From Apostichopus japonicus (lineage: Eukaryota > Echinodermata > Holothuroidea > Aspidochirotida > Stichopodidae): 64,000 nucleotides of DNA. Made by a program: the position numbers and the translations under genes. Within the stretch, counting starts at the first letter, position 1. Every line of letters starts with the position of its first letter. Below, piece after piece: positions 1 to 64,000 of this stretch. The DNA is taken from contig NC_092568.1 of assembly GCF_037975245.1 (NCBI RefSeq), forward strand, positions 34,814,501 to 34,878,500. Direction: 5' to 3'. Below the pieces are notes generated by a model. That model made no database searches. It saw only the letters and a program-made list of their open reading frames with translations, and was not told the DNA's origin.

Positions 1-165
1 AAATTGCAGGCTTGAGACCCATATTTTAGGGCTAGGTATTCGCAGCATAAAACACTCGGAAAGTGCCGTTTCCGGCCATCTGGGGGTTTGAAAAAACCCA
101 AAATTTTCTTTTACGCTCCGCGCCAACCGATGGTGGCGCTCCGCTTAGATAGTCTCCACACATTA
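1..165 (-). repeat. Interspersed repeat, inverted copy of 2425-2595
   Basis: The first 160 bases are the reverse complement of a segment at 2425-2595. Shared blocks include AAGCGGAGCGCCA, GGTTGGCGCGGA and CAGATGGCCGGAAACGGCAC. A shorter piece of the same family lies at about 1375-1425. These sequences sit inside or beside hAT-like elements, so they are probably internal parts of that family. The repeat runs off the left edge of the window. Confidence 0.75.
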
Positions 166-420
166 GCCCCCCCAATAATTTTTCCGTTCCGCCGCGCCTG
201 GAGAATACTGAAGAAAGGAGGCTTACTATTGTTCACTCGTATCTGTAAGCCTGCCCTTGTACCTCGACTACGTTGAACAGTACAGTGTTCTTTCAGTTTG
301 TTCGCCACCCGTGAATCAATAGAAAAGTCTGTCATCAATTCTCTTATGTTCCTTACTGCATCTGAACTGTATTTCACCGTAGCCATTATAGCATTGTGTA
401 GGCTAGTATTGTACTGGACT

Positions 421-764
421 CAGTGGCGTAGGAAGGTACCTTTGAGTGGGGGGGCTGAAGACTGATGGCCGGCCTGGGGGAGGGGTCTAAGGAATTTTTT
501 TCATTTCCAGGTAGCCTCAGATGCAATTTGGTGCAATATAGCACACTTCAACACCCACTCCATTTTGTAAACTTAATTTTGTATTTTCACCAGGCCTTAG
601 ATGCAATTTGGTGCTCCAAATGAGATTTTTTTTCTCATTTGGAAATGAAAAAGGGGTTTTCTGACTTGCGAAGCGGGGGGGGGGGGCGGAATGACACTTC
701 CGCCCCTCCACATTTTTCACTGGGGGGCTGGCGCCCCCCCAGCCCCCCGGTTCCTACGCCCTTG
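421..764. mobile_element. hAT-type MITE with perfect 8-bp target duplication
   Basis: The element starts CAGTGGCGTAGGAA and ends TTCCTACGCCCTTG, giving 14-bp terminal inverted repeats with two mismatches. It is flanked on both sides by the same 8 bases, ACTGGACT, at 413-420 and 765-772. An 8-bp target duplication and CAG.GGCG termini are the signature of hAT superfamily transposons. At 344 bp it holds no transposase and is non-autonomous. The interior has G runs and C runs that could pair. Confidence 0.85.
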
Positions 765-865
765 ACTGGACTATAGTTAGGCTATGTGTGAAACCGGCCA
801 CAAACTGAGGGCAGTGCTGATTACCTTGAAAATATAGACGAAGTTTGTACAGCGTACATAGTATA

Positions 866-1025
866 CAGTGGCGGATCCAGGATTTCGCCGAAAGGGGGGG
901 GGGGCCCAGATGGGAAATGCCTAATCGTCGTCCTGGGGAGGGGTCTAAGGGGAGTGGGTACCCCCTCCCCCTTTGGAAAATTTCACAAAATATGGAGGTC
1001 CTCGGTGCAATCTGGTGCTACTTTT
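866..1025 (+). mobile_element. Left terminus of a second hAT-like element
   Basis: CAGTGGCGGATCCAGG followed by a long G run is the terminus type seen in non-autonomous hAT elements. No partner end with a matching target duplication was found nearby, so the right boundary is arbitrary. It may be a truncated copy. Confidence 0.5.
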
Positions 1026-1869
1026 CGTGAAAGTTTGGAGTAAAATTCATTTCCAATAAATCATGTATTCATGGTTTGCCGGGCATATATTTGCAATTTC
1101 GAGCAATGAGCTGGGATTTACGTCTTTGGGGAGTAGGTGGTGATGCAAACCACCTTTTAACAGGCTACTCCATGCCATTTCATCTTGGATGCCCCCTTCC
1201 AGATGGAGACTATTGATGCAGTCAGAGTGCCCCTCTCACCTTCACTTTATCAGAATGATGGTGTACTCTTTTTGCAAATTTATTTTACAAAAAATTACAC
1301 GCACAGTGGCGTAGCTAGGATTTTTTGAGTGGGGGGCATGGTGGGCTGTTCTTTCTTGTGGGGGGGGGGCGGAGGTTACTATCTAAGCGGAGCGCCACCT
1401 TGGTTGGCGCGGAGCACCCCCCAGATCATCCCCCAGATCGCAGGAGATGGCACCTGTGAGGCAAAATAGCAACCAAAAAGATGTGCAACTTTGGTGACAG
1501 AAATGCAAAAAAAGTTTTTTCTCTTTCATGCTGACTGGCCTTGCCAACTCAGCCAGACTTTTAATTTGAGGGAAGTTGACATCATTTATCGTTTCAAGCT
1601 GTCAAGGCCTTTCTCCCAACTCAAACCCCTGTGGGCTACCGGTAGGTTTGCAGGATATGCCCACATGTGGACTTAAATAGCATTAGAGGAAGGGGATGGA
1701 AGACATCGATGTTTCGGTAATGGTCCACATTGGTGGCTCGGTGCTAATTAGGCCATTCATTGGGTTTCTTGAGGCAGCTGTCATCAGAATCTGGGTTTTT
1801 GTGCCAATCGATGACCGATAACATGCATTGGTATGTAAATTTCTTCTTCATATATCTAGCAACACTCTA

Positions 1870-2085
1870 AAAACAAATGAGTGGATTTCATTCCATTGGA
1901 GTGATCACTCGGCGCACTTCAAATTAAAAGTGAAATTTAACTCTATTGGAGTTAACCCTCACTCCTAATATGAGTGAATATAACTCTATGAGGAGTTAAA
2001 ATTTACTCCAATGGAGTGGAAATTCACTCTTATACCGGAATGTGCTCAGTGATTAATCCCATAGAGTGAAATTCACCTATGTTTT
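1870..2085. repeat. Short palindromic ACTC/GAGT repeat cluster
   Basis: About ten occurrences of GAGTG, CACTC and ACTCCAATGGAGT-like palindromes are packed into about 215 bp. This is typical of a fold-back or MITE-like non-coding element. No gene was seen. A looser cluster of the same motif occurs near 45000-45130. Confidence 0.45.
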
Positions 2086-2424
2086 TATCAGTACAGTACA
2101 GTGCATATCATCATAGACGTACGTACTACGTACATTCGTATATCAGACGCACTCGATACCCAAGATACGATACGGTCCTGGAGAAACTATTTCCACTCAT
2201 CATTTTTAAGGCGATACAGTAGTGATTATTCAACAGGCACAGCCGCATGTTTGCAGGAATTTCAGAATTCCCAATATTTTATATCTCTACCAGTAGTGAA
2301 AATCATGTTTCGACAGTTTCGTGGGCATAAAAAGTTGTTCAAGTTGTGGAATATTCAATGACATATCAGGGGCGGATGCAAGATTTGTGACAGGGGGTCT
2401 GACTGGTCCAGCCGCCCCTGAACG

Positions 2425-2595
2425 TAAGACTATCTAAGCGGAGCGCCATCATCGGTTGGCGCGGATCGTACAAGAAAATTTGTGGCTTTACAAACCCCCC
2501 AGATGGCCGGAAACGGCACTTCCCGAGTATTCTAAGCAGCATGTACCTAGCCTGAAAATATGGATCTCATGTCTGCAGTTTCTCAATTGATGAGA
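2425..2595 (+). repeat. Interspersed repeat, direct partner of 1-165
   Basis: This is the forward-orientation copy of the repeat at the window start. It begins CTATCTAAGCGGAGCGCCAT and includes the GATGGCCGGAAACGGCACTT block. It lies inside the composite hAT-like element. Confidence 0.7.
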
Positions 2596-2703
2596 AAAAA
2601 CAATCTATGAAATATGGTATAACATATCAGATGAGTTGAGATGATACAAAAATCATAATGCCTTTAGCCCAATCCCCTCCCGTTCCGTCACCACTGATTG
2701 ATG

Positions 2704-3074
2704 CAGGGCCGGATCCAGGATTCTGGAAGGGTGAGGGGTTTGCTCATGAAAAATTAGCGCATCCTAGCAGCCTACCGCTCTGTAACCTCACCGCCCAAAA
2801 AAATTCGAACACCACCTCAATTTTGAAACTGTTCGGTCTGAAAATTGAGATCGTTAGGCATTTTTGGCACGTGTAGCACGCGTGCACACTATAGTTCATT
2901 TGACGGAAAGACACACCTGGATGACTTGTGAGGATAACCGCTTTTCTGACGTCCTACATGTTTAAAATTGGCGTTTAATTTAATTATTTTTTCTCTCTCT
3001 TTTTTTCTCTCTTTTGTTTTGGCCAAGAGCAGGGGGTCCGGACCCCCTGCCCCCCCCCCCTGGATCCGCGCCTG
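2704..3074. mobile_element. hAT-like MITE fragment, 371 bp
   Basis: The left end CAGGGCCGGATCCAGG and the right end CCTGGATCCGCGCCTG are inverted repeats. The flanking 8-mers do not match, so either the target duplication has decayed or these ends come from two insertions. No coding capacity was seen. Confidence 0.4.
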
Positions 3075-3739
3075 CATATATTCATTTGACTCGAGGCAAT
3101 ATATGAAAACCTGATACCTCGGCTCTGTACAAACGGAGCCAATCTTTTGATAGATTGTTGCGCTAGGTGGAAGCACTGAACATATTTTCAACAGATATCG
3201 ATATCGCGCAGCACAACAAGGTTCGTGGTATATGGTCGCAATCGTCGCATCGACCATTGTCATGCCATGCTGTGTGACCATTCTCATGATTACTACAGAT
3301 ATTGTATTTTCTTATTCTGCCAGATGCAGACGATAATTGTGTAACTCTATTTCCCAAATAATTGAACAAAAAATATAAGTGAATCGCACTTATTTTTATT
3401 TTTTTATTTTTTTGCAACATTTTTATTACCCCATTCCCAGTGGGGGGCCAGTGGGGGGCCAGCCTATTTCATGGGGGCCTCGGTCCCCCAGGCCCCCGTA
3501 GCTACGCCACTGATCACGCATGGGGCCCTTTCCCTCGAACGCGGTAAAAAAAAATCAGGATTTTCAAAAAGGGGGGGGGGGCACGGGCCCCCCCGGATCC
3601 GTCCCTGGTATAGCCCCCTATTTATCAGTGCATCTTTTAACTCTATAATTTCAACAGCAATAATAATAATAATAGATACACTTATAAAGAGCCAAAATCT
3701 ACAGAGTATTCGATGGTGCTGTACAATATATATGAAAAG

Positions 3740-4005
3740 CAAGATTGAAATAATAAGTCTTAAGTTATGACTTAAACTGAGAGAGAGAATGAAACGTCCT
3801 GACAGACACAGGTAAATCATTCCACTTGAAGACAGGACCAGCTGACAAAAATGCACGTTCACCATAGGGTTCAGCCTAGTTCTAAGTAGGCCTACAAATG
3901 AGAGCCATGTTATTGCCAGATCTTAGTTGATAACGAGGGTTGACAGAAAAGAAAATAAGCTCCGCTAGATAAGAAGGAGCCAAACCATGTTGCATTCGTA
4001 CACAA
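3740..4005 (-). pseudogene. LINE reverse transcriptase C-terminal relic
   Basis: On the minus strand one frame from 3995 reads MQHGLAPSYLAELIFF and then RYQLRSGNN. A second frame further on reads EPYGERAFLSAGPVFKWNDL. These match the conserved tail of Jockey/CR1/L2-group LINE polymerases, where a HGLAPSYL block precedes a YG.RAFS...WN.LP block about 40 residues later. The two blocks are in different frames with a stop between them (CCTACTTAG), so the copy is dead. Upstream sequence towards 4110 is open but unrecognisable, as expected for a short truncated insertion. The match is family-level, from pattern recognition only. Confidence 0.6.
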
Positions 4006-4109
4006 CAGCAACAACAGAAATACCATTTCGATGAGTCTTCTTTATCTGTAGTGGGGCGAGATTAACTGTTTCATAAGCATACTCACTCAAACTCTTCATA
4101 ATATGTCAT

Positions 4110-4960
4110 CGGTTTGCTCTTTTCATCTCTATAGTATGAACAGATAAACATGGTTACCATTTAAATTCTTTTGAGCCCCAGTTTGGTTTTTAAAAAAGTG
4201 CATTGAACCATACAGTCCATAGTTACTGGGCTGTTAAAAAATTAACACAATGTAAAACTTTAATATCAGGGAAAAGTTAAGAGAAGCGAGATATCGCATA
4301 TATACGTACATTTCCCAAGAAATATTTGCTGTGACTGGTTGCTAGGCAACCAAATAAAAATATCAGACAAACACGTTTTTCAATAACGTATTACTCACTA
4401 TCTAGCTACCTGTTGGTGATGGCTCTCTCAAGGTAAAGATTTTTTGAACACTTTTGCAGGGCCTGTATACTCTTCCATTTTTAACGTTAGGTTTAGGTTT
4501 CCCTTAAAAAAAGTGCCTCTACGCACATCAGTTTTATATATTCATCTGCTTACAGTACCTCCAGAGAGAGAGAGGTGGAGATAGTGTGTTTCCAGATATG
4601 CAAATCTCAATAGAATTGAATAACTTTAACTCTAGGCTGAGAAAAAATTTTCCACTATAGGGCTTGAAGTAAGCATATGTAATGGGAATAAGATAACGCA
4701 TTCAATCGACATTTTGTGGATGATTGTTACCAAACTTGCTGCCCACCTCACTCTCCTCAAGGCACTGAACTGGAAATTGATGGGAAGATGTAACTTGGTG
4801 GTGGACAGGAATGTAGTACCGCCGTCTCTTCCTTAACCATGTGGACCAGAATTAGTGAAGCAACTTCTCGACAATTCTCGACAATGTAGACGACAAAAAC
4901 CGTTAGATTCCATACATTGTTCAGTAAGAATTTAGGATTTCGATGTCTTAGTGGAATTAG
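4110..4960. other. No gene seen
   Basis: AT-rich sequence with no open frame that resembles a known family. It could hold decayed gag or protease sequence of the retroelement that follows, but nothing recognisable was found. Confidence 0.5.
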
Positions 4961-4965
4961 ATTAG

Positions 4966-5320
4966 TTGATTAAGCAGGACCTTTACATACTTAATTTGGC
5001 AAAGTTGGAAGACATGAGGAACAAAATAATGTACATGTTAGTAAAAGATGAAATTTCAAGCAGTCAGAGCCCCTGCGGATTACCTATTCTGTTGTTTCAT
5101 AAAGAGGACAGATCTCAAAAATTGTGTACTGACTATATAGTAAAGTAAATACAGTAACAGTAACGGAGTCACATCCGACTCCTCGTCTAGACGATTATAT
5201 CTATCGCACCGGCAATGCCAAGTAGTCAGTAAAAGTGGCGTATTAAATGGGTATTGGCAAATGACATTAATAGCTCAAAGCTAAAGACTTTAATTTGTAA
5301 CGCCTGATCGTGTTTGGTCT
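4966..5320 (+). pseudogene. Ty3/Gypsy-type reverse transcriptase relic
   Basis: The frame from 4966 to 5148 contains SSQSPCGLPILLFHKEDRSQ followed by LCTDY. This is the finger region of Ty3/Gypsy polymerases, normally SPW(A/S)SPIVLV.KKDGS.RFCVDYR. After a frame change the next stretch reads VTESHPTPRLDDYIYRTGNA, then VSKSGVLNGYWQMTLIAQ, then FVTPD. These correspond to the P.P..DD.id.l..A, the (K)VDL..GYWQ and the FVTPDG blocks in the right order. The first catalytic Asp (normally VDL) is replaced, and several stops and frameshifts break the frame, so it cannot be active. Length is about one third of a normal RT domain. No RNase H, integrase or LTR was found attached. Confidence 0.7.
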
Positions 5321-5325
5321 TGTTA

Positions 5326-5390
5326 TGTTATGCCTTTATGTTATGCCTTTGTGTTATGTCTTTAATGTTATGCCTTGTAATGTTATGCCT
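5326..5390 (+). repeat. TTATGCCTT minisatellite
   Basis: Four to five imperfect copies of a 13-16-bp unit around TGTTATGCCTTTATG sit just after the Gypsy RT relic. This is a simple local expansion. Confidence 0.7.
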
Positions 5391-6084
5391 TTTTCTATGA
5401 AATTGTTTTTATTTCTCCTACCTAAATAAAGTGCAAAAGATACCTAATGTACTGTTAATAAGCATTTACATAACATAGGTGTAAACGATTGTAATCAATT
5501 TTTAGGTATTTATTGCAGTTTGTTTCCCATTGAAAATCTGACCCTTAACACACTGACAAATAAAGATTTCAGAAAAGAATATGTCTTGTATTTGCTGAGA
5601 TCAGACATTTATATAGAATCAACCAAGTAAAAATATAGTCATTTAGGTTTTTGATACAGCATTGTAAGAGATTCTTTTGAAGATGTTGTTCTGAAAAGTA
5701 TAACATTTTAAGCTTGGTCACGAGGAATTCCCAAATGTGGGATTACCATTATAATTATGAATACCAAATACGGAAATACAACTAAATGAGGGGCACGTAC
5801 ACCATATAACGTTTCTACATGTGGAGCACTCTGTAAGGTTAAATATGTTGCGCACAGAGCCATAATCACTAGCTACAGCTCGGGTAGTAATCAAAGAAAA
5901 TTAACTGCCTTGGTTTTATCACAGCATCTATCTGCTGGGCTGATATCCCGTGTATAGCATCACAATTTGTAGTTTTAGTGGATGATCTCATTAACAAAGA
6001 AGCTTTTAAAGTCATTGCCCAAAAAAGAGTTAAGATCATGTATCGGATACTTTGGTTGTGCAGCAAACATCCTATAGCAAAAAT

Positions 6085-6648
6085 AACATTACCCAGTACC
6101 CAGTACAGTGTATGTGCTATACACATTGTAGATACATGTATGTACTGGTTGAAATCCATTTTATAGTAAAGTCTTCTAATTCAACCAATTGTATATGTAC
6201 AGTGTGTATATTAGTGTTAGGTTTAAACCTAGTCTTCTGGCACTCACGGCACTCTGTACATATACACCCAGTACAGTGCATGTACTGTATACACTGTTTG
6301 TACTGGTTGAAATTCATTTTATAAGTCTTCTAATTAAATGAATTCAACCAGGAGCAGACAAGTACATTGCAAATAGTATTTTTTTATTTGAAATTTAAAA
6401 CTGCACAGTATTGAATTGAATGACCTTGAAGTTGAAGTACAGTACCCAGGCTAAAAACACATGGAACATCAAAACAGGCAAAAACGTTTTTTGTAAAAAA
6501 TCCCAAACTTTGAGGATTTTTCATTTCAAAATAAGGCAAAACACCCTCCTGGATTTTTATTTTAAATCAGGGTGGTACTATATCTCTTCTAGAAAAAATT
6601 ATCAGACTATTCAACATGACGCGTTTTGAGTTATTGGCCGTCAAAGAC
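6085..6648 (+). repeat. Interspersed repeat A, copy 1, 5' part
   Basis: Matches 35590-36150 over most of its length, including the AACCAGGAGCAGACAAGT block, the ACTTTGAGGATTTTTCATTT block and GACGCGTTTTGAGTTATTGG. The upstream 6085-6340 portion contains GTACAGTGTATGTACTG-type palindromes. In the partner copy a stretch here is inverted. No convincing coding frame is conserved between the copies. The element class is unknown. It is interrupted at 6648 by the solo-LTR-like insertion. Confidence 0.75.
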
Positions 6649-7926
6649 TGTGACGGTTAAAATGACACGTGTAGGGTTATTTCCACTGGTCATAGACTAA
6701 TTAGCATAATATGCAAGGTGTTTGTAGCGTATTCAAGAGTAAATGCCAAAACGTATTGTTAGGGAGCGAGGCGCGCTAAATAAAACAAAAGGTCTCTTAC
6801 AAAGGAGGAATATTTGAAACACATGCCCCTAATTGCAAGCATTGCTTCCAGGTGGAATGAGCAAATGAAATGGAACACGAGGTTTAGAAACTTCACTTCA
6901 CTCTGAGCATCTAGGCAGAATATACGGCGGTTTTAGGCGTTAGCAAATAGGGCGTCGATCACAGTATAGTATATATGTCGTGGAGACAGGCCTAGGGTAT
7001 ATATTACCGGGAGAGGCTACATTGTCTGGGTAGACGGTATACTTGTGTATTGATATGTGTTTGAGAGTACCCTTCACCGACCAAATGGAGACACCTGCCC
7101 CATGCCGTGACTCCGAGGCTGTCTAAATCTTTTCACGTAAGTGGGAATTTGTTTTAATTGATTGACTAAGGAAGATATATTAATATATTAATTTGGTAGT
7201 TTGCAGCTAATATTAAATGTCTTAATATTAGAAGTGTGTTTATAAGTATTGTAATATAGCCCAATGGTAAATGGGAATCACTCATATATGGATTGAATTA
7301 TACTTAAAACTATATGACTGAGGGTTAATTTGAAATGCATTGTTTGAATATTAATTGCCGGAGAGACAAATCCGTTTTCGATTTGAAGGGTTGGGAATTC
7401 GCTATATGATAATAATGTTAATTTTAGGGATAGTCCACTTTTATGACTGTATAACGATAATGTTGTCCTGTTTAGAGCGGCTAGGGGGATTGAGTACATG
7501 ATGTAAACTATTCATTTTACTGACAAGAGGAAACATCATTGTATCAATTTTATTACAGTGTACCATTTCCTGGGAGACGAAACTCCGTGCTCCGTTTTGT
7601 GTATATGGTTATACGCAAGAAAACCTTATTTAAAAGATATATCGAATAACGCCAGATTAGTTAACAAGAGAATTGTCGTGGAGAAAAAACCCGACGGCGT
7701 TAGTTAAAAGAAACATTTTTCTGTTGATTACAAGAAGAGCACCAATAAATGTTAAGATTATTTGTTATGTAAAAGACTTAATGTAGCAAAGCAGCTTATG
7801 TGAATTGTAGTGTACAATAATAAATTTACGTTATTTATAAGCATACTGTTACATTTCATTTTTTTTTCATAGGTGTTAAAAGAACCCGAGTGGGAATTTA
7901 TTATTATTTGAATTTCCCACGTCACA
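6649..7926. mobile_element. Solo-LTR-like insertion, 1,278 bp, in repeat A
   Basis: The sequence begins TGTGACG and ends CGTCACA, so it has TG...CA ends and 7-bp perfect inverted termini. It is flanked by AAGAC at 6644-6648 and 7927-7931. The uninterrupted partner copy of repeat A reads CAAAAACGACC at the equivalent place (36145-36155), so the insertion and a 5-bp target duplication are seen directly. TG...CA ends with a 5-bp duplication are typical of LTR retrotransposons, and TGTGACG is a common Ty3/Gypsy LTR start. A TATA-like GTATATAT lies near 6969 and an AATAAA signal at 7744-7749. No pol or gag frame exists inside, which fits a solo LTR left by recombination. A non-autonomous DNA element is the alternative. 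Confidence 0.65.
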
Positions 7927-7931
7927 AAGAC

Positions 7932-8625
7932 GACCTCCTTTGTACATCGGAGCAACTTAACAACTTCATAAATTTATATTGAGAACTGAAATTTTTTTCG
8001 GTGTAAGAACTTTATACTTATAATTAAAGTATAAAACTCTGACAGCTCTAACATAGTTACTTTGGTAAAAAATTGGCATCGAAATCCCTAACTCATGCTG
8101 AATCGCAGCATGAAATAGCAACTTTAGAGTTGCACAACCTGCGAACATATTATAGAAAAGCATTGTAATCATTATTGTGTATTGTTTGTACTAGATATAA
8201 AAACCTCTGAAGGAATCAAGTACCCTGAAGCAATGGTTTAAAATGGCACATTTTTAGTGAAAAGTACAAAAATCGAATATTTTGACACCTTTAAGTTGAC
8301 CTAACTCAACAAGACAATATTTTTGTAGCCTATTTTCCTGTTCTTTGGGATAGACTCTATAGGCATCTGTAAAAGAAAGGTAGTAGAATGTTTATTTGCT
8401 GAGAAATGAGACCTCAAAAGTGAAGAAAATGCAAAAATGCCATGGTGGCGACAAATTGCGGAAATGCAAAGTGTGATAAATCGGCCAATTGTAAACAATG
8501 CAATTGAAATTTTCAGAATATGCTTATTTTATGGTGGTCCAATCATACAAAAAATTTGGGAATTTTTGGAGACGGTGCAGCAACAGCCATCCGTGATTTG
8601 ACACGGAATGACCCTATAACCAGTT
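7932..8625 (+). repeat. Interspersed repeat A, copy 1, 3' part
   Basis: Continues repeat A after the inserted element. It matches 36150-36893, including GTACATCGG.GCAACTTAAC, the hairpin CATGCTGAATCGCAGCATG and the terminal GTGATTTGACACGGAATGAC. Its last 175 bases (8451-8625) form the first half of the 254-bp tandem unit. Confidence 0.75.
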
Positions 8626-10482
8626 AAGCTTTATTTGTAAATTTAGGTTATAATGCATTGATAATATGAAATTTAATTTAAATAATGATAATTTTGTAAT
8701 ATTCACAAATTGCGGAAATTCAAAGTGTGATAAATCGGCCAATTGTAAACAATGCAATTGAAATTTTCAGAATATGCTTATTTTATGGTGGTCCAATCAT
8801 ACAAAAAAATTGGGAATTTTTGGAGACGGTGCAGCAACAGCCATCCGTGATTTGACACGGAATGACCCTATAACCAGTTAAGCTTTATTTGTAAATTTAG
8901 GTTATAATGCATTGATAATATGAAATTTAATTTAAATAATGATAATTTTGTAATATTCACAAATTGCGGAAATTCAAAGTGTGATAAATCGGCCAATTGT
9001 AAACAATGCAATTGAAATTTTCAGAATATGCTTATTTTATGGTGGTCCAATCATACAAAAAAATTGGGAATTTTTGGAGACGGTGCAGCAACAGCCATCC
9101 GTGATTTGACACGGAATGACCCTATAACCAGTTAAGCTTTATTTGTAAATTTAGGTTATAATGCATTGATAATATGAAATTTAATTTAAACAATGATAAT
9201 TTTGTAATATTCACAAATTGCGGAAATTCAAAGTGTGATAAATCGGCCAATTGTAAACAATGCAATTGAAATTTTCAGAATATGCTTATTTTATGGTGGT
9301 CCAATCATACAAAAAATTTGGGAATTTTTGGAGACGGTGCAGCAACAGCCATCCGTGATTTGACACGGAATGACCCTATAACCAGTTAAGCTTTATTTGT
9401 AAATTTAGGTTATAATGCATTGATAATATGAAATTTAATTTAAATAATGATAATTTTGTAATATTCACAAATTGCGGAAATTCAAAGTGTGATAAATCGG
9501 CCAATTGTAAACAATGCAATTGAAATTTTCAGAATATGCTTATTTTATGGTGGTCCAATCATACAAAAAATTTGGGAATTTTTGGAGACGGTGCAGCAAC
9601 AGCCATCCGTGATTTGACACGGAATGACCCTATAACCAGTTAAGCTTTATTTGTAAATTTAGGTTATAATGCATTGATAATATGAAATTTAATTTAAATA
9701 ATGATAATTTTGTAATATTCACAAATTGCGGAAATTCAAAGTGTGATAAATCGGCCAATTGTAAACAATGCAATTGAAATTTTCAGAATATGCTTATTTC
9801 ATGGTGGTCCAATCATACAAAAAATTTGGGAATTTTTGGAGACGGTGCAGCAACAGCCATCCGTGATTTGACACGGAATGACCCTATAACCAGTTAAGCT
9901 TTATTTGTAAATTTAGGTTATAATGCATTGATAATATGAAATTTAATTTAAACAATGATAATTTTGTAATATTCACAAATTGCGGAAATTCAAAGTGTGA
10001 TAAATCGGCCAATTGTAAACAATGCAATTGAAATTTTCAGAATATGCTTATTTTATGGTGGTCCAATCATACAAAAAATTTGGGAATTTTTGGAGACGGT
10101 GCAGCAACAGCCATCCGTGATTTGACACGGAATGACCCTATAACCAGTTAAGCTTTATTTGTAAATTTAGGTTATAATGCATTGATAATATGAAATTTAA
10201 TTTAAATAATGATAATTTTGTAATATTCACAAATTGCGGAAATTCAAAGTGTGATAAATCGGCCAATTGTAAACAATGCAATTGAAATTTTCAGAATATG
10301 CTTATTTTATGGTGGTCCAATCATACAAAAAAATTGGGAATTTTTGGAGACGGTGCAGCAACAGCCATCCGTGATTTGACACGGAATGACCCTATAACCA
10401 GTTAAGCTTTATTTGTAAATTTAGGTTATAATGCATTGATAATATGAAATTTAATTTAAATAATGATAATTTTGTAATATTC
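8451..10482 (+). repeat. 254-bp tandem array, eight units
   Basis: Eight head-to-tail units start at 8451, 8705, 8959, 9213, 9467, 9721, 9975 and 10229, each exactly 254 bp apart. Units differ by only a few substitutions, such as AAATGC versus AAATTC in unit 1, TTTAAACAATG versus TTTAAATAATG, and AAAAAATT versus AAAAAAATT. The first about 175 bases of the unit are the 3' end of repeat A (compare 36720-36893). The last about 80 bases match the start of repeat B (compare the reverse complement of 28620-28712). The unit therefore straddles an A/B junction. No open frame runs through it. There are no unique spacers between the units, so it is not a CRISPR-like array. Confidence 0.95.
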
Positions 10483-11500
10483 ATTTATAAAAACCAAGAA
10501 ACCTGTGTATGGTTAATCTCATTATAGACTATACTTCAATGTAAATTAGGGGGGGGGGGTACTTGTTTGTCAAACTTAAACAAATTTTGGCTGAAATTAA
10601 TCAGGCTAGGCCTACCCATGCAATGATATAGGTATAGCCTAAGCCCAGTGACAAAGAAGTTTTATCCACATGAGAAATGTAAAAATGAAACACCACATTA
10701 CTAGGTCACAGCTTTGCACTCCTAATGTTATAAGTCTCACACTATAAAACAGAAATGAGTTTTATTAAATCTTATGTTGTTCTTATTCTACAATTATACT
10801 CCTCAGAGGTAAGTTTTGAAGCACTGTCAGTGAGGCAGATTATATTTCCATATTATGCACAGCAGATCATGAATTTGGTGTTAATCTCAATAAACTGAAC
10901 TGCCCATAGCAGGGACTCCTTATAAGATATAGCATTGATTTTCTGAACATTAAAAAAGGGACACATTTACAGTAAGGCATATTATGGTTCCATTTATATC
11001 ACAGCAGATCATGAAATTGGTGTAAATCTCAATAAAGTGAGCTGCCCATAACAGTTTTCCTTATGGCATTGATTTTCTGAACATTCAAGAGGGGACACAT
11101 ATACAGTTTTCATGGGAGAGAATGTTTGTATAGATACAAACTGATAAGTATTTAAACATGGTACAAAACTCAAATAAAGACCGTTAATGTATTAATTTTG
11201 TTTTACTTTGAAACTATTTACTAACACACGTGACCGGCTTCTGTTAGGTGCAGAAACAAATAACTCTTTCTGCTGTTATGTGTTATTTTGTTTGGCAGAA
11301 ATGGAAGATTTGTACCAAGAGGAGCTAACAGCCATGACAGAGTACAAGAAACACACAACCTTGAGCCTTCCATTATCGAATAATCTGTAGGCTGCAGTTT
11401 ACTTAGCCCAATGATGGTAAGTGTTGTTCAATGTAATTGCAACTGAATACTGTTGAGTATTACTATTAAGTAAAATATCTCTATACACAAGTTGAGCAAC
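10483..11500 (+). repeat. Repeat B, copy 1
   Basis: Continues the repeat whose start lies in the tandem array and matches the reverse complement of 27630-28610. Shared blocks are ACCTGTGTATGG, a poly-G/C tract, GCAGATCATGAA.TTGGTGTTA, AAACATGGTACAAAACTCAA and GCTTCTGTTAGGTGCAGAAA. Within this copy a sub-block containing the CAGATCATGAA motif is itself repeated (about 10860 and 11006). An exon-like stretch at 11299-11416 lies between TTTGGCAG and GTAAGTG, but all frames contain stops and the frame is not conserved in copy 2. It is probably a duplicated non-coding or transcribed segment. Confidence 0.75.
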
Positions 11501-11885
11501 TACAACTCATACCATCAAGTCAAGAGTCCAACACAAAAATGAGTTGCAAGGTGATTGATACCATGTATAAGTTATGCATGTAGAGGTCAATAGAGGTACA
11601 AAATATAATTGTACACTATTCTAAAGCATATCCTACATTCTGCATTGCAGATGGCAAGTCTCAGACTTCTAGTTTTATTTCTCCATGGTATAAACGAAAA
11701 GTGTGACCATGGCCTTCAGTAAGTGTCAGTCCTTTTTAAAATTGTTGTCACAGAGCAGTGAGTTACCTTGACTATCTTGGAAGGGGGGGGGGGGGGTAGG
11801 GGAAGGTTGGGAGAAGATGTAAACTTTCAGTGAATGTTATTTTACTATTGCAAATTTAAACAATTTCACAAATCTTTTGTTGCAG

Positions 11886-12635
11886 ATGAACTTGGCATTT
11901 TCTTTTGTCACTCTGTTGTTTTGGGGAATTTCAACATCGAAGGGTGCAAGGGTGCATCCATGCAATCATTCATACATGTAAAACAAGTAAGTTTTATTTT
12001 TTAGACTTAAGTTTAATCTACATGGAATTGTGCTAGCTGATAGCCCACTAATTATTGGTAAAGTGGAACCAGTTAAGATCTGTTTGCTTGATAGAGAGCT
12101 TTTAGTGCTCCTACCTTCATCTACCATAAAATGACAACAGAAACAATGTTAAACCAGTATCACACCCTTTGGTTTGACTATAGGCTGAGTGCTGTAAATA
12201 ACACTATTGACTCATTTAGCTCCAAGCGACTATCGTGTTATGTACACTTACACATTTGACCTTCGCCTATTATGCAATTGGTATGTCAAGTTCACGAACA
12301 CAGGCTGTGTGTACTTAAATCTTCATTTTCTTGTTTGTCGAAAAAGATCTGAGGAAACGACCATGAAGAATCTTTAATCTTTAATTGGCTGCCAACACAG
12401 TCTGTTCCTGAACTTGCTATAAAAGACAGGCTAATGCAATTTATTCCTTTTCTACAACTGAAACTGATCACAAATAAGGTTTCAAAAAGTTTGGCACAAA
12501 CTAGTAGACTGAAGAAAGCGATTAATCTTCTTTTTCATTCTAGTTCGTTAACACACCATTTGTTTCTTTCCTTTCCCAGATTGGTACACACTGGAAGAGG
12601 TAAAATATGAGAAATTGAAAGAGGCTACCAAGTAA
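11886..12635 (+). other. Weak candidate exons, unknown gene
   Basis: 11886-11986 is open between a TTGTTGCAG acceptor and a CAA/GTAAGT donor and reads ELGIFFCHSVVLGNFNIEGC. A stretch from 12580, after a CTTTCCCAG acceptor, reads WYTLEEVKYEKLKEATK then stop at 12633-12635. The phases of the two pieces do not join cleanly, and no family was recognised. These may be real exons with others missing, or chance splice-like signals. Confidence 0.2.
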
Positions 12636-12639
12636 CACA

Positions 12640-14030
12640 GCTTTGCAGTAGTAGAAGGATGTCTTTGGTTTGGATGATCAAGAATGTGATTGTAGCTGTT
12701 TTTATGAGAAACAATTTGATGTTTTGCATTTCAATTCATCTCTCTGTCCACACTTGATAATACTTGTTTGTACAACTTCAACTTGCATAGAGATGGCCTG
12801 TGATGAAGAGACATGTGGAAGTGCTCATGAATTTTATGTCAAAGGCAGTACTTAAAGGTCATTTAGGGGTCGGTTTAGTTAATTGCTTGGAAACGCTTCT
12901 TCCTGAGTCCATGGATGGACATATGGATGTATGCAAAAAGTGATCATAATTATGGTCATTCGGGGTCGGAGTTTCAGAAATTTCATGTTCAAGGACACTT
13001 TGGTCTATTCTTTAACTACTAAACTGTTAGCTCAAAATCTTTCCTAATTAATCTTTCTTGTGATTATAATAAGCTTAACTTACCACTTTCTATTGGAGTT
13101 AAAATCATTTGCACAAGTATGTGAGGTCCAAGGATGAGCTTATGACTAAAACATTAATGGTATCGTTTGAAGCCTAATCATTGTCTTGCAGATGTTCGGT
13201 TTGCCTGTGAAAAGTGGTAAAATATAATTGTAATCAAATTAAAAATATTAATTAATTACAAATAAGTAAACAATTAAATTAAGAAAATAAATTTGGTATT
13301 AGGTCATCCTTATCAACAACAATGTGAACATAGATCTTCTAAGACCTTCCTAAGTAGTTTAATGGTAGTCAGTATAGGCCCCAAATTATAACACGCTATA
13401 ATGGCAAGAAGTTTCAAAAAGTACCTTCCTGGAGGTCTTTACTCTCCAATTGTTCTCAGACATTTTTAAGGAACACACAAGATGACTGAATGGGAAAATT
13501 TCCTCAAAGGTTGTAATAAAAACAGTTTAAGAATTCTGACCAAAGGTGACCACATTTGAATATCTAGCATATGTGGCGCTAATACAGCATACCATTAAAG
13601 ACAAAAAAGGTACTGACACAGGGCTAAATTTTGTCTTTGATCAAGTTTTTCAAGTAACAGTTATAGAGTCTATTTCTTGTTCTGTACTGAAAACTGTTCA
13701 AGTGATTTTCAAGTTGTATTCTTGTGCAAAAGTGCTGATCAAGGTCTTGGTATCCCTGTTACATTTCACAGTTGATGTCGAGCAATCAGAGCTTCAGCAT
13801 GTGACGATGGGTATGCTATAAATTTGTCCTCAAAATGTTGATTTCAGTATTGCATTTCTTATATTAATTCATTGTATAAATATTTGAGAAATTAATTTAA
13901 CTAAATTGCGAAAGTTCACTTAGTACTCAAAATTCAAAAGTAATGAAGTTGCAAATAAAGTTAGCTATCAGTAACATTGATGTTGTTTATAATTTATGTT
14001 TGCTTTTTCTCAATTTAAATGGAGAATAAA
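12640..14030. other. No gene seen
   Basis: AT-rich sequence without a recognisable coding frame or structured repeat. A 91-codon frame at 13546-13821 is hydrophobic and matches nothing known to me. Confidence 0.5.
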
Positions 14031-14039
14031 GTGGCATAC

Positions 14040-14337
14040 CAAATAGTATTAACAAGGAAAAGGGGTGATTTAACCAGGATTGAGGTGGAAAATCAGAATA
14101 ATTAACCAGGATAATGGTGACATCAACCAGGAAATGTTGTTTAATTTAACCAGAAAGGGGTGGTACACTCTGTGATATTAACCAGGAGAGTATTAGCACC
14201 AACCAGGAAAAGTGGTAAATTTGACCAGGAAAGAGGTGAAATATTGCATGATATTAACCAGGATGTATTAGCATCAACCAGGAAATGTTGGTTAATTTGA
14301 CCAGAAATGAGATGAATACCCATTGATATTAACCAGG
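14040..14337 (+). repeat. TTAACCAGGA minisatellite at a duplication boundary
   Basis: About a dozen AACCAGGA/GACCAGAAA motifs lie in a higher-order unit of about 75-80 bp (GATATTAACCAGGA near 14172, 14250 and 14322). The array ends exactly where the segmental duplication begins (14338). A shorter relative lies at 29720-29835. Confidence 0.75.
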
Positions 14338-14949
14338 ACAGGCGGGCATAAAGTCCGGTGAATATTCATTTCCACTGTCCTCTTGGTTTGGATTTTGCTC
14401 TCTGTTTATTAGATGCATGGTTAGATACATGGCGCCACCGAATAAAAGTGACAAAATATCGAAATATTGCTTCTTTGTGTATATTTTCCACACAGTTCTA
14501 CACACTGAAGAGCCAACGTTATCATCAACTTAAGCTTACAGGAACATTTTTGAATTATATCATATTTTAAAGTGAATATTTTGAGGTTAGCAGCAGCTGT
14601 AGAAAAGTTACGATCGTTAAAATCATTCCATTTTCTTGGACTGTTACATCTAAATACTGATTGGTTATTGTTCAAACCCATTCTTTATTTAAGGAATCAA
14701 GAGAGTACACGTAGATCCTTTTTGATTAATCTTTGTATGCTAATTTCAATGACGTGACAAAATAGTTTATAAAGTCAGGTGTAAGACAACTGCCTGCAAA
14801 TGGTACTCAATGTACGTATACAAACCGCTAACAAGAAACATCCTATGATCAGCCGGAATGAAAGATCGATATCAAATTTAGAGTGCACAAGAAGAAAATA
14901 CTAAAAGTATTAATGAGGTCTATTTATTTCGAGTACACCAACCCTTCAT

Positions 14950-15625
14950 CTACCAGTTTATTCCTATCATAAATTTGACTTGCTTGGATACGGCATCACG
15001 TGAAGATATGCCTATTTGCTGTTTTTAAATCATTTGTTCCATTGCTTGAGTAATACAGTAAAATACAATTGTGTGCGAAATGTCTTCATCTACCACCCCC
15101 CCCCCCCCTCAACCCGTCACGCAGTCTCAATAAAAATAAATATAAATTGATTCAAGGTTTCACACAGTTATTAGGAGCATCTGGAAGGCCTTTTCCCGGA
15201 TACCTCCCTGGCCTGCTTTATCGCGATCTGCTTCAACTATAGCAATTTCATGGTCTTCCAATCCGAGATTCGCAGCTACATTCATCCTCTCATTGGCGAT
15301 TCCAGGGGCAATATCCTGGCAAACATAAGAATCAAAGTTCTTTCTAGTTCCATTGCTTGAGTAATACAGTAAAATACAATTGTGTGCGAAATGTCTTCAT
15401 CTACTAGTTTATTCCTATCATAAATTTGACTTGCTTGGATACGGCATCACGTGAAGATATGCCTATTTGCTGTCTTTAAATCATTTGTTCCATTGCTTGA
15501 GTAATACAGTAAAATACAATTGTGTGCGAAATGTCTTCATCTACCACCCCCCCCCCCTCAACCCGTCACGCAGTCTCAATAAAAATAAATATAAATTGAT
15601 TCAAGGTTTCACACAGTTATTATTG
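14950..15625. repeat. Local tandem duplication downstream of the death-domain gene
   Basis: A block containing AGTTTATTCCTATCATAAAT and AATACAGTAAAATACAATTG occurs at about 14950-15170 and again at 15401-15625, about 451 bp apart. A third partial copy lies at 15347-15403. The copies are nearly identical, so the event is recent or an assembly artefact. Confidence 0.8.
15171..15342 (-). pseudogene. Truncated second copy of the death-domain exon
   Basis: These bases repeat 15796-15967 of the adjacent death-domain exon almost without change (one visible difference, ATTCGCAG versus ATTTGCAG). The fragment encodes the death-domain core on the minus strand from about NFDSYVCQDIAP to EKAFQMLL. It then runs into unrelated sequence and lacks the last helices and the stop codon. 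It lies downstream of the gene and inside the tandem duplication, so it is a duplicated exon fragment rather than an independent gene. It could act as an alternative last exon only if spliced, and no evidence for that was seen. Confidence 0.75.
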
Positions 15626-15680
15626 CAATTTTAAAGTTACAATGTTTATGTTAAATGTGAAGAATCATGATGACTTCTTT

Positions 15681-16480
15681 TCATTTGATATTATTTCTTT
15701 CTAGTTCTTCCGCGACATCCTGATATCCCGAGACTCTTAGTGCATCAATTAAGATCCTTTTCGTGGCATGTTGCCCATTGCATCTTCTCCACTTGAGGAG
15801 CATCTGGAAGGCCTTTTCCCGGATACCTCCCTGGCCTGCTTTATCGCGATCTGCTTCAACTATAGCAATTTCATGGTCTTCCAATCCGAGATTTGCAGCT
15901 ACATTCATCCTCTCATTGGCGATTCCAGGGGCAATATCCTGGCAAACATAAGAATCAAAGTTTGTTGTGTGTCTCCATGACGACCTTAACTGACGGCCAA
16001 ATACAGAAGGCTTATTGGGCTGAAAACCATACTTCTTGTCAAAACTCTATCGAGCAACTTATTATACAATCCGGAGCAGATGTAACCCTGTGTCTTATTT
16101 GTTTGCAATACGGTACCATAGGCGAAGAGTGCATCGCCGCTAACTGGTATGATCGACAGTATCATTTGCCAGGTTAAACAGACATTTGAGTACCACACAA
16201 AATCACATTATTTATATTCATTACGAAAACCCGACATAAGTTTTAAATAGTAATTAACAGCTATTTCTGTCGCAAAACTAGTACATTGGCTAGAATCAGT
16301 ACCTTGATTTGTGTCAGGAAAATTTCCTCGTTACAATTCTGCTTATACAGGAAACTTGGTTTAGTAACAAATGCTTTATTTGTATTTACTAACCCGTAGC
16401 TCAACTTCAGTGACTTGCTCTTCGAGAGCCTGTTCGTCGTACATATCCTGATCCTGCGTGGCTTGGTTCACTTTTGCCAT
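15681..16480 (-). CDS. Small death-domain protein, paralogue 1 (two exons)
   Basis: A two-exon frame for about 131 residues. Exon 1 (16493-16394) follows a TTTGCAG acceptor, so a 5' untranslated exon likely lies upstream. Its ATG at 16480-16478 opens an acidic, Gln-rich 29-residue leader (MAKVNQATQDQDMYDEQ) and it ends in phase 0 at a GTTAGT donor. Exon 2 (15989-15681) resumes in phase 0 after CGTCAG and gives 102 residues ending ELERNNIK. Residues about 43-126 read as a death domain: six-helix spacing, LGLEDHEIAIVE, AFQMLLKWRRCNGQHAT, LIDALRVSGYQDVAEEL. Death domains assemble homotypically in apoptosis and innate-immune signalling. No kinase, caspase or TIR part is attached, so an adaptor or dominant-interfering role is inferred. 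The helix-1 Trp found in paralogue 2 (ANDWRSVA) is lost here (ANERMNVA). Exon phase and in-frame indels agree with paralogue 2. Confidence 0.75.
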
Positions 16481-17910
16481 GTTTGGCCGTAAGCTGCAAA
16501 TGACAATGGTGAAGATACAATAAAAATCCCCATACTATATTTTGTAAAAATTATATTGTCAAAGTGAACATGATGATCACAATAAGGCAATCTTGTGGAT
16601 TTTGTGTTCACGAAACAGAACGTTCCGTAGTGAGTCAAAAATGATTATTCGATTGTAACGTTCTCAGGAATTGGGTGAGAAACAACCAATAGTTGGTTTT
16701 AGCAAGTTAGAGCAAAGCTAGCTCTGTGCATATACTCACAAAATTAATAATGAGAAGCAGAAAAACTCTATAGAGCATACGTGTTAGAGTGCCAGGGTAG
16801 TCAATCCTTCCTACTAAATTATCTATTGTTTCGAAAATTGCTTGCAGGATTAACAGAAAGTTGCATCAATTCGTTTATTTCATAATAATTTGGGTTTCGC
16901 TTCTAGTGAGTAGCCGAACGGCACCGTGGTGGTTTGGAGAAAGTGTTTTTTTTTTTTTAGATTCGAACTGTTGAGGTGGTTTGCAGTTGGTTGGCATCTT
17001 GTTTATCATATGGTCAGAGGTTAAAGATCAAATAACCAAAGACAGTAGTTTGGCCATTACGCGATACCAAAATGACAACATGGCTGAATCAGTCAAATCC
17101 TTGTAAGATACCAGATTATGGCTAACTTTTTGGGACAACGGTTCCAGAAATTCTCTGTAACGACAAGGTTGATGGACTTCAAAATAGGTGGAAATCTTCT
17201 TTGATTGAGCCTCCGTGACTAATGATATCATTTTGTCGAAGTGAAAGGCCATTTAACCAAAAACAGCATTTTGACTATGACGTGCATACCACAAAATGAT
17301 AAAATGACCGAAAACCGGCAACCTCGTGGATGACGTAGTATTAGTCACCAAATATAAATTGAACAACAGCATTGAAGTAATCAACAACAAGCTATGTTCA
17401 AACAAGAACGGGAAAAAGAGAACGAAGAGAATTTCTTAACAAAGTAACAAAATCAACCAACCGCCTACATCAAAATAAACAATGAACAAGTTCATTTCGA
17501 CTATGTGTTCATTGGACAACAACAACCTATCTGCAGACGACATCTTTTTTGGCATATTGGTTGTTATAAAACTTGAAAATTTAAGTTAACTAAGATGTAA
17601 AAATATAAACTACCGGTACCTTGGGTGTACTAAACTACTCTCACCCGAGTTTGCCCACGTAAAATATAACTATTACACTAGTGCTATGTGGCCGCGAGAC
17701 CTTTGGCAAATTTTACAACAGCCGACAAACATTAAAGTGGCCATGACACGAAGTCCTTTATTTTTGGGAACCATCAAAGAATGTTCTCTTGAACATGTAT
17801 CAACCAATCTGCCAGTTTAAAACTTGATTTTTCAAGGGGAAAACCGAGAATGAATTTACCCTCTTCGGCGTTTGAAACTTTGTTTACTCGATTTTGTTTT
17901 CCGATTCGCA

Positions 17911-17930
17911 TGACGTCATTTGACGTCATG
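17911..17930. promoter_or_regulatory. Double CRE-like palindrome at the left transposon end
   Basis: Two TGACGTCA palindromes (17911-17918 and 17921-17928) lie 175 bp inside the left end and about 140 bp upstream of the first ATG of the P2RX7_C-like gene. TGACGTCA is the CREB/ATF consensus. A matching site at 21234-21241 occupies the mirror position before the THAP exon. Confidence 0.5.
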
Positions 17931-18069
17931 TTATGAACATTTGTTGTCGCTGTTTACGATCCTCCGAACATACCATTCACTTACACCTTAGACAAGTACA
18001 CATACCACTAGTAGCTACTAAACAAAACACTGATCACAAGTGCGATATCAAATCAAAATTTCCTGTGAA

Positions 18070-19065
18070 ATGGCGGATCCAGAAGCAATTGCGCAACCGA
18101 AGTTCAAAGTGATAGTGGTTCTTCGCCAGGCAGTGAAATTGGGCTATAATTAGAGTGCCCTTTCTCATATTCGAAGCAGAGAGTGAAGGCGATGATCATG
18201 GCAATATTGAACCGAACGTTGAGGGTGGACCTGAGGTGTTAGAACCGTATCAGTTCGAGCCTGTTAAACAAGCCGAAATTGAAGCTCCACAAAATATCGA
18301 AGAAAAAACCCGTTCGAAACGATTGTTAGGAGCATACAACGTGGTAAGAATTTATTAACGAAGCATTTAAAAACAAAATCCAGTCCATTTTGTGCATGTG
18401 TTGTTGGAATTCGCGGAACTCCCTAAACCGTATTGTTCGTTGTGTTACGGTAACTTACAACCCATATGTACAGTGTGTTGCTATGTATTCATACATGTAC
18501 ATATACTTAATTGGAGTAGTAGGGTTGGTTGCATACTGAAAGTTTGGCTCGGGGGTTTAAGTTGCATTATGCAGCCATGCTAGGTAGGCATATGTGTTAT
18601 TTCATACTCATTATTACTAGGCTAGTACTTTGGCCTGGAGTTTTGCAAATCAATTTTTTGAAACAAAAGAATGTTTCATGATACATGGAAGGTGTAAAAT
18701 TACAACAAATGTAACCATTACTGTACATTGTATTCTTGCTTGTTATTTTGGACATCATGGGCCAACATTTATACATTTTGAACTTTCATATTTTTCCCCC
18801 CAGTCAGTACAGGTACATAGCCTACGGTCAACAGGTTCAATGGTACTGGGGGTTCCTAGCAAGACACGTCAGGGTTGTGCTACCATCATGTTCAGTCCAA
18901 AGGATCAGAAGTGAGTTTCCAGCCAATGGTCATTACTCTGGATTCAAGTTGCCAGGAGAAAACTCATTGTATAGGAAGCCTTGGTTGAAGAATTCCTCCA
19001 GAAACACCTTTTCTTTTCTACGATTGTGTTGGATTATCAATCCGTCAGGGTACCCTCAGTGTTGA
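18070..19065 (+). pseudogene. P2RX7_C-like (P2X7 ballast-type) gene of the transposon, decayed
   Basis: The 3' exon begins after a TTTTTCCCCCCAG acceptor at 18803 and reads YRYIAYGQQVQWYWGFLARH followed by VRVVLPSCSVQRIRSEFP and YSGFK. This is the conserved end of the domain shared by the intracellular tail of the vertebrate P2X7 receptor and many invertebrate proteins (normally YRYIAYRQ..RW.WG.LG...R.V.PSC....IR..FP). An upstream exon (to about 18345, donor GTAAGA) contains GPEVLEPYQFEP, the usual lead-in. Before it, MADPEAIA at 18070 and DSGSSPGSEIG lie in other frames with a stop between, so the frame is broken. The Cys-rich zinc-binding middle (W C.C..C type) was not found between 18360 and 18800. 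No channel part is present. Function in the transposon is unknown. Confidence 0.65.
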
Positions 19066-19738
19066 TATATTGAAATTCAAGACTTTTAATTCAGGATGGA
19101 AAGGTTATTTTCCAGACCCAACATCAAAAATGAAAGAAAAGGCATGTTTTGAAGCATTTTGACACAAGTATTGGCGTGACCGTGATGTCATATAATCTGT
19201 GCATAAGGGAACGGGCATTGACCTTTTTAGGCGCATTTACCTCCCAGACGTTTACTTCGTACCTTTAATCTGGGAGCCAAAATATCCATATCACCAATGA
19301 TATTTGACAGAAAAGTAATAATTAAGACCAATGGAGGCAGCAGAACTCTCGAATGTTTAGACTTTGTTTCTTCAGCAACAGTTGGTTTGTTTTACTATCT
19401 GTCTTCAGAAACTCAGCAGTACACCCTGTTAATGGTCTTCGATTGTTTTAATGCGTGTGATGCTGTGTTTCACGTTGACTGTCAGTGTTGTACGTGTCGT
19501 TGTGCATGGGTAACATTTTTGCATGTGAGTTGCGTCGTGCAGTGTTTCTTGGTTTAAATTACCCTTTATTGTATTTGCTTCTGGGTTATTTTTCTAATTA
19601 ATTTGTCACAACAACGATTGATAGTGATGGACATGCTGCTTTGTAGGCTTAAAGTAAAAAAAAATCATGTAAGTTGTTTTTCTGTAAACCTCCTTTGATG
19701 TCACAAATTACATTAGTGTAATATAAGAATGATACTGT

Positions 19739-19945
19739 TTATGGAAAGAGGGCAATTTCAATATTCGGGAACACGTATTTCAATTGATCTGAAATGAGTT
19801 TCCTGTAGATATGTGGGAGAGTTGTGCATTCTTCATCGAGGACGAGGTGGTGCTTGAATTGTTTGCATTCTTTGAGTAATTCGTGGTAATCAAAATGGTT
19901 TATCCAATGAATGACACACTCATACATTGGGACGTAAAGGGTTGT
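19739..19945 (-). pseudogene. Possible hAT-like transposase C-terminal fragment
   Basis: The minus strand from 19945 reads TTLYVPMYECVIHWINHF and ends LPHIYRKLISDQLKYVFPNI with EIAL before a stop. The FPNIEIAL block preceded by an L..iY..l...L pattern resembles the start of the C-terminal dimerisation region of hAT transposases, normally followed by RI.L..PV..A..ERSFS, which is absent here. A CTAG acceptor-like site precedes the frame. It lies on the same strand as the THAP exon, so it could be the tail of one THAP-transposase gene. A hAT origin conflicts with the TTAA flanks, so it may be a nested relic. Confidence 0.35.
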
Positions 19946-20862
19946 CTAGACATCGCGCATAGCATAGGCGCAGTTCACTTCTACTACTAGGACATCATAG
20001 ACATGCCAATAAAGAGCTCACAAAGTAATTACAGTAGATAAGATTTAGGATCAATTCCACCTGATCATTGATGTGCCGAAAGGCTCATTTATTAATGACC
20101 ATATACAGTATGACGGTATTCGATTTTAAGTGATGGAAAATGAATATCAACTTACCGGATATATTCTCCTGGGTGAGAATTTCACTGAAAGAAAAAGACT
20201 GGTGCTCGGACCGCGGACCCGAGTTGTCTGGTGTTGTAAGCCTTCGGGGCATTGTATATTACAGGGTTGCCAACTCAGATTCGAATATTTAACGTAAAAC
20301 TCTCAAGTGTTTCACCAACTCTCGTCACAAGTTGTCAAGTATCGAATTCAATTAGGCATAATGGCCTATTCAATCAGTTTTCCTCCCAGATTAAGACATA
20401 AGTTTTCTACGATTGTGGGCCCCTGACATCGCGGGGCCCTGGGTCAGGGCCCAGTGGGCCCATGCGTTGAGACGGCCCTGCTAACTGATCCAGCATATTC
20501 CAGAAATAAATTGGGGCACTGAGATTTTTTCACAAGAAGATGTAACCCATCACTTCTGAAGCTAACCTCATAGCTTGTTACAATAGAGCAATACAATATA
20601 TGTATGTATGTATACAATAGAGCAATGAAGGGGGTGTTAATTTAGATGATACAGCAAAATCTCTTCGTCCATTGCGACTTCAGTGTAGTAACGCTAATAC
20701 TAGTACTGCTGGTGCTCGGCCGCGCTACCTCCAATGGATCGCCACTTGCCCCATTGGAGGTTTCATGTTCCCCGATCTGGTCTTCAGAGTATTTTTTTTG
20801 TGGATTACTTGACAGTAGAACGACTCTTTTATGTCGAACCGTTAAAGTCCATTTGTTTTATT

Positions 20863-21071
20863 TCATAAAAAAGGAGGGATCATAGTATACTTCCGTGAAG
20901 TGTTCGCTTCATACGGAGCTGCATACTGGCTAGGCACAGTGAAATCGGCGCTGGTGTTGTGGACTAACTTGGTCATAATCGCCGTGTTTTTTTCGTCCTT
21001 CGGCCATTGATGAAAGCTAATTGCATGGGTTATGACATTTATGCAGCCCCTACAACACAGCGGACCGGCAT
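20863..21071 (-). pseudogene. THAP zinc-finger exon of the transposon, decayed
   Basis: From the ATG at 21071 the minus strand reads MPVRCVVG, then the frame changes at a GGGG run and continues CCRGCINVITHAISFHQWPK with DEK. This is the N-terminal half of a THAP domain (MP..CVV.GC.N.....ISFH.FPKDE). The next part, ADFTVPSQ, matches the middle. At the place of the final C..H zinc ligands (CSAHF-type) the sequence reads YEANT, so both ligands appear mutated (TGT to TAT and CAC to AAC would each need one base). The frame ends at 20863. THAP domains bind DNA and are common in transposases. The copy cannot make an intact finger. Confidence 0.6.
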
Positions 21072-21233
21072 TTCTCTCGGATAATTTACAACAGTTGTAA
21101 AACAAACTTGAAATTTCTAACGATATAGCGTAATACAGTGGTTGTTCTCTCAGTGTAAATGTGCGTGTAAATGGAACGGTATGATCGTCGCGCATCCGGT
21201 ACATGCCTGGGCTTGGCACTTGTGTTCCTAACA

Positions 21234-21241
21234 TGACGTCA
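21234..21241. promoter_or_regulatory. CRE-like palindrome at the right transposon end
   Basis: TGACGTCA 183 bp inside the right end, upstream of the THAP ATG at 21071 on the minus strand. It is the mirror image of the left-end site and shares the neighbouring ATGTTA.GAAC sequence with it. Confidence 0.5.
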
Positions 21242-21426
21242 TCATTGTCTTGTCGTGAAATCGCATTCTCAGATATCTGTTTTCGGATGCGAATATTAAA
21301 ACGTTAATTAATAATTAGTCCTTGAGGTTTTCAAGGTGATGAGGATAGTTTTGAACAAAGATTTTCTCATAGATTCAGAGGAAGTTACTCTCGATAAGTT
21401 GCATTTTTCGTGTCATGGCATTTTTA

Positions 21427-21650
21427 AGGAACCAGCCGATACTCATAGCAGGTACATGATTAGCAGTTACTGTACAAGCAATCGAGTATCGGGTGACGGA
21501 ACGTACTAACTAGATTGCAGAGAGAGAATCCAAGGTCGCATATACTTGGGGACTTCAACAGAGACTGCGTAAAGTCCCTTGAAGATATGAGATGCAACCA
21601 CGAAGTCGATTTCATCTTATATCCTCAATCTAACTCTATAGGCTAGACTG
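21427..21650. repeat. Right flank of segmental duplication copy 1
   Basis: Matches 40547-40770 closely (GGAACCAGCCGATACTCATAG, then GTATCGGGTGACGGAACGTAC). It is separated from the rest of the duplication in copy 1 by the TTAA transposon, but is joined to it in copy 2. Confidence 0.85.
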
Positions 21651-21652
21651 TG

Positions 21653-22440
21653 CACATCCCATCAGTTGTGATCAGCCAATCGTTCATACCAGCTTCCATA
21701 GCAACAACAAGGCATTAGAATTTTCAGGTCTTTTATTAAAGTCCTCAGTCGATATCACATTCGCGCAGTGAAACCGTTTTTCCGTGAATTAGAAGGGAAG
21801 TAAATAGAAAACAGTTTGAAAAGAACATCCCACTCATCCGTCGATATCGCAATAGCTCAGACTTACTGTAGACAGGCTTTCCCATAATTGGTATGAAACC
21901 AACACACTGAGAAACACATCCCATCAGTTGTGATCAGCCAATCGTTCATACCAGCTTCCATAGCAACAACAAGGCATTAGAATTTCAGGTATTGTATTAA
22001 AGTCCTCAGTCGATATCACATTAGCGCAGTGAAACCGTTTCTCCGTGAATGAGGAGGGCGGTAAATAGAAACAGTTTGAAAAGAACATCCCACTCATCGA
22101 TATCGGGGTAGCTCAGACTTACTGTAGACCGGCTTTCACTCAATTGGCATAGAAACCAACACACTGAGAAACACATCCCATTAGTTATGATCAGCCAAGC
22201 GTTCATACCAGCTTCCATAACAACAACAAGACATTCGACAAATTGGTATCGCAGTAGCTCAGACTTACTGTAGATATTATGCTTTCCCTGAATTGGCATA
22301 GAAACCAACACACTGAGAAATATGACCAGCCAACCGTTCTTACCAGCGTCCATTGCAATAGCACCGCATCTCGTGAAGCAGTTACACAGATACCGATTCG
22401 CGAAAAAGGATTCAGTAGTAAAAATAACACATTTTCCATG
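21653..22440. repeat. About 260-bp tandem repeat, three units plus a partial
   Basis: The block CACATCCCATCAGTTGTGAT starts at 21653 and 21915 and, with changes, at 22172. A shortened fourth copy follows near 22315. Each unit ends AACACACTGAGAAA. A 189-codon minus-strand frame through the array is a by-product of the repeat. Confidence 0.85.
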
Positions 22441-23039
22441 ATAAACGATAACAGATCTAGAAAATGTCCAAATCGTAAGTAAAAACAATATCACAGGACG
22501 TAAGAAACACATTACACATAGGTAGAGTGAAAATGGAAAGTAGGTGCAGCCATCAGAAATATGACAAAAGGCAGCCTGCACAATTATCACCTGTGGGCAG
22601 CTAAATCACCCTCCCCACCCCTCCCCCTACCCCCCGCCAAACGCACACATACGTTTCGTACTAGGATACATTCTACAGCGTTGCTAGATCATTCAGGCTT
22701 ACCTGATATTCTTTGAACTATCTAGGGACATACACACTACAGAGGAAATAGCCGTATACTTAAAATGTAGCAAGATTACTATAGGTTCTCATTTACTTGG
22801 CTATTACGCACAAACAAAACTTATCAATTCCAATGTGAAAGAGAACCTGCAATACTTACGGCGCTTCCTTTCTATGCCACTAATTATATACAAACTCAGA
22901 ATTGTGAATATTTCGTTTACCGTTTAAGTGGCAAGCTAGGAATAGAATCTTGTAGTGAATTTCGCTTTCTGTTCAGAATTTAACTGCGAACATGTGCCAG
23001 TTTCACAATCTGTACAAGCCTATATTTGGTGCTGCCAGT

Positions 23040-23617
23040 GGTGTATGCATTGAATTAGGAAGCTGCTACGAATCCCTTTATGCTTCGATAGTATAAACGT
23101 CTTCATCTCCCCTGGTAGTGCAGATCTATAGTATACATCTGTAGTTGAGCAAATTGTTCAGTTTACTATTATAATTTCGAAGGGTTAAAGGAACCCGGCA
23201 GGAGCTTATTTAAAATCCTATCCATGTTTGTGGATGATCTCCGTCATATCTGAAGCGTCGATCGGTGCGCATGAAAGCGAGGTAGTCGTACAAATGTTGC
23301 TCTCCTTCATCTTCCAGGGAACGCAACCTAGTGTCCTCATTCGACCTAGTCCTATGTGGGGCTTCCCAGTTAGTACATGGATTGAATAAGAAAGCTGACA
23401 CGAATCCCTTGTACTTCGATATTAAATGTTGTCATCTTCTTTGCTTGTCAAGATTTATTCTTCTTCAGTGTATGTTAAGTGCTTCCCAAGAGGGATTAAG
23501 GAAGCCAACATGAGCTCAATTGAACCCTATCCATGTGATGATTGTGGATGACCTCTGGCCTATACGAAGCGTCTCCGTTTCGATCAGTGTACAGAGAATA
23601 GCGAGCAAGAAGTGTGA
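23040..23617. repeat. Diverged tandem duplication with possible exon
   Basis: About 23040-23280 and 23365-23617 are diverged copies (ATTGAAT.AG.AAGCTG.C.ACGAATCCC near the start, CCTATCCATGT and GAAGCGTC further on). In unit 1 the minus strand is open from 23401 to 23210 and, after a CACATAG acceptor-like site, reads DEGEQHLYDYLAFMRTDRRF and ends DHPQTWIGF with a stop. The composition looks protein-like, but unit 2 does not keep the frame and I do not recognise a family. It may be a relic last exon. Confidence 0.4.
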
Positions 23618-24027
23618 CAGGGGGTAGGAGCTGGAGGTGGGGGGGGGGCACTGGGGGCACGTGCCCCCACTTTTTCCAAAATAGCAAATGTGCCCTACTG
23701 GCAAATAAAATGTGCCCCTTTGATGAAGAACTATCTTTTCGATATATTAAACCTTTGTTAATTTTAAGATGTTATTTTAATTATTTGTTTTTAGTCTGTA
23801 CATGCTATTCTTAAAATGGCATCCCATATCTATTTGTAGCACGGTTAACAATAAGCAATCTCAATATAAATAGTATTGATAGCATACACACATCATATAT
23901 ATTTAAGTGATATGGCCGGTGTTTATCGGTTTATAGCATAACGAGTGGTGGTTGTGGAACGACAAAGTGCCCCTCTCATGTTGTGCCCCCCGCCCACTTT
24001 TTGGAAGCTTCCTACCCCCCCCCCCTG
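23618..24027 (+). mobile_element. MITE, 410 bp, inserted in tandem unit 2
   Basis: Starts CAGGGGGTAGGAGCT and ends GGAAGCTTCCTACCCCC...CCTG, so the ends are inverted. Flanking sequences AGTGTGA (left) and AGTGTAA (right) are an imperfect target duplication, in keeping with a hAT-type event. An inverted relative lies at 62283-62685. Tandem unit 1 (about 23275-23300) provides an uninterrupted version of the target. No coding frame. Confidence 0.65.
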
Positions 24028-24034
24028 AGTGTAA

Positions 24035-25120
24035 ATGTCGTTCCCATTCATACTCATGGAATCAGCACGTAGCGTCCCTAGGAGTTGAAAAAATCCAATT
24101 CATCATCACCGTAGTGCTATCGTGGTGCTAAAAGTTGATTCGAAACCATTGAAGAACAGAACTCTAATCACAGTTCGCAAACCGGAAATCACAAATTCTA
24201 CGGGAGAATCCGCTCAGCAACACCACATAGCACCAATTTTGGTACTTAGTGTGGTTTTGACAGGGAGCGGGCACTGCAACCTTCACACTCATAACCCCTC
24301 CACCCTGCACAATATCTATACGTAGCTTCCAAAGAATGACGTGACTTGTACACACCATTTCAGTCTGACAAGTCATACCAAACTCAGAAAATACATAGCC
24401 TACCGTTTAAAATATAAGTTGAACTTACACTGTTTCGGGATCGTCGTTTTGATATGTCTACCCGTCCGATTGTGTATCCAATCACTAAATTTTTCTTGCA
24501 AACTCTCACAAAACAACCCTGTCTATCACGTAACAAAGTCTCATTTGTTCACTTCTTGCTGCAAAAGTGCTCAATACATAGAAGTATAGATCAAGAACAT
24601 AATATAGTAAACGTATATGGTAACCTACAACATGTTGTTACTCGAGTTTCGTACATGTGCGGCGGCTATCATCAGACGACAATACATAACGTGTAAATAT
24701 GTGACAATAATATGTATATGAGTATATACATATATGCAAATGAAAGTGTGTTTTAAATATGGATTGGACTATAGACGACCGATTGTTTACCAGCTTTTAT
24801 GATATTGGTTAAATGAAGATGATAGTGTAGTGTTTCTGCCATCCGCTATAGTAACCATAGAGATACCAGGTGCACAACGTTTCGTGATTGATCGTTCAGC
24901 TGGATCATTTGTATTAACAAAAGAATGTCAGGAAATGTAATCATTAATGTTTGGTATCATATACCTTATAATCCATTGAATTTTCGACTTTCTCCCTTAC
25001 AATTTCTCTAATAAAAGGAGAAACATCGACACACCTTACGAATATTGTGCGCAAACACAGAAATTGCAACGGTGTATATGGTCCGTTCGTTAAACCAGAG
25101 CGGGATTCAGCGTGTGTGTG
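24035..25120. other. No gene seen
   Basis: Short open frames only; none is supported by splice signals or recognisable motifs. Confidence 0.5.
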
Positions 25121-25125
25121 TTTAA

Positions 25126-25194
25126 GGGGGTGGGGTGGGGGTTTTCGGTCCAGGGAGGGGGAGGGGGAGGGGGATTCTGGGGGGTTGGGGGCTT
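25126..25194 (+). repeat. G-run cluster with quadruplex potential
   Basis: Repeated runs of four to six G separated by one to several bases (GGGGG, GGGG, GGGGG, GGGAGGGGGAGGGGGAGGGG and later runs). Four or more such runs within 70 bases satisfy the usual intramolecular quadruplex pattern. No gene lies adjacent. Confidence 0.7.
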
Positions 25195-25199
25195 GGGTA

Positions 25200-27620
25200 A
25201 ATGAAAAATCAATATATATTTAGGGAATTAAATAGTCGAACGTTTGACGTAGAAAGTCGTAATATCAAGGAATGGTCGCAATATCGTCGAAATATCGAGA
25301 TACTATAGTCGTAGTTTGCAAAAGAAAAATTGAATACTGGATTCAGTTTACAATAATATATAGTCGAGATTTTGAGGAACCAGTTTGAAGTCAAAACAAA
25401 TTAGTCCAAAATTGGAGGGTTAAAGAAAGCGCTAAGTATTGAAATAAGATGGTCCAATCTGCTATGTGTCATCTCTCAGAATTTACAATGCAAAGTTTCT
25501 CTGGAGAAGATCCCTAAACTGGCCACTACCTAGCTTCTCATACGTCACTGAAAAGTGTTCGCCAGTCAGTAATTGACTGGAACTGTTATAAGTGATAGGA
25601 ATAGTTCTACCACATATCAGTATAAACATCAGCTCATCTTAGAAAGTTCAAAAAGGTCCATACATAAACAGATGAACAAACTTCTTAAAACGAAGTAACT
25701 TATTAGAACAACTTATAAGTATACGGTGTAAAGTACATGCTCCCTCTGTAATGATCAAATACAGACTGTGGTAGATTTACTAAACGACTGCATTTAGTCA
25801 ATACACAAACGTCATACGTTTATAATATTCATCCATATATTTATGTAATTTGATAAGATTTACCTACTCCCAGGTTACTGATACATACTAGTGTTATTTC
25901 AGATATTGAATATAACAGACATATATACTCTCGTATACTCACGCGTATTGAATGCATGATTTATCTTGTCTCCTCTCTCCTGTACTGAAGCGGGAAAGCG
26001 ACACATACACATTAGCTTATTTCAGTTATGATATGCCGTCTGAACAAAAAACAGAATCGTCATGTACAGAGAACGAAAAGTGGCCCGCAAAATTTCACTA
26101 TCTCAAGAAGATTCCTCTTATGTATAGTTGAAGACTTCAGCAGTGGCTTCAAGTTATGCTTCTACACTTGGCGGAGAGTAAGTGACCAATCTTTTGCGAA
26201 GATAAATCAATACAAATCAACACTTTAAAAGGAGGCAGTGTATGGAAGTAAGACAATATGGTACTGCAATGGTTCCAGTAACTTGTACATGGTAGCAATA
26301 GCCTTGGAACTAATTTTGTGTGGAAATTTTAACTTGATAGCATGAGTTGTAGTTTAATATAAGGCAAAATGAAGCATGTCTTTGTTGTATCAAAAACTAC
26401 TTGTGCTGAGCGGTAGGTTCTCTCATAGCGAGGGCTCATTTTTAAGAAAATGTTAAGGATTGTTAGGTTGTACAATGAAAGCACTTAAAAATTCTTATTG
26501 AGTTGCCTGACGTGGTACTTCGCACACATCGTATGCACTAAAGTTGCTGAATATATGCCCAGGGACTATTATGTATGTTATAGTTACGTACGTCCTGCGA
26601 TTTTCAAACGCTTGGGAGTTTTAAAATGGAGCGCCTTGCACGAGAGCCGTACGTAAGTATTTAGCCTTGTAGGTGAGTACCGTAACGTTAGGCTACGCGG
26701 GCCATGTCTATCGGACTTAGTGAGTAGTCTTACTTTTAGCCAGGGACACACAACCTTTAAGTTGCTTTCTCCTACATTTTGGGGTTAACAAATCCAAAGT
26801 ACACTCACTCACAGTTAGGCCTATGAAAAACATAACAGTTTTTTTGAATGAATATCTTTCTGTCTTTCTTTCAAAAACCACAAATTCTTCTCGAAAGAAC
26901 CAAAATCCCAATCCTTTGCATAGATGATTGAATTTGTTTGACAACTAAAAAATAATAACAATCAACGCAAGTACTTTGTTAACAACAATTCCATTACAGA
27001 GATTTTCCTGCTAAAATAGTCAATGGTGGTTTTTAAATTTATTGTGATTTGCTTGGCTAATAGCCCCACATATCATTGTCTGGAAGGATTCTTGAAATCT
27101 ATAGTTATCAATGAACACAAAGGGTGTTGTTTGTAACTATATGGTAACTAGTTTACGGCATACTTCGCGCTTCAGAATTCGACAATAATTGTGTTGTTGT
27201 ATACTAGTTACAGCTTTCATCATTTGATGGGTTTGTGCACAAGCCAGTGATTGTCAGGGGCCATTTTAACTAACTATTGTGCGTTCCTGTAGAGGTACCT
27301 TAAAGTGAATGTTTTCATCGAGTTCTTTAGGGATGCAAGGTTTTCTGAGCCGACGCAAACATTCTCAAGACGTGTTAACTTTTAAATCTTGGTAAAAACA
27401 ATGAGTGAAGAGTTATAGACATTTTATGTGTATGAAACTGTTCCTGATTAATCATGTAGGGTTGAGGGAATTCTCTGGTATTGAAAAATGATTTCTGTAA
27501 TCGTTTCCGATTTTTTCCAGAAAGAGAGGATCAGCCCACGGTATACAGCATGATTATTGCAGCAAAATAAACTAACATGTTCACTTGTTGCTTTGTTTTT
27601 ATATAAAAATGATATATAAA
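25200..27620. other. No gene seen
   Basis: AT-rich sequence. The open frames present are short and resemble no family known to me. No structured repeat was found. Confidence 0.45.
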
Positions 27621-27629
27621 TTTGAATGG

Positions 27630-28720
27630 CAAATCTTCTGTAGTTAAGCATATCATTATTTTGGTATGGATATATTTTACTTCTGCTTGACAGTATTTAG
27701 TTGAATTATATTGAACAGTGCTTACCATCCCAGGGCCAAGTTAACTGCAGCCAGCAGTTTTTTTTATGTAGTTTGCAATGGTATGGAAGGTTCAAGGTTG
27801 TTGTGTTTTATGCACTGTACTCTTTCATGTCTGTTAGCTCCTCTTGGGACAAATCTTCTTTTATGCCAAAACAAAATGAAAACAGCAGAAAATAGGTATT
27901 TATTTCTGCACCTAACAGAAGCTGGTCACATTTGTTAGAAATATTTTATTTTAAAAGTAAAACAAAATTAATCCCAAAAGTCTTTATTTGAGTTTTGTAC
28001 CATGTTTGAATACTTACCAGTTTATATCTGAGTACTATTGTAAACATTCCTCTTTTAAGTAGATGTATGGTAGGGCAGTGACATCTCCAATGAAAACTGT
28101 AAAGTGTCCCTTTATTAATGTTCACAAAATCATGCCATAACTGGAGTCCCTGCCATGGGCAGTTCAGTTTATTGAGATTAACACCAATTTCATGATCTGC
28201 TGTGCATAGAAACATAGAAATATAATCTTCCTAACTAACAGTGCTCCGAAACTTACGTTTGGGGAGTATAATCGTAGTATAAGAACAGCATGAGATGTAA
28301 TAATCCAACAATTCATATTCATGTCTGTTTTATATTGCAAGGAGTAAGGAGTGCAAAGCTGTGACCTAGTTATGTGGAGTTTCATTATACATTTCACATG
28401 TGGATAAAACTTACATGTGAATAGGGCTGGACTATACCTATATCATCGCATGGATAGGCTTAGCCTTATTACCTTACATTTCAGCCAAAACCTGTTAGAG
28501 TTTGACACACCAGTACAACCCCCCCCCCCCCCCTCCACTAAAGCATTAATTGTTGGCCAATTAGATTGAAGTGAAGTCTATATTAAGATTAACCATACAC
28601 GAGTTTCATTTTTTTTTATAAATGAATAGTATAAAATTTAAATGTCATTATTACTCAATCAATTTCACATTATCAATACATATAACCTAATATAGCTTAA
28701 TTGCCATAGCCTAGCCCTGG
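27630..28720 (-). repeat. Repeat B, copy 2 (inverted)
   Basis: The reverse complement matches repeat B of the 8.6-11.5-kb region from its first bases (CAATTAAGCTATATTAGGTTA, near the array unit CAGTTAAGCTTTATTTGTAA) through the poly-C tract at 28518-28533 to the CTGGCTGCAGTTAACTTGGC block. It shows repeat B without tandem amplification and without repeat A attached. This is what shows that the 254-bp unit is a fusion. Confidence 0.8.
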
Positions 28721-28729
28721 TAAGTTTTA

Positions 28730-29710
28730 CACTAGGTTATTCTAGGCCACTATAATAAATGCATCACATGCAACAGCTATATTTTCTTTTTCAATGTCGT
28801 CAATCACTAGTAGCCTATAATCATTTCCCGAACACGTAGACCACTAATGGTCTTAACATATCCACTGGTTAGCTTAGGCCTAGTCTTTTTAAAGGCGAAG
28901 GCAATCTACAGGGTCTAAAGTGTGCTGACCCAGGCGTATAAAAATGCTGTGTATAAATGTGTGGCTTTTGTTAGGTGTGCACTCAGAAGTTGCCATACAC
29001 CACAATAACTCGCATTCGATAGTAGTAGAAGCGCCATTGATTTAGCAAAGGTCTAGGTTTTGCTAAGTAAGGGTATGACACACTGTAGGCATACACTTTC
29101 TTAGGTCTGGTTCAACTTAATAATTTAGCTAGACTATTCTAGAAGTCATAGTCAGTATAGTCAGTATTGTCAAGTTCGGAACACCAAAAAGTACGAAGAT
29201 CAAGATATTTTCTTTCCAAAATGACCCGTGTGCAAGCAAGTACTGGCATATTTGTCAATAAAAGGAAGAAATAGTTTTGGGGTGTTGAATACTTAGGTGT
29301 CCGAACTTCGCAGTGTCCATGCTACAGTACTGTATATGAATTCCACATCAGGAAAAGAATCTGGATTAACCTAGCCTGACAACATAAGGGCTAACATTAG
29401 GTTATACTTACAATATCGCGCGTACTGACTGTATCACAAAAATGACGAAATAGGCATGATAACGGAATTTCACCTTTACCTTTAAACAAACACTCATTTA
29501 GATCAACTCATACCCACCGATCTAGCATGAATTCGACTACGTCATCTGCCATAATTAGATGGTTATTTGCAGATTTCTTAGTTGTATTTGACAGTTTTGT
29601 AAGAAGTCGTCAGTTCGAACGTCTTGAGTAGCGACCAACAAACCAATCAGAGGCGAGGATTGCAATAAGCTAATATTCTATTTTCATTAATTTACCAGAG
29701 TTATGTTATG
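28730..29710. other. No gene seen
   Basis: Unique-looking AT-rich sequence with no recognisable coding frame. Confidence 0.45.
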
Positions 29711-29719
29711 ATCAGGTTT

Positions 29720-29835
29720 ACAGCACTATATTTAATCAAGGGGTAACCAGGATTATGTTAACTAACGTAGACAATATCCAAGATAATATTAGCAAATTGT
29801 TGACCAGGAAATGTTCACCAGGTTGTTTTTAGAGT
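29720..29835 (+). repeat. Short AACCAGGA-type repeat
   Basis: GGTAACCAGGATTATGTTAA and GACCAGGAAATGTTCACCAGG resemble the minisatellite at 14040-14337. Probably a degraded relative. Confidence 0.4.
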
Positions 29836-29989
29836 GTAGGAGAATTTAAGTGTATGAATATTAATGAAAAGAACAAAATAAAGTCATGAAATGGAACATA
29901 TGTTAATCATTTGATGGAATATGATTCCTATGACTGTGACATACAGTGACATCAAGCTTGAGTGGAAAACTTGATCTTAACTTTTTATA

Positions 29990-30430
29990 TTACATGCACT
30001 GTTTTAACACCAGTGACCTCACAAGCACAAAATGCTCTACACTCCCTTATTCTTGTACATTTTATTTGGCCAGCCATGTCATATACCACACTGCAAGAAT
30101 TCTCATGCACCTATGCACTGATTTCGATATTCCAGGTTAAAGGCATAGATTGCCTTGAAACAAACATCGTATATGTAAAGGGGTTCAACTGAACTTGACT
30201 GTACTGAACTGAAGTAACAAAAACTTAACTTAACATATAACTCTGTTTTTCGCACCAGTGACTTCACCAGGCTGTAAACTCTCTTATCGTTGTGCATTTG
30301 GCCAGGCATGTCAAATATCACACTTTGTAAGAATTTCCCACGCACTTATGACCTAATTTTGGCATACCAGGTTAAAGATAGATATTTCCTTGAAGCAAAC
30401 ATCAGGAGACATGTTTGACTTAACATCTTT
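29990..30430. repeat. 245-bp tandem duplication
   Basis: CACCAGTGAC.TCAC occurs at 30008 and 30253. The following blocks (TTGGCCAG.CATGTCA, ACCAGGTTAAAG, CCTTGAA.CAAACATC) repeat in the same order at a spacing of 245 bases. The copies are clearly diverged. Confidence 0.75.
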
Positions 30431-30440
30431 TGTTAAATTA

Positions 30441-31015
30441 TCACGAAAGCTTGTTGTGGCGGGATCCGTGAAAAGAACGTGAAGCTATGCACGATGAATT
30501 TATATGTTTGCCAGGTAATGGTCCAAATGGATGCTCTCCTAGAGTATAAATTAAATTATAGTGAGGTACTATGATAGCCAATGTAGATGTAGGAATACAA
30601 TCTGCCCATATTTTCAATGTCCTACAGTTGTTAATTGATAAAGACACCCCCCTGTCCCCCTTCAGCCAGACACAAATGTAATTTAGCTTCTTCTTGCTTG
30701 GAGTATATTGTAGGTTATGTTTTATGGGGGATTTACAATGGTGATTAAACATCAAAGGTTATGTGCATTGTGCAGGGAAGCACATACCTTCCCATTTACT
30801 GACAGGTCCTGGACCAGTTTGTCATTTATGGAGGTTTATTCAATATCATCAAACGAAAACTTAAAAGCAATATATTCATATATTTTAATATCATGTGTTA
30901 CTTCAATATTCCATCCCATTACATTAGATATATGCACTGAGATGGAATCAGCCAATGCAAAAACTTCGCCTGAAAAAATCCATACCTTTCAATTAGAAGC
31001 GATCAGTGTCAAATT
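30441..31015 (-). pseudogene. Possible protein-kinase-like relic with a GEHPFG motif
   Basis: The minus-strand frame 30755-30441 reads IICVP-type hydrophobics, then HYNLIYTLGEHPFGPLPGKH. The (G/S)(G/E).HPFG block after a hydrophobic helix occurs in the C-lobe of IRE1-type and related kinases (for example VL..G.HPFGD). Upstream, after a TTTTTTCAG acceptor near 31002, a second stretch reads EVFALADSISVHISNVMGWN and later KFSFDDIE, a stop, and INDKLVQDLSVNGK before a GTATGT donor. The in-frame stop suggests decay. No ATP-site Lys, HRD or DFG motif was found, so the kinase reading rests on one short motif. Confidence 0.25.
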
Positions 31016-31088
31016 TACACTCTGGCAAATAATTGAAAGGAGCTTGTAACAATTTAAGTAAACTTCAAGTTAATTGTGTAAAAAATAA

Positions 31089-31310
31089 CGTGCCCTCACA
31101 ACTTGTGATAACCTACAAGCTGTAGCAAGAGTGCTTCCAGGAATTTCTTGTACTGTAGTTTATGCCTTAAGTAAAATTGGAAAACAAGTCTTTGGTTTAT
31201 TTTTCCGAGAATCATATTCTAAACAACATGAAATTGTCATCAATCTATCAAAGAATATTGGTGAGGTACTAGCATGCCATTCAAACCATCTTGCCGCCTT
31301 AAAAATATAA
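31089..31310 (+). other. Open stretch of unknown origin, 73 codons
   Basis: Open between stops with protein-like composition: RALTTCDNLQAVARVLPGIS, then ALSKIGKQVFGLFFRESYSK and EIVINLSKNIGEVLACHSNH. There is no ATG at the start and no convincing splice sites. The family was not recognised. In an AT-rich 64-kb window some frames this long occur by chance. Confidence 0.2.
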
Positions 31311-31319
31311 AATCTTGGA

Positions 31320-32730
31320 CACTAAAAATACACAAAAGCAGAATACGCCTTCACACTGGACACTCTTCCTCCTTTACCCTTTCTTCATTCAGAGAAAACA
31401 AAAGGGAGAAGATTAATGTCAGGATTCTTCTGATCCTAGAAATCCATAGTTCCACATATGTAAATATGACTGACAACCCCAATTGTAAGGAGTGTGAAAA
31501 CTATGTAGTTTTGTTTTGGTATAAGGTTGGTATTATTATCACAATTCCATACTTAGTACGTTAGCATTGCACACAACAAACAACCATTTTTTGTACCATT
31601 TTACCAGTTTGAACAGATATACGATAATGTTGTGTGTTAAGCCGATTAAGAGACTGTTTAGACCTATAAAACTATACCTTGTACCGATGTCCAACACCCA
31701 AACTAGCAACGTCATCTTTTGAGATAAAAACAACCCCTAAGGAATGACATAAATAATAATCATTCTAACTAATCACACAAACTGGGTAACAGCATTTTCA
31801 TTTACTTGCAGACAAATCCTCAACGCTTTTGAACTGGATTTCTTGTTCTTTATCAAGAAGAACTCACTTCAAAAACGACTGCTAACACATGTCCACTTTG
31901 AGTATAAAAGTTTTCCCGTGAGGAATAAATGACATCAAATCTTTCTCAGTCTGTTAAGACATTAGATACACCGAAAATATATGACTCAACATTTAAATGA
32001 AATATAAAAGGAAATTACTAGTACTCCAATGCGCCCTCTCGTTTTATCAGAAGAAAGGCGCTATAATGCCAAAGGCAACTACATTTTTATAACGATCACC
32101 AAAATGCTCTAGATGGCCCACGGATTTTTCTGCCTCATATGAGTATATTTGTAATACAAATCTTCCCTTACAACAAATAAACAGGGGCTCAGAAAGGTAA
32201 CCTGGAGATAATATCCCTTCTTGATTGACATTCAAATTCAGTTAAGATTTATATTGCCAATATCCCTCCTAATGCAATCAACCTTTGTGATTCGTAAATT
32301 CCAGTCATGTGGTGTTACAAAGATTGGGGAATAGAACGAGACGATGGTTCAGGGGTTATATGGAGGATAGTTGTACACTCAAAAGTTACTATTGCAGGCT
32401 ATTTTTGGGGTGTCAGTTCTTTTACACGTGATTAATCGATACCATACATATTTACATGCAACCAATGACCTTGCATTGATTTTGAGTGTTTTTTTACTTT
32501 TTCGATAAAAAAAGAGGGATTTATAGAGAAATGGAAGTCAAAGACATGGAGAGAGACTAAGAACGCAAGAAACTTTAACAGACAGTCCCCCTTTACAAAA
32601 ATATAACAATTAAATAAAGAAAGAAAAAAGAAAGTTAAACAGCAAACTCTAATTAAGCCATAATTCATGATAAAATCATGTTTAATGATCGTTTACGAGA
32701 TAACATTGTTTTATCATTTTCTATGGACTC
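31320..32730. other. No gene seen
   Basis: No recognisable motif or repeat; only short open frames. Confidence 0.45.
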
Positions 32731-32734
32731 TTAC

Positions 32735-32990
32735 AGGTTGTTTCTTGTAGGTTGTTGGTTGTTAATTGTCGATTGTTGCTTGTTGTTTGGTCCTTGAAGG
32801 TTGTCTTGAAGGTTGTTTCAAATAAATATGCCTGTGTAAAGAAGAGTTCAATGAAAAATATTGATATATTTGTCGGTTTTTGGTTGTTGTTTGTTGTTGG
32901 TTGGTTCTTGAAGGTTGTGTTGAAAGTTGTCTCAAAGAAATATGCCTGTGTAAAGAAGAGTTCAATGGAAAATATTGATGTCAGATGTAT
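32735..32990 (+). repeat. 114-bp tandem duplication with GTTGGTTGTT tracts
   Basis: ATATGCCTGTGTAAAGAAGA occurs at 32826 and again at 32940, inside two units that each begin with a G/T-rich TTGTTGGTTG tract and the phrase TTGAAGGTTGT. The open frames here on both strands come from the low-complexity tract. Confidence 0.8.
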
Positions 32991-33074
32991 CAATATGGAG
33001 CTTATAGGCATTTTTAGTGTAATGGCTATGTACATTAAGTGTAAAAAAGTGTAAAATTAGTCCTAAGTCACAAA

Positions 33075-33975
33075 TCATGGGACGAGATCTGTGAACATAT
33101 TGTATATGAAATCCAACCAGCTCCAAAGCAGCTTGATACTTGAATTTAGGTATGTAATAGTCTCATCTTTCCTGGACTTAGCGTGTATGGAAATTCGGTT
33201 AAAATTTCTGGCATTTTTTTTACCACCATCATTTATCCACTGTGGCTTCAATTCTACCGTTTCAAGAATATACTGCTGGAACTGCTCAGGATTGTCTTCC
33301 AGTGTGTGTATTTTTTCAGCTTCTAAATCTTCTCGACTGGTTTCTCATGTCCTGTTTAAAAATACCCCAAACACACAACACTTCGCTAAAACCACTCACG
33401 GACAATGAAATGGATTTCAGTCGTAAGAGTGAGCTCAATTATGGGACTGCAGACATAGTTCAACTCTGTTTTTGAAAATATGAATCTAAAATGTCTACTA
33501 TTACACGACTAACAGTGGTCAAAATCAGCTAATGATTGTTAACAGGCTTTAAAAATCACAATGGTAAGTATTTGGTCTGCGTATGGTAAAACTTACTGAA
33601 TGGAGACTCGATGCTTTCAAGGAGAACCTGTACTGCAATCTTTTATTTCATGGGGAAAATTGAATGACAATATTTTCACACGTTCATTGCATTCTTGCAT
33701 TGTAGAGAGGATAACAGAAGTTGGATGTGAAGAATTATGTAAATGTCCAATAAATAATACAGCTGACCTTTGTGTACCACCATTGATATGGTAACAATCA
33801 TATTCTTCCCTTTCAAAGCAGCTTGGTTTATGTCAATATTACCATCAGAATCATGTTCATCAAATTTACGGCAGTTTTCTATGCTCTCCCAGCTTCTGTG
33901 TGTGGTTAATTGTCTGTCCGATCTGCGTGACATTTCGGTAAATGGTGTTTGTATGATAAAATCATGGAAAGAAGT
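33075..33975 (-). pseudogene. Candidate three-exon gene or recent pseudogene, family unknown
   Basis: Three minus-strand blocks look like exons. Block 1 (about 33975-33760) reads FDEHDSDGNIDINQAALKGK then NMIVTISMVVHK. Block 2 is a 36-nt micro-exon (33632-33597) between TTGCAG and GTAAGT; joined in phase 1 it reads VQVLLESIESPF. Block 3 (33344-33075) reads AEKIHTLEDNPEQFQQYILE, VELKPQWINDGGKKNARNF and ends LDFIYNMFTDLVP with a stop. The DEHDSDGNID stretch is loosely EF-hand-like, but the loop lacks the usual Asp and Glu ends, so I do not call one. The join from block 2 to block 3 needs either a GAG acceptor or a frameshift, so the locus may be broken. Confidence 0.35.
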
Positions 33976-33999
33976 TACAAACAAAATTCACTTCCATTA

Positions 34000-35580
34000 A
34001 TATCAATTCATAGTGCCTTATGGAGGTGCTTCTTTTATTTTTGCACTTCTGTGAAATGCTAGCATTATTTCACAATATTATCTATGCATCTACTGTAAGC
34101 TTACAATATTTGTTAAGCAAAAGTAAACTTTTAATCAATTGACAGCTTGTTTGTTTTAAAAGAGAAATAATTCGCACCCCTTCTAAGTTTTGGGTCGATT
34201 TTCTAATTGGCCTGATTTACAATTTACCTTGATGTACTGTGATTTCTGTTGAAGCTAAATATGTACAAATACTTTGCGTTCTAATATCTACCCGCAGCAT
34301 ACTCTCCAAAGGCATTCCACACTTCAATGCTTCTAAGTTATTTCTGTTGGCCTACATTCCTGCACTATTGTTAATTAAACTTGAAACCGAAAATTCCCTT
34401 TACGTTAGGTAACCATAGACAATGTGTCAACCATCAACACACCATTATCAACAAACCCCATAGCCTACATGGTGTAAAGCAGCACAACTGAGCTTGGTCT
34501 AGTTAGCATTTGCATCATTCTCATAGGGGTAGGTCTACATATGACACTTGTTTCCATGAAAATTTCATCGCGAATATTCTTCGCTGGTTGTCACTGCATC
34601 TTGGATATGAGCCACCCGACCCTGGTACTTTTACATCACTCCATAAGTAAAGGCATTATGCCGATTCCCAGTTTAGTCAAAATGGGTATATAGCTTAGTT
34701 ATGAAAAGATACCGCAAATATGGTTCTAATTTTCTTACATTATGTAAGAAACGAGATTAATACACAAGTAAGGTAGTAGCTGTTGAAAATCAGAGGTTAT
34801 GTAACTTAAGTTAGCTGACGTTTACCTTACATGTGTTCTAGTTTTACCTGACTTATCTTACACATTAGGTTTTTACATTTCGGTTTGTGAGTTTAGGTAA
34901 TGACGTCACATACCTAGGTCACGAGCCAATAAAAGGGGAGGTTTTGCTAAAAGCAGCAGAGTCAGAGTCAATTTTGAAAATCCAATTAAGTGTGTTTTTA
35001 ACTTAATATCAGTTTAATTCTCAAATGTTTTTTGAGTGGATATAAGTTTAGATGATGATCATAGTGAAATAATTAATGTTAATATACTCTGTTAGGAAAT
35101 ATAGTAGTCCAGTTGTATTTCTTTACCAATTTTAATTCTTGAGAATTTACCCTAAAAATCAATGAAAATGGCTGGATTACATATAAATTTAGAGACCATT
35201 AGATCAGTTCTTAACACTCAATACAAACTTCAATGTAAAAATATAAGACTTTATGGCACAGAATAACATATGTTTACAGTGTAATATAAAATGGACAAAT
35301 GGTGTTGAATGTTATCCAATTGGACTATGTCGTATATAAGTCTATATGAAGATGTTTTTGAGGAGTTATTGAAACTAGTGAACGATTGGTTAACATTACA
35401 TTTAGACACTCATGCACATGTACAGGAGCATAAACTGGGTTACGTGGGAGTTGCCTTGGTCTAGCATAACATGCAGTTACAAATACTACGGGATATAAAT
35501 TATCATTAGTCCTACTTTAGTGGCGATTAATCTTCATAGAAATTTATGGGGCTTAAGTACAAATGAATGCCTTGACTTAA
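34000..35580. other. No gene seen
   Basis: AT-rich sequence. Apart from the promoter-like cluster at 34901-34940 nothing was recognised. Confidence 0.45.
34901..34940 (+). promoter_or_regulatory. CRE, CCAAT and TATA-like cluster
   Basis: TGACGTCA (34901-34908), CCAAT (34926-34930) and AATAAAAGGGG (34929-34939) occur within 40 bases on the plus strand, followed by a GC-richer stretch. This could be an RNA polymerase II promoter, but no coding exon was found downstream before repeat A. It could also belong to an old mobile element. Confidence 0.3.
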
Positions 35581-35589
35581 AGGGATGTA

Positions 35590-36893
35590 ATGTAAAACTA
35601 ACACTAATATACACACTGTACATATACAATTGGTTGAATTAGAAGACTTTACTATAGAATTAATTTCAACCACTACATAGATGTATGTACAGTACAAAAC
35701 TGTACTGGGTGTACATGTACAGTGTGTTAGTGTTGTTTAAACATAGTCTTCTGGCACTCATGGCACTCCGTACATATACACTCAGTACAGTGTATGTACT
35801 GTACACACTGTAGATACATACAAAGTCTTCTAATTAAATGAATTCAACCAGGAGCAGACAAGTTCATTGCAAATAGTATGTTTTCTTATATGAAATTAAA
35901 AACTGCACAGTATTGAACCGAATGACCTTGAAGTACAGTACAATACCCAGGCTCAAAACACATGTGGAACATCGAAACACGCAAAAACGTTTTTTGTAAA
36001 AATCCCAAACTTTGAGGATTTTTCATTTCAAAATAAGGCAAAACACCCTCCTGAAATTTTTTGTACAAACAGGGTGGTACTATATCTCTTCCAGAAAAAA
36101 TTATCAATTTTTTTAATTTGACGCGTTTTGAGTTATTGGCCGTCAAAAACGACCTCTTTTGTACATCGGGGCAACTTAACAACTTCATAAATTAATATTG
36201 AGAATAGCTAGAGCCCTGAAAGTTGTTAATGTGTAAGAACTTTATACTTATTAATAAAGAATAAACCCTGACACCTCTAACATGGTTACTTTGGTAAAAA
36301 ATTGGCATCAAAACCCCTACCTCATGCTGAATCGCAGCATGAAATAGCAACTTTAGAGTTGCACAACTTGCAAACATATTATAGGAAAGCATTGTAATCA
36401 TTATTTGTAATATTTGTAGTAGACATAATAATCTCTGAAAGAATCAAGTACCCTGAAGCAATGTTTTATGAGCAATTCATCACTAAAAATAGCACATTTT
36501 TTAGTGAAAAGTACAAAAATCAAATATTTTGACACTTTTAAGTTGACCTAAATCCACAAGAGAATATTTTTGTAGCCTATTTTTTTAATTTTTTTATTTC
36601 TTTTCCTGTTCTATGGGATAGACTCTGTAGGCATCTGTAATAGAAAGGTAGTGGAATGTTCAATTGCTGAGAAATGAGACCTCAAAAGTCAAGAAAATGC
36701 CAAAACGCCATGGTGGCGACAATTTGCTGAATTTCAAAGTGTGATAAATCGGCCAATTGTAAAGCAATGCAACTGAAATTTTCAGAATATGCTTATTTTA
36801 TGGTGGTCTAATCATACAATAAATTTGGGAATTTTTGGAAAGGGTGCAGCAACAGTCATCCGTGATTTGACACGGAATGACCCAGCTTTATGA
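35590..36893 (+). repeat. Interspersed repeat A, copy 2 (uninterrupted)
   Basis: Matches 6085-6648 plus 7932-8625 with no break at the solo-LTR position. About 35590-35720 is inverted relative to copy 1 (TTGGTTGAATTAGAAGACTT here, AGTCTTCTAATTCAACCAA there), which suggests an internal palindrome or local inversion. The 3' end is GTGATTTGACACGGAATGAC followed by CCAGC, where copy 1 instead passes into repeat B. A 100-codon minus-strand frame (35886-36188) is not preserved in copy 1. Confidence 0.75.
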
Positions 36894-36899
36894 TTGCTG

Positions 36900-37325
36900 G
36901 TTTAGTCTTAAATGGATAAGTATGTTAATAGCTGAAATATTTACCTTTCTTTAACCAACCTCAGTCGTCTGAAGTCATTGCACCATACATGTCATGTCAG
37001 ATATGTATTACCCTCTAGAAATTGCAACTTAAAGCAGTATATGTTTGGTCGTTAAAGCAGTATATAGTAAATATTATTTTGTTTAGTATTAAGACGTGCT
37101 ATAGGTTGTTTAGACATGCCAATGACGTTATTGTCCCAACTATACTTGTAATTTGAATATTATTCTGCGTTGGACACCACTGCTCGTTGAATTGTTAATA
37201 TGTTATAATGATGTTTATTGCATGATTCCTTTTGGAATTGGTTTTAGGTGATGATAATATTGTTCCTATAGGATGTGTAAATATTGCATAGTTATTTTAT
37301 TTTCCTCGTTAATGTTTTCTCTTCT
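36900..37325. other. No gene seen
   Basis: AT-rich spacer between repeat A and the segmental duplication. It ends in GTTTTCTCTTCTTTACAG, a strong acceptor-like sequence at the exact duplication boundary. Confidence 0.4.
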
Positions 37326-37327
37326 TT

Positions 37328-39757
37328 ACAGGCGGCATGAAGTCCGGTGAATATTCATATCCACTGTCCTCATGGTTTTGATTTTGCTCTCTGTTTATTA
37401 GTTGCATGGTTAGATACATGGCGCCACCGAATAACAGTAATACAATATCGAAAAATTGAATTTCTTTGTGTATTTTGTGGACACATTTTTCCACACTGAA
37501 GAGCCAACGTTATCATCAACTTAACCTTAGAGGAACGTTTTTAATTATATCATATTTTAAAGAGAATATTTTGAGGTTAGCAGCAGCTGTAGAAAAGTCA
37601 TTTTCCTTAAAATCAATTTTCTTGAACTGTTACATCTAAATACTAATTGTTTTTCGTTCAAACCCATTCTTCATTTAAGGAATCAAGAGAGTATACGTAG
37701 ATCTTTTTTTATTAATCTTTGCATGTTAATTTCAATGAAGTGACAGAATGGTTTCTAAAGTCCGGTGGAAGACAACTACCTGCAAATGGTTCTCTATGTA
37801 CGTATGCAAACCGCTTAGAAGAAACATCCTATGGTTAGCCAGAATGATAGATCGATATCAAATTTAGAGTGTACAAGAAACAACTAATTAAAGTATTAAT
37901 GAGATTTATGTATTTCGAGTACACCAACCCCTCATATATCGGTTCATTCCTATCATGAATTTGACTTACTTAGATACTGCATCATGTGAAGATATACATA
38001 ATTGCTGTCATAAAAGCATTTGTTCCATTTCTTGAGTAATAAAGTACAAAAAATGATGAAGGACATGTCTTGATCTACCACCCCCCCCCCCCCCTTCTCT
38101 ATCACTCTCTCAACCCAGTCGTGCAGCCTGAATGAAAAATATATATAAAACATTTCATTCAAATTTCACACAATTGTTTTTGCAATTTTAAAGTTACATT
38201 ATATATGTTAAATGTGAAGAATCATGATGACTTCTTTTCAATTTATATTTCCTTCTAGTTCTTGCGCGACAGCCTGAAATCCCGCGTTTCTCAGTGCATC
38301 GATTAAGATCCTTCTCGTGGCTTGTTGCCCGTTCCTTCTTTGCCACCTGATGAGCATCTGTAATGCAGTCTCCTCGATACCTCCCCTGCCTGCTCCATAA
38401 TTATTTGCATCAATATTACAAATTTCATGTTCTCCAAATCCGAGATACCTCGCTACACTCCTCCAATCGTTGGCGATTCTAGGGGCAATCTCCTGGCAAA
38501 CATAAGAATCAAAGTTCGTCGTGTGTCTCCATGACGACCTTAACTGACAGCCAAATACAGGAGTAATTAATGGCTTATGGGGCTGAAAACTATATTTCTT
38601 GTCAAAATGTATTGAACAATTAATTATACAATCCGTAGTAGATGTATCACTAGGCCTTGTTCGTTTGCAATACGGTAGTATAAGCGAATATAGTGCATCG
38701 CCGCTAACTGGTATGATCGACAGTATATTTGCCAGGTTACTTAGACATTTGAATACCACACAAAATCATATTATTTATATTCATCACGAAAACCCAACAT
38801 AAGTTTTAATTAAATTGACCGATAATTAGCAACTGATTAATGTATTCAATTAAAAAGGGAAATAACGATTTCTGTCGAAAAACTAGTACATTGGCTAGAA
38901 TCAATACCTTGATTTGTGTCAGGAAAATTTACTCGTTAAAATTCTGCTTATACAGGAAACTTGGTCGAGTAACAAATGTTTTGTTTGTATTAACTAACCC
39001 GTAGCTCATTTTCATTGACCGGCTCTCCGAGAGCCTGTTCGAACATATCCTGATCCTGAGCGGCTTGGTTCACGTTTGCCATGTTTGGCCGTAAGCTGCA
39101 AATGACAAAGGTGAAGGTACAATAAAAATTACCATACTATATTTTATACAAATTATATTGTCGAAGTAACATGATTATCACAATAAGGCAACCTTGTGGA
39201 TTGTGTGTTCCCGAAACAGAACGCTTCGTAGTGAGTTACAAATGATTATTCCGTATGTAACGTTCTAGTGAACGGCTGGATCTAGAAAGGCATGAATAAA
39301 ATAACTTAACTGGGAAATTATTATCTATAAAAAATATTATAAATATATAATATAATAAAATATTATTTCATAATATTTTGGGTCTCGCTTCTAGTGAGTA
39401 GCCGAACGCCACCGTTGAGATTCGGACTGTTGAGGTGGTTTGCAATTGGTTGGCTAACCTTGTTGTATCAAGAGGGCCAGAGGTTCAAGATCGAATAACC
39501 AAAGACAGTAGTTTGGCCATTACGCGATACCCAAAATGACAACATGGCTAAATCAGTCAAGCCCTTGTAAGATACCAGACTCAAGTTAGGGCAAAGTTTT
39601 AGGGACAAAGGTTACAGAAATTCTCTGTAAAGACAAGGTGGATGGACTTCAAAATAGGTGGGAATGTTCTTTGATTGAGCCTCCGTGACTAATGATATCA
39701 CTTCGTCGAAAGTGACAGGCCATTTAACCAAAAATAGCATTTTGACCATGACGTTAA
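37328..39757. repeat. Segmental duplication, copy 2 (death-domain block)
   Basis: Colinear with 14338-17290. It lacks the local tandem repeats and the partial exon copy found in copy 1. About 400 bp corresponding to 17290-17690 is replaced by the terminal-inverted-repeat element at 39755-40455. The duplication resumes at 40503. Confidence 0.9.
38238..39082 (-). CDS. Small death-domain protein, paralogue 2 (two exons)
   Basis: The same two-exon design as the gene at 15.7-16.5 kb, predicted 129 residues. Exon 1 (39095-38999) has its ATG at 39082-39080 after a TTTGCAG acceptor; it encodes MANVNQAAQDQDMFEQ and ends in phase 0 at a GTTAGT donor. Exon 2 (38543-38238) starts after TGTCAG and encodes 101 residues ending ELEGNIN. 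The death domain covers about residues 42-123 and is more canonical than paralogue 1: IANDWRSVARYLGFGEHEI with the helix-1 Trp, then ALQMLIRWQRRNGQQATRR and LIDALRNAGFQAVAQEL. The leader differs from paralogue 1 by an in-frame one-codon loss, which argues for coding constraint. A longer single frame reaching 38759 exists but is not shared by the paralogue, so I prefer the spliced model. Domain-only architecture suggests an adaptor or decoy. Confidence 0.8.
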
Positions 39758-40455
39758 TATAATTAATACGGGCATTAAATATAATTAATACGGGTATTAA
39801 ATAGAATTAATACGGGCATTAAAAAGACCAATCATATCAGCAGGATTCTCACTTGCTCATCTGATCGCCAACCTTCAACTTACGTTCATCGCACTATTTT
39901 GCAGTCTTGGAACCCCCCCCCCCCCCCAAAAAAAAAATGGATCGTTTGCCTCTCATAATTCGAGCTCAACGTAACCTAAATGAATCCTTAAATAGCATTA
40001 CCATCATGAGTGAATTTATTTCACATTTTTCGGAAACGTAAGTTGAAAACAAACTTTCTTTAACCTAGGCTTCAAGTTTTAGTGGCTAAATGAATGTGGT
40101 TTGCTACCGAGTACCAGAAGACAACATACTGGTAAAACATCGGAATGGGATTGAGGGTCAACATTTGTCAATAACCTACAAGTACCGTTCGCTTCCCGAC
40201 GAAAATCATGCAAAAATTGTTCTTTGTTTGTCGTGCGTACCATTGCGTTGTATGTTGTACCTTGCTTGCTAGCTACAACTGCACTGCTTTAACGCTGGGG
40301 GATTAACACTAGCTCAGAGCGTGGTAAAAAAAATCGCTGGTGTGATTGGTCAATTTAATATCTGTATTAATTCTATTTAATGCGAGTATTAATTATATTT
40401 AATGCCCGTATTAATTATATTTAATGCCCGTATTAATTATATTTAATACCGGTAA
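39755..40455. mobile_element. Inverted-repeat element with tandem 22-bp sub-repeats in its ends
   Basis: The left end has three copies of a 22-bp unit (ATTAAATATAATTAATACGGGC) followed by GACCAATCATATCAGC. The right end has the inverted equivalent: four copies of the unit preceded by GCTGGTGTGATTGGTC. Total length is about 700 bp. The interior has no transposase frame and contains a poly-C/poly-A tract at 39911-39940. It occupies the place of about 400 bp present in the other duplication copy. The family was not recognised. Confidence 0.7.
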
Positions 40456-40502
40456 TAATTTTAATTCGTATCATCAATTATTTCCCGTATGGCCTACCAT
40501 AT

Positions 40503-40770
40503 ACGCGAGACCTTTGGCAATTTTTACAACAACCGACAAACAATTACGGAACCAGCCGATACTCATAGCTGGTACATGAACAGCAGTTACTGTACAAGCA
40601 ATGAGTATCGGGTGACGGAACGTACTAATCAGATTGCAGAGAGAGAATCCAATGTCGCATATACTTGGGGACTTCAACAGAGACTGTGTCAAATCTCTTG
40701 AAGGTATGCGATACAACCACGAAGTCGATTTCATCGCATGCCCTCAATCTAACTCTATATGATAGACTCT
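40503..40770. repeat. Right flank of segmental duplication copy 2 and empty transposon site
   Basis: 40503-40544 matches 17693-17731 and 40547-40770 matches 21427-21650. The junction CAATTACGGA (40541-40550) is the uninterrupted target of the TTAA transposon in copy 1, with C in place of the last A. Confidence 0.85.
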
Positions 40771-40936
40771 GTATTCGTCTAAGATAGCTGTTATTAAGTC
40801 ATACAGCCACCGTCAATATCTACTGTCGATCAGTTCAGCATAACTGTTATACCTAAATTCACAGAAAAGCATCGTGGATGTACAAAAAACAGAAGATGAA
40901 ATCAGAGAGATACCTGTCGCAGGAGCATATCAGTGA

Positions 40937-41237
40937 GGGCATCGTGGTCAAGTGGTTACGGCAGTGAACCTGTGATCTAAGGCTTGCAGGTTCGAGTCCT
41001 GGTCAGATCATTTATGGTTTGTCCTTGGGAAAGGCATTTTATCTCCATTGTCTCTCTTCCCCAGATGTTTAAATGGGGACATGTGATATAATGTGCCAGT
41101 TGGGCGCTGTTTAGCTGATGACATGTGGAGGGATTTGCTTCTTTGTTTGACAGGTTTTCGATGACCATGGTAATGTTTTCATGCGCCTTGAGCACCGATA
41201 TCGCCTTATAAATCCTCAGTATTATTATTATTATTAT
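40937..41237 (+). mobile_element. tRNA-derived SINE
   Basis: The head carries a good RNA polymerase III A box (TGGTCAAGTGGTTA, 40945-40958) and a perfect B box (GGTTCGAGTCC, 40989-40999) at tRNA spacing. The body has CCTTGGGAAAGGCATTTTAT and a 3' part TGCGCCTTGAGC followed by CTTATAAAT, and the element ends in an ATT microsatellite (41220-41237). Many marine-animal SINEs share a GCGC.TTGAGC...TATAAAT tail with ATT repeats. It is non-coding and depends on a LINE. The anticodon arm does not fold cleanly, so it is not a functional tRNA gene. Confidence 0.85.
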
Positions 41238-41239
41238 GC

Positions 41240-42860
41240 AAAAAAAATAGCTCGAACATCCTTGATAAACTGACTGCAGTAACCTCTGAACATATATAAT
41301 TCGTCAGCGATTTATGTGTACCAAAGAGAGTAGCATCCGTATCTGAAACAATGACACGGTTTCCAACAGATCAAAGAATAAAAGCTTTATTTCAGGAGAA
41401 GAAAATGGCAATTGATTCAAGAGACAAAACTTTTTAAAAGTTCAAACCAATGTCATTTGCATAGCCCCTGGAAAAATGATGTAACATCCCAAATACACAA
41501 GGTTTAAACTCCTTCCTCACTTAATGAATTCAGACCTTCTAATGTATCTTGCCAGCATAGGTTTTAACTATATGCACAAGATTTGATTACCATGTTCACC
41601 AAAAGCACATTTAAATGTTATCTTTCTTGATTCTTCCAGTGCTTCAAAACTGTACTACCTAAGAAGTTACTCTCGTGATTTACATACCTTGATAAAGATA
41701 CCTCGTTTATGCACTGGCTGGCTGATTTCATGAAAGGGTGGTCAAGGCAAATAAAATTGTTAAAGGGTTTATTTGACAAATGTGAAATAATTGTTGGGGT
41801 CTCAGTAGAGTGTCATTATCACCACTGTTATTTTAATATAGCAATATTATTGTTCTGTCATCAAATACGCAAACACCACTGTAATCTCCGGTAGAATATC
41901 TAAATCATCACATTACGTGGATTAGGGTAATTAAGAATCTGCTGTATCTCACATTGTCACTGTCCGTGATAAACATAATTTTATTACTACTGAACCCCCA
42001 AAAACCTAAAGATTTTTTGGGGGAAATACTGATATCAAACATGAAATCAAAACAGAGAAATAAATCTATGCTGCAAACATCTTATGTTAGCGTTCAAATA
42101 AGTTAGCGCATACATCACCGGCTACAGTACTCCTGCATTAAAACGGTTTCCCATGTTACATGTATTCTATTGAGACGACAATGTGGACCCTCCTTATGTT
42201 TATGAAAGTAAGCTTTCCCAAGTTCCATGAAATGCTGCAGAGTCGGTAAATGTAGATTTTTTTTCGAATAATGTCCTATAGGCATTTGAATGTAAGGAAA
42301 ACGTTACTAAAGTATGCTACTTTTCCTTCGCTTTAGCAATATACTAACCTTAGACCGGAACATTATTACAGCAGACGACCATGAGCCTAGGTTATTGAAC
42401 AACAGGTCTCACTAATCAAATAGACATATTTTCAATTGTTATATGTGTTTAACAGCGCAATTTCAAGTCAGTTGTATTCATTTATGTTACATATGAACAA
42501 GGGAGTGGCCTTAGTTGGTCCAGCACTGGCTATTGTTGAGATCCATTTTAAGGCATATGGAATGTTGGATACGAACATATAGTCGACACAGTGTGTTAAG
42601 GTATAGTCGCCCTCTTAATATACCTACATGTAACACACAAAGTTTGCCTACTTCAACGGGTGAATCTCGAATTATGTAGGGATACTTGTCTATGCCATTT
42701 CGAACATAATGATTTGAAAAATAGTCTAGTATGCATTTAAATGACATAAAAATGTCTACCATACAGAGGATTCCTATTATCTTAGGGCTGTTAAATAGTT
42801 TTTACTATGATTCAGTGTGATTCAGTGTGGACTTAGAGCTTGGCGTCTATTGTTGAGAAA
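41240..42860. other. No gene seen
   Basis: No recognisable coding frame or repeat; short AT-rich frames only. Confidence 0.45.
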
Positions 42861-43265
42861 AAAAGGAAACAGTCAACAGACCCTTTTTTTTTTTGCCTTC
42901 CATTTATAATCTTAGGAGAATGAAAATACATTATTCTTTATTTCAATATTTACCAGTCTCGTCCATCCTCCGTGTTTTCCCAGACCCCTAATTGACCTCT
43001 GAGCTTGAGTCACCCCACCTGTGGTCAAGGTGACCGCAGGTTAGTGCATAAGGAACTCTCTGACTTGCACAATAACCGAAATTTATAGCTTGGTGGATTA
43101 TTTTCTACTCAATGACCAAACTAGAAACCATGTGAACCATGTGTTCGCTGTAGGTCTACCTTATTAACATTATGATGGGAAATGTCCTCAAAGTGCTGTG
43201 CAATTATGTAATTTAAAATTATTTATTGATGAAAACAGCTCGTCATCAATGTAGCACAGACAAGA

Positions 43266-43296
43266 GCCGCCATTTTGTTATAACGCGCCATTTTGG
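43266..43296. promoter_or_regulatory. Paired YY1-like CCATTTTG sites
   Basis: GCCGCCATTTTG and GCGCCATTTTGG lie 19 bases apart, start to start, and resemble YY1 binding sites. The pair and its spacing are kept in the second duplicate (51931-51961), although flanking bases differ. No transcript start could be identified. Confidence 0.35.
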
Positions 43297-43829
43297 CTTG
43301 GTTCTGCAACTTTGGTGAATGCATATTTTCAATATGTTTGTCCCAAGGTACTTGTCTGTTGGAAGCTGCCCAAACATATTCTTTTGCAACTACTTTGAGG
43401 TTGACTTATTTTTGTGACAGACTGTGTTGACTAAAAACCTGGTTTGCAGCTCAAGTCTTAATGTGATGTTTTCACAGTAGGTAAAAAAAGGTTGTCGGTT
43501 TTTCGTTAATCTATCCGTTCAGTTTGCCTCCTCATAAACGTATAGAGTGACCTGTGTGATCATAGCAATTATGGTATACAGATATATCCTCAGACACAAG
43601 ATGTAATCTAAAGATATTTGGAGAAATTCGACGTGAAATATCAGTTAATTACCAAGAAAGTATAAGAAAACTTACAACGGTGGGCGTGTTCAGTGAAGGT
43701 CTGGACTCGACGATCTCCCAGGTATAGTGTAGTGAATATAACTAGTCTGTTTGCGTGACTGTATAAAGATTACATACTGTGAGTGTGACATTGACAGTGT
43801 AGATTTTTGTCAGCAACACATTTTATTTA

Positions 43830-44706
43830 CGGAGCTTTTAAAGTGCCAACGAGATATATTTTAGGTGAATTATCTTAATATTCGTGCACTACGATATTAA
43901 AATATTGGGACACGAGATGTTAATATCTCAGTATCTAAACGTTCTTATGTTGAAGTATTTAGATACAAGATATTAATATCCTTATATTTGTACATCCAGA
44001 TATTGTAAATATTTATATACGATAACATTAAGAAATGTAACTGACCTGTATTGGTCCATTGCGATGCGGGTCATTCTGGTAGGTAAACAACATCAGGTTT
44101 TGAAACAGTTGTGTTATTCTTCAAGGTTAACTAAGACTTTCAATTGCAACAAAAAAAATGCCCATTTTTATTGATGTGTAGTAAGAATGGAAATGAATAA
44201 TAAGTGAGTGTGAAAATATGTTCCATAATCATGGCATATTATTTAACCAGCTGAGAAGTTAATGGGTGTGGTATCTGTTACAACTGAACGTGTTCAAAAC
44301 AGAAAACTGAAGAGCAGAAAGTTAGTATTAAGATATCGTATCTAAATATTTTACTATCTTAATGTACAGATATTAGCATATTAAGATCTCGAATCTTAAT
44401 ATTTGAATATTATAAGGAACAGATATTGAGCTACTAAGATACCGTATTTAAATATTTCAATATCTTAATATGCAGAAATTATCATATTAAGATCAGGTAT
44501 CTTAATATTTCAATATTTAATGTACAGGTGTTACACTATTAAGATATCTAAATATTTCAATATGTTCAGATATTGAGAAATAAAGATCTTGTATCTCATG
44601 ATCTTGTATTAACATCTCGTATCTTAATATTTTAATCTTAATGCACAAATATTAAGATAAGTCACCTAAAATATATTAATATCTCGTTGTCAATATAAAA
44701 GCTCCG
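43830..44706. mobile_element. Fold-back element, 877 bp, TA-flanked
   Basis: The ends CGGAGCTTTTAAAGTGCC and GCTCCG are part of roughly 60-bp imperfect inverted repeats: the right arm, reversed, reads CGGAGCTTTTATATTGACAA, then ACGAGATATTAATATATTTT. TA flanks both ends. Inside each arm are reiterated AATATTAAGATA/TATCTTAATATT units (about 43876-44030 and 44320-44660) around a unique centre. No transposase. A TA target and simple inverted ends fit a mariner-like MITE, but the satellite-like arms are unusual. Confidence 0.7.
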
Positions 44707-44909
44707 TAGTATTCTACTCAGTGTAAACACAGTTTATCAATTGTTACTAACTTGGACACGGAAAGAGAGTGACAGTGCTACGAAAACGGCTGATTTCTTG
44801 CGTTCTAAACATGTTAACCGGATAGATCTATATGACGAAATGGAACGCTGACTCTGATTAATCTAGATTATTCGCTTCTTCGCCTAGACCCATATTACTG
44901 AAAAAAAAT

Positions 44910-45740
44910 CATGCAGTATATTTACAACACATGCAGTATACTTTCAACACATGAGGAATCCCATCCGCTATACTAACTTTAAATGTGAGTAACAATACTA
45001 GTTTATAATGAGTGTATCTACTCAGAAGCATAGTACAATTATGCCTACTCGGATATACGAGTTCTCAGTTCCATCCGCTGTTGCACCCGCTATGTGAGTT
45101 ACGTTACTCACCTTAAGTAAAATTACTCAGGACAGTTTAAAGATACACATACAGATCATAAATGAGTTTGTTTTCTATTCACGAACAGAGGAACAAGAAA
45201 AGCATCTTGGACAGTAATGATGGGTTAAGAGATCATTAGCATAAAGAAAACTTATAATGGTAGCCACAAATACAAGATGACAAGTTAGGGTATCAGTTTG
45301 GACTGCCTGTGGTACTGTAAACCTGAAACAAGAAAGTATGTTAGATATAAAAAGTTATGTCTATAGTTAATGAAACACTGAAAACAAACGTTACTTCTGT
45401 GGCACACATTCCAGCATTGCACATATGAAACTGCAATGGCAGAGGATTTGACAATACAATTAATGCAGCAAAATTTGTTTTGAACATGAAACACAAAAAA
45501 TCTGATAATTTCCATAAGTTGCCCTATTTTCGTTTCTACTCTATCATGATAATTTCACCCTTTGTGGTTTCCCAATGAAAACAAGTTAGCATTTGGAATA
45601 GCAGATACAATATGCTGATACAAGTGTCATTCAGTTAATATATTCGAATAGTAGAGAAATTTCAATTATTGAATTAAATTTCATGCAAGTAATCCCAGCG
45701 AGCTTTTATACTCTTGTTACAATATCAATCAACAGATATA
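44910..45740. other. No gene seen
   Basis: Contains a short direct repeat (CATGCAGTATA.TT near 44912 and 44932) and a loose ACTC/GAGT cluster at 45000-45130. No coding frame recognised. Confidence 0.4.
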
Positions 45741-45744
45741 AGAA

Positions 45745-46052
45745 GACCATGCATCCACTAAAACCACTATGCCAATGTGCAAAGTGGCTCTGCTGCCATT
45801 CTGTATGTCAGTCATTTTAAGAATCTTACTGGTTGATACAGTTTCCTTGTTGAGAAAACCATGGTCAGTCGCAAATCTAAGATTGTGTCAACTGCTAAAC
45901 AGACTCTTCATGTTAGTTCTAGTTTGCTCACAGCTCTTGTGGGCACCGATCAATCTCTCATGACTGAAGTCCTAATGTATATTTTGGGTAAAACTGAAAA
46001 CAATTTCAGATATCATATCTCCACAATTGTAACAGTTAGTTTGTATCAGTAG
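45745..46052 (+). other. Open stretch with one stop, unknown
   Basis: A single frame reads NHYANVQSGSAAILYVSHFK, reaches one TGA after LTG (near 45833), then continues to the stop at 46052 with YSFLVEKTMVSRKSKIVSTA and ALVGTDQSLMTEVLMYILGK. Composition is protein-like and the single stop suggests a relic. No splice sites or family recognised. Confidence 0.2.
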
Positions 46053-46059
46053 ATTCTGG

Positions 46060-49000
46060 TTTAATTTTTCTTACGATCAATAATTTATTTCTTGGTATTT
46101 CAAATCGCTTTCATGTTTTTACTGTGAACATTTTTCTTGACAAATTTCTAAACATCAATTTAACTTGGCATATAAAATGTTCTATTAATTGCATTCTTGA
46201 AAAGTGATATAAGAGTACTGTTTTTTTCTAATGACTAAGAACCGGTAACACTCGCATTACCGGTACTTGAAAGATGCCTATATTAACTTTAGAGTCATAC
46301 CTAAAGACCTCACATTTCCTTACTATAGTAAAATACGTTGTAGTACATGGATTCACCGATTTCATTTCGGTTCATGTCGGATGATCATTTACAATAATAA
46401 TGTGATCTTTCGAAGTAAGAAACTGAAGGACTAAAGCCTTTCATCGATCACTTAACCCACCTAATTTTGCAGTAGATCTGACATACTTCTTGTGTTGGAT
46501 CCAAGCTTAGGCGACTCCAAATTATTTAAATCGAGTACTTGCGATTGTAAGAGTCACAACCCAGAAAAAAAATGGCTTAAACAAACGTGATTTCAACAGC
46601 TTAGCATAAAAATTATTCAACATGAATTGTAAGAAAATGTTTTTCCCTGTATAGCTGTAACTTTAGAAATCACTTTAAATGCAACAAGTTTCAAGTTACT
46701 ATCTTCAAAGGTTTGCTATCACGACTGAAACAAATTGTTAGTTTATTTTTATTAAACCCACAAATTCAACAAGTGGGGAAGACCACTTGCATTTTGACAA
46801 CCAGATAGGTATACATCGCACAGTATGTAAGCTTTGCATGCGTGCGGCAAACTCAACGAACAAACTACTGTAGCCTTCTTCTAAAGCAAAATTATACACA
46901 GGAATCACAGGCTGTAGCCATAAACCTTTTGTTCAAATGAGCATCGTCAATCGAAAAATAGTAAAGTGCATGTAGAGTTCATTTCATTGTATTGTTACTA
47001 GTCTTAGGGCAGAAAATTTCCTATGAATACACATGTTTTATTGTTTCCATTGTTAGTGTGCCCCGATCGCACACATCAGTGCACAGTTAAAACGCCACAC
47101 CTCAGTTTTGTGTGTCAATATGCATTCTTAGGCTATAATACTTCAGCAAAGCGATATGGCTACTGTAGTAGCGCAGCAAGATGCACCTTCTGATTGGAAA
47201 TTAAAATCCAAAATAATCCCACAGCCAACAGCAAGGCAAACTGTTTTTGTAGTCATTGTGGAGCATCACCCACTTGATTACTCTTATCAACCTAATGCAA
47301 CATAAAGATCTGTTTCCAACCCCTCATCAACTGTGGTTAAAATCAATAACAAATTCTACTTAGAGGAGCATACCGAATATTGTATCCATTTCAAATAGGC
47401 ACATGGTATTTATCCAACTTGCCACTCCCAAATTTACAAGGGTTCATTGTTGAATTTCTGTTGACCTACCATAACCCTTGGCCACTACCATAATCACTTG
47501 GGTATATCTACCCATTATGACAAAGGAACATAGCATACACAGTGTCCATATATCCCTGCATAATAGGTTTCAATATTTGCATTTTTTTGACCGTTCACCT
47601 TCCCTATAGTCAATTACAGCATTATTGAGAAAGCTTGGTCACAAGCTTTTCTTGCGCGCCTTTATTGACCTTTAACTGTGGGAGAACAAGTCTTTGGAAA
47701 TATCTGATAATTATATAACAACCAACACACACACACATTATCTAAGGCAACAACATAGAAGAATTAATGTCCTGGTCAACTGTACTTTTCACTTTAAATA
47801 ATTAGGTCCACATGTGCCAAAAATTAACCAACAACTGTATTTCAAATTTGGATACATTCCGCGTTAAGGTTGTAGTGTATATTGCAATTTTAAAATTTTT
47901 GCCCCTCCCTAAACATTTGGACCAGATAAATTTTTGCGTCTGAATGTTCTAAAAATATATGGCCCAAACAAATTGGTTCAAAAATATATATGCCCAAAAA
48001 AATATTAGCCCAAATATTGAGGGACAAAATGGTCCCAAACATATTGGTCTCTACAATTTCGAGCCCAAAGAATGTGTCTCAAAATGCATTTTAGGTGGAT
48101 ATAAAAATTGGGCCCACCCGGCACAAAAATTAGCTTGAAATTTGCAATGTAATATTCAATGTAAAGAGTATACGTTTGACCCTAACCTCATTGATATTCA
48201 TAAGGCCATTTTCAAGCACAATAGGGCACACCTTCTCATTGAACACATCTACACACCAAATATGACAATATCCATCAATCCAATGTTGAGTTATCATGGA
48301 CCCAAGCATGTGTCACAGTCGCATACATACACATACACACCCAGACGCCAACCTGACTGCATTGGATCCTTTCTTCCAGCAAGGAAAGAAAAGGTTTTTC
48401 AGAACTGAGAACGAATGCAAATGTGGCAGTGAGTCCTACATTATTATATTCATTACCATATATTTCTGCTTGACACATTTTAAGCAGGAAACTTACAAGT
48501 CTCTGGAATTCCTTGCCATGAATGTGCTCTCACTCACCTGTGAACACTACCAAATGTCCCAGAGGTATTTACAACAGCTAGGTCCTTAGAATGACTCTGA
48601 TTTTGGCTTTGAATATCCCAAATTTCTATGCAACATTTCAAACATTTTGACGTAACCTCGACTTATGAATTCTGCTCCAATCAAGAGTGTTTCTACTCAA
48701 TGTAGAACAGTGCCAAATATGATGTTCATACCAGTTATGATAACGATGTCAGTGATTGACTTCTGCTGAACTCAAATTATATTGCCCTCTGCTGTAATCA
48801 ACAGACATTTTCAACATATTACTACTATTATTTTAGTGTTACACTTAAGGTGACCTTTTATCTCCAGTTAATGAACACACAACTAATCATCCGCTACCCA
48901 ATGATGATCATCTCTAAGTTTTATCAACATCCATTGAACACTGTATGAGAAGCATTTGACCATTCAAAAACGATAACCCCAAATAACCTGTATATGACAT

Positions 49001-50490
49001 TTGACCTCTCATTGAAAACACCACTTATGTTCATACCCAATAGTCATTGTCCCAGAGCCCCAAGCAATATATATTAAATAAAAACATTTTACCGTTTTAA
49101 AGAAATAACTCTAAATCCTTCAGATGACTTATGACCTCCAATTTATAGACACCCTATATTTAAGGTTTACAAGAGAAGGTACATCAAAATACTTCACTTG
49201 TTTCCAGCAAAGATGGGTAGTTCTTAACTTCTGTTACTTGAAAGTCATCTTACCTTCAACTATGGTCCAAGTAACTGGAGATTAAAAAAAGTCTAGCCTA
49301 AGTCATGACATTCCTAGAGACAATCTAAATAATAGTATTCCAAATTGTCTGAATGCGTTCACTAATATTAAACCAGACGCCAATGAGGCAATGGTTCCGA
49401 TGCCAAATGAATTTCTTCAACTGTTTTGCTGCAAAGAAGAATGTACACAATTATCATAAATATCACTCTTCTAGCTGAAATGCTATTCAAATATAAATAC
49501 TTGCATACTGCCAACAACATATCTCTTTAGAACCAATGTGAGCTAAATTATGCTTACGGCTGCAAATATACAGTACTGACATTTCATTTTATTTTACAGT
49601 AATCCATGCTCATTACGCCTTTTCATGGGACCTGCGCTAGAATCAATATGGACCATCCAGTACCCATAATTTGCCAATGATGATTTAAACCCAACACACA
49701 ATATAGATAATAATGCTACCACTCATGAATAATTAATGTGATGATATCATTTCCTACTGTATACTGCCATACTGCCATACCTGCATACTGCCATACATTT
49801 ACACCAAATACAAGGCAACTCACGCTGAGAGTTGCAATTACAATTTTAAGAATTTTACATTAAGCCGTCTACTCATTAATATTCATGATGCACGCACAAA
49901 ACAACAACCGGGATCTTCTACTACCCATGACCAAAATATATCAAGTATGATGTCCACCCACATATAGTTCTTGAGATATCATGTAAACAAGCTCGTGGTA
50001 TACACACATACATACACGCGCTGACTTAACTGCAGAGGTTTGGCATCGGAACCGAAAGTTCGTCATTTACCAAGAATGATGTTAATCCAAGTTTCATGTG
50101 ACTTAAGTATCATGGTCTTGATATCACGCCTTAATATCATCAATGAGAGTGTGCTTATGAGAGTAATGATAGCAATAACAGTAGTTTTTTGATGCCAATA
50201 TAATTTCTAACATCTCTACCGTTCTATCTTACGTAACTATTGATGCCATATTCACCACATGGTGTGTTTTCGAAAAAATAGATCGAAAACCCCGTACAGT
50301 TCTTGGAAAGAGTTTCGTACAACAGAATTAAGTGCCGATAAATTAAATACCGCCGCACGTTAGAGCATTTTGTCAGTAAACTACACCAACAAAATGTGAC
50401 AAATGTCAATAGGTAGATGAGAGTGCAATAAAAAAGTCAATAATCGTGAATAAGTAAAAAGTGCTAAAAAGCTGAAAAGGGCGCCAGCAG
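46060..50490. other. No gene seen
   Basis: AT-rich sequence. 47880-48130 holds loose 20-30-bp repeats around ATATTGG.CCAAA. Frames at 48142-48589 are not supported by motifs. No RNA gene found. Confidence 0.4.
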
Positions 50491-50560
50491 TCCATTTGAG
50501 TCCGTCGGGGGGGGGGGGGGGGGCATCCGCCCCTGACTGTTTGGACGCTCCGCCACTGTT
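50490..50560. mobile_element. hAT-like terminus with long G run
   Basis: A run of at least 16 G (50509-50523) is followed by GCATCCGCCCCTG and later GCTCCGCCACTG, both resembling right ends of CAGTGGCG/CAGGGGCGGA elements. No partner end found. Confidence 0.4.
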
Positions 50561-51214
50561 GGCCGGTAGTTCTCAGCGATAGTGTTGTCTCCTTTCTTGA
50601 AAATTTGTTTTTTTTTAGCGGTTTTAAGAGCATCAGGGTACGTCCCAGAAGTGAAAACCCGATTGAAAATGTAACAGGGTATCGAGGCAATGACGCCGCG
50701 AGCAATGATGTGAGAAACATGTGTATGATGTCAGCATTTTTTACCTTTTATCATCTTCTTTGGCATTCAAGTACCTGGAAACCACCTTTCTATAAGGGTA
50801 TAGTATTGCTCACTAGCTTGTTTGATCAGTTAATGCCCACTGGTTACAAGATACTGATTGGCTGTTTGTATAGTATTTATTTGTATGTAAGGGATTATGG
50901 ATAATTTAAAAAAGAGTGACAAAGGCAAAGTTTGCCCGAACAGTCGAACACACAAATTCAGTAGTAAACATTATGTGTGTTGTAGTCTTGTAGAGCAGGA
51001 ATTATATTATTCGACGGTCGTTAACATGCGTTTTCAGTACAGTGCGACTACTGTAGACTTCTCGGCCTATGCGCTATGTCTCGTCAGGTTTATCAGCAAC
51101 TATAGCCTACTGCCGGTCCGCGGTCGAAGGGTCGTTCATGAGTGGTCATCATGGAGATTCGAGACCATTCAGACCAATGATATATTTTTCGCACATGTAA
51201 TTTTTTTTGACACC

Positions 51215-51304
51215 CAAAATCCCAGTGGGGGGCGACTGGGGGGCGACAAGCTTTCATGGGGGCAGTCGCCCCCCCCCACGCCCCCCCCCTGTAGCTACGC
51301 CACT
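51215..51304. mobile_element. hAT-like right terminus
   Basis: GTAGCTACGCCACTG at the right edge is the same end as at 3498-3512. It is preceded by the same CCAGTGGGGGGC...CATGGGGGC...CCCCC layout. No matching left end was seen. A 201-codon frame crossing this point is an artefact of it. Confidence 0.55.
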
Positions 51305-51455
51305 GAGTACAACGTCCTAAGCAAGTTAAAATCTAATACTAATTTTGAATCTATGATATTTCAACAATATATCTGTCCTTCACTGAGTCAGGAATTAACT
51401 CAAATGATAGTAAAATCAGTTCCAATGGGGTGTCAAAAGCCAGGTGGGGCCCCGG

Positions 51456-52775
51456 GGATAATTCTGTCAACTGACCCCATTTTTTGTTATTTCCATTTAT
51501 AATCTTATGAGAATGAAAAAAAATTACCCTTTATTTCATTATTTGTCGGTCACGTCCATCCTCCGTGTTTTCCAAGCCCTCCTCCCGACCCCCCCCCCCC
51601 CTCTCTAATTGACCTCGGAGATTTAGTCACCTCTCCTGCAATCAAGGAGGCCGCCGATTTGTACATAAGGAACTCTCTGACCTGCACAATCTCTGTAATG
51701 TATAGCGTCATGGATTATTTTCTACTAAATGACAAAACAAGAAACCATGTAACGCCATGTGCATGTTTTCTCGCTAGACTACCTTATGTTAACGTAATGA
51801 TGGGAAATTAATTTGCAGTTCTCAAAGCGCTGCACAGTCATGTCATTTACAATGATTTTGTGCTATTCTAATCAATTCCTACGGCTTTAAAACTGATGAA
51901 CACAGCCCGTCATTGATGACACAGACAAGAGCCGCCATTTTGCTATAAAGCGCCATTTTGGCTCGGTTCTGCAATTTCGATGAATGCATATTTTCAATGT
52001 ATTTGTCAAAAGGTACTTGTCTTTTGACAACCGCTAAAACATATTTTGGGGCAATTAGTTTGCAGTTGACTCATTTTTGCCACAGTTTAACTGGACTAAA
52101 AACCAACTTAAGTCTAAGTTAAAGTGATGTTTTCACAATAGGAACAATGTCCGTCCAGTTTGCCCCATAAAACGCTACACGCAATTATAACCTTTCGTGA
52201 AATCCAGGCCTACGTGATCATAATCGTTGCTTACCACAGATAGATCCTCAGACACCATAAGCAATCTAAAGATGTTAATCATAACTCGACGTGAAATATA
52301 ACTTAATTACCAATAAAGTAAGAAAACTTACCACCTTGGGCGTGGTCAGTGAAGGTCTGGACTAGACAATCTCACAGGTATTGTGTAGCGAATAAACCTA
52401 GTCTGTTTGCGCGACTAGATTACAGACTGAAGCATTGTCCGTGTAGATTATCGCCAGCAACGTATCTTGTTTTACGGAGCTTTTAAAGTGCCAACGGAGA
52501 CTACTATATTAATATCTTTTTAAATATAATTCACCTAAAAATATTAATATCTCGTTGGTACTTTAAATGCTCCGTAGTATTCAACCCCGCGAGAAAATCA
52601 GTTAATCAATTATTACTAACAAAGAAATAGAAACAGAAACTGTGCTATGAAAACAGCATTAGCTAATTTATTGTGATGTTAACATGTTAACCGGAAAGAT
52701 CTATCCCACGCAATGGAAAGCTGATAAATCTTAACACTACCTTCTTCGCCTAGAATTACCGAATAGAATGTGACC
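51456..52775. repeat. Direct duplication D, copy 2
   Basis: Partner of 42866-44905. It carries a poly-C insert (51587-51600) absent from copy 1 and the short 100-bp version of the fold-back element. Confidence 0.85.
52475..52574. mobile_element. Fold-back element, 100-bp compact form
   Basis: Reads CGGAGCTTTTAAAGTGCCAA inward from the left and CGGAGCATTTAAAGTACCAA inward from the right, flanked by TA on both sides, at the same position in duplication D as the 877-bp element. It is close to a perfect hairpin. Confidence 0.8.
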
Positions 52776-52779
52776 ACGT

Positions 52780-55700
52780 GTGACTGAAGAAAGGCTAGGA
52801 GATTTTGGTTGAAACTTGTATACTTGTAACGTGTATACTTTGTAGGCATATGAATGCATGGATCACACCTGAGTTTTATTTGAATAAAAAGTCAAAAGCA
52901 GCGCTGATTTCACTTGAGAGAAGTGCACTTCCGATCTTTTATGTAAGTGTAAAGGACTATGAGGGATTACTACTGTATACTTTTTACAGATATCTGAAGC
53001 GAAGTCACGCGATTGCGTGAACGCGTTCTTAAGATTGCGTTAGCTGGGAGAATGACTTGTTGAAGGTGCCACTTTTGCATTTGTTTCGAACGAGAAAAAA
53101 GAAGAGATGCTTTATAAAACACAAGTGAAGGTGCTTTAAACAAATAGGTTTCGCTTGAAAATTTCGGAAATATGTTTCAAAACTAACTTCTTCTGTGACA
53201 ACGAACGGAATTGTATATACTAGTTGATCAATTCGTGAGTACCGGTATGATCTGGAGAAACCAAAGTGTGTAAAATAGTCGTTTTTAACCATTCATTTAG
53301 TCGTTGTTAACCATAGTCATTGTATTATGCAAAGAAAGAAAAAATCTATAGACTTTATTTTGCGATTTAACCAAAATTTAGGGATAAGGATCTTACTGAT
53401 TGATACAAAATATGGAATAATGCCTCTCCTCAAATCCCGCTTCCTCCCCCCCCCCCCCTTCCCAATCGCAGTCTCCCTAAAATCACAATAGGGAGAACAA
53501 CTATGATGAAAGTTACTCTGTTCCCTGTCGTAAGAAATAGGGATATTCTGCGCAATTTTAACGTTTATCCGCTACTGTTTTTTTCATTGTAGACGGGTTA
53601 ATTCTTTGAACGGATATCAGGTTATCGAAAACCAGATATTCCTTTAGCCCCCCCCCCCACCTCCGCCCCATCCCCTGCCAATGATCAGGATTTTCGACAA
53701 AATTCCATGTCCCATAGAGTCAAATGGGTTTCCATCTGGGGATAACAATGGTGTCTGTGAACGGGAAAGGGAGAGGAGATAGGGGTGGGCTGTTAGAGAG
53801 TGTGTAATTGTGTAAATAAATAAATTTCCATGTTGGTAGTTTGAAACTCTATTCCATTCTTCTTTTCCTTTATAGCCATGCTCCCCTCCGCTCTTAAGCT
53901 CAGCATTTAAACTGACATTATATACTAACACAGGAGATGTCCATTTAGGCATTAGTGGAATAAGATGGGTACGAGAATTGTGTGGTCCTTGAACGGTGAT
54001 ATAGAATTTAATGCGGTTTTACTTCCATCATCCAAAATTTCTTAAGGATTCCATCTTTTCGTGATTACTGATTCATTTTAGGGGGAGAGGAGAGATAAAC
54101 CACTGGCAAGTGCTCTCTTTTCACGACTCCTGCCTCTCCCAATCCCTCTTGTCTAATTCGTTACTTCTTGTTATTAGAGATATTTGCACCAACCATAATT
54201 CACCAACCTACACATTAAGTAGGACATCTTAAATTTATATTATTTTGGGTACAACCAAGTATGCAGCGTAATTTCACTGCAGATACAATACACTTATATA
54301 TTTTACTAACACCATCATAGCATTTTACTGAAATAGGTTACTATCTACGGAAAATATACTTAAATGTGTTTTAATTGTGCTTATCATACATAACAACTTT
54401 GATTCATAGCGCGGAAGAAGAATGTGTCCATAAATCCCCTAGATAATATTTGGGGCAAATTTTTACACAAGATTGGTTGGAAAAAAAAAATCGCCTTTGT
54501 TTGACTGACTTTGCCCACCTGAGTGCTATATAGTGGTGGTCATAACTCTTTTTTCAACAGTAAAATACAAATTGTATAATTAATTATAAGCATCATATCA
54601 GTAGCGCTTTTAAAGGGTGGAAGCATGTGGAAACACACACACACACACAAAATATTGGTTGTCCCACCACATGCTCCCACATGAATTTGCCGTGCTTAAA
54701 TTCTTTCATCGGTGACTAATAACACATTTCATTTGATAATATTTGTTTTATATGTGATATTGGGAATTTCAGTTGGTGTGCTATTGTGTTCGCCTCAACG
54801 TGCTGCGGTTCGGCCTTTAAAGTGTGAGAACAATTATTCACCCATATCATCACTAGGGCTATTATTCCAATTTGAATGGATACGAAATAATTCACAATCA
54901 TCGAGTCAGTTTGACCTCATCTCGGTCGTATCAAAGGAATTGAGCGGTTAATTATTATTTCGCAACGAATGAATTTATCTCATGTTCATGAAACACCACG
55001 ACGTATTCACTATTCGAAAGTGATACCCACGCAGGCTTGATTAAATCAAAGGGGAGTTCATTATGTTGTCCATGAAATTGACTGTGATATAAGCAAAGTG
55101 ATAATAGCACACACGACAGCACACCCTTCATTGTATAGTCGGCTTATTGTATAGATACACATATCTAGATACAAGGAAGTAAAAAGCATATGAAAACATA
55201 TTAGTACAGTGCAGTTGCCATTGATATGATGAAGTGTAGATTGCGCGTATAAACGTTCGTGCTAAACCCTTCAGACAAGAAAAGATTATTGTTGTTTTGC
55301 ATTTTCTTTCGGATGTTTTGAAGACACTAACCAGAGATACACCCGTACCCTTACATCCATGGACTCCTTGTTATTGAATGGTGCCAGCTATAATTAAAGT
55401 GAAGAGCATTAACATACGTGTCAAGCGTGTTTTTGTCTTAGCCAACAAAAGAAAGTTCTACAAGCGAAAAAGAAAATCGCGAAGTTCTTTGTCCTCTCCA
55501 TTTTGATTCTACCAAACACGTTTAAGGGTTAAAAGGGGGAGGGGGACAGACACGAAGGAACAGAAATATCTGACTTCTACTGACCATAATTTAATTGTGT
55601 CTGCTTACAACATTCTGCTGATTTGAGTTCTGTAAATGATGACAACCGCTAAGCCCCACCCCCCCCTCCCCCTAAAACAAGTGGGTGTTATGGCGGTGCG

Positions 55701-56990
55701 GCTGTAACCTGTACCCGACAAGGCTTTGCCTTCTGCGCCACCTCCAATCGCCCACATTATAGTCCATCACCCTTACCCAGGAAAAAGATGCTCTCATTTG
55801 GCTGTATCTACTCTCTCTCCCTCACCACCACCGCCAAATATTTGAAAACGTCCCTGTTTCATACTCAACAAAAATTGTTTGTTATGAATCTAATATAGGC
55901 CTATATATCTCTACCATACCACTTACTACGCATTCATAATTACCGCTTGGCTTGCCAAAATAAGTGTTAATTCTGTGTTCATTTTCAGATACAATAGCAC
56001 CAGTGGTGTACTCTGTAGAATCACTACACTTACGTAGCCTACTACTTTCTCATTGACAGTTATACAAAGTCATCAGTACGCATTGACACATTCGCCTGGT
56101 GAGCCCCCCCCCCCACCCACCTCAAAGGACGAAACCGGCCGTAAAGTGGGATTGCTCTGGTGTTTATATATTTATTAAATTAACAGGGAGATCAAGGTGC
56201 AAACATGGGATTTCCCCTCTGTTACACATTCTGCTATGTATTTATATTAGATCGATACTATATAGTCACTTTTCTTCTCTGCCATTTTATGTTTGTGTAT
56301 CTATATACGTGTGTGTTCTACTGTATAGGTCGGCCTATATACATAGTGTCGTATAGTACTGCACCACTTGACAGAGAGGCTTACGGTTCCATCGCGGCTT
56401 CAACTTTCCACCCAAAAAAGTAAGTTTAGGGGGCAAAAACATGCCAAAACTGAACAAAAAGGGGGCAAAGTTCTTCCTACACAGTTCATTGAATTCAACT
56501 CAGTTACTTTTGTATTACATCCTTGAATTTGTCAAGACGCAAAAGTATTTCCTTTGCTTGTAAACGGACAGTAGGTCTACAGTTTAGTTTACATACCGTT
56601 ATTAACCTATATCACGTGTACTTTTCTTTAAAAATGAGAAATGCTCGAATTACAAAACGAAGTCAGATATTAAGATAAGACGATTGCCCTTTTATTGGGG
56701 TATAGGAACTAGTCGTCCATGATTTAGAGACTACTGAAATGCTCTCTTTGTATGCCATATACGTAACACGTACAGTATATTGTGCTCATATATACAGAAA
56801 CATAGGCCCTATGTACTGGTATTACATTGAGGAAAATGGAGGTCCAATGTGTGTTTTGTTTTCCATAAGAATTAAGACATGTAAGTACCTAATAACAGCT
56901 ATGGAACAATCAATATGCAGTGGGTGCTGTGTATAGATTGATGACGCAGGTACTTGGAAAGTATTCACCTATATTCACCTGTATCCCACG
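52780..56990. other. No gene seen
   Basis: Several poly-C tracts (53448, 53650, 55663, 56105), an AC microsatellite at about 54636-54650 and short frames only. A hydrophobic frame at 54712-54951 lacks an ATG and support. Confidence 0.4.
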
Positions 56991-57037
56991 CCTCATCACT
57001 ATACATGTGTAGTGTGGGATGAAGAAGGGAGAGAGAG

Positions 57038-59926
57038 CTAAGCTCTTGTGACTCCCCTACATTGCAGATGTCTGTCCAAAAGTCCCGTGATCTGATTTAT
57101 ACTGGTTGCATCAATGACAGACTGTGGAAGGGCTTTCCATTCAGATACAACCATGACCGAATAAAAATGTCTGCGTACATTTAATTTGGAATACTTTGCG
57201 CACAGTTTCATTGAATGGCCTCTAGTAAAAGAGATGTCGCTAAATCCAAACCATAATTGAGGGCTAGCTTTTACGAAACCTTTCATAATTTTAAAAGCTT
57301 CAATTAAATCTCCTCTTAGTCTTCTGGTGGATAATGCAGGTGGGATTAAGAGCAGAAAGTATTTCATTGTATGGCGAATGCCGCAAAACAGGTATCATCC
57401 TTGTAAATCTTTTCTGTACTTTTCAAAACAATCTATATCACCTTTTAGATATGGGTTCCAAGCTTGAATGGCTAATTCCAAGTTTGGACGAACAAGAGCT
57501 TTATAAAGTTGCAACATTAATTCATGTTCCTTTGTTTCAAAAATTCTGTAAATCATTCCCAAAAATCTTGTTGGCTCTTTTCACACAGGCAACAACTTTT
57601 GTATTTAATTTGAGTGAGCTTGAACAATAACACCGAGATCCTTTTCTTCATTCACTGTCTCTAATGGCTGCCCATTCATAAAGTAGTTGATTGTTATGAC
57701 CAAAAGTTATTATGACCAAAGTGCAGAATCTTACACTTGCTAACATTAAATAACATTTGCCATTTCTCAGACCAGAGATGCAGCTTATTGATATCATCTT
57801 GCAAAGATAATGCATCGTTTTCATCGTCAGTCCTGGTAAAGTGTCATCTTAAAATTTTAAATCATGGCTAGATATTTCATCATCAATATCATTTATGAAA
57901 ATCAAGAATAATGATGGTCCAAGAACTGAACCCTGTGGAACTCTTACCTGGCAACCATGATAAAAAAGTACCATTCAAAGCCACTCGCTTTCTTCTACCA
58001 TTAAGCCAGGCTGAAATCCATGTACTCACTGATCTCGAAATACCATGAGATTTAATTTTGGAAACAAGCCGTTTATGTGCCACCTTATCAATATCTTTAG
58101 CAAAGTCGAGATATACAACATCAACTGGATAACCTTTGTCAACATCAGTGGTAACATATTCGAGAAAAGTCAGAAGATTTGAGAAAGTAGAACGTCCTTT
58201 TATAAATCCATGTTGTGTATCCTTTAATAATTGATGATCATCCAAGTGTTTAATAATAGCATCCTTTATCAACATTTCCAAAACTTTACAAGGGTGGATG
58301 TCAGACTTACAGGACGATAATTACATGGATTATGCTTTTAACCTTTTTTGAAGATAGGTATTACATTAGCTTCACGCCAATCATCTGGGACAATACCTTC
58401 ATCCAGATATTTGTTAAATAATATGGCAAGAGACCCAGAAATTTCTTGAGCCATGGACTTTAAAATGTTATTATACTATTTATCAGGTCCTTCAGCTTTG
58501 TTTGGCTTCAAGCTGTTAATCTTCTTTAAACATCATCAGGAGTAAAGCATAGACCTGTTAATACTTCCTCACATCCTTTTGTAAATACACGATCTGGCAC
58601 TGATAAATGTTCAGTTGATTGTCAAACACCACATCACCCTCACCCTGAATTATGAAGAGGTCCAACAGTATCTTTAGTTTTACATTTTGAACGTACTAAG
58701 GAATAGACTGACTTTGTATCTTCTTTAATCTTATCGTCAGGTTTTCTTTCAAACTGTCTTTTAGACCTTCTTAATTCTGTTGTAGCTTCATTAAGAGCGT
58801 TCTTATATTCTGACTCTGCTGTCTTTGTTTTGTAACATTCTGAATAGTTTCCATTTCTTGTACTTTCTCTGCGTGCTTGAAAAGCCTTGTAATCCATCCA
58901 AATTGGCTATTTACTTCTTTTCCCTGACTCCAGGGAACAAAGTCATCCATTGCTTTATTCAAAATAATCTTGAAATGGTTCCACATGTCAACAGTATTCA
59001 TACCATCAAATAACTTATTCCAATCAATACTTTGCAGATATCTTCTCATCCCATCATAAGCAGCCTTTCTAAAGTCTCGGAACTTGTTAATCAAAATTGT
59101 GAGATTCACTTGAACAGTGTGCCCAAACGTGACTATATTGTGATCACTATTTCCAAATCGTTCCATAACATTAACATCTTCTACCATCCCAGGTTCAGAA
59201 CTGAAAACCAAATCCATTATAGAGTCACCTCTTGTTGGTACATAAACATGTTGAGTGAGAAAAAGATCTTGAAAAAGATCAAGTAAAGCTTGACCTTCGC
59301 TGTTGGCTGTAAAAGTTGAACATTCAATTCCCCTTCGATTGAAATCACCCATTATCAGTGAATGCTCTTTTGAAGCACATTTTATCACATTATAAAGTTT
59401 GACACTATCTTCATTTGTATTGCTTGTACTATCATAACTCACACCGATAAACACCTTACTATGTTGTTTTCTTTTCATTTTGCACCACACACTTTCAGAC
59501 TCATGTGTAGGATCAAAAGATGTAACATGTTCATGAGGTAAATCATTTTTCACATATAACATAACCACCACCTCTTGAAGCTCTAAGAGAGTTTCTGTTC
59601 ACAACATAAGCAGTGAATCCAGAAATATCTAGTTCACATTGCAAAATTGATTCGTTAACCCATGGCTCACTAATACCAACAATGTCTGGCTCCAGCTCCC
59701 TTATATATGCCTCTAACAGAGACATCTTGTCAACAATGCTACGTGCATTAACATCAAACACTTTAAGTTTATCCACCTGTAAAGTTATATTGTCCTTGCT
59801 AACTGGTGTTTTCTGAAATTTTTCATGAACAAAACTAAAATTCCTATTTACACTATTTACATCTGAATCCCAAATTACTCCTGCGGCGACATATGGGGGC
59901 CAATACTTGAATAATGTTGCCCCCAA
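57038..59926 (-). pseudogene. LINE ORF2 (endonuclease-reverse transcriptase), frameshifted
   Basis: The endonuclease part shows FDVNARSIVDKMSLLEAYI, IVGISEPWVN, SLIMGDFNRRGIECS and FGNSDHNIVTFG: the Asn, Glu, GDFN and SDH blocks of APE-type enzymes. A frame change occurs near 59560 at a GGAGGTGG stretch and another near 58890. The RT part shows HGFIKGRSTFSNLLTFLEYV, VVYLDFAKDIDKVAHKRLVS and WLNGRRKRVALNG; then the frame shifts near 57945 so that VPQGSVLGPSLFLIF lies in another frame. The catalytic (F/Y)ADD box reads KF, stop (57849-57851), DDTL, so the active site itself is broken. The C-terminal block at 57367-57038 reads RRLRGDLIEAFKIMKGF, W and LPQSVIDATS, as usual for the CR1 group. Confidence 0.8.
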
Positions 59927-60176
59927 TGATCCTTAAGTTTTTTCACCATTCCTCATTCTTGACCGTATTTCCTCTCTCAATTGCTTTCCTATTTCCTATT
60001 TACTTCAATATATTTAATTCCTATTTACACTATTTACATCTGAATCCCAAATTACTCCTGCGGCGACAAATGGGGGCCAGCACTTGAATAATGCTGCCCC
60101 CAATGATCCTTAAGTTTTTTCACCATTCCTCATTCTTGACCGCATTTCCTCTCTCAACTGCTTTCATTCTTTCCTC
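59841..60176. repeat. 177-bp tandem duplication inside the LINE
   Basis: TTCCTATTTACACTATTTAC starts at 59841 and again at 60018. The following about 150 bases repeat with few changes (CATATGGGGGCCAATACTTG versus CAAATGGGGGCCAGCACTTG). It lies at the ORF1/ORF2 boundary and adds to the disruption. Confidence 0.9.
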
Positions 60177-60179
60177 TGA

Positions 60180-60886
60180 AGGAAAGTTAAATCAGGTCTG
60201 ATGTAGACATTCATATAATCAGGGTAATTTCTGAGTTCTTTTGCCCGTTTGAGTAACTTGGATCGAACCTCACCCTGCTGTAATTCAACGCTAAGAAATC
60301 TTCTGTCCTTCAATTATTCCACAAGTACAATTCTGATGGGCTTACATCAAACTTTTGAAAAGCTGCTCCACATGAGCTTTAACTTCTGCGTCAGAAACTT
60401 TATCCTTGATGAGGTTATTAACTCTCTTTCTCCGTCTTTGTCTATCTAATGCTTCTTTCACTTCCTCTGAGACCTGCTTTTGAATTGAAATACTTAGAGG
60501 TCTGATATATTAATCTTTCCTTCGATTTCGTCAATTCTACCTTCATTGTTGCTCACTTTGGCACCAATATGTGCAAGGGATTTCTCTGCTTCTTTAGTTT
60601 TGTTTTCAATTACTAATAACTTTGCTTCCATCATATCTTGTTTTTGCTTCATTTTTGTTATTTCCACAAGTAAGCCCGATGCATACCTCTTACATATCTT
60701 GCCTTGCCATGGAATATCCTGTGATTCTTTATGGCCAAATTTGTCAAGTGCTGCAAACAGCTCCTCATTTAATCCCTCACAGTCTTTGTGAAACCAAAGT
60801 TTACAGATGTCACATAAAACAGCCTTATCACTTGCATTTATTCTATCTTCACACCTACCACAACAACCTCTTCTTGAAGCTGCCAT
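60180..60886 (-). pseudogene. LINE ORF1 with PHD-like zinc finger and coiled coil
   Basis: From ATG at 60886 the frame starts MAASRRGCCGRCEDRI and continues VLCDICKLWFHKDCEGL. The C..C...C..C....H..C spacing is a PHD-type finger. It is followed by a heptad-rich stretch (MKQKQDMMEAKLLVIENKTK, then EAEKSLAHIGAKVS) likely to form a coiled coil. The first frame ends at 60494. Another frame continues with SEEVKEALDRQRRRKRVNNL and a third with KRAKELRNYPDYMNVYIRPD, so the remaining RNA-binding part is frameshifted. PHD-bearing ORF1 proteins are known in CR1-group elements, where they are thought to help RNA packaging. Confidence 0.75.
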
Positions 60887-61249
60887 TTCAAAAAGAGTAC
60901 AAAGAAAATGGGCCTTGTCAGGTAGAAAAGGCAGAATCCTAACTCACATCAAAGCAAACTAGCACAAAATAAATTCGCAATAAATCTCAGAGTTGAAATA
61001 AAAATTTGTCCAATTTGTACAAAAGAATGTTCACACAAATTGAATCCAAAAACATCCAAGCCTTCCAGCAAAGAGATAAAAAAATGTCCAAACTGAGGCC
61101 CACAGTAAACTCAAAACGGCTCAAAAAGTAAAATGAATCCACAAAAAGTGAAATAAAGCTTATGAAAATCCAAGATATAACAGAGCACAAATCCAACAGT
61201 TCTACACATTGATCTACCACCATAGGTTACATCTAGTAGGTCAACAGCT

Positions 61250-62275
61250 ACTCATGTTCCACATCTGCAACACCAGAGAACTTTCCAAAACATAAAACAT
61301 AATAAAAGTGGAAGCAAGTACATACATACAATGAAAATACAAACATGGAAGAAGAAATAGAAACCTTTCTGAAATAATCCAACTCCACCACGCCCCCCCC
61401 CCCCGAACTCCTTACCCCTATTAAATGGTCATATAGGTAAAATAAAACATATCTTTTAAAACAATGTCTCCCTGAATAGCATGCTCTTTCTCTAGTTCCT
61501 ATACTGTGCACTCCTGTATTGAATAATGTTAAAACTACGATGAAACAAGGCATCATGATATATGTTGTTTTAGGCCTAAAACCGTGAATTGCACCTCAAT
61601 TTGGATGCGTTCATCTGCCACAAACATTTAATCATCATCGTTTCTTGCATCTTAGGCTTCTTTATTAGCACTCTCAGGACTATACTATAGGCATAGAATG
61701 TCATTACATTGAATTCCAAACGTTTGCTATCTCCTTTACTGGAGGATAATCATACGTTCCTATTGCAGCCTTTAGATATAGCCAAGGCCTAGTTATAATT
61801 ACTGTAGCGTGGTAAGTTAGAACGCTTCCTTCATACGTCAACCAGTGAAATGCCAAGCCTAAGGACAGACTCTGTTTAAGCCTAAGTCTAGCGGTAACCT
61901 CATACTGATCGATGAGAACTCCGGTATCATCCTACAAGTTGTGAATTTGTGAAGTGAAATGCAACATTTCAATTTCATAGCACCTTGTCGACGTTATAAC
62001 TGTGCAGTAAGCTATAGGCACCGTAAAATGTCATTACGACCTAAGACCAGATCGAGCAGCAACAACCCGTGTACACATTCCTCTAGAAGTGGCTAACATC
62101 TCTGTGTTTTTTTTTCATAATTTCTTACAATATGGCAAGTAATTTGGCACTTCATTGCCCGACGCTGAGACTCTGTGTAACATGATAGTGTACGTTGACG
62201 CTTTCGGGTGAGCTATCATCGTCAAATTGCTTCAATCGACTAGCTACTACCGCGTCATCACACTTCACTTCGGGT
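61250..62275. other. No gene seen
   Basis: Contains a poly-C tract (61395-61404) and short frames only. Nothing recognisable. Confidence 0.4.
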
Positions 62276-62282
62276 TTACATG

Positions 62283-62685
62283 CAGGGTGTAGGAACTAGG
62301 AAGCTTCCAAAAAATGGGGGCACAACATCAGAGGGGCACTTTCTCATTCTACAACCACCACTCGTTATGTTACATGCTATAAACCGATACACACGGGCCA
62401 TATCACTTAAATATATAGTATGCTATCAATATTATTTATTGACATTTTTTTATTATTAACAGTGCTACAGAAAAAAAAGATATGGGATGCCATTTTACAA
62501 GTAGCATGTACAGACTAAAAATAAATTATTAAAATAAAATATTAAAATTAACAAAGGCTTAACATATTCAAAAGACAGTTCTTTATCAAAGGGCACATTT
62601 TATTTGCCAGTATAGGGCACAGTTGATATTTTTGAAACTGGGGGCACGTGCCTCCAGTGCCCCCTCCCCCGGTTCCCGCCCCCTT
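62283..62685 (-). mobile_element. MITE, inverted copy of 23618-24027
   Basis: The reverse complement matches the 23.6-kb element, including GGCACGTGCC, GGCAAATAAAATGTGCCC, GATATGGGATGCCATTTTA (reversed) and the GGGGGCACAAC block. Its ends CAGGGTGTAGGAACT and GGTTCCCGCCCC are inverted. The flanking octamers do not match, so the target duplication is lost or the ends are trimmed. Confidence 0.65.
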
Positions 62686-62699
62686 CCCGCTACTTCATG

Positions 62700-63600
62700 C
62701 TTTAGTTGTTCTCCACATGTCTTATAGGAGACTACCAATGTGTTTGAGAGAGATGATCGTTTCAAAGAACTACTTCTCTTAAAGTACACAGAGCAAAGTT
62801 CAGAACCGCTAGATTTTGAGCATATTTATCTGTGTACCGTATTTTGCGGTACTACGACCGGTATTTTGCCGGGAAATCTGAACTAGTATTACTTTGATTC
62901 TCGCAGGTTCATAAGTGTTATTTAATACCTACGCAGTATTTTGACGTGCTATTAGTATCATTGTGCTTTTTTTTGTGAAAAGCAATATTGGTTATAGTAA
63001 TTATGAATGATATATTAATAGAAGAGGATGAGTTGAGTACGTTGAAGATGAGCAACAGGCATCATCACTCAGTTTGTTACCTCCCTATGGATAAGTCATG
63101 AAGCAGGTCATTTCTCGCCATGCAAGCACAAACTCAGTTGTTGTGTCAAACAGGGGACTTAGACACATATACAACAGGCTCTGTTAAACAAAGATGCATT
63201 CTGAGCACAACGGCTCATCCCCTATTCCTCAGTGGGACCAACAGCCAAATAAAAAGCTTGATGCAGTGGAAATAATTTGTTGCCAAGATAGATCATGAGT
63301 TGGCAGAATTAAAACAAAAATGATAGAATGAAGTCCATCAGGCCAGGCTCCAAAAAGTGCTTAAAAACGAGTTTCGTTGCACATATTTAGTACCAAGGTT
63401 TGTTGGGTTGGAAGTTTTAGAGGGATGTCCTGTGAACATTTTACGCGATTTTTGGTGATTGGAAAGGTGTTATTTTTCGAGTAAACAACAAACAAATGAC
63501 ATCCTTTTTATATGGTGTACGACAAGTACAACAAAGCAGTTCCTTGTCACAGCACCATCAAAATGGCAGTTAAATGCTCTTGCACTTAATAGAACCTAGA
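62700..63600. other. No gene seen
   Basis: Short frames only, no recognisable motif. Confidence 0.4.
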
Positions 63601-63647
63601 TGTTTTGCTGACAGACTTTAAAAAAAAAAAACATTATAACCTGGTGG

Positions 63648-63801
63648 CAGCGTTAAGTTTGGGCACAAAAATAGGACCAAGTCCAAGTAGTTACATTAGT
63701 GACTGCACTCACTTATCTGAGAACAAGTTGAAGAGTCTGTATGCAAATATGAAAAATATGTGCAGCCCTCGAAAGTTGTCGCACTGCGAGTCACGAAGGT
63801 A
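63648..63801 (+). other. Candidate internal exon, unknown gene
   Basis: Open from a GGTGGCAG acceptor-like site to a GTAAAT donor-like site, reading ALSLGTKIGPSPSSYISDC and ENKLKSLYANMKNMCSPRKL with CESR at the end. No family recognised and no neighbouring exon found. A minus-strand frame at 63985-63865 (MLLMHHTNGGITRECPADLL) is equally unsupported. Confidence 0.2.
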
Positions 63802-64000
63802 AATAATTTATAAGGGACAACCTAAGCTTACCTACTCGGACATAGGATATCAAGATCCAAAAGATGGTATCCGTTCTTGACGAGTTGCCGTTTTAAAGTC
63901 CTTTAAAAGCTGAAGCAAGTCAGCAGGGCATTCTCGTGTAATCCCTCCGTTCGTGTGGTGCATCAGTAGCATCCCGACCAAACCTCACTTTAGACTCGGA

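What the first reader, a model, noticed from the sequence alone, without database searches (positions are those of the whole stretch)
17736..21423. TTAA-flanked transposon carrying a P2RX7_C-like gene convergent with a THAP/transposase gene
Seen: inverted ends with a shared 13-bp block, TTAA on both sides, an empty paralogous site at 40541-40550, a P2RX7_C-like exon on the plus strand and a THAP-like exon on the minus strand. Known: THAP domains and TTAA targets occur together in Kolobok-type elements; the P2X7 C-terminal domain is found outside receptors in many invertebrates. Inference: a two-gene mobile element has carried a P2X7-type ballast domain as cargo or partner gene. That would give a route by which this domain spread and was captured by host genes such as P2X7.
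Basis: partly seen in the sequence, partly recalled or inferred. Interest (0 to 1): 0.78.

Follow-up and report, generated by a model that had tools for sequence, protein, structure and literature searches.

The report
Decayed Kolobok transposon with KolX remnant
The stretch is a broken copy of a Kolobok DNA transposon whose two native genes are a transposase and a protein related to the tail domain of the P2X7 receptor; that link was published in 2022, so the element is an ordinary new member of a known kind, though its relatives in this genome show a further protein module that I did not find described.

Summary
Confirmed: window 17736-21423 is a TTAA-flanked 3,688-bp element with a near-empty paralogous site, a P2RX7_C exon (+) and a decayed THAP exon (-). 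Its family has 545 TTAA-plus-terminus sites in the genome (control 1). None of the six other family copies read, nor the window copy, has a transposase match, so it is a non-autonomous Kolobok element. In relatives the P2RX7_C gene is the native partner gene: of 89 P2RX7_C hits used (of 150 scored), 45 have a Kolobok transposase within 12 kb, the nearest convergent in all 45 (shift control mean 0.15). This is KolX of the Kol0 lineage. Possibly new: a Cys-rich exon upstream of the ballast exon (35 of 45 such exons), not seen together with a THAP exon (0 of 38 loci). The window copy shows no such exon.

The parts
17732..17735 (.). left TTAA target-site duplication
17736..21423 (.). non-autonomous Kolobok (Kol0-type) element, 3,688 bp
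17736..17751 (+). left terminal inverted repeat, begins AG
   Evidence: family ends
18070..18358 (+). putative decayed 5' part of the KolX gene (acidic); weak, inferred from the ORF and a family copy
   Evidence: ORF; family copy L012
18802..18948 (+). last ballast-domain exon of KolX (P2RX7_C profile 143-192); the preceding part of the profile, which holds most of the zinc cysteines, was not found
20684..21063 (-). decayed THAP exon (first part of the Kolobok transposase gene), frameshifted and with stops
21408..21423 (-). right terminal inverted repeat (AA read inwards)
21424..21427 (.). right TTAA target-site duplication
40504..40771 (.). paralogous near-empty insertion site in another copy of the host repeat

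Best explanation
The element is a non-autonomous, internally deleted descendant of a Kol0-lineage Kolobok DNA transposon in an animal genome that fits the sea cucumber Apostichopus japonicus. The parent carried two convergent genes: KolX (ballast domain) on one strand and a THAP-containing DDD/E transposase on the other. This copy keeps the ends, the last KolX exon and a broken THAP exon and has lost the catalytic exons, so it was moved in trans by a transposase made elsewhere, by cut-and-paste into TTAA. Shown: ends, TTAA, near-empty site, the two exon remnants, family size, and the convergent KolX-transposase pair in relatives. Inferred: the two-gene parent, movement in trans, and that KolX acts in the same complex as the transposase as a zinc-binding helper (about 0.4).
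For: TTAA on both sides and RR termini; TTAA-AG ends also in three other families. A relative with both TTAA ends, E1 (C9:3886614-3897381, 10,768 bp), has an open KolX ballast exon (PF20478 E 1.2e-33) convergent with a 548-aa open transposase exon. 45 of 89 P2RX7_C hits have a Kolobok transposase within 12 kb, the nearest convergent in 45 of 45; 31 of 37 with profile start below 100; 500 random shifts give mean 0.15, maximum 2. Of the other six, L013, L014 and L018 have transposase remnants on the opposite strand (best E 9e-12, 5e-4, 9e-50). Transposase exons of four loci share a GDGR.DS block; the L021 transposase scores to Pfam Mutator PF20700 at 3.6e-8. KolX profile against rat P2X7 463-594: E 7.7e-32. 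THAP exon upstream of a transposase exon on the same strand: 16 of the 80 top THAP rows, shift mean 0.10, maximum 4. Seven family copies incl. the window, and L011, give no match to ten transposase exon queries at E 1e-3. The same stop in KolX is seen in L001, L004 and L005.
Against: No copy with the window family's own ends and a transposase was found; L042, L043 and L044, chosen for the best THAP matches, have no match to the transposase or KolX queries. The E1 transposase exon has no Pfam match at E up to 1 and reads GDARTDS where the other loci read GDGR.DS. Nothing here tests what KolX does. 44 of the 89 P2RX7_C hits have no transposase within 12 kb: 38 are C-terminal pieces like the window's, six are longer, and three of those six (L015, L016, L017) have no transposase match in the 10 kb read. 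Only 2 of 17 THAP-bearing transposase loci have a KolX hit, so THAP plus KolX in one element, as in the window, is the rarer arrangement.
Confidence: 0.95

Rival explanations
1. [quoted passage not shown]
For: TTAA target; the window exon covers only the C-terminal part of the domain, as reported for some piggyBac families (PMC9587614).
Against: Termini fit the RR rule for Kolobok given in PMC9587614; THAP exon present; of 31 piggyBac (PF13843) rows in the genome 2 rows, one place (C16:30.75 Mb, same strand, about 4 kb), lie within 12 kb of one of the 89 P2RX7_C rows.
Confidence: 0.02
2. Captured cargo: a host P2X7-like gene was picked up by a transposon and is a passenger.
For: The domain is known from a vertebrate receptor; transposons can carry host genes (recalled).
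Against: The pairing with the transposase recurs in many loci and diverged families, with the nearest transposase convergent in 45 of 45. The only P2X receptor region found (C15:15.10-15.19 Mb, 5 exon matches) has no P2RX7_C row near it (compared by eye).
Confidence: 0.03
3. Domesticated host gene: some P2RX7_C loci of this genome, not the window one, are host genes rather than transposon genes.
For: L015 (C19:11523823) has an open 213-aa frame with PF20478 E 8e-32 and no transposase match in the 10 kb read; zebrafish Nanor is given as such a case in PMC9587614.
Against: Not tested for expression or selection; does not apply to the window copy, which is decayed and repeated.
Confidence: 0.3

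Closest known systems
Kol0 lineage of Kolobok (Kolobok-1_XT type) with KolX, Kojima and Bao 2022 (PMC9587614; read parts 1-3 of 6 and the passages found for six terms)
   Same: TTAA duplication, RR termini, DDD/E transposase plus a second protein with the P2X7 ballast domain; P2X7 origin by fusion proposed there.
   Different: Echinoderms are not among the Kol0 hosts it names as examples; its main text has no occurrence of THAP; a Cys-rich upstream module of KolX is not mentioned in the passages on KolX that I saw. Its supplements were not open to me.
XKol Kolobok transposases of Xenopus (PMC6004289; passages only)
   Same: THAP domain, DDE, TTAA, AG termini; T2-MITE as presumed non-autonomous members.
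   Different: The word KolX does not occur in it (listing); different host; the window copy is decayed.
P2X7 ballast / ZCD and Nanor, Rump et al. 2020 (PMC7016195; passages only)
   Same: Ballast cysteines and R546/R578 (rat numbering) largely conserved in KolX here.
   Different: [quoted passage not shown] 'transpos' does not occur in its main text.

Membership tests
Kolobok superfamily | TTAA 4-bp target-site duplication | tested here: met
Kolobok superfamily | termini 5'-RR and YY-3' | tested here: met
   AG left, AA right (read inwards) in this copy; the family search pattern itself asked for RR, and of the first 100 sites listed 96 read AG, 2 GG, 2 AA
Kolobok superfamily | DDD/E transposase of the Kolobok type | tested here: not met
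   no match in this copy; present in related elements. Filed as a non-autonomous derivative, not as an autonomous member
Kolobok superfamily | THAP domain on the transposase (usual, not universal) | tested here: met
   decayed exon only, E 3e-26 to the intact exon of L011
Kol0 lineage | second gene KolX with ballast domain | tested here: met
   remnant of the last exon only, PF20478 E 1.7e-10
Kol0 lineage | position in the transposase tree | not tested
   no catalytic domain in this copy; no tree built for relatives
piggyBac | PF13843 transposase | tested here: not met
   no PF13843 match in the seven ORFs scanned; no genome-wide PF13843 row lies in the window
CXC (tesmin/TSO1-like) domain, for the Cys-rich KolX exon of relatives | Pfam PF03638 match | tested here: not met
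   no PF03638 match at E up to 10 for six exons
CXC (tesmin/TSO1-like) domain, for the Cys-rich KolX exon of relatives | similarity to solved CXC domains | tested here: inconclusive
   only hits in the PDB up to E 10 are two EZH2 chains, E 0.51 and 0.52, composition bias 13 bits; a single-sequence search found none; the profile did not find the PF03638-like stretch of L044; model pLDDT 45

The most novel reading that the evidence does not exclude
KolX is a two-module protein in many families here: an N-terminal Cys-rich, CXC-like module followed by the ballast domain. Where KolX has it, no THAP exon was found on the transposase, which starts with another module in the two elements compared; where the transposase has THAP, KolX is not found or lacks the Cys-rich module. 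This suggests that recognition of the transposon ends moved from the transposase to its partner protein, and that the ballast domain began as the part of KolX that joins or regulates the transposase complex, a role from which P2X7 later took it.
Probability: 0.25. Interest if true: 0.65.

Novelty: new member of a known kind. Interest (0 to 1): 0.42.

Why it matters
It gives independent support, from what fits an echinoderm genome and with counts, to the published view that the P2X7 ballast domain is a transposon-encoded protein (KolX). What the ballast domain does is unknown; a transposon setting lets it be asked directly. The Cys-rich module and its exclusion with THAP, if they hold in other genomes, would be a concrete hint of what KolX does. 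A practical warning: in this genome at least half of the P2RX7_C hits used sit in transposons, and none was found near the one P2X receptor region.

Tried and rejected
Autonomous copy with the window family's own ends: the two long copies read (L005, 4.9 kb; L012, 7.4 kb) hold insertions but no transposase match; the loci of the best THAP matches (L042, L043, L044) gave no KolX or transposase match. In one search the window KolX query was in a wrong frame; one search repeats the test with the right one.

piggyBac reading: rejected. P2X receptor fusion in this genome: none seen. Viral carriage of KolX: one scan of viral contigs gave 6 pattern stretches, none confirmed.

Structure prediction: KolX ballast model pLDDT 54.5 (8 sequences), Cys-rich module 45.1 (11 sequences); too poor, so no fold search was made. 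Pfam and NCBIfam for the Cys-rich exon: one weak Pfam hit to a viral peptidase model for one of six exons (E 0.044, below cut-off), otherwise none.

Ends: the far ends of E2 and of the L023 family were not found by the inverted-repeat search; the general TTAA inverted-repeat search found only one internal pair, in L006.

Rows left out before counts: one search used the first 89 of 150 P2RX7_C rows (the lower 61, each listed with one TGA, were dropped as window-family-like) and 112 of 124 transposase rows (the other 12 lie in loci already counted). One search used the 80 top of 145 THAP rows; one search used all 145, and 45 of 47 Cys-rich rows (two split pieces dropped). First-look limits: one search scored 150 of 159 candidates, 150 of 471, 150 of 557, 150 of 1076, 40 of 329 and 40 of 306; so absence is not proved.
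Full report
WHAT IS THERE. The element runs 17736-21423 (3,688 bp) with TTAA on both sides. Its ends share the 13-bp block GCCATGACACGAA read inwards (read). Joined over one TTAA, the flanks match window 40504-40771 at 244 of 267 aligned positions. On the plus strand lies a P2RX7_C exon (PF20478, E 1.7e-10, profile 143-192). The THAP exon is real but dead.

FAMILY. Terminal queries of 200 bases give 40 matches each, 40 scored of 329 (left) and of 306 (right) candidates. The pattern TTAA plus terminus gives 275 + 270 sites, control 0 + 1. Among the first 100 listed sites I pair 35 copies by eye, 28 of them 3.1-3.25 kb. The window and six family copies (L001-L005, L012) are 91-99% alike pairwise over the aligned parts; L011 is 80-85%. 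None of these eight matches any of ten transposase exon queries at E 1e-3. The KolX exon of L001, L004 and L005 carries the same stop; the window, L002 and L003 do not have it; each of the 61 lower rows is listed with one TGA. A part of the family thus spread from a source with a broken KolX exon, so the transposase, and KolX if needed, came from elsewhere (inference).

HOST. The genome is 671,581,487 bases in 35 contigs. The A. japonicus assembly is 671.60 Mb with 23 chromosomes (PMC10344927, abstract and outline only). The name is an inference.

RELATED ELEMENTS. PF20478 has 150 matches in the genome, 150 scored of 471 candidates. A Kolobok transposase exon from L008 has 124 matches. Of the 89 P2RX7_C hits used, 45 have a transposase locus within 12 kb, the nearest convergent in 45 of 45 (a few have a second, differently placed one further off); of 37 with profile start below 100, 31. 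Shifting the transposase loci 500 times gives 0.15 convergent on average, at most 2. Three of the remaining six (L013, L014 weakly, L018) have transposase remnants on the opposite strand. Element E1 is 10,768 bp with TTAA at both ends, an open ballast exon and an open 548-aa transposase exon facing it; this exon has no Pfam match and reads GDARTDS at a motif that is GDGR.DS in four other loci, so I do not claim it is active. Three families show TTAA-AG ends. This is the anatomy of the Kol0 lineage.

KOLX AND P2X7. A profile of eight KolX exons matches rat P2X7 463-594 at E 7.7e-32. On my alignment, cysteines at rat 477, 479 and 506 are kept in 7 of 8 sequences, 482, 498, 499 and 572 in 8 of 8, 573 in 5 of 8; R546 8 of 8, R578 7 of 8, H547 4 of 8, R574 and K583 0 of 8. 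The GDP-contact residues are those named in PMC7016195 (passages). So zinc binding is likely kept, guanine binding uncertain. In the window copy only the last exon is found.

PRIOR ART. PMC9587614 (parts 1-3 of 6 and passages) states that Kol0 elements encode the transposase and KolX, that KolX has the ballast fold, and that P2X7 arose from a P2X4-like gene fused to KolX. Searches for Kolobok with P2X7, ballast domain with P2X7 and transpos-, and P2X7 with DNA transposon and domesticated returned this paper and one other, a review with a single mention of each of Kolobok and P2X7, seen as a listing only (the library is open-licence PubMed Central). PMC6004289 (passages) says Kolobok transposases usually have THAP, DDE and H2CH motifs. 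The finding is thus a new member of a known kind. Echinoderms are not among the Kol0 hosts named as examples there; the only paper found with both Kolobok and A. japonicus is the same one, which lists that species for KolobokP.

WHAT MAY BE NEW. E1 has, about 2.1 kb upstream of the ballast exon and on its strand, an exon with the pattern CxCx3C-(8 to 15)-CPCx6Cx3CxCGx5CxN. The genome search at E up to 1 gives 47 rows, 45 loci. In 35 of 45 the nearest P2RX7_C hit lies downstream on the same strand; in 10 there is none within 12 kb; in no locus is the nearest one otherwise placed; shift mean 0.27, maximum 6. In 33 loci a convergent transposase follows too. Between families the exon is 33-55% identical; eight of its nine cysteines are invariant in 11 exons, nine of nine in five representatives. 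That it is spliced to the ballast exon is inferred from position. It has no meaningful Pfam match; a profile finds only EZH2 chains in the PDB, at E 0.5. A stretch of another transposon-like ORF, L044, scores to the CXC model PF03638 at E 0.0005, below the cut-off, and shares its cysteine order, but my profile did not pick that stretch up. 'CXC-like' is a lead only. No search was made in print for this module beyond; the PMC9587614 supplements were not open to me.

EXCLUSION WITH THAP. Among 96 transposase loci: KolX and Cys-rich exon 34, Cys-rich only 4, KolX only 9, THAP only 15, KolX and THAP 2 (L006, L009), none of the three 32. Cys-rich and THAP together: 0 (Fisher 7e-5). As a check, a THAP profile from ten exons refinds each left-out exon (10 of 10, E 5e-13 or better) and finds none at E below 0.1 in E1, in E2, or in the 7-8 kb read upstream of the transposase exon in L045, L046, L047 (Cys-rich type) and L048 (KolX without Cys-rich). 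The E1 transposase gene seems to start with another module, matched in L046 at E 9e-10 but not in L045, E2 or L048 at E up to 0.5 (L047 gives a 10-residue piece at E 0.02). In one search the THAP loci are 36-50% identical to the L008 query and the Cys-rich loci 34-92%, so one split between two clades could explain the pattern. The window family, like L006 and L009, is the third type: THAP with a ballast exon and no Cys-rich exon found.

MECHANISM. Most likely the window copy moved by cut-and-paste by a transposase in trans. KolX most likely works with the transposase, as it stays paired with it across families; end binding by the Cys-rich part is inference. Confidence: nature of the element 0.95; KolX as a helper in the complex about 0.4; shift of end binding to KolX 0.25.

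Noticed in passing
window 21539-21616: The host repeat beside the insertion reads HILGDFNRDCVKSLEDMRCNHEVDFI, which resembles the endonuclease motif of non-LTR retrotransposons (motif recalled); the element may sit in a retrotransposon fragment, which would explain the paralogous empty site.
   Followed up: partly
L015:4646-5284 (C19:11523646-11524284): Open 213-aa frame with a ballast domain (profile 42-191) and no transposase match in the 10 kb read: a candidate domesticated KolX gene.
   Followed up: partly
L007:5290-9832 and L008: A YqaJ nuclease ORF (E 2.5e-13), a DDE_Tnp_4 transposase (E 9.1e-21) and a THAP hit lie between a KolX gene and its Kolobok transposase: another two-gene element (ISL2EU-like, label recalled) seems nested inside.
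   Followed up: partly
L023/L024 and other P2RX7_C rows with profile 121/122-192: A second repeated family: a TTAA-AG left end in L023 and L024 and a C-terminal KolX piece, without a Kolobok transposase within 12 kb; it looks related to the L013/L014 KolX (by eye).
   Followed up: partly
C15:15.10-15.19 Mb: The only P2X receptor region found in the genome (5 exon matches), without a P2RX7_C row nearby.
   Followed up: yes
L044:5825-6799: Another transposon-like ORF ends in a CXC-like stretch (PF03638, E 0.0005, 20.8 bits, below the 23.5 cut-off).
   Followed up: no
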